Assembly (NCBI RefSeq): GCF_965363235.1
Contig: NC_134846.1
Location: 2,547,001-2,611,000 of the forward strand
Direction of reading: 5' to 3'
Source: Mytilus galloprovincialis
Lineage: Eukaryota; Mollusca; Bivalvia; Mytilida; Mytilidae
DNA: 64,000 bases
Of the stretch, positions 1 through 64,000 are shown one piece after another. Numbering within the stretch: the first letter of the stretch is position 1; each line of letters opens with the position of its first letter. The position numbers were made by a program, and so were the translations under genes. The notes under the pieces were generated by a model that had not been told where the DNA came from, ran no database searches, and saw nothing but the letters and a program-made list of their open reading frames with translations.

Positions 1-185
1 AATTTCTAGATGTAAGTCAAGATATGAAGCCGACTTAACTGTATCTGTAGTATCCTTTATCTCTAGTTCGATTGGATAGATGCGTTCCACATAGTCACCA
101 AATTTTGAATTGTTTAGTGAAAGAACATCATCTATATAGCGGAAAGTAGAGTTAAAGGATATTGTAACAATTAATCTTTTAGCAA
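1..185 (-). mobile_element. Penelope-like reverse transcriptase fragment, cut by window edge
   Basis: Read on the minus strand, about 60 codons are open and contain FRYIDDVLSLNN followed by IYPIELEIKDTT and ASYLDLHLEI. The YIDD is the reverse transcriptase active-site motif. The same protein family recurs at 22.0, 42.3-43.8, 54.9 and 62.3 kb. I assign it to Penelope-like retroelements from the motif style, without a database search. It runs off the left edge and is a fossil piece. Confidence 0.7.
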
Positions 186-356
186 TATTTTTGTTTTGTT
201 TTCTGATATTTTTGGGGTTTTTTTTTATATTTAAAGTTTGCCTTTAATATTCACCCCAAACCCCCTAGTTTCATCTTCAAAGGTTTGCTTGTGTTGTTCA
301 TTTGCTGTTTCGTTGAAGTCAAATCATTACAAACAATATTAAATCTTTGTTTTATT

Positions 357-3300
357 TTATTTAGAACAAACGACACAGTAGACTATTCTGTTGTTGTGAT
401 ACGGCGGACAGGGAAGAGATCCACATTTGTAACCGACAACGTAAAAAATGTGGCCGTTTTTTGTCTTCTTGACCTGAAGGTATGTATTCCGGTTGACCAT
501 CTACGCATAAATAAGTCGATGGACTGTAAGCTTGGTTACCAGAAGCTAATAGTCCGGTATATTCCATGTTCCATCCACTGTAACACGATTTTCTGCCTGG
601 AATCATAAGAGTTGTCGCTGCGGTCCTCATTCTGCATACAACGCAAGGCATGTCTTCGTCATCTGAGTTAGAAGCAAAATAGTTTTGTTCGTATTCTGAG
701 CCGTAAAGGAAGCTAGCTGTACCAGAATATGTTTCGTTTGAAATCTCGGGGTCATTTGGTAAACAGAGTGTGTTAGATGCACCTCCATAATAACTTTTTG
801 CTTCAGTATGGTAATAATTCGATCCAGCAGCATAACCTACCAATAGAATATATATCTGTTACATGCCTGTAATGAATAACTTCACCTGTTATATATAAGA
901 GAAGTTATTTGTTAGATTTCTCTTTTTCTGATTTAAAAGAACAAATCTGTCTCCATTGAATTATATACCGAAGTTAAACCTAAGGTCAGCTCATTGTTGA
1001 AATTTGTTTAATGACTGTGAGATTTGTAAATCCATAAAGGTTGACTAAAATTGTTTACATCAAAGTTGATCATCTTGTTTCTTTTATACATATGTGAGGA
1101 CGTGTAGCTTATCTGTCATAAGGGAAATCAGATCCTGAAATAAAATGTTAACAATATAAACAGTTTTTCCGTTGAAAATCTTTATTGCAGCATTAAAGTA
1201 GATATAGGAAGATGTGATGTGAGTGCCAATGAGACAACTCTCCATCCAAATAACAATTTATAAAAGTAAACCATTATAGGTCAATGTACGGCCTTCAACA
1301 TGGAGCCTTGGCTCACACCAAACATCAAGCTATAAAGGGCCCCAAAAATACTAGTGTAAAACCATTCAAACGGGAAAACCAACGGTCTAATCTATATAAA
1401 AAAACGAGAAAAGAGAAACACGTATAAATTACATAAAAAAAACGACAACTATTGTTCATCAGATTCCTGACTAAGGACAGGAGAAAACATTTGCAACGGG
1501 ATTAAACGTTTTAATGGTACCATGAAACCTTCTCCCTTTTACTAAAACAATAGCATAACATCACAACATAGAAAAACACACGATAAAATATCAATTGGCA
1601 GGCTTAACTCAATCAAAAAACGTAAATTAACACACTATGAACGAATAAATTTGATCTGCGATATCTGAATGCAAATGCACAGTTAAAAAATTATTAGGGA
1701 CAAACATTCAAGGCCAAAAAGCAAACAAACAAGTCCAAACAAAGCCATGGCAACTTAAGACACCACCGCGAAATATTTAACCCTTCGAAAATAATCACTT
1801 TTGGAGGGGAAAAAACGGTTTTAATAATGTTTACAGATAAATGAAAAATAACCTTGTCGTTTTAGGTAAACTACTTATGTGTATAAAATTCTAAAAATAT
1901 AAATATAAAAAGTGTATGCATATCCCTTTTTGGTTCAATTACGGATTAGCTATTGTGGTGATCACAGTGAATTACTTTTTGTGTAAAATAGTACTGAATG
2001 TCTGGGTGAGCAAAATACATTGCAGGTTTTAAATTCGTGTTGATGGGAATTGTTCTTTTAAATCAGTAAGTGGTGTTGCGACTATAAAATTGGTTAATAT
2101 TAGTAACACCCAGCTATTTCAAAATGTTTTCATCACAAAATGGTAATAATAATCATACCTGCATATACGACATCGCTATTGTTTCCAGGACATGTAGTTC
2201 TTCCCCATCGAACGTAAGTAGAACCAATTCCTTTAAAAAAGTCTATATTATTTTACTATTAAGCACTAAAATTCATATTTGGGGAAAGGAAATTTTTAAG
2301 TCCTCTTCTGTTTGTTTTTAAAATCCGTTATTTATTCTGTTTTTTTAATTAACTTTAATTATTTTCTAGTTTAAATGTATCCTTTGAATACAAATACCTA
2401 GTGTTTGCTTTCAAAACTATCTATTCGTTTTACTATCCACAGAGGTCACTGATATATTATATAGGTTATAAATGTATTTTGTTGGCTAACTATGATGAAT
2501 GTGTACCTTTCCACAACACCGAATTTCACACTCGCAAATTCTCTCTCTACTGCTACCACTTTAAAATTCATTGGAATACGGAGAATAGAGGAAATCAATA
2601 GTTAACTTGATAATTCCGATTTTATTTTTTTTTTATATTTTTTTTGTATTCATCATGGATTAACAGGCATTTACATAAATTATCTATAGTGGCACATGAT
2701 AAAGCAAGCAAGAAAAATAAGCATAATTAAGCAAAAAAGGGGGTAACCAAAAATAATACTAATAATACGATATGATATAGCGGAATATGGATGAAGTATA
2801 ACATTTTCATCAAAAAATATATAGTGATAATGGAAATTACATTTCAAGCACATCTATACATAATTTTTCACTATTAAATTAATTAATGACTTTATCCCAG
2901 GGGTTCCAGTACATGTTATAATCTTTCACACTCATATTTTGGGAGGAAATATGTTTTTCTAAAATTAAATTTCTTTAATATAGTATTTAAGTCCCTCTAT
3001 ATGAGGGTTTTCCCCTTGCATCTTTGATCTGTATATAAAATACTTTACTAGTAAAATGAATTTGTTTTTAATAAAATTTAATTTATAGTTATCATAAAGA
3101 CCAAACATGACTATGCCTACATTTAATGGAATTTCAATATGTGTTGTTTCAAAAATCCAGGCATTCCGATGGTGCCAAATGTCTGCTACAATATGACAGC
3201 CCCACAATAAAAGAGGGACGAAAGATACCAAAGGGACAGTCAAACTCATAAATCTAAAACAAACTGACAACGCCATGGCTAAAAATGAAAAAGACAAACA

Positions 3301-4641
3301 GAAAAACAATAGTACACATGAGACAACATAGAAAACTAAAGAATAAACAACACGAACCCCACCAAAAACTAGGGGTGATTTCAGGTGCTCCGGAAGGGTA
3401 GGCAGATCCTGCTCCACATGCGGCACCCGTCGTTTTGCTTATGTGATAACAAATCCGGTAAATAGTCTAATTCGGTAGGTCAAATTCAGGAAAGGAAAGT
3501 GTTCTATGCTTTCTGGTTCTTCCTTGCAAAATGTACATACATTACACTGTACACGTTTAATCTTTAAAAGTAAAGTATTAGTACCTAAAATACGGTGAAT
3601 AATTCGGTATTGAAACCAACAGAGTTTGTATTTTTTCAAATTTTAGTGACACAGTTATGAATTTTTTTCCAATCCCCTACAACGTTATTCAATATACCCT
3701 CCCATTTTCGCTCATCTGGTATCGCACCTCGATTTAATATATTATACATGTCTTTTGAACCTTTGTTTGACTTGAAAAAAATTTTAATATTAAAAGGTAG
3801 CAGAGCTTGTTGTTGTTTTTCCCTTTCAGTGTTGATTCCCATAGATTGTAACCATTTTTTTAATGCTATTTTAATACCATAAAATTGTAAAAAATAATTC
3901 CGATTTATGGTTATGATTAAGTTTATATGACATCGCAGACCGCTCTGAATGTTATACACATTACAATGACTATTTCTGCAATATACATTTGAACTTTTGA
4001 AAGTAAGCAGTTCTTATTCAAAACCATAGACGACTTCAGACTGTATGGATATGGAACAAGAATGCCAATTTCTGAGCTCTTTGCAGTGATTTGATAAAAT
4101 TCCCTTGTATGGCGTATAATAAAGGACAAGTTTGGAGGATGTGGATGGGGCAAACAGTCCTAGAACAGGAAATAAGAGCTAAAAATAAAGAATACATAAA
4201 ATGAACCTTAAAAATAAAGAATAAGGAATAGTGAAGAAATAAAATATAAAGAATGGTGAATATATTATTAAATGTCTAAAATGTATTATATTGAAACAAA
4301 GTTCCCATTTAGGCCCTCATATTATCACGTCTTTTAAGTGTCATTATACCTTTGTAGTGTAGACGTTGTTGTAGTATTATCTTAGTTTGTTCTAATTAAA
4401 ACATATATATACGGTCAATAGTTGTAACAGTTTGACGCATGTTTGCATTTTTAGTCTTCTCTTCGGAAAGTTCCGCTTGTAGCTGTGAGATCTTTTTATC
4501 CATAGCTGTCAGTCTCGCGCCTATAACGTCTGGGTCGTTCAGAAGTAGGCGTTTTGTTTGTTCCTCTGTATCATTGCAGCCAACAAATATAAAAGACAAA
4601 TTTAGAGTACAAAAATACAAAACAAGTACGTCTTTTATCAT
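357..4641 (-). CDS. Short-chain collagen C4-like secreted protein, three exons
   Basis: Exons on the minus strand are 4641-4413, 2230-2159 and 836-357, all joined by phase-1 GT/AG introns. Exon 1 gives a signal peptide (MIKDVLVLYFCTLNLSFIFVGC) and then a coiled-coil stretch (about residues 35-75). Exon 2 carries YVRWGRTTCPGN. Exon 3 carries LCLPNDPE, YGSEYE, PCVVCR, LMIPGRKSCYSGW and a terminal GSLPCPPY/CVVCSK. This order is the C-terminal cysteine-rich domain of sponge and mussel 'short-chain collagen C4' proteins; no Gly-X-Y repeat is visible, so the name is by homology only. Role: probably an extracellular structural or adhesive protein; function not shown here. Expected length is about 259 residues. 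Oddity: the run of six T at 457-462 (A on the coding strand) shifts the frame about 35 codons before the natural end; with five, the family ending reads through to the stop at 357-359. This is either an assembly indel, an allele or early decay. The large intron holds a LINE fragment and other repeats. Confidence 0.82.
1204..1785 (+). repeat. Dispersed mussel-type repeat, long copy
   Basis: It begins with GGAAGATGTGATGTGAGTGC and the phrase CAATGAGACAACTC, shared by at least ten other places in the window (both strands), mostly as 100-170 bp pieces. This copy is the longest, continuing through a second conserved block (TTCCTGACTAAGGACAGG). Non-coding; SINE-like by size and dispersal, but I see no clear pol III boxes. 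It lies in intron 2 of the collagen-like gene. Confidence 0.6.
2965..3960 (-). mobile_element. LINE 3' end fragment (zf-RVT type), interrupted
   Basis: On the minus strand 3960-3485 encodes a LINE C-terminal region with LKKWLQSMG, CWFQYRIIHRILGTN and the zinc-finger-like CNVCTFCKEEPESIEH. The same domain resumes at about 3205-2965 (NAWIFETTHIEIPLN, VMFGLYDN, LLVKYFIYRSKM). The intervening 3211-3480 is a different repeat. The match is to the zf-RVT tail of non-LTR retrotransposons. It is 5'-truncated and non-functional, inside intron 1 of the collagen-like gene. Confidence 0.7.
3211..3480 (-). mobile_element. Retroelement 3' tail inserted in the LINE fragment
   Basis: This segment is closely similar, in inverted orientation, to 62500-62760, where it follows a Penelope-like reverse transcriptase end. 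Shared markers are TTTACCGGATTTGT and the peptide MPHVEQDL. It splits the LINE fragment around it, so it is the younger insertion. Confidence 0.65.
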
Positions 4642-4859
4642 AATAAGTTTCTTCAGTTAAATAAAATGGCTAACACAGTGACTCTTAATGTTCAACTATA
4701 AATCCCGATCAAATTTTAGATAAGACAGTTCTTAACCAAGGTCACTATGTTGTAGGTTATAAATCTACGTAATTTATATGATATAAGATGAGCATTATAC
4801 AATTATTGTATCAATAAAGGCAACAGTAGTATACCGCTGTTCGAAGCTCATAAATCGAT

Positions 4860-5430
4860 AGAAAAAAATAAATCCGGGTTACAAACTAAAACTGACGGAA
4901 ACGCATTAAATATAAGAGGAGAACAACGACACAACATTAAAATTTAACATACACAGAAACGAACTAAGCATTAGACAAAATCCGATGAGAATAACAGATA
5001 TATCATCAAAACTAAATACATGAATTTGGGATAGAAAAGTACCGTCCCACGTCTTATAGTAATGTGAATTTGCACTCCAATATAAGAGGAAACAAACGAC
5101 ACAACAGAAACACAACGTTCAAATGTAACACACACAGAAACGAACTTTAATATAACAATGGCCGTTGCTCCTGACTTTGTACAGGACATGTTTTTAAAGA
5201 AAAAAATGGTTGGTTGAACTTGGTTTTGTGGCATGCCAAACCGCCCGCTTTAATGGCAATGTATAAATATAACATTAAAATGGCAACACAACATAACATA
5301 ACAGGACTACAAAACAAATAAATAGGAGAAAATATTGGACAAAGAAACAATCGAATAATAATATAATTGATTGTGTAAAAAAGTGGTATTATTGACTGTT
5401 GATATTCACTGATGCCATAGGCCTTAGACA
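4860..5430 (-). repeat. Dispersed repeat, unclassified, internally duplicated
   Basis: The minus-strand reading contains CTCCTCTTATATTTAATGCG and CTATCGATTTATGAGCTTCG. Related copies are at 8345-8545 (+) and, for the TCCTGACTTTGTACAGG block, 9230-9310. The 'cgaactaag/cgaacttta ... ATATAAGAGGA' part occurs twice inside it (4910-4980 and 5080-5150). It lies just upstream of the collagen-like gene. No protein domain is recognised. Confidence 0.5.
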
Positions 5431-5432
5431 AA

Positions 5433-5462
5433 ACAAGCGGAACTTTCCGAAGAGAAGACTAA
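5433..5462. repeat. 30-bp perfect inverted copy of collagen-like exon 1
   Basis: These 30 bases are the exact reverse complement of 4451-4480 inside the coiled-coil exon. Read on the plus strand they encode QAELSEEKTK, the same peptide as the exon. Homology stops on both sides. It looks like a scrap of a paralogous exon or a small inverted duplication. Confidence 0.7.
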
Positions 5463-5989
5463 GTTTTTCAAGTCACCTTTTACAATTATGTACCAATTTA
5501 GCAAATACCAATTTCAACAGTCTGGTTAGGATCGGACATTGTCAGATTCAGGGGAGGGCGTAGAAGACATCCACCATGTCCCTTTTTGATCGAAAAAAAA
5601 TATATTGTCGGCTTTATAGAATTATTTTTTTAAAGTTCGCCTCGATAATAAGTTTTATGCAATATGATAAATATAATCTTGTTAACAGATGCCTATATCT
5701 GGCATCCTACAAAAGGTTGCAACAATAATTCATAAAAACTTTTGTTTGGTGTTCAGAAATGCTTCAGATATATTGCAACATTCTTTTAGAGTCAAACCGT
5801 TAATTCATTAAATCTTATTTATGTATGTATGTACTGTAAAATTCCTCCGTTATCCGAAGAACCCTCGAAAGCTGCGAGGGAACAGTGGCATCCATGTCGG
5901 GATTAATGGAGATGTGTTACTAACGATTTACAATTATTTTTACAAGAACAATCACTCCCCACCCAACATAAAAGGAGTCCTAGCTATAG

Positions 5990-6290
5990 GATACCGAGAA
6001 GTCTGTTATTATGGTGGAGGAAGCCTAAGTACTCGGAGAAAACCACCGGGCCAATCGGCGGAAACAGACAAACCGGAGAGATATCAGAAGATTCATCTCC
6101 AGGTCAAAGTAGGGGACAACTTTAGCCAACCGAGGCCTCCAAATTACCCATTCTAGTTAAAACTCCGGGTACCATAGAAGTGTGTTGTAAAAATCACCCT
6201 TGTAATGTACTGACATTTCCAGCACTCCGAGTCAGAATCGAACTCGGGACCTTCAGCACTGTAGCCATCTTTCTGAGTTCAGCTACTTCC
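5990..6290. repeat. SINE-like repeat with conserved core
   Basis: It contains GGTGGAGGAAGCC followed by CGGAGAAAACCACCG, a core also seen at 46624-46778. On the minus strand GAGTTCGATTCTGAC resembles a pol III B box. Boundaries are uncertain. It directly precedes the LTR element. Confidence 0.45.
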
Positions 6291-6319
6291 AATACAGATA
6301 ATAAATCAAGTACAAAAAG

Positions 6320-8220
6320 TATTACGTACATGGGGGGGACATATACTTGCCTCCCCATGCCGCTAAAGTTACATTTGCTTAAGAGCAATAAAAACACATC
6401 TATTTCCATAGCACGTTTATTTCAAAGAGACAGATAACATCACATGACAAATATGCATCATTATCATACAAAGGGACGCAACTCTCACGACTTAACTACA
6501 AAACACATACGACCATACAATACAGATACATAACATCCCGCCCCAAAAAGAAAATTTCCCAAATTTTATAAAATGGTGTATGTGTTTTTTCCATATACAA
6601 TTTACAGAAAAAGAGAAAATATAATATAAATTCAAACTTCATAATCACTTCCGTATAAGACTAAAATCAGTTTCCAAATATTCATGTAAATACATTTATA
6701 ATAACTGAAATATTCGTGGCTGACCAGTTCTCACATCTAGCATCCATACACACCAGTATAAACAATGCAGAAAAATCCGAACGTCTGGCATCTCGATCTC
6801 CCCCTTAGGACCTTATGCACGCATTACGTTCATTCAACATAAAAAAAAAAATATGCATTTGATACATTTACTCAATCTACTAAATGGAAAATACTAGAAT
6901 ATTGTCATAAATGTAGCTGTATACATCAAATTGATAGATAATCATCAGAGACCTTTAACTCTTAAAAATGGTAAATATAACATCAAAGAAACACTTCATA
7001 AGTTACATATGCAGTCAAAAGAAAATACGACTTATTCTCCCTCTCTAACGTGTTCAATCTCTCATACATCACACTCACAAAATAAAATAAAGATGAAACA
7101 AATGAATAGCTCCAGAAATGTCAATATCAACCTAGGTTTTATTTATGACTATTATCTCACCGCTACTGACAATCCGCTATCAAATCAGTCCAACTGTTAA
7201 CAGATATATATGTATTAATAATAATAAAAAAATCCTTCAGACAAAAATTGAAATGAATTCATAATTAAAGTCGGTGTTTTCCTTGTAACTGGGTAGCGTA
7301 CGACGAGATAAATCTCACACGTACCGTCTGTAGTAGAATTTAAATAGTTCAAAACTGCAACACATTTTCCCTGCTAAATCCTAAATACACATATAGGTCA
7401 AGCTGATTAGTTAGTAAAGATAAAGCCAATTACTAAGCAATTATTTTCGAAGTACTGTTAAGATGATAGGCCGGGACGTCACATGACACATGCTACAGTT
7501 TTCTGCACACATAAACATACACAGCTGTATTTCTTGATGTCAGACTGACCAACGCCAAATTGCGGTTAAAATTTAATTGTTTGTGTAGAAATTTCAATCG
7601 CGTCCAACAGTCCAAATGAAAATCAAAGTTCAAAGGATAATAAACAATTGCGAAATACTTTCGATATTAATATGCATGTATACAATGTTGTTTAAAAACA
7701 GTTCCTTGAATTTTACCGTTTTCTTTTGTTGACGAAAACTCCCATAAATTTGTAAATTCTGAATATTGGCTAAATCCAAAAAAAAACATCCAAATTTCAC
7801 ACAAAATCCGAAAATTGTTTCTAGTGTCAACCGCATGATACTGCTATACTCCACTAAACGAAAATTCCAAGGTTTCAACGTGGTCAAAATTTAATAATGG
7901 CACCGCCAACCTCGTGGTCTAGACTTTAAAAAAGTTTGTTCTTCATCTTGGGGACAGCTCACATAATAAACACTTAAAAAGGGGTCGTTTTGAAGTCCTC
8001 CACCATATTACGTACATGGGGGGACATATACTTGCCTCCCCATGCCGCTAAAGTTACATTTGCTTAAGAGCAATAAAAGCACATCTATTTCCATAGCACG
8101 TTTATTTCAAAGAGACAGATAACATCACATGACAAATATGCATCATTATCATACAAAGGGACGCAACTCTCACGACTTAACTACAAAACACATACGACCA
8201 TACAATACAGATACATAACA
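6320..8220 (-). mobile_element. Small non-autonomous LTR retrotransposon (TRIM-like)
   Basis: Two direct repeats, 6320-6535 and 8006-8220 (about 215 bp), differ at only two places. They are flanked by a 4-bp duplication AAAG (6316-6319, 8221-8224). Read on the minus strand each repeat starts TGTTA and ends TAATA and contains AATAAA. A TGG-starting primer-binding-site-like sequence abuts the first repeat (7983-8005), and a G/A-rich tract (GGGGCGGGA) precedes the second. The about 1.47 kb interior shows no recognisable gag or pol, so it must rely on another element. The near-identical ends imply a recent insertion. Confidence 0.82.
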
Positions 8221-8344
8221 AAAGAGTAGCAAATGTTAGAAATTTGAGATGGATAAAAAAGTACTAATGAAAATGGTGTATCAAGCTCTTGGAGTGATAA
8301 AACTTTGTATTAACGTCATCAAAATTCAATAATTGTATAAATAA

Positions 8345-8545
8345 GGAAAATGGCCATTGTTATTTTATAGTTCGTTTCTGTGTGTGTTACATTTAATTGT
8401 TTTGTTTCTGTTGTGTCGTAGTTCTCCTCTTATATTTGATGTGTTTCTCTCAGTTTTAGTTTGTTTCCCAGATTTGTTTTTTCTATCGATTTATGAGTTT
8501 CGAAAAGCAGTATACTACAGTTGCCTTTATATGTTATGAAGATCA
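8345..8545 (+). repeat. Dispersed repeat copy
   Basis: Contains CTCCTCTTATATTTGATG, CTATCGATTTATGAGTTTCG and the CAGTATACTACAGTTGCC ending shared with the inverted copy at 4800-5000. Non-coding. Confidence 0.5.
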
Positions 8546-9009
8546 TTTAGACATCTGATAATGTTCTAGATGATTTGGACGTTTTTGTTATTGTCAGATT
8601 TTCTTTTCCACTCATGGTTTTCGATATATTACGAAGAAAAGGAAAAAAAACAAGTTTCAATCATTTTAAGTTGGTCATGGTTTTAAAGAGAAAATCTTTT
8701 TTTAAGAGTTATAAAGACGAACGAGAAGTGATGTCAATTATAGCTGACATGGTTCATGGTGTTCATTGAGCAAAAAAAATAAAACGTATTATATATTGTA
8801 AACGAAATAATTTATTTGCATGTTCAAGCGCAGATAGACATCACAAAATGAAGTGTGACCACATTCAAATGCAAACTCCAACTATTTATTTATCACTGGG
8901 TATGCAATGCAAGTTTCCTTTCCAGCAGTATCAAGATCCAAATTAGATCAAAATCTGCAATACATTTAGATTGGTTCATGGACATGTTATGCTAGAGTTT
9001 ATGTTTTGA

Positions 9010-9420
9010 AATGGAGTGGAGGCATATACACAGCAATCACTAGTAGCAGTGTCCGAAACAGAATTCAAATTAAGACGACAAAGAGAAGATAGGCTGTACA
9101 AATCAAACAAATGTACTGAAACAAACCCACTCTTCACTCAAGGGAAAAGTAAATTCACAAAAACACTGAACACCGAGGAAAATTCAAAAAAGGAAAGTCC
9201 CTAAGCAAATGGCGAAATCAAAAGCTCAAACCCATCAAACGAATGGTTAACAACTGTCATATTCCTGACTTGGTACAGGCATTTTCTTATGTAGAAAATG
9301 GTGGATTAAACCATTTTTAACTAGCTAAACCTCTCACTTGTATTACAGTCGCGTCAAATTACATTGACAACAATGTTTGAACAAAACAAAAAATACATTA
9401 TAGGTAAAAATGTCATAAAT
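9010..9420. repeat. Dispersed repeat copy with degenerate reading frame
   Basis: The short open frame at 9016-9204 and the following TCCTGACTTGGTACAGGC block match a unit also found in part at 1460, 5165 and 60250. I read this as repeat sequence, not a gene. Confidence 0.45.
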
Positions 9421-11128
9421 AGGGGTACAGGGGTAAAGGGGGGAGAGAGAATGAGACCCTTTTGACAACTCCTGGATCTTTACCCGACTGTATTGCTTGT
9501 AAATAAGTTGAATTGTTTTTCTAATAATTCTTTTTCAGTAGGTTTTGAAGTAAGAGAGCACATCGTATCAAGAAATACGCTGACTTTGGTCCAATTTACA
9601 AATGATGCATAAACATTGTGGCTTTAGGAAGTGGAATAAGATTATTTGTCTAGTATTGGAAAGTTGCTTAAAAGAATTACTGAAGTAACACATCAAGACA
9701 TAATCTATCTTTGTTCATTTCTATTAGTGCATTTCTTCTTAACCTAAATTTTGTAAACCTGGTGTGGTGTTTGTTGTCATTTGCTACACGCTACAAAATT
9801 AGAAACAAATACATCGGTTAATCAGTGTTTTTTTCACCCTGTTTGAACTTCCAATAATGCATGCACATGGTGTTGGTAAACAGACTTATTACGCGGTTAT
9901 AATTAAATGTGGTTCCTTCAACCAACATACGTAATAAATCTCAAGACTTTGCACCGTTTTTTTTCTATTTCATATGTATGAAGGTTTGTTGGCTATTATT
10001 AGGATTATTACTTAGTGTTTCGGGATTTGTTTGCTTATACTGTTAGAGCATGGGTCCCTTTTCAAAAGTCTTCAAAATATTGCATTGATTTTGCAAGTCA
10101 TTCTGTATATATTTTTGTTACGCTAATACGCTATGATGGACACTAGGATAAACATTTCACAGCATTGTTTGTCTTTTTGCAGATTGTTCCAATGTTTCCA
10201 ATTCTACTAAAATTCAAGGTTGAAGTTAGAAACAAATTTAGCGTTTGTACTAACAGCTGTAGACGCATTTTTACCAAGTGCATAGTTTGTCAAAGTGTAT
10301 GTAAGAAACAAATGATCAAAACATGTGCACTCTTAGCCGTTTACATCGTTTGTGTTAGAAAGAAATGCACTCTTAATAATCCCTATAAATGAAATGACAC
10401 TTTCTATCTCTAGTCCTTGTAGCATAGTTCATTTCAAGTGAACTTTACTCTGGCAAATCTTTAAGACAGCAAGGGAGCAACCATAGATTACCTTAGCTGT
10501 ATTTGGCAAAACCTTTAGAAATTGTTAGTCCTCCATGCTCTTCAATTTCGCATTTATTGGCCGCCTTTTTAACATTTTCTTTATTCAAGTATCACTGAAG
10601 AGGTTTTTTTTTTAGACCAAACGAGCATCAGGCCCAAATATAAAATTTATAATGATATCCTTTATGATTTTTTTCTGTATTGATTTCATTTTTCTAAAAA
10701 AAAAAAATATCACAACATTGTGTGGATTTGGATATTAATTTTTAACCTTTTTTTGTATAGATTTTTCATGTTTGGCAATTGCAATCATGCATGTTATTTA
10801 TTTCTATATATTTAAAATGTTCCTACTCACTCCTGAAATATAAGATGGAAATCCCCTTAGATAATCATGTAACTTAGAAAGGAGTCTACAGAAGTTAGTT
10901 CTTGTACAGAACATGAATGAACATTTTTGTCACTGGTATAAGCAACAATCAATCAAATAATCAGACATAAGTCTAAATACAAATGATGTTTTTATTTGTA
11001 AAGCACCAAATAAGTATAAATACAACAATAGTACAAAACAATATCTGTAACAATAATATAAAAAAACAGAATCTCAAAAACAACCATAACCCATCATAAC
11101 TTCTATGTTCCACAGACCTAAATCTCTT
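9421..11128. other. Gene-free stretch
   Basis: No coding exon is recognised. At 10480-10660 there is a decayed copy of the hammerhead-bearing repeat seen at 41 and 46 kb (CATGCTCTTCAA and a degraded core). Otherwise it is AT-rich sequence without clear structure. Confidence 0.4.
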
Positions 11129-11132
11129 TTAA

Positions 11133-11478
11133 GGATGTAGTCATTTCAGGTTAAAGAATTTTTGTCAGACTCCTAGGATTTTTACCTATAATACAGGGTA
11201 AAACATCTCTCCTGGATCACCCTCTTTTCTTTTCATTGAAGACTTCAATAGCTCATACAAGGCCATTAGCAAAATTTAAGCAGATTTTAGATTTCTTTAC
11301 TTTACAATTTGAGAACAAAATAATTACAAAGTAAAAATCTGAGCGAGTCTTTTCCCGCCATTTTCTTTTTACCAAAAATCTCAATATTTATAGCTTATTT
11401 TTTCTGTAACTTTTGTGCTTCTGAATTATAGCATTAATTTTAAATTCCATTTTTTTTTAATTTAACATGACTACATCC
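11133..11478. mobile_element. MITE with TTAA target duplication
   Basis: Terminal inverted repeats GGATGTAGTCAT / ATGACTACATCC bound 346 bp of non-coding AT-rich DNA, and TTAA lies directly outside both ends (11129-11132, 11479-11482). A TTAA duplication is typical of piggyBac- and Kolobok-type transposons; which of the two I cannot say. Confidence 0.75.
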
Positions 11479-12311
11479 TTAAATATAAGTTGGCATGAAA
11501 AATTGTGCTTCAATCTGTTTCAATCATGTTATAAAAAAGTGTCTACAAAAAAACCCGAAAATTTGGATCAAATAAACTTATCTTGCTGACAAAGTACATA
11601 TTTTTGTATTGCATTATTTTTTCAATTAATAAACATATCAATTCTAAACTAAAAGTAATAAGTATAAAAATTGCACAACCTCAAAAAAATATATATATTC
11701 AAGCAGGAATAATATGCCCAACACCACATGTGTACAGGATAATGGTACCATATTTTAATGATGTTCTAATATTTATCAAACTGCAACATTGGTTTATAGT
11801 ATGCCTCATAGTAGTAGTAGTTGATGTGGACAGTAGTTGTTATACATCATATCTTACTGTTTTAGGGTGTTAATGTTTGATCTAAGATTACTCTTGTTTA
11901 AATTATTCACAACTTTTATAGAGTCAGGATGACTTCTAGCTTGACATGTTGAATAGACACATGTGACCTTTAAGAGTCTGGATGTATTTAGGTTTTTTTC
12001 TTTTAAATTTGCCGTCTCACTAGCCATCATTGCTAATATAAATCCCACTAAAAGTCTAAAATTAATTACATTTTGTGAGACACAATCTGCTTTTCAATTA
12101 AAATACATCATTATGCTAAAATTAAATGAGCTAAATAACAATTCTTTATAAATAAATATATATAAACTTAATATTGCATTAAAATTTTTTCTAATTAGAA
12201 GCCATATAAATAATCTATAAATTCTCTCTAGATAATAATGATAAAATAATCTGTTTGACTATCAATATCAAAATTTATTAAGTCTTATTTTTCTTCAACA
12301 TTCAATAAAAA

Positions 12312-12561
12312 CAAAAATGTGTCCATAGTACACAGATGCCACATCAAAACTATTATTTTTGAGGTTCAGTGGACAGTGAAATTGGGGTCAAAACTCTTGA
12401 TTTGGCATTAAAATTAGAAAGATCATATCAAGACGTCAACTTCATTTAAAACTACCTTGACCAAAAACTTAAATCGGAAGCGGGAGAGATTGACAGACGA
12501 AAGGACAAACAAACAAACAGAAGCAAAGCCCAAAAAATATAATACCCCTAGGTGGGGCATT
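12312..12561 (-). repeat. Short hairpin-ended repeat (family S)
   Basis: One of four members in the window (with 12801-14460, 38746-39005, 46779-47048). On the minus strand it starts with ATGCCCCACCTAGGGG, passes CTTCAACTT... and CTAATTTTAATGCC, and ends with TACTATGGACACATTTTTG. About 250 bp and non-coding. Possibly a non-autonomous Helitron-like or other MITE. Confidence 0.6.
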
Positions 12562-12568
12562 AACAGAA

Positions 12569-12662
12569 GATGTGGTATGATTGCCACTGAGACAACTCTG
12601 CACAAGAGACCAAATGACAAAGAAATTAACAACTATAGGTCATCCTATGGCCTTCAACAATG
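12569..12662 (+). repeat. SINE-like dispersed repeat, short copy
   Basis: Carries GATGTGGTATGATTGCC, GAGACAACTC and GGCCTTCAACAATGAGCA, the conserved skeleton of the family at 1204-1785. Confidence 0.6.
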
Positions 12663-12800
12663 AGCAGGTCTTTTCTGAATTTTGTTTAGAATTTGAACCT
12701 AGTACCAGTGGAGCAGTAGTTCTGTCAGAAGCAGGCCTAGCTTACTTTCATTGAGATAAGGAACATATTAGATTTTTCGTTTTTTGATTTGATTTTTTTT

Positions 12801-14460
12801 TATGCCCCACCTACGATAGTAGAGGGGCATTATGTTTTCTGGTCTGTGCGTCCGTCCGTCCGTTCGTTCGTTCGTTCGTCCGTTCGTCCGTCTGTCCCGC
12901 TTCAGGTTAAAGTTTTTGGTCGAGGTAGTTTTTGATGAAGTTGAAGTCCAATCGACTTCAAACTTGGTACACATGTTCCCTATGATATGATCTTTCTAAT
13001 TTTAATGCCAAATTAGAGATTTTACCCCAATTTCACGGTCCACTGAACATAGACAAGAGTGCACACACTGAAATGTCTCGCCTTCTTTACTAATCATTGA
13101 TATTATGTTGATACTCCTAAATATAAAGCTTTATTACGACTGTTACATAAACTTAACATGAACCATGAAAATGAGGTCAAGGTCAGTTGAACCATTTGCC
13201 ACGCAGACATGTACAGCTAACAATGCTTCCATACAACAAATATAGTTGACCTATTGCTTATAGTTTAAGAAAATAGACCAAAACACAAAAACTTAACACT
13301 GAGCAATGAACCGTGAAAACCAGGTCAAGGTCAAATAAAACCTGCATGACTGACATATAGATCATAAAATATTTCCATACACCAAATATAGTTGACCTAT
13401 GACATATAGTATTAGATATAAAAAGACCAAAACTCAAAAACTTTACTTTAACCACTGAACCATGAAAATGAGGTCAAGGTCAGATGACATCTCCCCGCTA
13501 GACATGTACACCTTACAATCATTCCATACAACAAATATAGTAAACCTATTGCATAAAGTATGAGAAAAACAGACCAAAACACAAAAACTTAACTATAACC
13601 ACTGAACCATGAAAATGAGGTCAAGGTCAGATGACATCTGCCCGCTAGACATGTACACCTTACAATCATTCCATACAACAAATATAGTAAACCTATTGCA
13701 TAAAGTATGAGAAAAACAGACCAAAACACAAAAATTTAACTATAACCACTGAACCATGAAAATGAGGTCAAGTTCAGATGACATCTGCCCGCTAGACATG
13801 TACACCTTACAATCATTCCATACAACAAATATAGTAAACCTATTGCATATAGTATGAGAAAAACAGACCAAAACACAAAAACTTAACTATAACCACTGAA
13901 CCATGAAAATGAGGTCAAGGTCAGATGACAACTGCCAGTTGGACATGTACACCTTACAGTCCTTCCATACACTGAATATACTAGCCCTATTGCTTATAGT
14001 ATCTGAGATATGGACTTGACCACCAAAACTTAACCTTGTTCACTGATCCATGAAATGAGGTCGAGGTCAAGTGAAAACTGTCTGACAGACATGAGGACCT
14101 TGCAAGGTACGCACATATCAAATATAGTTATCATATTACTTATAATAAGAGAGAATTCAACATTACAAAAAATTTGAACTTTTTTTTCAAGTGGTCACTG
14201 AACCATGAAAATGAGGTCAAGGACATTGGACATGTGACTGACGGAAACTTCGTAACATGAGGCATCTATATACAAAGTATGAAGCATCCAGGTCTTCCAC
14301 CTTCTAAAATATAAAGCTTTTAAGAAGTTAGCTAACGCCGCCGCCGTAGCCGCCGCCGGATCACTATCCCTATGTCGAGCTTTCTGCAACAAAAGTTGCA
14401 GGCTCGACAAAAATGATAGTGCGAGTGGGGCATTCGTGTACTGAGGACACATTCTTGTTT
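12801..14460 (+). mobile_element. Family S repeat split by a tandem-repeat element
   Basis: The left part (12801-13052) begins ATGCCCCACC with an 8-bp hairpin partner GGGGCAT and a (CGTC/CGTT)n stretch at 12846-12895. The right part (14409-14460) ends GGACACATTCTTGTT. In the uninterrupted copy at 38746-39005 these halves are contiguous, so 13053-14408 is an insertion. Confidence 0.72.
13053..14408 (+). mobile_element. Pearl-like element with 147-bp tandem-repeat core (family A)
   Basis: It starts ACAAGAGTGCACACAC and ends with hairpin TGCAACAAAAGTTGCA (14385-14400) and GGCTCGAC. The core is a direct array of about 147-bp units marked by CCATGAAAATGAGGTCAAGG; neighbouring units at 13604, 13751 and 13898 are almost identical. 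Bivalve 'pearl' elements and Helentron-type non-autonomous elements have this plan (minisatellite core, terminal hairpin); assignment is by architecture. A second, inverted copy is at 39844-40879. No coding capacity. Confidence 0.7.
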
Positions 14461-15486
14461 GTAAATGTTTCATAAAGTCTTTGATTACATTATATTTTTT
14501 ATTGTTAAAATGTTACAAAAAGTGTTCCCAGCATGCTCCATGGAATATTTTTTCAATTTTTCACAGAACGTTTTACTAAGAACAGCACAATTTTGAACTG
14601 CACATCATTTTCCATCAAGTATAAAATATCTATTTGCTTTTTATATTTCTCAATGATTTATATCAAAATTTCATTATTTTCATTATAAAAATCTGGCAAG
14701 AATTGTACCTGTGAGAGTGCTAACCAGACCGGACAGTTGGACAGACGCATGGACGGAAACCCGTTATTTTCAAGGCCCCCCAAACGGGTTACGCTGGGAA
14801 GAAATTATGTTTACAATATTACATAACAAAATCCTTTTTATGCCTTAAACAGTCAAACAGATTATAACACTTTACAATAAATGAAGAATGTTTCCATGTT
14901 ACAAATGATCCCCTTGGGCATATAACGCTATAAAGGGATATGAATAGCTTATATGACTTAAGTTATTTCCACGTCAATACCATGGAAAAATTTGTGATGC
15001 TTTTGCACCTCCTTTTTTTATGTGAAACTTTGGTGTTAAATTAGAGGCATAAGGAGTCAGTGAGTATCCTTTATAAAAACTTGTACAGTAATTCTTGTAT
15101 CATGGATTAAAGATATGAGCAGGCATTATGAGCATCCTAACCATGTCTGAGAAGATATTATTGGCAATGTCAGAATGTGAATTTTAAACCTGGCTTTAAT
15201 CAAGCGTAAAACTGTCTAATGGGACAAGTAGTTGAACTTATAAATAAGAGGTTGCAAGGCACTTTTTTTTAACTTGCGAACAAAAAGTATGAATAACATA
15301 TTCTCTGGTCCACCACTTCAAAATTTTATTTGGTAAATATATACTTTCAACTAGAAAGCATGATATTTTACTCCATTGACCATGAATCATTTATAAGCAG
15401 CCCATTAGCCTTTGGAAAATCGATCTAATGTAAAACGCATTGAAATGAAAATAGCCCAAGCTTTTACTGGTTTCCTTTACTTATTT
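14461..15486. other. Gene-free stretch, including probable EEF2KMT 3' UTR
   Basis: No reading frame of interest. The EEF2KMT stop is at 15487-15489, so its 3' UTR extends leftward; a minus-strand AATAAA at 15325-15330 is a candidate poly(A) signal. Confidence 0.4.
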
Positions 15487-18400
15487 CTATGTTCCTGAAT
15501 AATGAATTCTGAGTATTTCTATTGGAATGATATCATCATAGTGGAATGTCTTCTCTTTCGGTGGCTCTACCATCTCATAGGCTAATCCTTCATTGGCTGT
15601 CATAAATATAAATAAAACTTGTAAAATACACTATCAAAAATATCAGTTTAAAATATAATAAAAAAATGTTTTTTTCTTGTGTTATTTTAGAACATTTTGT
15701 TATTCTAGAACATGCGTGTTATTTTAGAACATTTTCTTTTGACAATACATTTTATCTGACAGGGCAAGTGCTTTTGAATTGGTGAGTAAAAAATACTTCA
15801 GATATATATATCCAAGTATAAAGTGAGAGAATAATGTTTCTCAATAACTAAAATGAGTGCAAAACAAACCCTTGAAGTCTCCTGGATATATGATGTTGTG
15901 GGACGATAACTTTCTTTTTATTACCTGCCTCTAAGTGCAGGATTTTCTCGCTTTGATGAAGACACATTGGTCGACTACGACTGTTTTCTTCCATTTGGTC
16001 AGGTTGTTGTCTCTTTGACACATTCCTCATTTCCATTCTCAATTTGATTTAACTGCTTTGAAGCTTACAGCAGCAATTTTAAGTCTTTGGCATTCCCTGG
16101 AGATTTGCAATCATGCTGCAATGTGATCACTGGCCTTTCTGATTAAGACCATGTAGTCTGATGTGTGGAAGTTTCAATCATAATTTATTTTTCAGGGTTT
16201 TATAAGAGTTCAAATGCTATAAAGTTATAAACTACAATATATTTAGTACATATGTACTTCTTACCAAGATTTATAAGAAAGAAATCTCTTGTGTCTTCAT
16301 TTCTTACTGTAGACGCTATATAAGCTATAGGTACATTATTTTTCTTTGGTTTCAGAACTTTGAGCAATATTCTGACTAAAGATGGAATCACTTCCTTATC
16401 ATACACAACATCTGAAATACACAAATAAACAACTTCTGAAAATACACAAATAAACAACTTCTGAAAATATATGAATAAACAACATCTGAAAAATCACATA
16501 TAAACCACATCTGAAATTACAAAAAAGGATCTAAAATTAAAGTCATAAGAAACGAGTGACCGGTGAAAAATAATATTTTCCAATTCTTGAACCAATGCAT
16601 ACAAACATCATAAACTTAGTCTTCTGTTCAAGAATTTTTCATTTTTTCCGCATAAATTTCGTATAATCGTCAATTTTTTTTTCAATCGGTCAGTGTTGTG
16701 AAAATATGGCAGGTAATTAAAACTCATGTTTTGAAGCCGAAGTTTAACGATTGTCACCTGTTTGTCAACAATCAACAAAAAATAAACAAAAAATAAACAA
16801 AAAAGCATGGAAATTGAGCACGTGTTTAACATGTAAATTCAGATAATAGTTTATTTTAAGGACATCCATGCATATTGCGATCACCAGATTTTTACGAGAT
16901 GGGTCACACTGAGGTCACTTTGCATACGGAAAATATGTCGGGGGAATTGCTTCCTGGAAAGAAAGTAAACTTCTTCTAAATATGAATAAATTAAAGAATT
17001 TTTTTCAGAAAAAAGTATATGTACATAAGTTTTATAATGAAAACTATCCATTGAGTTATAAAACAACATATGCATATTTTTTTTTAATTTGAGGTTTCAT
17101 ATGACTTTAAATTGCAAGAGGTTTAAGATATTTTTTTTAAAATATTACTTGTTTTTATAACCAGTCTTTTGACTGGTTATAAAATTATTAAAAAACAAAA
17201 CATTTGAAAAAACATCAATAAACAGCATTTGATCATGGGAATACACAAAAAAAACAGCTTTGCTTTTTTTTCTTAACATATAGGCACTGTCTTATAGAAA
17301 CCTAACAATCAATAATCAAAACTCTCTGCATTCTGTGGTTAGTTTTTTTTTGTTATAAATTGAACATTAACATTTGAACAAATACTTTGTACATGAAAAG
17401 AAGTCCCTGACCCTGAAAATTCAATTTTAAAGATTCTTTCACTTAACAACTTGGAATTTAAAACATTTCAATTGAAATGTTAAAGTCATATGAAACGAGT
17501 GAGTGGTGAAAAATAATGTTTATCCAATTCTTGAACCAATGCATGTATATATCATAAACTAAGTCCTCTGTGCACGATTTTATCATTATTTTCGCAAATA
17601 TATCATATAATCGTCAATTTTTTTTCTCTCTGTTTGTTTTGATTTAACAAATATGGCTGCTCATTAAATGCCGTGTTTTGAAGCCGAGTTTTACCGATTG
17701 TCACCTTATAGTAAACAAATCACAAAAAGCATGGGTATTGAGCACGTGTTTAACATGTATAATTAGATATTTGTTTATTTCAATGACAGATCCATGCGTA
17801 TTGCGATCACCGGATTTTTACGAGGAGGGTTACGCTCGGGTCAGTATGCATACGGAAAATATGTCGGCGAATTGCTTCCTGGAAGCAAGCAATTAAAAAT
17901 AAGTAAACTTCTTCTAAATGTGGACAAATTAAAGAATTTTCCTCAGAAAAAAGTATATGTACATAAGTTGTATAATGAAAACTATCCATTTAGTTATAAA
18001 AAACATATGCATATTTTTTTTTAATTTGAGGTTTCATATGACTTTAAATTGCAAGATAAAAACAATGCAGTAAAATATAAAACTAATTTATACACCCTTA
18101 AACACAGGAGAAAAGCTCAGAACTGTAATCAAAATTAGATATTTATATATACCTGCTGCTAATATTATATCTGGCGCTAGTTTGTCTAGAAAATCATGAC
18201 TGCCTTTACTCCAGTCTAATTGTAGAAGACTAATTCTATTGTCACAACAAAGTTTATAACTTTCTACATAATCTCCTTCTTCCCAGAATTCTTCATCTGG
18301 TGTAAAAATACCAATGTCTAATTCATCGTCAGATTCTTCCTCTAAGTCGTCTGCCGAGGCAGAGGACGTACAACTTATTTCCATAATGTCTGATGACTGT

Positions 18401-21400
18401 TCCATACCTATATCTTGTTTCACACTGAGTTGACGTCTGATGCTACGAATCATTTTCCGTCTTTTTAATGTGACAGTCTGATTTTCTGGTAAGATGGCTT
18501 TAATAGCACAAGAATTGGGATCAGAATTAAAATTTATCTCTAGATTTACCATTAAAAGATATAAGACTTGTGGATGACAGTCTGAAAATGTCAGCGATCT
18601 TAATTTACACTGTTTACAGATAGCTATTCCTGTAAGTCCCAGTCCACTTCCAAGCTCTAAAACCTTCCTACAATAAACAGGATAAATGCACATTTTCAAA
18701 TATTAAACTTTACATCATCAACAAATATCAAGGGAATATGGAACTTTTTTTTCAATTTTATCATGAAATATATTACAACAAATGGAAGTTTTTAACGACC
18801 TTGACTGGCTATACAGCTCTTGCACGGTCGGTTGAAATATATTAGAGAATATATATACAAGCTACTTGAATGCAATACTTTACAGAATGTAAAAAGTTGA
18901 ACTTTGATCAAGGGAGAAAGTATCCATGGGATACAAATGATGCCCCTGCTTGCACATATAACATAACCCCTATAAAGGGACATCACTTAAGAAAGGTAAA
19001 AGTGCCCCTACCCAAATTGGTACTTTTTTAACTACAAACTACAAATGTACATGTAATTAGAGTATGTCTGATGGTGTATATTTTTTGTAGTACAACTGTT
19101 AGGTATCAACAAATGATATCATCATGATCATAGGAAGTCATTTTCAAATTTTATCACTTCATTTCATTAATTAATATTGAATAGAAATTAATAACTTTCT
19201 TTCATCATGTTCATTGTCGTGACTATCAATTTTTCATGGATTAAGTTAGAACAATAGTTGTTTAAATAATTGATTCTGTGAGTTTGTCAAATTCTGCATA
19301 CTGGCCTATAGAAAAATCTCATCTCATCGAAAATGTTTAAATTGTGGTTCACCTACACACAATGAGTACCTCACAAGTAATCAAGAATTTTATGTATGTG
19401 TTAAACTTCTATACAAAATCAGTGGAATCCTTACCTATTTTCTAGCAAGCCGCTGTTCTCAAATGCCCATTCTGCTAGGTGTAAGGCAGCCTATAAGAAT
19501 CAAAATTTTTTATACATGTATAGTTCACACAAGGTCATTCAGTTAAAATCAATATTGCTTTTGTTGAGTTAATCACTGCTTGAAAACCTACAGATTCCTC
19601 AGGGTATAGAAATTGATTAGAGTTTCTTTATCTGCCTGGTTCAACTTCTTCACAAGAGAGAACTGTTTGGCTGTGTATATTTACTACTACTACTGTCACA
19701 ATGGATATGTTCAACCAATGCCACATGAAGGGTATTGCCAAATTTTCACCAGGCAAAATATCTGCCTCTACCAAACATGGCCTCATTTTCAATGAACAGT
19801 CAAAATTTTCTGTTTTCATTGTGGGTCGTGACCCACTTTACAGAGTCAACCCCTTAAATGTATATTGGTTCGATCTCATTCTGAAAGTGCATAAAATATT
19901 TACCTGTTCAAAGTCAGGAACTTTTAAAGAGTCATCATATAGTTATGTCACATCTTAATTTTTTTTTATTTGAAGAATTTGGTTTCTCTTCTATTTTATC
20001 CTTAGACATATATATACCAGTATTAGAAGGCTAAATGTGTGAGTTGTTACATCAGGATAAAATATAAAAAAGAAGATGTGGTATGATTGCCAATGAGACA
20101 ACTATCCACAAAAGACCAAAATGACACAGACATTAACAACTATAGGTAACCGTACGGCCTTCAACAATGAGCAAAGCCCATACCGCATAGTCAGCTATAA
20201 TAGGCCCTGATAAGACAATGTAAAACAATTAAAAGTTTGTTTACAGTTGTGACAAAAGCTCTCTTGGTTCATGTTAGTATTTGTTCATAAAGGTGATACT
20301 CATATTCTCCATCAAGTAACTACATTTCCCATAATGCCTCTCTCTCTGACTTACCTGCCATGTGTTCAGTCCAGTTGTTCCTTGGGATATGAGGTGAATT
20401 GATTCCTGTAAGCTAACTGTTTCACCATTAGGCTGCAATTAGAAAAAGAATAAATAAAAAATGAAACTGGCAGAACAAAGATAAAATCACAAAGAATTTT
20501 CTGAAATTTTTTATTTTTACCTCGAATCAAATGTTGAAGACTGCTTTTGGTATCTGATTAAATGCTATAATCCTTATGATTCTTTAATTTTGAAATCATC
20601 AATTGCAAGCTTACATATTCTGGTTTAAAAGATATTATTATGAGATATAAAAACAGTCAATACATGTATTTACTATTCTGATAAGATGATCAACATAATT
20701 TCATAATGATGAATAAAGAATGTTGACTCATTAGATTAGTACTGAAGCACCAAAAAGTACACTCCACAGTAGCCTTATCTGAATGATATTTGGTGTTTAC
20801 TTCATGAAAACCCTACACTTTTTCTGGCAAAAAATTATGTCATCATAATGAGATGCTGTTACAAGTAGCAGTTGTAGTTGTTTGTTTAACCTCAGTTTCA
20901 AATGGGATTTGCAGGGGAATCCCTGAATAGAAAGTACATGTACATGTAGGTATCTGTTTGTGTCAGAAATGTAAATCAAAACATGTCTACAATGTGACAT
21001 CATGGGTATTATAATTAAAACAAAAACAAGGGAACCTTGTAGAAACCTGATTTTACCAGATGATATGTTTTGTAACAAAGGATGTCATCTTCGTCTTCAG
21101 TCTGTTGTAAAAGGTCTGTGTAAACCTCGTAGATTTCATCACACATTTCAACCTCACTTTCCTCTAACTGAAATTGACAAGTTACATATCAAAACTCTAC
21201 AAGTATTTGCAATTATTCCTAAATGATTCATGCCCAGCTACAGGTATATTTGTAGATACTCTATTTTGGTCCTGGCAACCTCCTACACTTGAAGTCATGC
21301 CATGAGCTATCTTTAATCATATTTCATGTGATGTTCAGTTAAAAATTTTAAATATTTTATGATCTAATGAGTAATTAAGAAAACATGTATGTATGTTTAT

Positions 21401-23950
21401 ACAAGTATACCCTATATGATTTTTTAAAATTTGTATTGATGATTTTATGTGTCATACATGTAGGGTTGCTGTCTCATTCACTGTCACATATATCTGACAT
21501 CCACATTTATTCACATCATTTATTGAAATGGGAGATAACTCTTACAATATACCAAAAATCTTTGCACGAAAAAAACCAATATACAACATGCATTTCAGTG
21601 GACACAAATTATTTAGTTGATCCCTCTCAGTAATGATTTCTCGCATTTCTAATAAGGTCAATTAAAAATATATGTGTGGTTCCAGTAACCCTACTGTCCA
21701 TACTTTTTCGGCTTAAAAATAGCCTACCCTAAAGATTTTATTGTCATTTTTGAATTTTCATTAAGCACTGTTAAAGTCAGAATGTTGCTCCCATAGACTC
21801 AATATAAAAAAAAATAATAAAATATAAAAAAAATTCCTACCTACATGTACCTACCCTAACTTTTTTTCAGATGTAACTGGAACCAAACATACTTTTTTTA
21901 TTTGGCATAATCATGAAAGTTATGAGAGAGTTTGATTAAGATTCAAATAAGAAGTATCGATAGATTGTAGTTCCATGAATATGTATATTTAGTTAGCTTT
22001 TCATTTACTGATAACAAAATCAATATTCATACCAATAAAAACAATATTCAATGATCTTATTACAGTATTGAATAGGTAACCTTTTAGAATAAGTTTATTT
22101 AAAGGAGCGACAAGTTTACATGGATCATTTCTAAATTTCCGGGCACGGTTAACAACATTTAGTTTTGCTTGACATGACAACTCAAACCAATATGTCATGT
22201 ATTCTAACAATAACTAAATACAATTCTGATTGTTAATCAAACCTTGTGAAGTAGGGTCTTCATGAAAGCTTTTTGGTAGGCTACTGATGGAGGATATTTT
22301 TTGCAAAGTTCATTTAAAACTGTGGCATTGAGGACAGCCTTCTGTTCCTCCGGACCAATCTGTGCACTTGTAATAAGCTCCGTCTGGAAAAAAGAGTAAA
22401 AAATAAAACAGATGCTATTATAATACTATTTCAATTTTTAATGATTTATTGATTGGTGTTACTGTATGCTCAATGTCCAAATGGTAATTTTTGTTTATCA
22501 TATAGTATTAAACTTATGTTAAAGGGGCACTAGCTGTCAAATTCATGGTCACCGATTTGACTCATATTCTCATATTTGATTTATAGCAATGTAATACATT
22601 TATCAATAGTCTAAAACAAACAGTTTACAGAGCATGGGATAGATAATATATAGGTTCGTTTCGTGTGTACTTTAGTCCAGACGCCATCTAATTACCTATC
22701 GATTTAACCTCAGATGACCATATAAGCGATGTACATTTTGTAAACATAAATAATAAATGGATCTTAATATAAATTTAATACTAAACAGAAAACAATAAAC
22801 TTGTGACTAAGATATTACCACAAACATAAGGTGGCCATATTTTTTTGTACCCATTTACAGGTAATGCCTTCCTCATATTATATTTTGTGGAAAGTTTATG
22901 GATTTACATTTGAAGATCAAAGGAGACACCAAAAAACAATAATTAGGTAATTACTGAAATTTGAACTAGGTGATAATGAAATTACTTGTTTGAGTCATAC
23001 CCCTGACTGTTTTTTTTAATGTTCTTTTACTAAACATGCTAAAGAAGAAGTCTTCTGTCTATATAGATATAGACCAAGGATTATTTGATTTATTATTTAT
23101 TAAATTACGGTGAGAATAGCAAAAACCTGGAACAAACTACCAGAAAAAGTGGTTAAGGCACCATCTGTTAATGCCTTTAAAAACAGACTTGACAATCATT
23201 GGAAAAATGAGGAACTATATTATTCTGATAACCGTGCAGTTATAACCGGAAGCAGCAGTAACAGCAATAATTACGACCAAATATATGAGTCTGGTGAAGA
23301 GGAGCCGTGAGGATCCTATACCGAAAACATCTTTAAGTATCTTTATACCTTTATCTTCGGGTCGTTACAAAAGCCAAAGGCTTCTACTGACCCCTCATCT
23401 TGGATTGTCGTATATGATTTCTCATCTCATAATAATATATTTATATATAATATATTAAACTTATCAAAAAATACTTATTTAGGTGTGCGCAGCTGAAACA
23501 CTTAACACGAACATATGAATTTATATAGGTTCCAATTTTCGCCATTTAATGCAGACTTAAAATTATTCAGAGTCTTTGCCGTCACTGTTAAATCTGACAG
23601 GTTATTCCACTGATCCACTACTCTAATTGAAAAAGTATTTAGTCTATGTGTGGTCTTACACTGTTTTTTAAAAAGTTTTAATGAGTGACCTCTAGTATTA
23701 TTAGATGGTGCTAAAGTAAATAGGCTCATCCAGTCGATGTCATCTATATCTAAGTAAGTAGGGATGTGTATAGCAAGCCCTGCGCAGAAAATTCAACATT
23801 TGGATAAATATAAGTATATTGACGGAAAACAAACATAATATGACTACTAACTCTCCATTTTATTCGCCTTATCGGCACCATTTCAAAAAATTGACATGAA
23901 ATTTCATGCAAAATAACTTTAGTATCAATTGAGCTCATGGAGGCTGCCAT
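15487..23950 (-). CDS. EEF2KMT: eEF2 lysine methyltransferase (FAM86 family), eight exons
   Basis: Minus-strand exons are 23950-23852, 22383-22243, 21167-21057, 20432-20355, 19490-19435, 18667-18153, 16411-16265 and 15596-15487. All junctions are GT/AG with matching phases, giving 418 residues (human about 330). The family is a seven-beta-strand SAM-dependent methyltransferase that trimethylates a lysine of elongation factor 2. Visible motifs are the N-terminal FAM86 helix (AVLNATVLNELC.KYPPSV), ISQGTTGLNTWQAALHLAEWA just before the fold, motif I VLELGSGLGLTG (164-175), FSDCHPQVL (189-197), LLQLDW (309-314) and IILAADVVYD (329-338). Oddity: residues about 223-300 form a long insert, first basic then strongly acidic/Ser-rich (DDLEEESDDELD), absent in the short vertebrate form. 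The start MAASMSSIDTK is chosen because its exon ends in phase 0 and joins exon 2 in frame. Exon 7 has a repeated acceptor region (see 16412-16515). Head-to-head with RNPS1. Confidence 0.9.
15895..16050 (+). mobile_element. Retroelement 3' tail fragment
   Basis: The sequence around GTTGTTGTCTCTTTGACACA and TTTCCATTCTCAATTT is the same 3' tail that ends the reverse-transcriptase fragment at 54896-55897 and appears inverted at 42895-43010. It sits in the last intron of EEF2KMT. Confidence 0.55.
16412..16515. repeat. 25-bp minisatellite of repeated splice acceptors
   Basis: About four to five units (24-25 bp) abut the 5' edge of EEF2KMT exon 7. On the minus strand each unit reads like TATTTTCAGAAGTTGTTTAT, so it copies both the polypyrimidine/AG acceptor and the first exon bases. 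AGs fall at 16412-13, 16436-37, 16461-62, 16486-87 and 16511-12. The nearest alternative acceptor keeps the frame (+24 nt, EVVYLCIS). Confidence 0.75.
16537..17110. mobile_element. TTAA-flanked MITE, copy 1, in EEF2KMT intron 6
   Basis: Ends are TTAAAGTCATAAGAAAC (left) and GTTTCATATGACTTTAA (right), inverted repeats of about 15 bp with TTAA at both edges. The 570-bp body is strongly similar to copy 2 at 17480-18047 (shared GAATTGCTTCCTGGAA, GAGCACGTGTTTAACATG). Non-coding. piggyBac/Kolobok-like by target site only. Confidence 0.7.
17480..18047. mobile_element. TTAA-flanked MITE, copy 2, in EEF2KMT intron 6
   Basis: Same direction and length as copy 1, with a better right/left match (TTAAAGTCATATGAAAC / GTTTCATATGACTTTAA). 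It ends about 105 bp before exon 6. After both copies ATTGCAAG is shared, so a local duplication of the intron is an alternative to two insertions. Confidence 0.7.
20073..20215 (+). repeat. SINE-like dispersed repeat copy
   Basis: GATGTGGTATGATTGCCAAT, GAGACAACTATCC, GGCCTTCAACAATGAGCA and a further GCCCATACCGCATAGTCAGC block; lies in EEF2KMT intron 4. Confidence 0.65.
21656..21907. mobile_element. PIF/Harbinger-like MITE, intact copy
   Basis: 252 bp with terminal inverted repeats (left ...AAAATATATGTGTGGTTCC, right GGAACCAAACATACTTTTT...) and TAA duplicated at 21653-21655 and 21908-21910. A three-base T-A target and GGCC-like ends fit PIF/Harbinger. The same family forms the outer shell at 26222-30049. 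Inside EEF2KMT intron 2. Confidence 0.75.
22001..22165 (-). mobile_element. Penelope-like reverse transcriptase C-terminal scrap
   Basis: The minus strand encodes PLNKLILKGYLFNTVIRSLN, matching [20 protein letters not shown] of the copy at 55.1 kb. An old fossil within EEF2KMT intron 2, not an exon of that gene. Confidence 0.6.
23100..23310 (+). mobile_element. LINE reverse transcriptase 3' end
   Basis: Encodes RIAKTWNKLPEKVVKAPSV and NAFKNRLDNHW, the usual last residues of non-LTR retrotransposon polymerases, followed by a stop and an untranslated tail. 5'-truncated, in EEF2KMT intron 1. Confidence 0.7.
23502..23729 (-). mobile_element. LINE reverse transcriptase 3' end, opposite strand
   Basis: Encodes NTRGHSLKLFKKQCKT, FSIRVVDQWNNLSD and LNNFKSALNGENWN, another LINE C-terminus, facing the one at 23100-23310. 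Only about 120 bp from EEF2KMT exon 1. Confidence 0.7.
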
Positions 23951-24066
23951 TTTTATTCCTTAAAGTAAAAGAAATTCTCATTGGCAGGCAATTTAAAGAC
24001 TTCATATTTCGTCCAATCAGAAACGAGCTTTCAGAGTGTAACGGCGTCAGAACCTCTACCTCAAAG
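23951..24066. promoter_or_regulatory. Bidirectional promoter of EEF2KMT and RNPS1
   Basis: Only 116 bp separate the EEF2KMT start codon (23950, minus) from the first base of the inferred RNPS1 start codon (24067, plus). There are two CCAAT boxes in opposite directions: ATTGG at 23980-23984 and CCAAT at 24013-24017, the NF-Y arrangement common in divergent housekeeping promoters. No TATA box is evident. Transcription starts are not visible from sequence. Confidence 0.7.
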
Positions 24067-27000
24067 ATGTAAGAATTAATATTTCTAATCCATTAATATC
24101 GTAGCCATCCATCTACTTTACCTGCAGTTAAATGTCAACATCGATTGTTGAAACGTTCAATAATTAAAATTACCCTTTTTCGTTAGAATTTAAGAAAAAT
24201 TGGGAATGTTTTTTTTTCTAAGCATTGACCCCCCTTTTCTGTATCTGTTGTTAAAATAATTTCTCTTGTTTCCTGTTACATTTCGTGGTTGTAGTATGCA
24301 GTAACAGAACCAATTAGAAGTCCTATGCAAATATTTAATTGCGCAAACTCATTTTAATGCAATTAAAGGTTAAGACGTAGCAGCTAGCTATATTATTGAT
24401 AAATTGATTGAAAGAATGAATACACCTTATTGCTATTTGTCTGCCATTACTGGATATCACACAGGTTCCCGTAAAATTTTGACGTCGTAAAACAAAATAT
24501 CTGACGCCCCAATAAAGAAGTGATAGTTGTCTTCGTCAAAAGTTCAAGCAGCCGGGATTAGTGATAAGGTGTATACATGGTATAGTTTATACTTGTTGGT
24601 ATATCATGATGAATGAAAAGATCAATATTGATTAATATCAGTTCACTATTCTATACTGGTCCAACAACAGAGTTAACCAGGTCAGGAATAACCACCAATT
24701 GGTGGATTATACCTCAATTGACGTATAATCCACCAATTGACGTATAATGGTATAGACCAATTGGTGTATAATTCTTTGTTTTTCAAAAGAAATTATTCTA
24801 TCAAAATAGAGCATTGTTTTCTTTAAACCATATTATGGTATGAAAACTTGTCAAACATTCCTAGTTTAGTATAGTGACATAACATATTGCATTTAATCAA
24901 TAATTGTATTTGCAGTTTCTTCTATTGTTATCTTGTCAATTCTTGATTGGCAAATTTACCTGTAATCATCTGTCAATGGACATCATTACTGTTTGCAGTC
25001 ATGCGATCATGAGTACAACTCCACAGGTGAATGGAGCTCTTTGTTAATACTTGACTTTCATTATTAAAAGTCAATCATGGTCAATAGTACAAATGTTTCA
25101 ACAAAAGAATTGCTGTACACATGCATTCTCAAGAGATGCAGCAGGCTTTGACAAAACTGAAACTTTCAGAGGACTAAATTAGGGTCATAAAATAGGTTGC
25201 AAGTTGCAAAATCATGCTCCTATCGCACACTAGCATTTTATTACGTCAATTGAGGTATAATCCACCAATTGGTGGTTATTCCTGACCTGTTAACATCTTT
25301 TGATTTTTGTTGTCATTAGATATAGAAATGAAGAATCCATATATACAAAATGTACATTTTGTACCACTATTTACAAATGAGACCATTCTCCACCAGAGCC
25401 CAAATGACAAGACATTTACAGTCTTCATGCTTAACTTTTGAGTCCACAAGCCAGAAGCCCAATTTTTGGAAAATTTTAGTAGGATTCTGTTGGCTTGTAG
25501 AGGAGAATCTTACAAGTCGGCTTGTAGAGGAGAGTCTGAAAGCAATTTTACATGCCAATGCCGTAGGACTTACGGTTAAGCGTGAAGACTGCATTTAACA
25601 ACTTTAAGGGTATACAATACAGTTTTGGTCCTGTATTTACATTTTGATAAAAATTTCCATATAAACTATTTTTACCTGATTAAATAAAATATGTAATAAA
25701 AAATATGCCTTCAGGTGCTACTTTTTGAGTTAAATGAGGTCAAAATTTTGTATATTTGCTCAAAATTCGGATTTGTGGCCGTATTTTCCTTTTTGAAAGA
25801 AAGACATAACTTTTTTGTTTTAAAAGATCACAAATTGTTTTTTGTTAAATAATTTGTAATTTCTGTATTTTATAAGTATCCTAAAAATTTATTCATTTTT
25901 AATTCAGAAATAATTGTAGAAAAAACATCATTTTTTGCTGTTTATTTATCAAATTTAAAAAAATTGCACTATTTACGTTTTCATGAAAATTGGCAAAAAT
26001 AATCTTGCGTAATCAAACCAAATGGCATTTTGAAAAAGAGGGGTTCATGAACTCGTTTTCAAGTGAAATAAGTTTGAATGATAAAATCAGTCGAAAACTG
26101 AATCTTTCCCGATAAGTCATACACTGCATTCCTTAAATGCAATATTTGATAGAAAGTTTAATAGTCAACCCTTTTCCAAAGAAATTTTGATCCCCTAAAG
26201 GTTACTCAACATACTTCATTAGGCCAAATAAAAATATATGTGTGGTTCCACGGGTCGACGTAACCGCTGGCCGTGGCTAGTAAATTTACTGTCGGGCCAG
26301 TCAAACTTAACAAAGAATATTCTTGGGCCAGCAACTTTCATTTTCTACCACGCGGAAGATTGCACATACTTCCGTGTTATTGAAATCACCTGGTAATAAT
26401 AGCCGGCCAATCAAATTACTCGGTAAAAATCAACAATTCCGAGGTTCCTCGGAAACGTGCGAGATTCGTTATTCTGGATTTGTCGAGTGAAAAATGGCAG
26501 CCCCAGTTAAATTAAATAAATTGATGATATGGAACGTTTCCTAAAGAACTACCCCCAAAAAAAAGAAAGCTGAAACCGATAGCAACCAAAAAGGAAAAGA
26601 ATATGAAAAATCAAAAAGAAAAAGGTAGTAAATTCTCAGTATAAAAATGGCATGTTTTAAGACAATATTTCTCTCCAAATTTTGCATCAAAAGCTCGGTA
26701 TCAGGTCTGTTCGCGCCCAAAACACTTTCGCACGTTCGCACCCAAGGTCCATTCGCACTCTACACGTTCGCACCCAATTTAAATTCACATTCCAGTAGAA
26801 TAATTGGAAAATTATGATTGTTGTTTAAAGTTGCTTTGGTGTAAATACTGAATGTATTTATAGCTTGGTTTGAGTAAAACTTTGAAGATTATTGTTTTTA
26901 ACAGCTTGGTCCCTTTGACCTGAAACAATAACACAATTAAATATAGCAATACACTATTATAATCAAAACATGTTAACATTTATTCAACACAGAAGAAGAA

Positions 27001-30000
27001 AATGTAGTCAGAATCTCCTTTCATTTTAAAACAAGTCAATGAAACAACATGGATTTTTCTAGCATTCCACAGAGTCCGGTTTTCGGACCCATTCCCAACG
27101 GCAAAAACCCTACATTTTTCCCAATTTTGGGAGTAAAATTCCCAAATGATCACAAAATTTATTTTCATCTTTATTATTCATGACAGAGATGTTTATTTTA
27201 TTCAACAGCTAGCTTTATGTCAAAAATCGTCAACAAGTAATGTGTAAATCCAAGTTGAAACATATTGAATAACAAACAACATTTGACAAACAATGGCTGC
27301 CATAAATAAACAGGAAGTGTGGGAAAATACTAAAAGCAGATCAAATCCGGAAACGGACAAGTATATAATTCCGGGTTTGTCAATCAAATACAGTTAATAA
27401 AAAATGAAAAGAACCAAACATGTGACATATCATAGCAACACTAAAATTGAAAAGTAAAAGATATATATAAAAGAAAATAGAAACAGGATATATTTTATAC
27501 AGAACTCAAAATATTTTAGTTCACAAATGTTGTCAAAATAAAAAAAAATAACAATCCTTTAAAAAGTTAGAACTCATTAGGGACGACATCAAAAGTTCAA
27601 TGAAGGATAAAAAACTTAATTCACATAGTTTTTTCACTGACCCAAACCCCCCCCCCCCCCCTCAATCACAATCACAAACCTCGACACATTTGCAATCCGT
27701 AATATTGCGCTAAAAAATTCCCAAAACTGGCCAGGGTCCTTTTTCCCAAAATACCCAGATAAACCCCTGAACAAAGTTATAGCAATACACTAATCAAAAC
27801 ATGATTAAGGGTTATTCAACACAAAATAAAACGTTGACAGAATCCCACTTTATTTAGAAAGGATTATTAATTTTTTTAACAATACACTATCCAAAACATG
27901 ATGAAGATTTGTTCAACACAAAAAAAATATATGCTGTCTCATTTGATTTTGAGACGATGACAACAATTATACTTATTAGAATACACTTGCCAAAAAGGTT
28001 ACAAAGTTATCAAACACAAAACCAATTAAGATTGGGCGCGAACATGTAGGGTGCGAAAGTGAAAGGGGGCAAACATGAGTGGGTGCGAACGGAATGGGCA
28101 CGAACAAACCCGGATTCCAAAAGCTCTCAGATTGCAGGATTTTGTGCCAATAATACTAAAATTATCATGGGGGGGCAAACCCTCCCAAACCTGCCCCCCC
28201 TACCGCATCGGACCGACATTTCTCAGGCCAGTAAGATTTTGAGTGGGCCAGTTGATCAAAAAATTTGGTACAACTTTTTTCTTAAGTCAACCCCTGGTTC
28301 CAGTAACCCTACTTTTTCACCTCAAAAATAGCCTACCCTAAAGATTTTATTGTCTTTTTTCATTAAGCACTGTTAAAGTCAGAACGTTGCTCCCATAGAC
28401 TCAATGTAAAAAAAAAACACATAAAATAAAAAAAAATCCCTACCTACCTAGGCCACAATTAAAAATATTTCAGTTTGCCCAAACCCGACCCATGTTGACT
28501 GGGTGTGGGTAGGTAGGTAGGCAAATTCTTTTTTTTTTTTTTTTTATCCGAATTTGCATGAAAATATTAAAAGATCTTAAAACAGTATATCTTTTTTTTT
28601 CTCTGTCAAACCTTTGTAGAGACAACCAAAAGCCATGAATTTAAAACCTCTATAAATAAATTAGTCTACTATATGATTTGTATCCTGATATGTTTATAAC
28701 CCTGACAATTGCTAACTGTGTGAAAGGGCTGTTGGATTTGTGAAGTGATTTTCAACAGTTCCATCAACACGATGTTTGTGTAAAAAAAATATCAGCTGAT
28801 TATGTAATGATTAAATTTGTTTGCAGTTTTTAAATCCTATTTCTATTAAAATAGATTAAATGTCCTAAAATATTTATATGAATTATTATCTACCATCCTT
28901 AGTTTGTGTCTTTTTTATGTTTTGAAAACAAATTTATATTTTACATTATCACACAGGTAAACTAATTTGGCTAAAAATAGACCAAAGCATGTTCTGTAGA
29001 ATCTCCAAACTAAAAACGAATTTGTTATAATTTTATTTTCTTTAAATAATCAAGTTTAAATTTTTGAAAATAATCATTATTGATAAAATTTAATTGCATA
29101 AAGTTAACGTTTTCAGAAGACTTTATTTTTAGGTCATGGTTCTAGAGGCTTCCTCACAAGTTGTATAAAAATCCAATATGGCGTCCATAACATGTTTTTA
29201 CTTTTGCACATGTGAAAAAATATTTCTGACAAAAGTCAGATTTCTCTTGTCAAAAGGGATTTATATTTATATTGCAATAAATTATTCAGAAGGATCTACA
29301 TTCAGTTAAGATTATATTTTTTCTGATTCTGTGAGCAATTATAGTTTTATCAAATTCTCCCAAACAGCAACGTGCTGACTGTCTAATGAGACTTGTAAAT
29401 TTGAACTATTTGAATAAAAGGGCATCTAATTTACATGATAAAGGAAGATTATAATTAAAGACAACAATTTATCAAGAAATAATTCCTTTTTATTCAGTAA
29501 AAACAAAATCTTCTTGCATGATTGTAAATTCGCAACTTCCGGATCCATTTCCTGTCAGAATAACTTTGAAAATATTCGATTGCACATGGTTTTGAACAAA
29601 TCTACCTGAATATTCTTATCAGATATTCGATAACACGATGAAATTAACATTGAGCATATAGGTAAGGGTTTGGTAGTACAAACAACTACAGCGTAAAAAA
29701 ACTGTGCCACTTCACATGTTTTACTTCTTTACGTTCGTTAAATCAGAAGATAAAAACAGAGAACATCGAATATCAATTAACTGCGTCTCTTATACGCTTT
29801 CTTTTAATCTTATTCACAGTTACTTTCAAACGCAAAGATGACAAATATTAAGTTTCGTACGATGACGGAGCGGACCCAAAATAAATCCGAAAAAAAAAAT
29901 TCTTCCAAAAAACGTCAAAAAAAGAATTTGAGTCGGCGGGTTTATTTTGGGTCGGTCGCGTTTGGGCAAACATACAATCTTTATTTTGGCCCTACCCTAA

Positions 30001-33000
30001 CCTTTTTTTTCAGATGTAACTGGAACCACACATACTTTTTTATTTGGCCTTATATTAGAATGCAGTGATTCAAGAAATTCACCTCTCTCTGATAACTTAA
30101 TATTGATAGTTTTACCTGTACCCAAACAGGTAATATTTTTAGCTCACCTGGCCCGAAGTGTCGTATTGGTAAATCTGAGTGTGTTTGCCAATCTGCAACA
30201 AATCATTTATCTTCATGTGGTAGTTTGTAATATTGAGATAAAGCATTAGCGGACTGGTTTACGATAACCAGTATTTCGTATGGAAACATTTTAAACATGT
30301 TAAATGAAACGATGTAGATTTTGATTTTTTTTTCTTCTGTTAGATACATGTATATATGGCAAATATGCTTTTTCCAGTACTATTACGCTTTTATATTTAT
30401 GATATTACAGGGTTAGAAGTGAGAGTAAAAGCAGAGAAAGAAAGAAAAGTGGATCAGAAAAAAACAAAGAAAAAAAGAAAAGGACAAAGTCAGCATCTAG
30501 TAGTGGTTCAGATTCAGACAGCAGCAGGTACTAGTAATAATAGTCTTTTATTCAAAAGCAATACAGCTTATAGCATTTACACATACAAATATAATAGCAT
30601 CATTGATTAAATTAATATACAACTACAAACAGTTTGTATCATTGAATCATTGGCAGAAAATGACAATAAAAAATGAAATATGAGCATTATATTAGGAATA
30701 ACTAATCTTGTCAGCTAAATAATGGTATTTACCTATTCTGTTAACATGGTTAAGCTCTGTTGTGTTATAAACAGAAAATAATTGTATAAATTTATAACAA
30801 GATATGTTTTTTTCCCAATAAAATGGTTCTATTTTTTTTTTTGGCCTTTTACTTAGCACTAGCAGACTTGACATGCTTAAAATTGTTTAATAGACATTCA
30901 TCTACATAGCTGTGGGAGGGGCATGTTTTTTTATTCCAAATTTATTCAAAATTTCTATATTTGTTGAAGACAGGGAAGTACAGAAAAAAAGATTGGTTCC
31001 ATTAAACATTAGGGGCACAAAGAAATGTATGTATATGATTTGTTTTTAAAACACTGTAATTTTAGGGAAAGAAATTACTTTAGCAATATTATCAATGATT
31101 ATAATAAGATGATACATGTATGTATCTTTATATTGAAACATGATTAGTAATAATTGAAACTGTCTTTTTCAGGTATGGTAATGTGGGTAAATCAATGTCT
31201 CAAGAGGCCAAGAGAGAAGTTATTTAGACAAGAGACTTAATGATGTGTAAGGCTGTCATGTTGAGTTGTCCTTGTAGGAGAAACATTGGCAGGAAAATTC
31301 ATTGAGATTTGTGAAAACAAAATGAAGACTGATCTAGTTGATTAACTTGAGAAAAGTTTTGCTAATTTAACAACTTACTCATTATGCCCCCTGCTGAAGT
31401 GGAGGGCTGGCCAGGGGGCGTTAAATTTTACCCTTGTTCAAACTTGCATACAACCTGCTTCCCAAGTTGGTTTCTATTCACTAACATTTGTTTGCCTCAA
31501 CCAAATGATATAAAACTTATACACAAAATTTTTATCTTTGATTACCTACAAAATGTACATGATGTATCAAAACACATGTATGCTGCCGATGTTCACAAAA
31601 CCATAAGTCTTAGGTATCAATATTTTTATTACTGGATTGTTAGTAAGGCTAAAAAAGCCTTCATTTAAAGACTGCAATGCTGTTTCATTAACAAATCTTG
31701 CCATTGAGTTGTAGCTACATGTATGAGCCACTTGAACCCTAACCCCGTAAGATAATTTGCTGCAAGATGTAAATGTAGGTCAAATATCTTTTTGAGAGAT
31801 GGCATGACTCATAATTAATTTAAACAAGCTATGTATGTGAACAGAATATCTGTACTCCGGAATCTGATGTTCAGTAGTTGTCGTTTGTTGATGTGGTTCA
31901 TACAATGTAAGTGTTTCTTGTTTTGTATATAGATTAGACCTTTAGTTTTCCCGTTTGAATGGACCCTTTACAGCTTGCTCTTCAGTGTGAGCCTAGGCTC
32001 TCTGTTGAAGACTGTACTCTGACCTATAACGGTTTACTTTGACAAATTGTGACTTGGATGGAGAGTTGCCTCATTGGCTCTCATACCACATCTTCTTATA
32101 TAGATCTATCAATAGCATTTGCATAATTTTGAAAGGATCTAAGAACTTTGATATTATAAGCCATTAATTAGCACCTGTTTTTGTCAAAAATATTATCTAA
32201 AATCACCTGATTTATTTCAACCAAAGTTAAACTAAATGATCCTTAGGGTATATAGTAAAGTGTTTATGTTTTAAGTTCCTGCCAATCTACCAACATGGCC
32301 ACCATGACTAAAAATAGATTGTATAGGTAAGATGCATCGATTGTCTTATAAAAGATACAGAAAACTACATTTAGCAAAATGTCATGACTACAGTATATGA
32401 ATTATATTTGAAGAAATGTGTCAAAAGAAAATTTTTGCTAGACTTGAGCATAGAGAAAGAGCATAAATTTACCTTAAAATGTATTTCATTATTTGATTGA
32501 TAATTGCAGTTCATCAGGAAGCTCAAAGGGAAGAGGTAGATCCAGATCCTCCTCGTCAGACAGTAGTTCTAGCAGTGGAAGTAGTAGTTCTGGGAGTAGT
32601 TCGTCCTCACGGTCCGGGAGTTCAAGCTCTAGTGGATCATCAGACAGTGACAGACCCACAAAGAAGACTAAAGAGGCAAAGCGAAAGGCATCAGAGTAGG
32701 TATTTTATACTGAGAGTTCTGTTTTATTTTGTAACTAATTGGTGAAATAGTTTTAAACATGTTCAATTTAGATTGGGATGTATTTTTCAGATGTTTTTAT
32801 ACGCCCGTCAAAATTTTGACGGGACGTATTATGGTATACAAGTGTCCTTCTGTCCGTCCGTCTGTCCGGCGTAAACATGTCGCACCGTAACTTGAGAACA
32901 ACTTATCCAAATTTCATGAAACTTGATATAGTTGTTTCTTATGATGGTCAAATGATCTGTATACTTTTTGGTGAAAATAAGATTTAAACTTTTTGAGTTA

Positions 33001-36000
33001 CGGCACTTTATAACTAAAACAGGGGTGTGTTTTTTTCACATGTTGCACTGTATCACAAAAACGCTTCTTGATTATGACTTAAAACTTTAAACACTTCTTA
33101 GTTATATTAATATCAATATCTGTATACTTTTTGGTGATGATTCAAAATTTCATTTTTGAGTTATTAGTATTTTGTAAAAAAGGGGGAGGGTTTATTTTAC
33201 ATGTTGTGCCGTATCTCAAAAACGATTTATGATTATTGCTTAAAACTTTACACACTTCTTTGTTCTATTAATCTAAAGATCTGTATACTTTTTGGTGATT
33301 ATTCAAAATTTTATTTTTGAGTTATTGAGTATTTTGTAAATCGGGAGGGTTTTTTACATGATGCGCCGTATCTCAAAAATAAGTTATGATTATTGCTTAA
33401 AACTTTACATACTTCTTTGATATATTAATCTAAAGATCTGTATACTTTTTGGTTTTGATTCAAAATTTAATTTTGGTAATATTTAGTTTTTGTAAAAAAA
33501 AACAGGGTGGGGGTTTCACATGTCCCGCCGTGTTTCTAAAACAATATATGGTTATTGCTTAAAACTTTCTCATAAACTATTTATGATAATTGCATAAGAC
33601 GTCGGGCATATCATGCGCTCATGGCGCAGCTGTTTATTAGATCATATTCAAGTTTTGATTTTGTTGATTCACATGAAGTATTTGCATAATATTACAACTT
33701 AAAAGTAAGCACCCAATTATGAAAATTTTAAGATAAGTCATTTAACAGTTGACTTACTTGTTTTAAAAAAAACTAGAAGGGAAAATCATTAATCACACGA
33801 TAATCAGTGTGTATTGAATTCCTGTGAACGTATATCTTTATCGTGTATTAAAAGAAAATGATGTAATTTTGAAAAAAACAAAAAGGTATATGTACATTGA
33901 TATTTTGTTATTTGTTTCATGATGAAGTCGGAATTCATTCATTGGTATTAATCATCATGATTATATTTCTTATAGATCTCCAAAAAGGAGGAAGAGAAGC
34001 CCAACACCTCGACCAACCAAAGTTCACATCGGACAGCTGACTAGAAATGTCAACAAAGAGCACATTCAGGAGATATTTACTGTCTATGGTACTCTGAAGA
34101 ATCTAGATGTTCCAGTAGAGAGAGTTCATCCAAACTTTATCAAAGGATATGCTTACATAGAATATGAAAAACCAGATGATGCAGAGAAAGCTATTAAATA
34201 CATGAATGGAGGTATTCTAATTTTCAGAGCTATTCCATTTATTAGATCTATGCATGAATTTATTTATTGATCTAATTTACATATGATTTTACAAATGTAT
34301 AAATTCTAGATTACACTATAAATTCTTCAAAAGTTTTATAAACATGAAATCCCTCAGTAAATGTGGGAATGTTCAGTCACATTTTAAAATTTCAACATTT
34401 TTGTTCAGTCTTTGAATTGATGGTATTCTACTTCCCTTGGGAACTAGTTGATGAAACATTTACTTTACTAAGTAATTTGCATTTATAATTGAAAGTATTC
34501 ATAGAAAAGCTTTATTTTCAGGTCAGATTGATGGACAGGAAGTGACAGCTGCTGCAGTACTGCCACCTAGAGTGGTGTCCAGACCTCGTCGCAGTCCTCC
34601 TCATAGACCGCCACCCAGGTGGGAGAATAGGGAAAATAGGAGAGGAGGAGGAGGAGGTTCCCCTCCCAGAGGATCATACAGAGATCGCAGGAGGTACACA
34701 AATATACTTAAGGCCTTTTTTTTTTAATTAGTTGGTTTACGGACAACTAGTGTCAAAGGTTAGGGTCGGAGGAGGTAAAAAAAATAAAAATAAAATAGCA
34801 ATCTTAGATTTTTTTTTTGTTCACGTATAACTGTTCTGAAAAATTTGAGTTGGAGGGAAAAAAAAAAAAAAATGCTGTTCATTCATGACATTACAGGGGT
34901 TGAGGAGGAGAAATAGTTTAGCTCTTATCTTGATATGCTTTGCATTTGATGGATGGATGGTCAATTGTTGTTTAATGTCTAGTGGCTAATCAGATGCATA
35001 ATTAGGATGAGAATATGATAATGAGAAATGAAATGCTAAACTGACACACTGAGCCAGAATTTAAATGTGGTAGCTCACAAGGTAACAGTTCCCCCAAAGA
35101 TATGTTACCTTACCCAAACACATTATTCTGACTCCTTTAATAATTGCAATTGCAGCGTGCTTGGCGAAGAAGCAGCAGATACCAATTTTTAAGTCTTTGA
35201 TTTGACCGGGTCAAGGTTCAAACCCAAGATCTCTCACTCTCCAGGTGAACACAATACCATCACATTTAAGGTGCACGTGGTCTTCACGTATGAATATATG
35301 TGCATGTTTGACCCAAAAATCTTTTGAGGACAATATACTTGACATAAACAAATTTCTTTGATTTATGAAATGTTTGATAATCAACTGTGTTCATGATCCT
35401 ATCATGCTGATGAAGAAATAGCAATGTACCAAAGTTTGACTAAAACACATATTTTGTTCAGCTTTGCACTTTTTTCTGGAGGTGCTCCTTCATTTACATC
35501 AACAAATATAATTTTTGCCCCAAAGGACGCAAGCACTTCTACGGGTGTACTGGTAGGGGTGTCTGCCCTAGTTTTGTTTGGTGGCGAAACTGTTTGTACC
35601 TTGACAATGGCAACATTTTCATCAGCCATATTGTCGAATATGGCATCGCCGATTGTTTGCTTAGGTTTGCATTTGATAAAAGTGCTCTCAGTACGTTGAC
35701 CATCAAAGTTAATATTCAACTGAAAGTAGATGAAGCCGTCAGACTCCATGGTCCTCCCTCGTTGGGTTTTTGAATTCGTCTGCGTCATTTCGAAGCTTTT
35801 CAAAATACGCCGTTCACTACAAACGCTTTATTGACACAGACAAAACGTTTTGGAACGCCTCGGATTTTTTTATTCACAGCACTCGAAAAATCGGGTCGGC
35901 GGAATAAAAAACAACACGAAATCAAAATTTTAATTTTATTTCACTTTTAAACAAAATCGGGTCGGCGGATCCGTAAACCAACTAATTAAAAAAAAAAGTC

Positions 36001-37586
36001 CTAAATAAATGAAAAATTCAAAGAATAAGCATTAAAAGAGAAACTTTTCTTCATTAGTAATTGGCCATTATTTTTCTCCCTTGGAAAATAAAGAAATAGG
36101 AAACATGGCAAATAGACAGTTTATTATGTAGATAAGTTTCATTTTCTCTCTACCCTTATTACTAAAGACATGATTATCTTAAAGCATAACCATATAACGT
36201 TTTTGAATTTTGTCAGTCATGGTTTAATTCTTGATACTCCTGCTTAAAAAAAAGGGGGGGGGGGGTATACTGTTTGAACTCAGTCTGTACGTCCATCTAT
36301 CTGTCCCATTGAAATTTTTTGTTGCATTTTTCTCAGGATCTACATTATAAGGATTTCAGAAAATTTTGTTTCATTGAAGGTTTATATAAGTTGGCTACAC
36401 CATGTGATTTGCTTTCAGATTCATCACTCAACAATTTCCTGTTTACCGAATACTAACATAATTTTACACTTTACATTCAACATGAAATTTTCATCACATT
36501 TTTGTCACGAACTACAAGGATATGTGAAATTTGTTTTCTGGGTCTATATAAGTCATTTGATGTGTTTTCAGATTCAATACTCAACAATTTCCTGTTTAAA
36601 TTCTCCCTCGCCCTGCTCGTCCGAATTTAAAGTATTTAATCTCTAAATTCAATAGGCTATAAACAAGACAAACACAGATATAGGATTAGTTGCTCGCAGT
36701 AACATCTTATTTTCTATTGCAATACAATATTTTACTATACTTTATTGTACATTTTTCTTCGATTGAAACAATATATAAATACATGATATATAACATTGTT
36801 CCTCTTTGGCATCGTTTCTTTTTCCTTGGCTAATACCTCCAACGCCTGTACGTACAATAAACACAGCAGCAACTGCATATATACCTATGTGACCAACTTC
36901 AATTCGACGTAACTGCGAGCACCTTCGATACTAATACATTTAAATGCCAAACTTTATATCGTACCATTTAACCCCACCTGTAAAAACTGCCAAAACTTTC
37001 CTCGTGCCTTATGCACCTAAAATAAAATTTATAAATAGTACAAACTGTTACAAAACCAGTATCCGAACTAGTTATACTAATTCCCATCTATAATAATTAC
37101 TACAAATAGCAAACGGGAAAACCACTATTTCAAACGAAATAAAATACATTTACCTAATACTAACAAAATTTTACACATTACATTCAACTTGAAATTTTCA
37201 TCACATTTTTCTCACAAACTACAAGGATATGTGAAATTTCTTTTCCAGGTCTATATAAGTCGGCTATAACATGTGATTGTTTTCAGATTCATCACTCAAT
37301 AATTTCCTGTTTGCCGTCAAGTATTTTTGAGGGGGTATCAGTGAGCAGTAGTTAGCAGTTTCAATTGTTTAACATAAAATTTACTACAATGGATTAATCA
37401 CTTCCATATTTAAATGTTACTTTTTACTGTCAAGAGTCTTGAGAATAAAAAAATTGCTTAAAAATAACTTCATTTTTTTTCAGATCACCTCCTCGTAGAC
37501 GTTCCCCGCCAAGAAGACGATCACGGTCAAGGTCACCAGCAAGACGTAGAAGATACAGCAGATCAAGTTCTGATTCATCTCACTAA
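24067..37586 (+). CDS. RNPS1: RNA-binding protein with serine-rich domain 1
   Basis: Exons are 24067-24068 (only AT of the start codon), 30411-30527, 32510-32695, 33976-34211, 34522-34693 and 37484-37586, giving 271 residues. All phases match. RNPS1 is a nuclear splicing activator and exon-junction-complex/ASAP partner. The order seen is a basic N-terminus (MVRSESKS), a Ser-rich tract (about 33-90), basic KRRKRSPTP, one RRM (about 117-195; VHIGQLTRNV as RNP2 region, KGYAYIEY at 158-165 as RNP1), DGQEVTAAAVL, then an RS/P-rich tail ending RRRYSRSSSDSSH. The exon 1 call rests on CTCAAAGAT|GTAAGAA just inside the divergent promoter, and on exon 2 needing exactly two preceding bases. Exon 3 uses GA|GTAGGT, just ahead of an in-frame TAG that belongs to the intron. 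Introns carry many transposons; one starts 18 bp after the exon 5 donor. The first exon is the least certain part; the RRM exons are certain. Confidence 0.9.
24678..25289. mobile_element. MITE with about 50-bp inverted repeats
   Basis: Left end CAGGTCAGGAATAACCACC is mirrored by GGTGGTTATTCCTGACCTG at the right; inverted similarity continues through ACCTCAATTGACGT. TTAAC is duplicated outside (24673-24677, 25290-25294). Inside are repeated CACCAATTG palindromes. Non-coding, in RNPS1 intron 1. Superfamily unclear. Confidence 0.78.
26251..28294 (+). mobile_element. hAT-like element, deleted, inserted in the Harbinger shell
   Basis: Flanked by the 8-bp duplication TGGTTCCA (26243-26250, 28295-28302), a length typical of hAT transposons. 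The ends are short inverted repeats, GGGTCGAC versus GGGGTTGAC. Near 26515 the plus strand has remnants of a basic N-terminus (ERFLKNYP... then KGKEYEKSK in shifted frames) as expected for a decayed transposase exon. It contains a further element at 26697-28118. Confidence 0.6.
26697..28118. mobile_element. Third-level insertion with 8-bp duplication AAAAGCTC
   Basis: AAAAGCTC lies at 26689-26696 and 28119-28126. Ends pair over about 80 bp as long inverted repeats rich in TTCGCGCCCAA/TTCGCACCCA motifs. 1422 bp, no recognisable protein; a run of C's occurs at about 27648-27662. hAT- or P-like by duplication length. Confidence 0.75.
28451..29991. mobile_element. Second Harbinger-like insertion in the shell
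   Basis: Starts GGCCACAATTAAAAATATTT and ends CAATCTTTATTTTGGCC; inner parts CAGTTTGCCCAAAC and GTTTGGGCAAACATAC pair. CTA is duplicated at 28448-28450 and 29992-29994. No coding frame recognised in 1.5 kb. Confidence 0.7.
31925..32097 (-). repeat. SINE-like dispersed repeat copy
   Basis: Inverted copy of the 1204-1785 family (GGATGGAGAGTTGCCTCATT, CCACATCTTCTTATA), in RNPS1 intron 2. The rest of this intron (30528-31924, 32098-32509) shows no recognised element. Confidence 0.65.
32799..33639 (+). mobile_element. Hairpin-ended tandem-repeat element (family D)
   Basis: Starts with a near-perfect palindrome ATACGCCCGTCAAAA/TTTTGACGGGACGTAT and a GTCCGTCCGTCTGTCC stretch. Then about four units of about 160 bp follow, marked by CTGTATACTTTTTGGTG. 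It ends GCGCTCATGGCGCAGC, another hairpin. Pearl/Helentron-like by architecture; in RNPS1 intron 3. Confidence 0.6.
34940..35280. repeat. SINE-like repeat inside the Harbinger-like element
   Basis: Starts near GGATGGATGGTCAATTGTTG and includes GGTTCAAACCC (35213-35224), a good match to the pol III B box GGTTCRANNCC. Boundaries approximate. Confidence 0.45.
35402..35803 (-). CDS. Uncharacterised 133-residue ORF in a DNA transposon
   Basis: Open from MKSFEMTQTN (an internal start MESDGFIYFQ is equally possible) through KPKQTIGDAIFDNM, TSTPVEVLASFGAKIIFVDV to a stop. The middle looks like a folded domain of alternating strands with a Thr/Pro linker; I do not recognise it. The stretch is less AT-rich than its surroundings, which argues against chance. 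It may be a first exon of a transposon-encoded or captured gene. No transposase motif seen. Confidence 0.45.
   Translation of the reverse strand: MKSFEMTQTNSKTQRGRTMESDGFIYFQLNINFDGQRTESTFIKCKPKQTIGDAIFDNMADENVAIVKVQTVSPPNKTRADTPTSTPVEVLASFGAKIIFVDVNEGAPPEKSAKLNKICVLVKLWYIAISSSA
36249..37350. repeat. Repeat with duplicated 180-bp units (family E)
   Basis: Begins after a G tract with GGTATACTGTTTGAACTC and ends near GGGGGTATCAGTGAGCAGTA. TTTTCATCACATTTTT..., ACTACAAGGATATGTGAAAT and CAGATTCATCACTCAA recur at 36390-36600 and 37150-37320. Between them 36600-37150 is unrelated, probably an insertion. Fills most of RNPS1 intron 5. Confidence 0.5.
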
Positions 37587-37687
37587 TGTTTATGTGTATT
37601 GTGTGTATATATGTGGAACAGTGTTGACTGTTTATGATTGTATGTCATTTGATACCATAATTATTTATACTAAACATTGGATCAAAT

Positions 37688-37693
37688 AATAAA
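37688..37693 (+). terminator. RNPS1 poly(A) signal
   Basis: AATAAA about 100 bp after the RNPS1 stop codon, in the right orientation. Cleavage site not determinable. Confidence 0.6.
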
Positions 37694-38745
37694 TATTTTG
37701 TAGAAATATGTTTATTATGTGGAAAATTCAAAATATTCCATTGATTTATGTTTTCATACTTTTTATTCATTTTACCTTCAACATTGTGCTATTCTAGATG
37801 GAAAATGATTACTTCTGTTTAAAGCATAAGACAAGTAATAGATAATTAGTATATATTTCAAAAAGAATAGGGTGGTTAGAAGGCTTTCCAAATTGAAACC
37901 TATTTCATTAAAATGAATGTGTGAGAATATGAAGGGACTTCCAAAAACTCCAGCCTCAACCATTAGCCTTTGGGTGATTTTGTATACATAAAATCAACAT
38001 TCAATCATAATGACTCTTGATGCATGTAAAAAAAATCCCTTCCTTTTCTACCACACATGTATAAATGGAATAGCTCTTAATTGACAGAAATATCTGGATG
38101 AAGTAGAAATATTTTTTGAATTTATTCTTAGGCTAATTTTAAGCTTGACATACTGAAATATTGTGTTTTGTTGTACACAAGATGTATTTGGATTCCTTTA
38201 TGTTGTTGTTTTTTTACTTGAAATGAATCGCAAATTTCTGTATTTCTGCGAAAGCCAAAGTCTGTTCACACAAGGAATAAATTTAAAATATCAAGTAACC
38301 TTGGTAGAATTAAAGGTTATCTGATAGAATTAACGGTCAAGTAACATTTTTTTTCATTATCATTATGTTTCATATTTTTAGATTTTTATCACTTGCATCT
38401 TTCCAAACATATAAAAACCATTATAACTATTATTTCGCAGACTGTAGAAAATAAAGGTGTTCATAATGTGGTCAGTTCATTATCAGATACTTAAAAACTA
38501 TGTATGAACTGAAACTATACCAAGCATAACATGCATAAGAAAACTAAATATTATACATGAACTGTTTTTAATTAAATAAATATATAGATGTAACTGGTTG
38601 TAGATTTTTATGTGATTATTATATGGAATAAGAACATATCTATTGAAGATATGGGATTGCCTCTAGACCCTTATATGACCGCAATGAAACACGCTGTAAA
38701 AGCAGAACTAGTGGTGGAAAAAGTATTTTGAAAATTAAATTTTTT

Positions 38746-39005
38746 ATGCCCACTATTAAATGCCATGTTTTTGATCTGTTAGTTTGTCTGTCCCGTCTGT
38801 CCTGCTTCAGGTTAAAGTTTTTAGTCCAGGTAGTTTTTGATGAAGTTGAAGAACAATCAAATTGAAACTTAGTAAACATGTTCCTATGTTATGATCTTTC
38901 TAATTTTAACACCAAATTAGGGCTTTGACCCTAATTTCAAGGTCCAGTTAGCATAGAAAAAAAAATGTGAGTGAGGCATCCATGTACTATGGACACATTC
39001 CTGTT
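38746..39005 (+). repeat. Family S repeat, uninterrupted copy
   Basis: Runs from TTATGCCCACT through CTTCAGGTTAAAGTTTTTAG, TGATGAAGTTGAAG and TTTCTAATTTTAACACC to TATGGACACATTCCTGTT. It gives the empty-site form for the split copy at 12801-14460. Confidence 0.65.
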
Positions 39006-39839
39006 ATACGACCGCAAGAATTGAAAATGTTTTGGTCGTATATTGGTATGATGTTGGCGTCGTCCGAAGACATTTGGTTTTCGCACTATAACTTTTATAG
39101 TAAAATTAAATAGAAATCTATGACATTTAAACACAAGGTTTATGACCATAAAAGGAAGGTTGGAATTGATTTTGGGAGTTTTTTTCCCAACAGTTAAGGA
39201 ATGAGGGGCCAAAAAGGGCCCAAATAAGCATTTTTCTTGGTTTTCGCTCAATAACTTTAGTATAAGTAAACAGAAATCTATGAAATTTAAAATAAAGTTT
39301 ATGACCATAATAGGAAGGTTGGGATTGATTTGGAGAATTTTGGTCCCAACAGTTTAGGAATTAGGGGACAAAAGGGTCCAAAATTAAACTTCGTTTGATT
39401 TCATAAAAAAATGAATACTTGGGGGTTCTTTGATATGCCAAATCTAATTGTGTATTTAGTTTCTTAATTTTTGGTCTCGTTTTCAAATTGGTCTACACTA
39501 AGGTTCAAAGGGTCCAAAATTAAACTTACATGTAGTTTGATTTTTTTTTAAATTGAATTTTTGTGGTTCTTTGATATGCTGAAACTAAACATGTACTTGG
39601 ATTTTTTATTATTGGCTCAGTTTTCAAGTTAAATGTCCAATTTAAAATTTTGAAGTTTTTAAGTTTAAGTTCTTAGACCACATTCATTCTGTGTCAGAAA
39701 CCTATGCTGTGTCAACTATTTAATCACAATCCAAATTCAGAGCTGTATCAAGCTTAAATGTTGTGTCCATACTTGCCCCAACTGTTCAGGGTTCGACCTC
39801 TGCGGTGGTATAAAGCTGTGCCCTGCGGAGCATCTGGTT
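39005..39839 (+). mobile_element. Tandem-repeat element (family C), short copy
   Basis: Begins TATACGACCGCAAG, carries two to three units around GGTTTATGACCATAA and TGGTCGTATATTGG, then GGTTCGACCTCTGCGG and the end CTGCGGAGCATCTGGTT. A longer inverted copy is at 52614-54703. Architecture resembles pearl/Helentron elements. Confidence 0.6.
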
Positions 39840-39843
39840 TTCC

Positions 39844-40879
39844 AGCCTGCAACTTTTGTTGCAGAAAGCTCGACATAGGGATAGTGATCCGGCGGCGGCG
39901 GCGTTAGCTCACTTCTTAAAAGCTTTATATTTTAGAAGGTAGAAGACCTGGATACTTCATACTTTGTATACAGATGCTTCATGTTACGAAGTTTCCGTCA
40001 GTCAAATGTCCAATGTCCTTGACCTCATTTTCATGGTTCAGTGACCACTTGAAAAAAACTCTTATTATAAGTAATAGGATAACTATATTTGATATGTGCG
40101 TACCTTGCAAGGTCCTCATGTCTGTCAGACAGTTTTCACTTGACCTCGACCTCATTTCATGGATCAGTGAACAAGGTTAAGTTTTGGTCTCAGATACTAT
40201 AAGCAATAGGGCTGGTATATTCGGTGTATGGAAGGACTGTAAGGTGTACATGTCCAACTGGCAGGTGTCATCTGACCTTGACCTCATTTTCATGGTTCAG
40301 TGGTTATAATTAAATTTTTGTGTTTTGGTCTGTTTTTCTCATACTATATGCAATAGGTCTACTATATGTGTTGTATGGAATGATTGTAAGGTGTACATAT
40401 CTAGCGGGCAAATGTCATGTGACCCTGACCTCATTTTCATGGTTCAGTGGTCAAAGTTAAGTTTTTGAGTTTTGGGCTTTTTATCTAATACTATATGCCA
40501 TAGGTCAACTATATTTGGTGTATGGAAATATTTTATGATCTTTATGTCAGTCACGCAGATTTATTTGACCCTGACCTCATTTTCACGGTTCATTTCACAG
40601 TGTTAAGTTTTTGTGTTTTGGTCTATTTTTCTTAAACTATAAGTAATGGGTCAACTATATATGTTGTATAGAAGCATTGTTAGCTGTACATGTCTGCCTG
40701 GCATGTTTCATCTGACCTTGACCTCATTTTCAAGGTTCATTGGTCTTTGTTTAGTTATCTTGGTTAATGTTAAGTTTATGTGACAGTTGTAATAAAGCTT
40801 AGCTTTATACCTAGGACTATCAACATAATATCAATGATTAGTATACAAGGCGAGACATTTCAGGGTGTGCATTCTTGTT
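39844..40879 (-). mobile_element. Pearl-like element (family A), inverted second copy
   Basis: Mirror of 13053-14408: begins with hairpin TGCAACTTTTGTTGCA and CGGCGGCGGCGG, has about six units marked CCTCATTTTCATGGTTCAGT, and ends GGTGTGCATTCTTGT. Non-coding. Confidence 0.7.
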
Positions 40880-41069
40880 TTTAAAATGGTCTGAACTAGT
40901 CATTGCCTAATACAGATTTGATTTGATTTTGTAAGCTATAGTTGTCATGTTTATTATGGAGGAGTTAGATGAATTTAACAAGATGCCTTAGGTGAGCTGA
41001 GTGGTGAAGGCCTTACTTCATATCGAGATGAAAATAAAAAATTGCAGTGATTTTGCATTTGTTAAAAAT

Positions 41070-41175
41070 AAGAAGATGTGGTATACTTGCCAATAAGACA
41101 CCTATCTACCACAGTCCAAATAAAGTAGATTTAAGCTACTGAAGGACACCATACAGCCTTCAACCATGAGCAAAA
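41070..41175 (+). repeat. SINE-like dispersed repeat copy
   Basis: GAAGATGTGGTATACTTGCC, then CAGCCTTCAACCATGAGCAA; diverged copy of the 1204-1785 family. Confidence 0.55.
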
Positions 41176-41325
41176 CTTGCTCTGTATTGACAGTTTTTAA
41201 ACAAGAAAACCAAGTGCTGGATTTATGATACAATAGTAATCCAATCCAGTAGTTCACCAGAGATATATCATGAGAAAAAGTATGTGAAGGGCTTAAGTTG
41301 TATGTACTGGTAATAGTTACCAAAT

Positions 41326-41369
41326 GTACCAGATGTGTGTTTCATCTACATCAGGCTCATCAGTGACTC
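41326..41369 (-). ncRNA. Hammerhead ribozyme, decayed
   Basis: Minus strand: stem I GAGTCA/TGGTAC, core CTGATGA, stem II region with mispairs, GAAA, cleavage triplet ATC. The core is kept but stem II is weakened, so self-cleavage is doubtful. Confidence 0.5.
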
Positions 41370-41591
41370 GGATCAAAATAGTAGAACGGCAAATATGTAC
41401 TGCTAAGGTAGTATATGCCTGTGACAAATCAAATTTTTTTCGAAAAAGTTCAAAGTTTTGTTAATTTTTTTTATTAAAATGACCATATAATTGATATTCA
41501 TGTCAACATCTAAGTGCTGACTACTGGGCTGGTGATACCTTCGGGGTCGAAACGTCCACCAGCAATGTCATCGACCCAGTCGTGTAAAAAA

Positions 41592-41635
41592 ACGCCAGAC
41601 GCGCATTTCGTCTACACAAGACTTATCAGTGATGC
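41592..41635 (-). ncRNA. Hammerhead ribozyme with mutated core
   Basis: Minus strand: GCATCA, then CTGATAA where CTGATGA is required, stem II GTCT/AGAC, GAAA, triplet GTC, TGGCGT. The core change should abolish cleavage. Confidence 0.55.
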
Positions 41636-41710
41636 TCAGATCAAAACAGTTATAAAGCCAAACAAGTACAAAGTTGAAGAGCATTTAGGACCTAAAATTC
41701 TAAAATGTTG

Positions 41711-41839
41711 CAGGGGCGGATCCAGCCATTTTAAAAAGGGGGGTTCCCAACCCAGGACAAGGGGGGGGGGGGTCCAACTATATGTCCCCATTCAAATGCA
41801 TTGATCGGCAAAAGAAAGGGGGTTCTGGATCCGCCAATG
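41711..41839. mobile_element. 129-bp MITE with TGTTG duplication
   Basis: Ends CAGGGGCGGATCCAG and CTGGATCCGCCAATG, target TGTTG at 41706-41710 and 41840-41844. The uninterrupted version of the target is visible in the array at 46 kb. Confidence 0.78.
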
Positions 41840-41999
41840 TGTTGTGTCAAATACGGCTAAGGTAATCTATGCGTGGGATAAGAAAATCCTTAGTTTCTCA
41901 AAATTTTTGTGCCAGCGCAACTGAACGTTGGGCATATTGTTTTATTTTAATTGTCCGTACATACCTCCAATTATGATAATCATATACAGAATCTTCAGA

Positions 42000-43790
42000 G
42001 CGAACAAAAATGTTAACTAGTAAAAATTCAAAGGCAGTTAAGAGGCTCCCACAGGGTCAAAAACGACCTGCGACCTCTGGGCTTTTTAGAGGCGACTTCC
42101 GACCTGAGGGCCTTCTAAAAACGACCTGCGACCTGTAAAATTTGGAAAAAACGACCTCCGATCGACTTCCGTCCTCTCTGTCGGGAAAAACGACCTGCGA
42201 CCTATACATTTCCCTTAGAAATGACCTCTCGACGAATTTAAAAGCGACCTTACGACCTGAGGGGGTATCCTGTGGGGGCCTCAGTTAAAGTATCAAAGCA
42301 AATCTAATTGACATAGTTCATTTCTTTGTTGTTACTTAGAAATGACCTAAAACAGTTTGAAATATATGTTCGCATTCTGACTTTAAATGCCCATACTGAA
42401 GTCGTCATTATTGAGCATATTGATAGACAATACAGCATCGAAATATCTAAAAGTGTTTTTCAATTTTTGCATCAAATGTTGTTTCATTGGGTCTTTGCTG
42501 ATTTTAGTCATAAATTGTAACTCATAACAATTAATACAGAAACAGGTCCGCAATGAGTGGTGCATATTTATTCCCCATTGTAATTCCGATAATTATAGAC
42601 ATAATCTTCATAACGAACAAAAATGTTATCTAGTAAAAATTCAAAGGCAGTTAAAGTATCAAAGCAAATCCAATTGACATAGTTATTTTGTTTGTTGTTA
42701 CTAAAAAAAACACAACAGTTTGAAATATATGTTCGCATTCTGACTTTAAATGCCCATACTGAAGTCGTCATTATTGAGCATATTGAGAGACAATACAGCA
42801 TCGACCTGTTTCTGTATTGTTATAAGTTACAATTTATCACTGAAAGCAGCAAAGACCCATCATCGAATTAACATCTTATGCAAAATTTAATAACTAAAAT
42901 TGAGAATGGAAATAGGGAATGTGCCAAAGAGACAACAACCCGACCATAGAAAAAAAACAACAGCAGAAGGTCACCAACAGGTCTTTAATGTAGCGATAAA
43001 TTCCCACACTAGATATGTCGATGCTGTTGTGGTTTTTTTTTTAGTAACAACAAACAAAATAACTATGTCAATTGGATTTGCTTTGATACTTTAACTGCCC
43101 TTGAATTTTTACTAGATAACATTTTTGTTCGTTATGAAGATTATGTATATAATTATCGGAATTACAATGGGGAATAAATATGCACCACTCATTGCGGACC
43201 TGTTTCTGTATTAATTGTTATGAGTTACAATTTATGACTAAAATCAGCAAAGACCCAATGAAACAACATTTGATGCAAAAATTGAAAAAACACTTTTTAT
43301 ATTTTTGGATGATGTATTGGCTTTCAAAAAAAACGACTTCAGTATGTACACCAAAGATATTAATCCTGCCAAACTGAATTGAAACAAAGCCAATACTAAC
43401 AATGAACACTGCCCTTTCTTGGGTCTTAACATATAATGTCTTTAATACCAAAATTTATGATAAAGGAGATGATTTTTCATTTCCTATTGTTAATATCTAC
43501 TTTTAGATGTGACGTTTCTTAGTCACCATCTCATGGTGTTTATATATTTCAACTTGTTCGATTCGCTAGTGTATGTAACAACGTATTTTATTTTAAAGAA
43601 ATAAATCTCTGCAATATTGCACCAGGGTTTTAGTTATCACAAACTATTCAAAACATTTACTAAATTTTATCATCGGTACAAGCTAGGACATCATTGGTTA
43701 ATATAAATTAACATGTAGACATCTTATACGTTCATGTATTTCACATCCAATCTTTTATGTTAATATTCTCTACAAAGCACAAAAAAGACG
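42000..43790. mobile_element. Rearranged Penelope-like reverse transcriptase fragments
   Basis: Pieces of the same polymerase family occur in both directions: peptides ELQFMTKISKDPMKQHLMQK on the minus strand near 42500 and on the plus strand near 43240, and a later piece near 43600-43790 (TKFYHRY). A 3' tail copy (42895-43010) lies between. This is a duplicated and inverted fossil, non-functional. Confidence 0.65.
42042..42282. mobile_element. 241-bp MITE with 6-bp duplication
   Basis: Ends GAGGCTCCCACAGG and CCTGTGGGGGCCTC. AGTTAA is duplicated (42036-42041, 42283-42288), and a paralogous empty site with single AGTTAA is at 42649-42654. Inside is a degenerate tandem of AAAACGACCTGCGACCT. 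Non-coding. Confidence 0.82.
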
Positions 43791-43829
43791 AACAGATGAG
43801 AACAGCTAACTTGGTTCTTTCAGACAAGG

Positions 43830-44080
43830 TGAGATAACAGGTCATGGTCAACTGACACCTGCCAGACAAACATGTTCGTCTTAATATCATAATTACAACA
43901 AATTCAGCTTATCAATTGCTTTATATAGTATCTGTAAAATAAACCAAACCGAAAAAACTTAACATTGACCAATGATATTGAGGGCAAGGGCAGATAAGAT
44001 CTACCACTACCAGTCAGATACTACAATTTACGATCATTCAATATACCAAATATAAGTTAACCTGTTGGTTATGGTATACA
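43830..44080. repeat. Decayed family A tandem units
   Basis: Roughly two diverged units recognisable by CAACTGACACCTGCCAGACA, CATTCAATATACCAAATATA and interspersed fragments of the 147-bp pearl-like unit. Confidence 0.45.
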
Positions 44081-44092
44081 ATTCATAAAAGA

Positions 44093-45815
44093 GCAAGTTT
44101 TCAGTTTCTCTGGTTTTGTGATGATAATGGTATCCGAGACACTTGAGATACAATTTTATTTCTCTGTTTGGTGATGATTATGGTATTTGAGATCCTTGAG
44201 GAACTGTTTTATTCTTGATTTACGTGATGATCTTGGTATCTGAGATAATTGAGGTGCAGTTTTATTTCTCTGGTTTGGCGATGAATATGGTATCTGAGAC
44301 ACTTGGGGGGATTTTATTTCTATGTTTTGGTAATGATAATGGTATCTGAGACAATTGAGGGACAGTTTAAGTATTCTGGATTGGTGAGGATTTTCGTATC
44401 TGAGATACAAGACAACTCTATATCTCTGGTTTGGAGATGATTATGCTATTTGAATTATTTGAGGGATAGTTGTATTTCTCTGGTTTGGTGCATGATGATG
44501 ATTGAATCACAGATTCTCGAGAAACAGTTATATTTCTCTGGTTTGGTGGTGATTATGGTATCTAAGACACATGACGGACAGCTTTATTTATCTGGTTTTG
44601 AGATAATAATGGTATCTGAGAGACTTGAGGGACAATTTCATTTCTCTGGTTTGTTTATTATTATGGCATATGCGATACTTGAGGAACAGTTATATTTCTC
44701 TTGTTTGCCGGTGATAATTATGGTATCTGAGATACATTAACTTTTTGTACTTGATGGATAGTTTACCTTTAATTTCTCTGGTTTGGTGATTGTTATGATA
44801 TCTGAGGCACTTGAGGAACAGTTTAAACTTTATTTCTTTGATTTTTGTGCTGGCTATGGGATCTTATGGTATCCGAGACACTTTATTGAGTTTTATTTTT
44901 TTTCTGCTTTGGTGATGATAATGGTATATGAGACACTTGAAGAACTGTTTTATTTCTCTTGTCTCGTAATGATTATGATATCTGAGATACTTAAAGGACA
45001 GTGTTTTTTCTCCTGTTTGGTGATGATTATGGTATCCCAGATTCTTGATGAACCGTTTTATTTCTCTGGTTTGGTAATGATTATGGAATCCGATATACTT
45101 AAGAGACAGTTTTATTCCATCTGATTTGGTGATGATTATGGTGTCTGATATACTTGAAAAACAGTTTCATTTCTCTCTGTTTGATGATGATTATTGTACA
45201 TGAGACACTCCAGGGACAGTTTTATTTCCCGGTTTTGGTATCTGAGATACTTGAGGAACAGTCTTATTTTTCTGGTTTAGTGATGATAATGGTAACTGAG
45301 ATACTCGAGAGACAGTTTTATTTCTCTGGTTTAGTGATGATAATGGTATCTGAGGTACTAGTACTTAATGGAGTTTTATTTCTCTGGTTCGGTGATGATT
45401 GTGATATCTGATATACTTGAGGCAGTTTTATTTCTCTGGTTTGGTGATGATTATGGTAACTGAGATACTTGCGTCAGTTTTATTTCTCTGCTTTGGGGAT
45501 GATTATGGTATAAAGGGTTGTTTTATTTCTCTGATTTTGTGATGATTATGGGATCTGAAACACTTGAGGAATAGTTATATTTTTCGGGATTGGTGATGAT
45601 CTCAAATCTGAGAAACCTAAAGAACAGCTCAATTTCTCTGGTTTGATGATGATTATCGTATCTGAGACACTTGAGGGAGAGTTTTTTTTATTTCTATGGT
45701 GGTTTGGGGATGATTTTGGTACATGTATCTAATTAGACACTTTTTGGTATCTGAAATACTTGAGGAGCAGTTTTATTTCCCTGGTTTGGTAATGATGATG
45801 GTATCAGAGACACAA
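44093..45815 (+). repeat. 54-bp minisatellite, about 30 units
   Basis: Direct repeats of a 54-bp unit built on TTTATTTCTCTGGTTTGG, TGATGATTATGGTATCTG and AGACACTTGAGGGACAG. Because 54 is a multiple of three, long stretches stay open and give an 18-residue peptide repeat such as MVSEILEEQFYFSGLVMI (44450-45411). Units are diverged and stop-containing overall, so I do not call it a gene. Confidence 0.85.
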
Positions 45816-46049
45816 TTTTGGAGATGTTGACTCAATGCTGATCTTTTCTTGCAATTTAAATTCAATCTCTATCTTTTATAGCTTTCATGATAATAGACAA
45901 AGAAAAGAATGGTAAAACAATGGTCATTCACATACAAAAAACTATAAGTTTTCCAATAGTATCAACTGGGAATGGATGGCATATCAGATACAGATCTATA
46001 CATGTAATCTCTATATACATTGTATAGCTTTTTTTTAGTTTATAGACAA

Positions 46050-46490
46050 TAGTTTTCAAAAGTACCAGGATTATAATTTTATACGCCAGACGCGCGTTTC
46101 GTCTACATAAGACTCATCAGTGACGCTCAGATCAAAATAGTTAAAAAGCCAAACAAATACAAAGTTGAAGAGCATTGAGGACCCAAAATTTCAAAAAGTT
46201 GTGCCAAATACAGCTAAGGTAATCTTCTCCTGGGGTAAGAAAATCCTTAGTTTTTTCGAAAAAAGTTTTGTAAACAGAAAATTTATAAAATGACCATATA
46301 ATTGATATTCATGTCAACCCCGAAGTGCTGACTACTGGGCTGGTGATACCCTCGGGGACGAAACGTCCACTAGCAGTGGCATCGACCCAGTTGTGTAAAT
46401 AGTTTTCAAAAGTACCAGGATTATAATTTTATACATGTTTCGTCTACATAAGACTCATCAGTGACGCTCAGATCAAACTCGCATTTTACT
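46050..46490 (-). mobile_element. Retrozyme-like tandem repeat, 341-bp period
   Basis: GTTTCGTCTACATAAGACTC occurs at 46096 and again 341 bp later at 46437, each preceded by AAAGTACCAGGATTATAATT. One complete unit and the start of the next are present. The first boundary holds a full hammerhead on the minus strand; the second lacks the stem III/cleavage part. No coding frame. Closely related to 41321-41915. Confidence 0.68.
46083..46126 (-). ncRNA. Hammerhead ribozyme with intact core
   Basis: Minus strand in order: GCGTCA (stem I), CTGATGA, GTCT-TATGT-AGAC (stem II), GAAA, CGCGCG (stem III, tiny, two-base loop), cleavage after GTC, TGGCGT (stem I partner; pairs GU, CG, GC, UG, CG, AU). All invariant hammerhead bases are present. 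The minimal stem III is the type known from Penelope-like elements and retrozymes, which often act as dimers. Confidence 0.75.
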
Positions 46491-46623
46491 CCTATTAAAA
46501 ATTTTGTTTGATCTGTAGGTTTACATTTTTGACATTGTGTTCAAATTTTATATAATATGGTAATGTAGAACTCTAACGTTTATCTTGAAATTAAATCTAA
46601 GGCTGAAAGTATACTAAGGGAAA

Positions 46624-46778
46624 TAACTTTTGATTGATTGGTGTTTAACACAAATGTCAGTACTACTGTGCTATTTGTTTGTTGGCCTTGTTTTTATGAT
46701 GGATGAAGCCAGTGACTGGAGAGAACCACAGGCTTTTGATAGGATAACTTACAATCCTAGTCAATTAAAATTGGAGTA
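46624..46778 (+). repeat. SINE-like repeat, molluscan core
   Basis: TTGATTGATTGGTGTTTAAC at the head, GATGAAGCCAGTGACTGGAG in the middle and CAATCCTAGTCAATTAAAAT near the end, a layout shared with the 5990-6290 repeat. Confidence 0.5.
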
Positions 46779-47048
46779 ACAAGAATGTGTCCCCTGTACA
46801 CAGATGCCCCACTCGCACTTTCATTTTCTAAGTTCAGTGGACCATGAAATTAGGGTAAAAACTCTAATTTGTCATTTAAATTATAAATATCATATCATAG
46901 GGAACATGTGTACTAAGTTTCAAGTTGATTGGACTTCAACTTCATCAAAAACTACCTTGACCAAAAACTTTAACCTGAAGCAGGACAGATTAAATGAACA
47001 GACAGACACACAGACCAGAAAACATAATGCCCCTCTACTATCGAAGGT
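46779..47048 (-). repeat. Family S repeat, inverted copy
   Basis: Starts AAGAATGTGTCCCCTGTAC and ends AATGCCCCTCTACTATCG; interior GACTTCAACTTCATCAAAAA matches 12900-12960 inverted. Confidence 0.65.
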
Positions 47049-49049
47049 TGTTTAAATTAACAACCTCAAACATAACATCAAGTGATAATGAGGCCCTAAA
47101 AATTGAATAAGATCGGCATATTATGATGCACGACATTGTGCATAATTTTCACAGCAAATGGTCAAGTGACTATTTCATCTTGAAACTAAACAATTTCAAT
47201 TTTAAGGAAACTTGACTTGTGAAATTAAAATGTCAAAATAGAACTTGATTAGTATGTTGGTTTTCCTGTTGCAATTGTTATACACTAGTTATTTTGGGGC
47301 CCTTTATAGCTTGCCAAGGCTCCCTGTTGAAGGCTGTACTTTGACCTATGAATGTTTACTTTGTATATATTGTGACTTGGATGGAGAGTTGTCTCATACC
47401 ACGTCTTCTTATTTATATTGACTATTTTTCTGGTTCATGTAATTGTGTTCTAAGTTTCAAGAGATTTGGTCAAGACTCCAGGGTTATTTCCATATGATCA
47501 TTCCAACACCTAAGAAACCCCAACTTTTAAGGTCAGTAAGTTGCAGAAACTGTACATATCAGAACCAAGATTAAACTTGATTTTACTCTATTAGTGATTT
47601 AACATGTTTAAAGTATATTACTTTGTTTATTTTTCTTATTACATGGAAACTTTTGCTTGTGGCAGACAAATATTTGTATCACCTTATATCCCCTTTTTAG
47701 GGAAAGGTATAAGAATATTTATAAAATTCAACTGAACTTGTGTTGATAAATCATGATTCCTAAAAGTATGTGTGTGTGCTTCAATTAGTTATGATAGTGT
47801 TGCTACATCACAGTACAGAAATCGATCTTTAAATAACTGTTTGAAAATTACATTGTTTTACATTGCAAACATTACTGATGTCTTCAGAGATGATGCTGAA
47901 ACATCTTTGAATTCCCCCCCCCCCTCCCCAACCCTTAAGAAAGAACTATTTGTGTGTTGAACTATTCTTAGTGACATCAACTCAGTATTGAAAGTTGTAT
48001 TTTTACATGGTGCTCTCATGTCGGACACCTGAATGACCTTGAAAAGAGGCAAATATACATTATTTGTAAATAAATCAGGCATTTTGTCTTGTTCATTTGT
48101 TTGACACTTTTTTTTACATTTTGTCATGTCAAACCTTTTATTGCTTGCTATTTGTTACAGGTTTTGCTCATTGTTGACAATCGTACCGTCACCACAGTTG
48201 CTAGCATTTACTGTGAATTAATTTGTTTTTGTTGATTCAGTTGTTTTTTTTGGATTGAGGTGAACTCACATTTTTTATTGTATTTCATTTTGTGGTTTTA
48301 CAAAAGTTTGCACATTTGTTCATAAAGCATATTTGTAATTCGTTTCCCTGATCCAACAAACTCCACAATAAGTTGTTACCCAACAAAAAATAATGAATTT
48401 ACAGGAAGTCAAAGATTCTTGTTCATAGTTGTCTCATTGCTTCTCATTGGCAGTGTACCACATCTACTTAGTATGCATAACATTATAGAGTAATTAAGAT
48501 CCTTTGATTTTCATTTTCATTTCAAATTTATTATTAGACACATATAATATATATAATTAAGAATTTTATGATACAAATGAAAAATGGAACATGAAGCATT
48601 CACAGACTTCAGGTCATAAAATTAAAAAAAAAAACTTAGAAAATGTAAATGAGTAGATTTTCTAAGAAATAAAATTTTTATAAACAAAAAATTAATTAAA
48701 TAAATAAACAAATAAAAACGACCAGATCGTTGTGTACACATTTCACCGTTACAATTATATTGCAGCTGGTAATTAATACATTACAAAAATATCGCTGGAC
48801 GTACAACAAATGTCACCGAATTGTTTTGTCGAGCTATGAATGAATATAATGGTACTTCATGATTTCCTTTTATACAAGAAGGTTGTCAATTTCATATAAA
48901 ATTCCTGGTTCATAAAATCATACACACACAAATCGCATTTACACACTCATCATATAAACCAAGAAGGCCAATTGCGTCCACTTCTCTTCACGCATAAATA
49001 CTATCATTGTATGAATAAATACATGATTAACATACACAAATACATTATA
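47049..49049. other. Gene-free stretch before the UBE2S stop
   Basis: Holds SINE-like pieces on the minus strand at about 47297-47410 (TGGATGGAGAGTTGTCTCAT) and 48428-48475. The rest is AT-rich and unassigned; its right edge must include the UBE2S 3' UTR. Confidence 0.4.
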
Positions 49050-52000
49050 TCACAATCTTTTTAACACTTTTTTCTTCTCTTTTTTCTTTTTGTCTATCAC
49101 TTTTTTGTCTCCTGCATGTTTTTTTGCCAATGGTCCTTCTAAACAATTTTTACTCAGTGATGGGATTTCTTTTTCCTCCATACATCTAAAAAATTAACAA
49201 CAGAATTACAATTTTACATACTATATTAACTCATAATTGATTTTTCCTTGCAAAATCATTTTAGAATCAAGTACATACAACTACCCGGTATTGATGATAT
49301 AATCAATTCTGCACGATGACTAATTATGATCGTTGTTGGCAAAAATTATGAAAAGAGCCATCAGCACGGTCAATGGATTCCAACAGCTTAGTGATTCCCT
49401 TTGGATAGTTTAGTTCAGCCTTAATACTTTTTAGGTGTAACACCACTAATTTAGGCCCAGCCAGAAAGCACATACCAGAAAGTAGTACATATTTAACACA
49501 AAATAGTTCCTACGCATGGACATAACTTTCAAAATATTTAAAATATTTTACTAATTCTGGTATTAAATGAAAGCTGCATGACTGGTGATCATTGCAGAGC
49601 AATTTTTGACTGATAAATTTGAATAATAAAAAAATGGCATGAAATTTAAAAAGGAGGGTACATTTTGCCGTTTTGTCAGATCGGAAGTACCTGGTTTGGT
49701 ACATCCGAAGTTCGGGGAACCAGTTCTTTCTTATATGCCATGTAAGGTATGTTGATTTTTTCAGTACAGGACACCAGAAGGTGTTGCTTTGACATGCAAT
49801 GATTGTCACTTTATTTGAACTTAAGATAAAAGAGCTGTGACCACTCGAAATTGAGGAATTTAACATAGAAAGCAAAGGGGCCATTAATTAGTGGTGTACT
49901 TCCTTTACATTGGTTTTGTCATTTCAATCATTCCCACTCAGATGTAAACTCTGTCATGTCTGTTTTGCCAAAAAATATTGAATAAACAAGTTGTAAAAAT
50001 ATATATATAAATAAAAAGATATGTTCTTTCCGTAGGTTCAACACAGGGAACCATTAAGAATTTTTATCATATGTTCTCACACCGAATCGATATGTCATGC
50101 CTGAGCTGAAGTACAAATCTATATATATAATTTCCTGTGTCTTTTGAAGAGTTGTATCATTTTCAATCATACCACATCCTCTTTTTTATAACTATACACT
50201 TACTTCATAGGTTTGGCGTGTATTTCTGTATAAAGTTTTGCCCTCGTGGAATAATCTTCATATTGTTCTAAAAGTAATTTTCCTGCCTCTTCATTTAATG
50301 CAGATTCTGGGTTTGGTACTATTAGTAAACATTTAATGGTCTGAAATGAAACAAAATATAATATTCATGACTGTTCATGTGTTAGCTCATTTTCTTTCAA
50401 AAAGTAAATATCATTTTAATCTTGTGGACACGATTTCTAGTTTTTTCACAATCCCATCCCCTTCTTCTTGAATCAAGGTTTTCATATGTTGTCTTTCAGA
50501 TTGTGATTTTTGATTCCATGTTTTAACACCACTGGTACATGTATGATTGATATTTTTCATCTGTTATGATGACCAGCTCAATACATGTATGGAACTTTAG
50601 AACTTTTAATTTATTTATAATTTTTACAGACAACTTCTGTCATTGCTAAAGGCCATTCAGTCATAAATGTTAATGCTTTTGGATGTTTTTATTCATTGTT
50701 ATTGTTGGTTTTCTGTTTTACTGATGTAACAAAAAATGTTTGCTTGTTTTTGCAACACCAAAAGTCAACAGAAATTACATTGTAAGATGTCCACTTTTTT
50801 CAACAGAAAGCCTTCTTTGCATAAAATGAACTTACTAGTAATATATGTTTAATTCCTAATTCAGCTTTCCAGTCTTTTTTCAATGTATTAACACAAATTT
50901 CACCATTACTTGCAACATTTGGGTGAAATATTCTTGTTAAAAAAAATCCTTTTGGTGGTTCTGATGGGAAATTTTTACCAAGTACTAGTTTCATTCTAAA
51001 TGATCCTCCTGCATATGGTGTTCCCGCTGAAACAAGAAAAGTTTTCAGTCAAATTAATGTCAAGTAAATTTACCGTACACAATAAAACGTCATAAATCAC
51101 AAGACCAAGTGTTGAGTGAATCAGAATGGAAAGGGGGATTGATCATACCCTGATTTACGATACTGTCATAAAATTATATCTTTTAAACCATAAACCATTG
51201 GTATTCAGAGTGAATGAACACACAATCATCAGCAGTATTTAGATATATTCTTTTTTTTTTGTAGTTCTGGAATTAACCTTTGTTAATCATGTTAATTTTG
51301 TTTAAGCTTCCAAACATTTTTATTTCCATTTGAATTGTCCAAACTTTTAGCTCCTCTGCAATAATTTTTTTTTATTAAGACATTTGCATTATTACATGTA
51401 CAATTAATGTATGAGTGTATTTAAGTGTATGAATGACCTTTTATCAGTTTTACAAAAAAGTTGCTTTTACAATTGTTCACTTTATGGAACGAGAGAGTGA
51501 TTGTTTTCACTATCTGGTTTTGTTTCACTTTAGCCACTCAATAATGCTAAAAGTGCAATTCCTTTTATATCATTTTTTTCAATTTTTTAACCCGAGTACA
51601 ATGTGTATAGCACAAGTGAGGTCTACATTCTTAACATAATCACTACCAAAAAATTGTGGAAACAAAGCCTAAGAAAAAGCATTTTGAGGTACCAGTAATA
51701 AGGTAGGTACAAATGAGGCTATAGCATGTATAGGGAAACCCTATAAACACAAGTTTTTTTGTTTTATTTTGTCCTTACTATTGATCTTACCTGGGCCTTC
51801 AATGTGTGCTTGTATATCTGTAATGTCTTCATCATTAGGAAAAATCTTGATGCCTTCAGGAGGGTCGTTACATAAATCGGCTATTTCTTTAGCAAGACTT
51901 CTGATTACTTGTGGTGATAAATTTTCAACATTTGAAACCTGCAAATAAATAGACATCAAAAACTTTTCTTAAAAATTTGCAAATAATCACATGGATTTTG

Positions 52001-55000
52001 ATGAGTATTAAATGAAGGTTGACAACTTAACAGCTTGATTTCCATTTATCATAGAATAATCTATTTCGACCAGTTTGGCATGAATCTAGGTCACCTGGTC
52101 ACAAATACGGAAGTCTCATCATGGCAAAGTCAGCAAAAAGCAATTGACTTTAAAAAAAAAAAAAAGTTCAACAGGTAGCACCTGCCTTAATAATGTTAAT
52201 ATAATTTAAAGTATTCGTAACGGTTTCAATTTTCTGGATTTGTTATCATGGTTTAAAATTTATTAGATCTTGATTGATTTTGGGCAATATGGAAATACAT
52301 CATGTACATATGTAACATTCTTAAAATTCCACAGTTCTTTCGAGAATTTCTAGGATTAATATCTATCCTGTCATGCCTATCCTGTGATCAAATGATTCAT
52401 CATGTTCATGTAGTTCCTCTATTAAATATGCAAAGCCAGCAAAGATAACATTTTACATTTTATACATGGTATAAATCGGATAAAACATGTAAATCTAATA
52501 ACATATTTACAGAGATATACTGTTTGTATGTCCATGTATCATTATATAGACTGGTCATGGTAGTTCTGTTCGGTAGAATTTTTAAACACACTGGATTAGA
52601 GCAATACACAAAGAACCAGGTGCTCCGCAGGGCGCAGCTTTATACGACCGCAGAGGTCGAACCCTGAACAGTTGGGGCAAGTATGGACAAAACATTCAAG
52701 CATGATACAGCTCTGAATTTGGATTGTGATCAAATTTTTGACATTACATGGTTTTTTTTTACACAAAACAAATGCCAAGATTTTACAAATCAATTAAAGA
52801 TTTCTTCTTCAAACTTTTTAAATCTAAAATTAAATAGTTGACACAGCATAGGTTTCTGACACAGAATGAATGTGGTCTAATGAACTTAAAAGGTTTTTTT
52901 TGCCTTTGAGCAAATCACTATGCTGTTGAATATTAATCCTCTCAAAAAAATGTTTGAAGAAATTTTCTTTTTATTTATGAAATCTGAAATGAGAAAAATT
53001 TAACCCCCCCCCTTTTTTTTCACATCCCCGTTTCCCTTTTTCAAAACTGATATCAATTCAAATTTCTAATGGAGTTTGCAACAATAACTACTCATTTAAA
53101 TACATCATAAAATATTAAGATGTAAAAAAACTGCTTGTTATCACTGAATGGTAAAGATTATTTAAATTTATCAGTTGGTAGTAAAAAGTGTATATACATT
53201 GTATATTGTATATAACAAAGATTTAAGTTGATTCTGGACAAAGAAAGATAACTCCAATTAAAAAAAATTCTTGCTATTGCACAAATAGGATATTTCTTGC
53301 TTACTATTCTGGACAAAGAAAGATAACTCTAATTAAAAAAAATTTGCTATTTCACAATATTGTGCAATTAGATATTTCTTGCCATTGCACAATACTGTGC
53401 AATTGAAAAGACTTGCTATTGCACAATACTTAATATAATAATTTTAGATCCTGATTTGGACCAACTTGAAAACTGGGCCCATAATCAAAAATCTAAGTAC
53501 ATGTTTAGATTCAGCATATCAAAGAGGCCCAAGAATTCAATTTTTGTTAAAATCAAACTTAGTTTAATTTTGGACCCTTTGGACTTTAATGTAGAATTTG
53601 AAATTTGAAAACAGGACCAAAAATGAAGAATCTACATACACAGTTAGATTTGGCATATCAAAGAACCCCAAGGATTCAATTTTTGATGAAATCAAACAAA
53701 GTTTAATTTTGGACCCTTTGGACCTTAATGTAGACCAATTTGAAAACTGGACCAAAAAAACTTCAATAATCAAGAATCTAAGTACATTTTTAGATTCAAC
53801 ATATCAAAGAACCCAACCGATTCATTTTTTGTCAAAATCAAACTAAGTTTAATTTTGGACCCTTTGGACCTTAATGTAGACCAATTTGAAAACGGGACCA
53901 AAAGTTGAGAATCTACATATACAGTTAGATTCGGCATATCAAAGAACCCCAATTATTCAATTTTGATGAAATCAAACAAAGTTTAATTTTGGACCCTTTG
54001 GGCCCCTTTTTCCTAAACTGTTGGGACCAAAACTCCCAAAATCAATACCAACCTTCCTTTTATGGTCATAAGCCTTGTGTTTAAATTTCATAGATTTGTA
54101 TTTACTTATACTAACATTATAGTGCGAAAACCAAGAAAAATGCTTATTTGGGTCCCTTTTTGGCCCCTAATTCCTAATCTGTTGGGTCCTAAACTCCCAA
54201 AATAAATACCAACCTTCCTTTTGTGGTCATAAACATTGTGTTTAAATTTCATAGATTTCCATTTACTTAACCTAAGGTTATTGTGCAAAAACCAAGAAAA
54301 ATGCTTATTTGGGCCCTTTATTGGCCCCTTATTCCTAAACTATTGAAACCAAAACTCCCAAAATCAATCCCAATCTTTCTTTTGTGGTCATAAACCTTGC
54401 GTCAAAATTTCATAGATTTCTATTAACTTAAACTAAAGTTATGGTGCGAAAACCAAGAAAATGCTTATTTGGGCCCTTTTTGACCCCTTATTCCTAAAAT
54501 GTTGGGACCAAAACTCCCAAAATCAATACCAACCTTCCTTTTATGGTCATAAACCTTGTGTTAAAATTTCATAGATTTCTATTCACTTTTACTAAAGTTA
54601 GAGTGCGAAAACTAAAAGTATTCGGACGACGACGACGACGACGCAGACGCCAACGTGATAGCAATATACGACGAAAATTTTTTCAAAATTTGCGGTCGTA
54701 TAAAAACTTGTACATGTTTACATATAATGTAATACAAACTGTATGTAATTTGGTAAATTTGGAAAATTGCACCAACATTGTGATTGTATACCTGTGGCTA
54801 TCAAACCATAAATATATTGTTATATCTTAGTAACATGTAGTTTTTCACAAATTATATTGGTACATGTAACCAAAGGAATCTATGTAACAATGTAAATGGC
54901 TAGAAATTTATGTATTACTGAAAAATTATTACACCAGGGTTTTCGATATCACAAACTAGTCAAAACATTTACTAAATTTTATCATCGGTATATAAAGGAT

Positions 55001-58000
55001 ATCATTCGTAAATATAGCTCAACATGCAGACTTCTAATACGTTCTGGTATTTCACATCCATTTTTTTATGAAAATATTCTTTATAAAGCACACAAATGTC
55101 AGTATTCACCTCGGAAACTAACAAAACCTTTGAATAGACTTATTAAGAAGGGATATAGTTACGATACTGTTGTCAGGTCATTAAAGATTGCATATTTTGG
55201 AGTTAATATTGTTTCTGATTCACTTATAGGGTCTTTGCATCGGAACTAAACACATTTATTAAAAACCAGTTGTTGGCATGACACAGGTTATGTTCTTCTC
55301 ATACATGTTATGAATATGATGGTATGATACTAAACCCCTAAGGGGAAGGATTGTGTCTGATATTCATATGATGAAATCATAATCTTTCAATCAGTTTAAT
55401 TGAAGTCTGGAGCTATCATGTCAGTTAACTGTTAGTAGTCTGTTGTTATTTATGTATTATTGTCATTTTGTTTATTTTCTTTGGTTACATCTTCTGACAT
55501 CAGACTCGGACTTCTTTTGAACTGAATTTTAATGTGCGTATTGTAATGCGTTTACTTTTCTACATTGGCTAGAGGTACATGTACAGGGGGAGGGTTGAGA
55601 TCTCATAAACATGTTTAACCCCACCGCATTTTTGCGATTGTCTCAAGTCAGGAGCCTCCGGCCTTTTGTTAGTCTTGAATTATTTTAATTTTAGTTTCGT
55701 GTGTACAATTTGGAGTTTAGTATGGCGTTCATTATCACTGAACTAGTATATACATATATATTTGTTTAGGGGTCAGCTGAAAGACGCCTCCGGATTTCTT
55801 GCTACATTGAAGACCTGTTGGTGACCTTCTGCTGTTGTTTTTTCTATGGTCGGTTTGTTGTCTCTTTGACACATTCCCCATTTCCATTCTCAATTTTAGG
55901 ATTCAAAATTTTGCCATTTTGGCCAAGTAGCCATTCTCTCATTAAAAATTTTATAAATTTTCATTGGCATTGCACAAAGTCGTGCATTTGATGATCACTT
56001 TTCAGCAGGCAATTTATATTTTTTTCAGTTTCAGATTTATACATGTAGAACAATTAATGCACACTGTTGTGACTGTCATGACTGTCAAACTTTTCAAAAT
56101 CTCCATGGGTGAATATGCAAGTGGACCTTATGCTCCTCTTATAATTTCATATGTTTTCTTATTCTACCAATGTATTGTTTGAGTGCTTCAATACCCTTTT
56201 ATGGTTGTACTATGTAAATATAAAAAAGAAGATGTGGTATGATCATGAATGAGACAACTTTCCAAAAGAGACCAAATAACACAGAAATTAACAACTGTAT
56301 GTAACTGTACAGCCTTCAACAATGAGCACACCCAATGTACATTTATATAATTAAGAATTTTAAAATTGACAACTTGAACATTCCTACATTGTCCTATTAA
56401 GGGAAAATATCATCAAAATTTCATTATACACAAAAGTATGTTTGGGCTACATGTACAATGAACATGTTCATTAATTCTACTCCCAATCATCCTGCTTGAT
56501 TTCTCCAAAGCCAATGACACAATGCCCCACAAGAGACTCCTCCAAAAAATTGACTACTACAGAATACGTAGAGTAACACTCAGGTGGATACAAGACCTCC
56601 TAACTTTTCCTAAGCAAGAAAACACAATCCGTATTACTTGAAGGTCATAAATCCAACCCCCTCAGGGGTGTCTCAGGGGAAGACCGCCTCACCATGGCCT
56701 ACAAAATCACCAATAGATTGGTAGATATTGACCCCTCAAACTTATACAAACCCGGAGATTTACAGATCAGAGGAGGCCACCGCATAAACCAACAGCATAC
56801 ATGTACTCTAAAACACCAGTACAGGTACACATGTACTCCTTCTTCCCAACACCAACCAGGGAATGGAACACACTACATTAGAAGAGTTCAAGGCCAGCCT
56901 TACCATCCTGCCAGAGGAACGTGACAGGAGCTTCTCACACCTAGAACTCTGTAGATCCCAGATGTTTATAGTTTTAATTTGTAAATAATAATTACTGTAA
57001 ATAGTTACTGCTGGTTTTAATAATTGAGGAGGGAAGGCCTCATGATTTTACGAGCAAGGCTTTTAAAACAAGACAAAAGTAGAACTGAAGGAAGCCTAAA
57101 GGCCCTTGGGCTGATATTGGTGTCTCGAGATGATATAACATATGATACGGATTTTTCCATGTATTATTCTCTATGTTACTTGGATGGAGAAGCCTTAAAA
57201 GAACTGCTCAATTACTTATCCAAAGCACCTAGGTTACCTTATAATTTAAAAATATTTTGTTTATTATTGTATTTTTTATAGTTGCATTTAGTGTGACAAA
57301 AAGTATGAAAACTTGACGTTCGTGACGTCACATGTACATACCGAACAATGACGTCATTCAATAAATTGTCACGCCCGAATGACCGTACCTATTTTGAGGA
57401 AATTTTTTTCTTAAGCTTACAAAAATAAAAACTGACTATGTAGGAAAAAAAAGAAAAAAAAGTAGGGGTGTGATAAAGGGTATGCGATAAAGGGTAGGGG
57501 TGTGATAAACATTGATAAAGGGTATGCGATAAAGGGTGCGCATCAAAGTTGTGCGATATGGATTAAACAGCAGGACAGCAGGCTATTTATCAAATATTCA
57601 AAACTACTGTATGGACTACTAAACATTATATATATTTATAGATATAGGAAGATGTGGTATGAGTGCAAATGAGACAACTCTCCATCCAAGTAACAATTTA
57701 TAAAAGTAAACCATTATACAAATGTAGGTCAAGGTAGGGCCTTCAACACAGGGTATACTTATAGTGTTCTCCTCAAGCCGATATGACGCTGTGGTCCTGC
57801 AGCCCCTTAATAATATTTTTCTTAATTCCTGCAGTGCATTAATTAGCAGCTGTCCCTTAATACCTGGTCTTTTTATTTATAAATTTTTGAATTGTGAACT
57901 ATTCAAGCTTTTTGTTTCTACATGCCCTAGGCTATGTTTGTAACTTAAAAGGGGGGTGGTACATTTGTTTCACTGTCGCTTCCCCTTTTACTTGCAATTA

Positions 58001-58242
58001 CGCAATATTACGTTTTTACTCTTGTCATGGTATTATTTCCTCTCTTTTAACTTGAAACCTAGATAATGAGTTCAGAATAAGATAAAAATTATTTCTTGGA
58101 AGATCAACGAAAAATCTGTGTATTTTTTTTTTTGTGAATCAGTTTGGATGAAAACAAATCCATTCTTGTAAAAATATGTCGAATTCCTTGAATTAAACTG
58201 TGAGAAAATTGGATTGCAGCATATACCACTTACGTTCGACAT
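49050..58242 (-). CDS. UBE2S: Ubiquitin-conjugating enzyme E2 S
   Basis: Minus-strand exons are 58242-58234 (MSN only), 51938-51791, 51026-50836, 50340-50204 and 49185-49050, giving 206 residues with consistent phases. UBE2S is the E2 that elongates K11-linked ubiquitin chains with the anaphase-promoting complex. Seen: N-terminal [46 protein letters not shown], the HPN motif (87-89), active-site Cys97 in [28 protein letters not shown], and the lysine-rich tail [11 protein letters not shown]...KKVLKRL that in the family contacts the APC/C. The human enzyme is 222 residues. The tiny first exon is inferred: ATGTCGAAC|GTAAGT gives MSN joined in phase 0 to VSNVENL, close to the human MNSNVENL. Exons 2-5 are certain. 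Intron 1 (6.3 kb) is full of repeats. Head-to-head with ARL6IP1. Confidence 0.88.
52614..54703 (-). mobile_element. Tandem-repeat element (family C), long inverted copy
   Basis: Mirror of 39005-39839: starts AACCAGGTGCTCCGCAGG, then GACCGCAGAGGTCGAACC. It holds a first array of about 130-bp units (TTTAATTTTGGACCCTTTGG) and a second of about 180-bp units (ACCAACCTTCCTTTTATGGT). It ends after (GAC)n at 54626-54644 with TTTGCGGTCGTATA. No protein. In UBE2S intron 1. Confidence 0.65.
54896..55897 (+). mobile_element. Penelope-like reverse transcriptase 3' fragment with tail
   Basis: The 117-codon frame 54896-55249 encodes [37 protein letters not shown] and [20 protein letters not shown], the C-terminal part of the reverse transcriptase. 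A non-coding tail follows, ending TTTGACACATTCCCCATTTC. 5'-truncated fossil in UBE2S intron 1. Confidence 0.65.
56226..56335 (+). repeat. SINE-like dispersed repeat copy
   Basis: GAAGATGTGGTATGATC, GAGACAACTTTCC and CAGCCTTCAACAATGAGCA. Confidence 0.6.
56480..57015 (+). mobile_element. LINE reverse transcriptase fragments
   Basis: First part: [20 protein letters not shown], then [14 protein letters not shown] and a SGVSQG-like stretch (RT motifs). After a deletion comes the C-terminal part [28 protein letters not shown] and an [12 protein letters not shown] ending. CR1/Jockey-like non-LTR type. Several frame changes; not functional. Confidence 0.65.
57323..57356. promoter_or_regulatory. Two full CRE palindromes
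   Basis: TGACGTCA at 57323-57330 and 57349-57356, 18 bp apart, in UBE2S intron 1 about 0.9 kb from its start. Full CRE sites bind CREB/ATF proteins; activity here is inferred only. Confidence 0.45.
57646..57755 (+). repeat. SINE-like dispersed repeat copy
   Basis: ATAGGAAGATGTGGTATGAG, GAGACAACTCTCCATCC and AAAGTAAACCATTATA, then a GGCCTTCAACAC block; close to the head of the 1204 copy. Confidence 0.65.
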
Positions 58243-58616
58243 TATTTTTGAGTTATTCTGTCCAAAATAAGTTAAAATATTTCTGTATAATACGAATATC
58301 CTTTCAGAATAATTCAAAACGTCAGAATTTTGCTTGACCCAATTTCGAATTAAAATATGAAGTCTCGTTTACACGAGATGTAGTTTGAATTTAATTCAAA
58401 TTTTGAGAAAATTAGTGGTACGATAAAATAATAACAAAACAGACAGAAATAAAGACAATATTGTTGCTTAATGAAATATCATCTTCTTATTTAAAAAACA
58501 GAAAAATTATTATTAAAAATTTGAGATGGATAAGTCTAGAGAACAAAAAGTTTTATACGGAACACCTTGTGAGTCAACGTCCTCCGAATGCAATGCTCAT
58601 TATAAACAAATCTGAG
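58243..58616. promoter_or_regulatory. Bidirectional promoter of UBE2S and ARL6IP1
   Basis: 374 bp lie between the two inferred start codons on opposite strands. AT-rich; one CCAAT at 58339-58343. No TATA box in a convincing position. The 5' UTRs of both genes must also lie here. Confidence 0.55.
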
Positions 58617-61600
58617 ATGGCGGAATTTAATGATATGGGAAACGAAATGGTAAAGAAGTGCACTTACCATGCTAATTGTTATAGGAAACACTGATAAAAA
58701 ATAGGGAGCACAGTTAAATCAATATTATATAAGATTTGCATAATGCTCTGTGACTGGTTGCAGAAAACTAACTTCAGATTATTGCTGTTTTTATACCACT
58801 TTCATTTTTGCAGTACAATCTTCAAAATTGTTCATTGCCTTTCAGCATGTTTAAAATAACTGAATGGGTACTTTTTGTCCATAATGTATAGGTAACTGTC
58901 TTCATGTCTATTTTTAGACAAAGATAAACAAGGACCATTAGAATCCATGACTAAGCCCCCCCCCCCCCCAACCTAAACGCCCCACTTTTCATATTTCACA
59001 AGAGGGGTGATTTTTGGGATACATGTACATGTACTATTGCTCTCGTGCAATCTGTAGGCTTCCGCGCTTCATACAAAATGTTCTTCTGTCAACACTTTTA
59101 CACCAAAAATAGAAAATGAAAATATCAGCATGAAAACGTTAAATAGTGAATATATAATGCGAAGGCATATATTATAGGACTATATTACACCCCAATGAAG
59201 TTACAAAAAGAAGCATTCAATTCTTAAATAAAAAGATTTTTCGTGTACCTCTTTGTTTACTGTAAAAAATATATATTTAATATAAAAAACCTACTTATTG
59301 TAATTAAAGTAAAAATGTTTGTCTTTTTAGTAAGTCTTTATATAATAGTCTCTATTCATTAAAGTACAATTTAATGGACAAGAGAAATTTCAATTGGATC
59401 TTATATTAATATTCAAATACTGCCTACATGTATTCACAAGCCTCTAGGGTCTTTCAATAGATACAATTTTTAACCTTACTGTAAACATGAAAAATGTGTT
59501 AACTCATTTATTATTGCAAATTATATAAAAATAAAAAAAATGTGGTATAATTGGCAATGACACAACTTCCACCAGAGACCAAATGACTTGGTAGGTCACT
59601 GTATGGACTATGATAATGAGCAAAACACATATCACATAGCCAGCTAATATGAGGCAGGCATTACCTGTGAATGGGGACGAAGTTTATTTAAATTAATTTT
59701 TGTAACTTTTAAAATATTTGTTAAAAAAAGAAACGGAAATACCGTAACGTTTCCGATTTTGGTTCTGTTGTTAGGGATTTTACTTGTGACGTTATTTAAG
59801 TTATGACGTCATGTTCAATGTAAACAAAGAAACGCAATGCATCATGTAACATTCATTCATACCCGTCCAAAGACAAAGAATGATTAAAAATGAAATATAT
59901 TGGTATTGTGTTCCTTGAGTTCCTATATTTTACTAGACTAATCAAAGTCTCACGACAACAAGACCGGAAGAAGGAAGTAAAGTTATGTGTTCTGCGCAGA
60001 TCCGGAAATTAAAAAACGCGACAAAAAAAAATTGAACGATTTTGAGTTCATTAGTACAATGAAAAATTCGGGAAATTTTCCCGATTTTTTTTTTTATTGA
60101 ATTTTCTACTGTAATAGGGGACTTTGTCCCCATATTAAAGGTCCAGAAATTACAAATGAAAAAAGATTCAAATGAGAAAACTGACTTCCTGATTTATATA
60201 CGTATATATAGTATGATATGTACATCAACAAAAGACAACAAATTAATTACAGGCTCCTGACTTGGGACAGGCAAACAAATATATATTCAAGCTTTTGACT
60301 TGCAAATACTTGAAAATATTAAATTAGGGGTTGTTAAAACAACAATTATATTAATGGTTCTCATTTAACTTGTTTGTTGCTATTTCAGGAGCAGAATAAT
60401 AGTGCTCGATTGGAAAGAATAAAAAAAGATTTGGAAGGATGGAAAGAAGTGTTGTTGCCTCTAAATGGATTAATTAACTGGGAAAAGCCATACCATCCAC
60501 CAATTATTGTTGGTCTCAGTACATTTGTCTTCTTGTAAGTTTGTAATTCAGTTTGACTTGGTTTTGTACTTTGGCATATCATAGTGTCATTTCCACTTCT
60601 TGTCAGTAACAAGAAAATGAGTTGACCTGCACATGAAACATTAACCATATTCATGTGATTAGGAAAAAAATGACTGATATATAAAATGTACAACTTATCA
60701 ATGTTGAGGTCGTTAACAAATATGAAGTTATTCAGTTTTGTTTTTGAAAAAGTTAAAGTACATGAAGTATTGGCAAAAGGAAAGTATGTGCATAGATGAC
60801 AGAACTGTAACTTGTGCTCACATTAAATTATTGTGTAAGTTGTCACTGTAAACAAGCTTTTGAACAAATATGAAGTCATTCTGTAAAATAGTTTCTGAAG
60901 GAAATGTCATATAATTTTTATATGACAAATGAATTAAATGGTCAGATAAATTTATTGCAATACAACCCCTATCTATGAATGGGGGTATGACTTATTGACT
61001 ATGGCATAATTGCATCATATATTATATATATCTGTATATAACATGTATAATTAGTCATCAGTGAGATATTTCTAATTCCATAATTGGGTACTTTGAATTT
61101 TTTTGAATTTTTTATATATATATTGAAAATTCAAAATTCAAATTTTAACTTATCAGTAATTTCATTTTTTTTTCATACAATAGTTTTATTCGTTGTGACA
61201 TTTGTACAAGTGTTCCACAATTATTTTTATTATTAGATTGGCATCATAGCAATTAGTTTGCTGTTAATTACAAGCTACTAGAAAGAAGATCTTACAACAT
61301 CTAATTTTGGGGTTCATCACATTACAATGCCCAGAAACCATCACACAATTCTTTTTGAAATTAAAAAAAAAATATAGTTAATTGAATTTTTTCCCCTTTC
61401 CTGCTTTTTTAAGTTGTGTGAATCTAAATCGGATTGGTTGTAATATTTTCTTTCTGGTGGCGAAGTTAATTCAAATCTATTCAATAACATTTAACCTTGA
61501 TCTGGGTACAAATGTATTTTTATCTGTTATTTTACATGTATAATGCATTGACACTTTATTCGTAATTTCAGCCTGATTTGGTATTTTCAACCCTCCATTT

Positions 61601-63511
61601 TGACAACCTTTTCATTGATTGGCTTGGCTATAATCCTGATTGACTTCCTTGTTCCTATGGTTGGTCCAACGTTGATGTCATCTAGATGGTAAGTACACTA
61701 CTATACTAGCAAGGTAAGTTTATGATAGTCACCCTCAATGATGATTATTCAAAGTGAATTTTGGTGATTGTTGGTGATTCAATGCAATGTAAAATATCTG
61801 TATACATGGTACTGAATTCAGAGTATACAACATATCTTATTATACTTTAGATTAATAAACTTTTAATTGACATAACCCTGAATCAGAGTGTTTCCACCTA
61901 CAGCCACAAGCAATATCCTAAATCAATGAACACCATTTCTAGTGATTTTAGACTGAATCACCATGTGTGTACTGTGTATATTATGTTCAAAATATAAAGA
62001 AGAAGAAAAAATTGTAGAAAGCTACAGATCTGTAACTTAAAGAATAGTAAACATTTATCTATAAGTGTCAAATTTTTTAAGGAGTTTTAAAATTTGCAAA
62101 ATTTACTTACAATTTCATTTATCCGCCAAAGAATTTATGCATTTGGAAATAATGGTATGGACCAACTTAACTGTACCAGATTTACATTATGAAAATTCTT
62201 TTTAGTGATGCTGGAGGCCAAAATGTTTAAATATGCAATTTCTAATACAAACTATGAAGAGCTGATTATTAAAATTAAATAATTGAAAAATAAGAAGAAT
62301 GTGTTTTTTCAGAAGATGTGGTCTGATTTCCAATTGATACGATATTCCCGTGCTTGCATTTCCTATCATGATTTTCTTGATAGAGGGTTACTGCTCACAA
62401 GGAAGCTATTAAACCAAGAGTTCCAAATGGTGAAGTTGAAATCATCCCTTCGTAAATTTTACGGACGCCATCACGAGTTGGTTGACCGTTATGGACTATT
62501 AGACTATTTACCGGATTTGTAATCACATAAGCAACACGACGGGTGCCACATGTGGAGCAGGATCTGCTTACCCTTCCGGAGCACCTGAGATCACCCCTAG
62601 TTTTTGGTGGGGTTCATGTTGTTTATTCTTTAGTTTTCTATGTTGTGTCATGTGTGCTATTGTTTTTCTGTTTGTCTTTTTCATTTTTAGACATGGCGTT
62701 GTCAGTTTGTTTTAGATTTATGAGCTTGACTGTCCCTTTGGTATCTTTCGTCCCTCTTCCAATGAGATAGTTATCCAACAGAGACCAAATGACGAAAAAG
62801 TTAACATATATAAGAGACTGCAGAGTCTTCAACAATAAACAAAACCCTTACCTCATAGTAAGATATAACAGACCCAATGGCCAATAACGAATTAATTTCA
62901 GTCTTCCTTAAAATATAAGATTAACCATATTTTTTTATTATTAAAATTGCCAACAGGACTGGAAGAGAAGAAAGGCAGTATGAAGATGTTTGTATTCGTA
63001 TGTTGAATGCCAAAACTCATTTCAGTAATTTCTATGAAGCAATGGTAGATCTGAAAACCAACAGGCCTAAAATGGTAAGCTATGTACATCACAGTACTAG
63101 TGTTCCCTTAATTTCCTTTGTCCATTGATCAAACATGGAATTGTTAAAAGCACAAAACATTTAATAGTTGTTGTAACGATGGTTGAAATGTTCAGAAATA
63201 AACTATTTTATAGCAGGAAATAAAAATAACAACAAACTACTGTTGCCTCTATGTAGACAATGTTTTTTTTCAGGTTTGAGAATATTTTGTCTCTAGATTA
63301 GCATTACATTATTCAGTGGGAAATGGTATTTTATTACTCTCTTAAAAATTATTTTAACAGTTAAAATCAACTGAAAGAATAACTATGTACATGTATGTTT
63401 AATATATTGTTTTGCTTTTTTTTTAGTATTTCATTATAATTATGGGAACCCTAATCTCATTTGCTTGGATTGGATGTAAAATGGATAATTTGTTAATGAC
63501 CTACTTTCTGT
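58617..63511 (+). CDS. ARL6IP1: ADP-ribosylation factor-like 6 interacting protein 1, 5' part
   Basis: Exons are 58617-58649 (MAEFNDMGNEM), 60389-60534, 61572-61688, 62957-63074 and 63427-63511, 166 residues so far; the last ends in phase 1 and the gene continues past the window. ARL6IP1 is a reticulon-like ER membrane protein that bends tubules. Seen: an N-terminal helix (LERIKKDLEGWKEVLLPLN), hydrophobic segments PIIVGLSTFVFFLIWYF (about 48-64) and SLIGLAIILIDFLVPMVGP (about 74-92), a loop with REERQYEDVCIRMLNAK, and a third hydrophobic segment YFIIIMGTLISFAWIGC (about 139-155). The order and spacing match the human protein (about 203 residues). Start chosen for AAACAAATCTGAGATGGCGG and phase-0 donor ATG|GTAAAG. 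A retroelement fragment sits in intron 3. Confidence 0.87.
59535..59650 (+). repeat. SINE-like dispersed repeat copy
   Basis: ATGTGGTATAATTGGCAATG, CCAGAGACCAAATGAC and ATAATGAGCAAAACAC; diverged copy in ARL6IP1 intron 1. Confidence 0.5.
59804..59811. promoter_or_regulatory. Full CRE palindrome in ARL6IP1 intron 1
   Basis: TGACGTCA, with a half site TGACGTT at 59787-59793. Together with the pair at 57.3 kb it brackets the divergent promoter. Confidence 0.4.
62306..62770 (+). mobile_element. Penelope-like reverse transcriptase 3' end with tail
   Basis: Encodes QLIRYSRACISYHDFLDRGL, LLNQEFQMVKLKSSLRKFYG and RHHELVDRYG, then a tail including MPHVEQDLLTLPEHLRSPLV in another frame. The tail matches the inverted segment at 3211-3480. 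5'-truncated fossil in ARL6IP1 intron 3. Confidence 0.68.
62754..62860 (+). repeat. SINE-like repeat fragment
   Basis: AATGAGATAGTTATCCAACA, GAGACCAAATGACGAAAAAG and CAGAGTCTTCAACAATAAAC; joined directly to the retroelement tail. Confidence 0.5.
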
Positions 63512-64000
63512 GTAAGTATATGTTAAAACGAGTGGGTAAGGACATTCAAACTAAAGAATCCATGACAAACTAACAACACCATGACAATAAACAAAAAACA
63601 ACCAAACAACAGAATTTAATCTACTATTTGAATAAAAATGTTCTAATTTTGTGGAAATTTACAATTTATCAGGGTATTACCATGGTTATAACTTAAAGAC
63701 TTTTAAATGCATTTGTGATCCAATTAATAACAGATGAGTATATAGACAGTATATTTAAGTGTTTGACATTCTAATATGACGTCCTTATTACGCTTTGTAA
63801 ACAAAGCCGTGTTCTAATGAGGACAAAATATGTTTGACACATGCGCACAAATTTACTGTTTATATTAAAGTTATTTCCATCGTTATCCTATAAAATATAT
63901 ACTTTCAAGTAGCTTACATAAACTTTTATAATATATGTTTTACGAACAACATATATTTACCCTGCTTGTATTTATTTAAACTTATCAAATATGAAATGTA

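Follow-up and report, generated by a model that had tools for sequence, protein, structure and literature searches.

A direct repeat with a hammerhead ribozyme at its boundary, lying in a 64,000-nucleotide stretch of Mytilus galloprovincialis DNA (the window), raises the questions of what kind of element it is and how such a non-coding sequence finds its way back into the genome. The preliminary description of the locus had taken it for a retrozyme-like dimer that relies on a Penelope-type reverse transcriptase. We find that the element belongs to the non-LTR retrozymes already described from mussels; what is new here is the anatomy of the insertions, most of which combine a shared 3' end with variable numbers of laps.

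Delimited against sibling copies, the retrozyme insertion occupies positions 46048 to 46477 on the minus strand (430 nt, about 1.2 units), with its 3' end at 46048 and its 5' end, at unit phase 340, at 46477. Identical direct repeats of 41 nt and 37 nt recur, start to start, at offsets of 341 bp (46096/46437) and 350 bp (46048/46398), respectively. The 341-bp repeat of the preliminary description is thus real, and "dimer" is too strong a word for an insertion of only about 1.2 units that holds one intact and one broken ribozyme rather than a tandem pair of working ones. The broken hammerhead lies in the 5' partial repeat (46398–46477, minus strand, from the sequence and per-lap alignment), where the minus strand has AT in place of GCGCGTCTGGC and both stem III and the cleavage triplet are gone; positions 46432–46483 score 25.0 bits against Hammerhead_3, which has a gathering score of 48.5. 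No stop-to-stop frame of at least 100 aa overlaps 46048–46477, so that the insertion is non-coding and, having no long frame for a reverse transcriptase (RT) and GIY-YIG coding region, is not an autonomous Penelope-like element. Its GC content is 37%, and that of the 356-bp reference unit is 38%. Because the 5' hammerhead lacks stem III and the triplet, the window copy would not be expected to release a monomer by itself, and it appears to be a non-autonomous, non-coding, 5'-truncated retrozyme. A conserved stretch in the middle of the unit, GTGGACGTTTCGTCCCCGAGGGTATCACCAG..., lies at 46298–46391 (minus strand; 69 distinct segments from the fetched loci and the window). A 41-nt piece of it occurs exactly 3,629 times genome-wide, its consensus fold is weak (-9.2, with a covariation term of 0.11), and in one copy (L024:1720-1825) it carries about 13 C in a row, against 4 in most copies.

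The intact type I hammerhead spans 46083–46126 on the minus strand and has the invariant CTGATGA, GAAA and GTC together with stem I (six pairs, counting wobble pairs), stem II and a stem III of minimal length, much as the preliminary description had recognized; we take the cut to fall after GTC, between 46089 and 46088, by the usual hammerhead rule. The Rfam model Hammerhead_1 matches it with 33.0 bits (E 2.8e-6 when 751 bases are scanned, 2.4e-4 for the whole window against 4,227 families), 1 bit short of the curated gathering score of 34, and a scan at the gathering threshold returns no match. The best Hammerhead_1 match in each of the 16 sibling loci scanned with cmscan, from 90 loci fetched, likewise stays below 34 (31.7–33.3 bits), the 26 matches with E <=0.01 in these loci ranging from 28.2 to 33.3 bits. 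The Rfam cut-off therefore fails to separate this retrozyme family from noise, and annotation at that cut-off would miss the scanned copies, which lie just beneath it. The preliminary description had held that a score below threshold would speak against the ribozyme; the score is literally below it, yet the siblings fall equally short and the match is beyond chance. It had also named as adverse the lack of any genomic copy with both an intact core and a tandem arrangement, and such copies exist, since L001 and L021 each carry three full-scoring hammerheads in tandem.

A core-pattern scan of the loci and the window yielded 34 distinct ribozymes, of which the 31 of length 44 entered a pairing test and three of other length were left out; core conservation is built into this set because the scan pattern demanded the core. 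In the alignment, 93.8% of pair cells are standard, and 4 of 12 pairs are changed on both sides, the double changes all being contributed by two members of a single related family and hence reflecting few events. No shuffle out of 500 equalled the alignment in covariation score or in percentage paired, while 24 of 500 reached four doubly changed pairs and 25 of 500 the number of pair types; in slid controls of the alignment, 17.3–46.5% of cells were paired, and one of these controls also has four doubly changed pairs. In a related family (copies L067, L042, L031 and L004), the triplet is ATC and the changes in the ribozyme stems come in matched pairs; L067 has this family in tandem. The hammerhead is absent from the minimum-energy fold of the 93 nt surrounding it, a fold less stable than those of 194 of 200 shuffles (z 1.68).

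In the genome searched (1.385 Gb, 331 contigs), a 39-nt core occurs exactly 7,343 times and its reversed control not at all, and a looser hammerhead pattern gives 20,573 matches against none for the reversed pattern. A search of a phage collection gave no matches, and neither did a similarity search across the genome, probably from the skipping of common words. With a type I hammerhead with an intact core, a unit within the 150–450 bp range, a GC content below 50% and many copies, the family has the features of non-LTR retrozymes, and the preliminary description was right in kind: the unit is about 350 bp long, lacks coding capacity and carries a type I hammerhead, and it is present in thousands of copies, many of them in tandem. 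M. galloprovincialis is reported to carry about 5,000 type I hammerhead copies, mostly in repeats of about 350–390 bp (PMC7229834, Cervera and de la Pena 2020), and the non-LTR retrozymes of that account resemble ours in hammerhead type, unit size and the thousands of copies. Compared by description, the window family is probably this published family or a close one. By analogy with the published mussel retrozymes, which are described as cleaving more slowly than the coral's and as forming abundant circles (PMC7229834), RNA of the window family would be expected to cleave itself and to circularize.

How the insertions end bears most directly on how they arose. Using as locus probes the ribozyme core (with stretches from its match list) and one distant stretch, we delimited 92 elements in a detailed set of 80 loci of contig C1 and the window copy; with overlapping loci merged, they fall in 63 loci plus the window, or 64 sources. 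In 62 of the 92, including the window insertion, the 3' end lies within 0–3 nt of ...GGTAC[C/T]TTTGATAACTATT, with up to four substitutions allowed; the motif finishes ...AACTATT, and the elements continue for 0–3 nt past it. When two copies of a local duplication are removed, 60 of 88 elements keep this main 3' end. It corresponds to unit phase 73 and the predicted cut to phase 32, which places the end 41 nt past the cut; in the window copy, this segment (46048–46088, minus strand) reads ...GGTACTTTTGAAAACTATT. Genome-wide, 4,115 of 14,147 exact end motifs (29%) run on for 12 nt into the unit, compared with 4,379 of 5,979 (73%) when the same exact continuation is scored at a control point inside the unit; by arithmetic from these continuation rates, element ends account for about 60% of the exact genomic end motifs. 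The 30 elements without the main end motif comprise related families with ends of their own (CTATGATGAGTTTAT..., GGTACCGTTAATT...), short fragments, and a handful of copies from the main family with a different 3' end, among which L007 and L059 end near phase 51. We saw no simple-repeat tail common to the 62 elements beyond the 3' end. Judged by their ends, the insertions thus stop at a fixed internal site downstream of the hammerhead, as in Penelope-like elements.

The 5' ends behave differently. Among the 62 elements with the main 3' end, 61 have their 5' end inside the fetched locus, and the 59 left after dropping two duplicates range from 84 to 1,499 nt, equivalent to 0.24–4.2 laps of the 356-nt unit. 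Together, the shared 3' end and the variable 5' ends point to reverse transcription of a circular or multimeric RNA from a single internal position, and the insertion ends suggest that reverse transcription would start at the shared 3' site. The 5' ends are not scattered evenly either: 14 of the 34 elements of at least 300 nt start within the ribozyme core, where 3.7 would be expected if starts were uniform (P 6e-6, for an expectation that ignores the length distribution), and 9 of these 14 start at phases 24–37. Copying seems to have halted within the ribozyme or shortly beyond it. Simple run-off on cut RNA does not fit as the source of this cluster, because several starts, those of L013, L060, L039, L078 and L044, lie 2–4 nt beyond the predicted cut. 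A scar at the cleavage/ligation site was likewise considered and rejected as a general feature, since the stretch missing from the window's 5' copy is mostly kept in the internal copies of the other elements aligned.

Within arrays, units resemble each other more than they resemble units elsewhere (95.5% identity over 20 pairs within arrays versus 92.9% over 190 pairs between arrays), and the nearest relative of a unit lies in its own array for 16 of 26 units and in another array for 10. Unit lengths are equal in 5 of the 11 arrays with at least two full units and unequal in 6. Spacings were also compared in 29 arrays copied by hand from among the matches listed, with arrays that have skipped units left out: within arrays, 11 of 16 comparisons give equal spacings, as opposed to 14% of the 406 comparisons made between arrays. 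This likeness fits repeated reading of one circle and also fits local duplication or linear multimers; that insertions of every length have the shared 3' end speaks for reverse transcription.

At the target, the signature of insertion is faint. The longest word common to both flanks averages 5.27 nt in the 59 elements and 4.90 nt in shuffled pairs, a small excess only, and no clear target-site duplication was found in this set; four insertions into known sequence suggest, by eye, duplications of about 0–5 nt. Inverted repeats at the flanks are not in excess (4.80 versus 4.92), and a preference for AT-rich targets is not evident, the flanks being 73% and 69% AT and their surroundings 68–69%.

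We propose a model in which tandem copies would be transcribed, their ribozymes would cut the RNA into monomers, and a host ligase would close the monomers into circles. A reverse transcriptase, having cut the target DNA, would begin copying at the fixed internal site and run for 0.2 to more than 4 laps before stopping, often in the ribozyme; the polymerase would most likely come from a Penelope-like element. As an overall account, from tandem transcription through ribozyme cutting and circles to reverse transcription from a fixed internal site, most likely by such an enzyme, we consider this model likely to be correct. In its most specific form, animal retrozymes would insert by target-primed reverse transcription: a Penelope-like enzyme would start at one internal site about 41 nt past the cut and pass any number of times around a small circular RNA (rolling-circle reverse transcription), and the ribozyme would have two roles, producing the circle and setting the usual stopping point. 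We offer this form tentatively, as a reading that may well be right although we stop short of calling it probable.

Other explanations have to be measured against the same data. It is scarcely credible that a hammerhead-like sequence arose by chance in an unrelated repeat: the narrow miss of the Rfam cut-off and the poor thermodynamic fold speak for it, and the genome-wide counts, set against zero in the reversed controls, and the paired changes speak against it. We regard it as very unlikely that the family is a hammerhead satellite DNA and that its arrays expand through slippage or unequal exchange, with reverse transcription contributing little. Local duplication would also produce similarity within arrays, and long arrays do exist near C1:28.98 Mb and 29.33 Mb among the matches listed, although their layouts are nearly alike and they may be duplicates of each other. 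A satellite of this kind does not, however, account for dispersed insertions from 0.24 units upwards, single sub-unit copies included, that have one 3' end at any length, nor for L001 and L089, which interrupt copies of an RT-like element whose sequence resumes beyond them.

The remaining alternatives keep the retrozyme and change its enzyme or its template. LINEs and SINEs, too, combine a fixed 3' end with 5' truncation, both of which are seen here, so that the same element might have been moved by a LINE-type instead of a Penelope-like reverse transcriptase. We hold this to be unlikely; the absence of a common simple-repeat tail in 62 elements and of clear target-site duplications in 59 argues weakly against it, because LINEs vary. 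The account of the animal retrozymes leaves LINEs open and gives target-site duplications, where present, as longer than 4 bp (PMC7229834), which is in favour of a LINE-type enzyme. Alternatively, a linear multimeric transcript may serve as the template, with ribozyme cutting and circles as mere side products. The unequal unit lengths in 6 of 11 arrays agree with such a template, as do the five 5' ends 2–4 nt beyond the cut, where the site seems to have been uncut, and ribozyme mutants of the anole element are reported to be without effect on insertion in vitro (PMC11167929). The greater likeness of units within arrays than between them, which fits one circle but does not prove it, and the equal spacings within arrays among the matches listed count against the linear template, and we consider it doubtful, if a serious possibility.

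Pieces of an RT-like element lie in the window itself, where the preliminary description had noted pieces of a Penelope-type polymerase. A 5'-truncated copy of an RT-like element, with the C-terminal coding part and the 3' UTR, lies at 54902–55907 (plus strand; 91.6% identity to L084 over 1,016 columns) and is not part of the retrozyme. An older fragment lies at 43037–43784 (plus strand; 80.7% identity to L084 over 777 columns), and there are further pieces at 41969–42757 (minus strand), 42803–42893 (plus strand) and 42892–43009 (minus strand), with 79–96% identity. A protein search with 54896–55246 (117 aa) returned 20,358 first-look candidates; of these, 150 were scored, and the 149 besides the window's own copy are 94–96% identical. 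The L084 frame contains FDFSTLYTTL, GIPMGTNCAPL, YLDD and PFLD, which we take to be RT-like and Penelope-like motifs, and since Pfam, NCBIfam and PDB sequence searches did not recognize the protein, the Penelope-like label rests on this motif reading. The 3' end of the family, ...TCAATTTTATT in 3 of 5 copies compared, likewise finishes ATT. Behind the RT-like stop codon, at 55307–55372 (plus strand), stands a SECIS-like match of 26.9 bits (cut-off 35); L082, L084 and L085 have matches of 28.0–32.3 bits, all below 35, and L083 has none. The RT-like protein may be a selenoprotein. In its great abundance and in the SECIS-like element behind the stop codon, the family is like Naiad-type Penelope-like elements, and an assignment to Naiad again rests on motif reading.

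Sequence common to the retrozyme and the RT-like family is limited to short, weak matches in the six copies compared (best E 0.024), and a simple pattern finds no hammerhead in those six copies. Template-switch chimeras between the two were considered and rejected: a joint pattern occurs four times in the same orientation and never in the opposite one, and the candidates establish no link. The RT-like element lies on both sides of L089 and also of the trimer L001, which adjoins RT-like coding sequence; at the left of L088 stand 24 nt of the RT-like element, the left flank of L090 is similar by eye, and L087 has no RT-like element at its left and is ambiguous. The reliance on a Penelope-type reverse transcriptase proposed in the preliminary description therefore stays plausible and is now somewhat better motivated by the fixed 3' end, although neither sequence nor chimeras tie the two elements together. 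A Penelope-like polymerase is the best candidate for the helper.

Penelope-like elements have been named as strong candidate helpers of retrozymes (PMC7229834), and the closest precedent is the green anole element PAc, whose Penelope-like enzyme is reported to initiate reverse transcription internally (PMC11167929). According to that report, PAc resembles the mussel retrozyme in having a hammerhead in its repeat, fixed internal starts downstream of the ribozyme, and genomic ends on those sites. It differs in encoding its own protein, the retrozyme being non-coding; in its commonest start, about 85–92 nt past the cut by arithmetic from the same source, as against 41 nt for the retrozyme end; and in its preference for ATT and AT-rich targets. 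Plant LTR retrozymes are alike in being non-autonomous and in forming hammerhead-processed circles, and are described with type III hammerheads, LTRs, a primer-binding site and 4-bp duplications (PMC7229834) in contrast to the type I hammerhead here. The excerpted text of PMC7229834 attributes to mussel retrozymes neither a fixed 3' end nor variable numbers of laps nor 5' stops in the ribozyme, and no fixed 3' end of animal retrozymes is described in the titles and abstract openings listed by literature searches. A 2020 review stated, in its excerpted text, that metazoan retrozyme repeats have no conserved motif that would reveal the helper retrotransposon machinery (PMC7761336). The 3' end common to most copies would be such a helper signal: it names the site on the RNA where a candidate polymerase should start, and it thereby makes the route of animal retrozymes back into the genome testable.

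Several other features share the window. A second, older and interrupted retrozyme at 41312–41903 (minus strand) has the same kind of 3' end (...GGTAACTATT) and degenerate ribozymes and adjoins pieces of the RT-like element, and a diverged retrozyme-related remnant, about 72–74% identical, lies at 10482–10671 (plus strand). Near the retrozyme insertion is a long degenerate 54-bp tandem array (44096–45689), and tandem arrays with a 147-bp period are found at 13159–14069 and 40194–40745, their units being, by eye, reverse complements of each other. Pfam matches mark pieces of host genes, an RRM domain at 33926–34267 (plus strand) and a lysine methyltransferase domain at 18088–18699 (minus strand).
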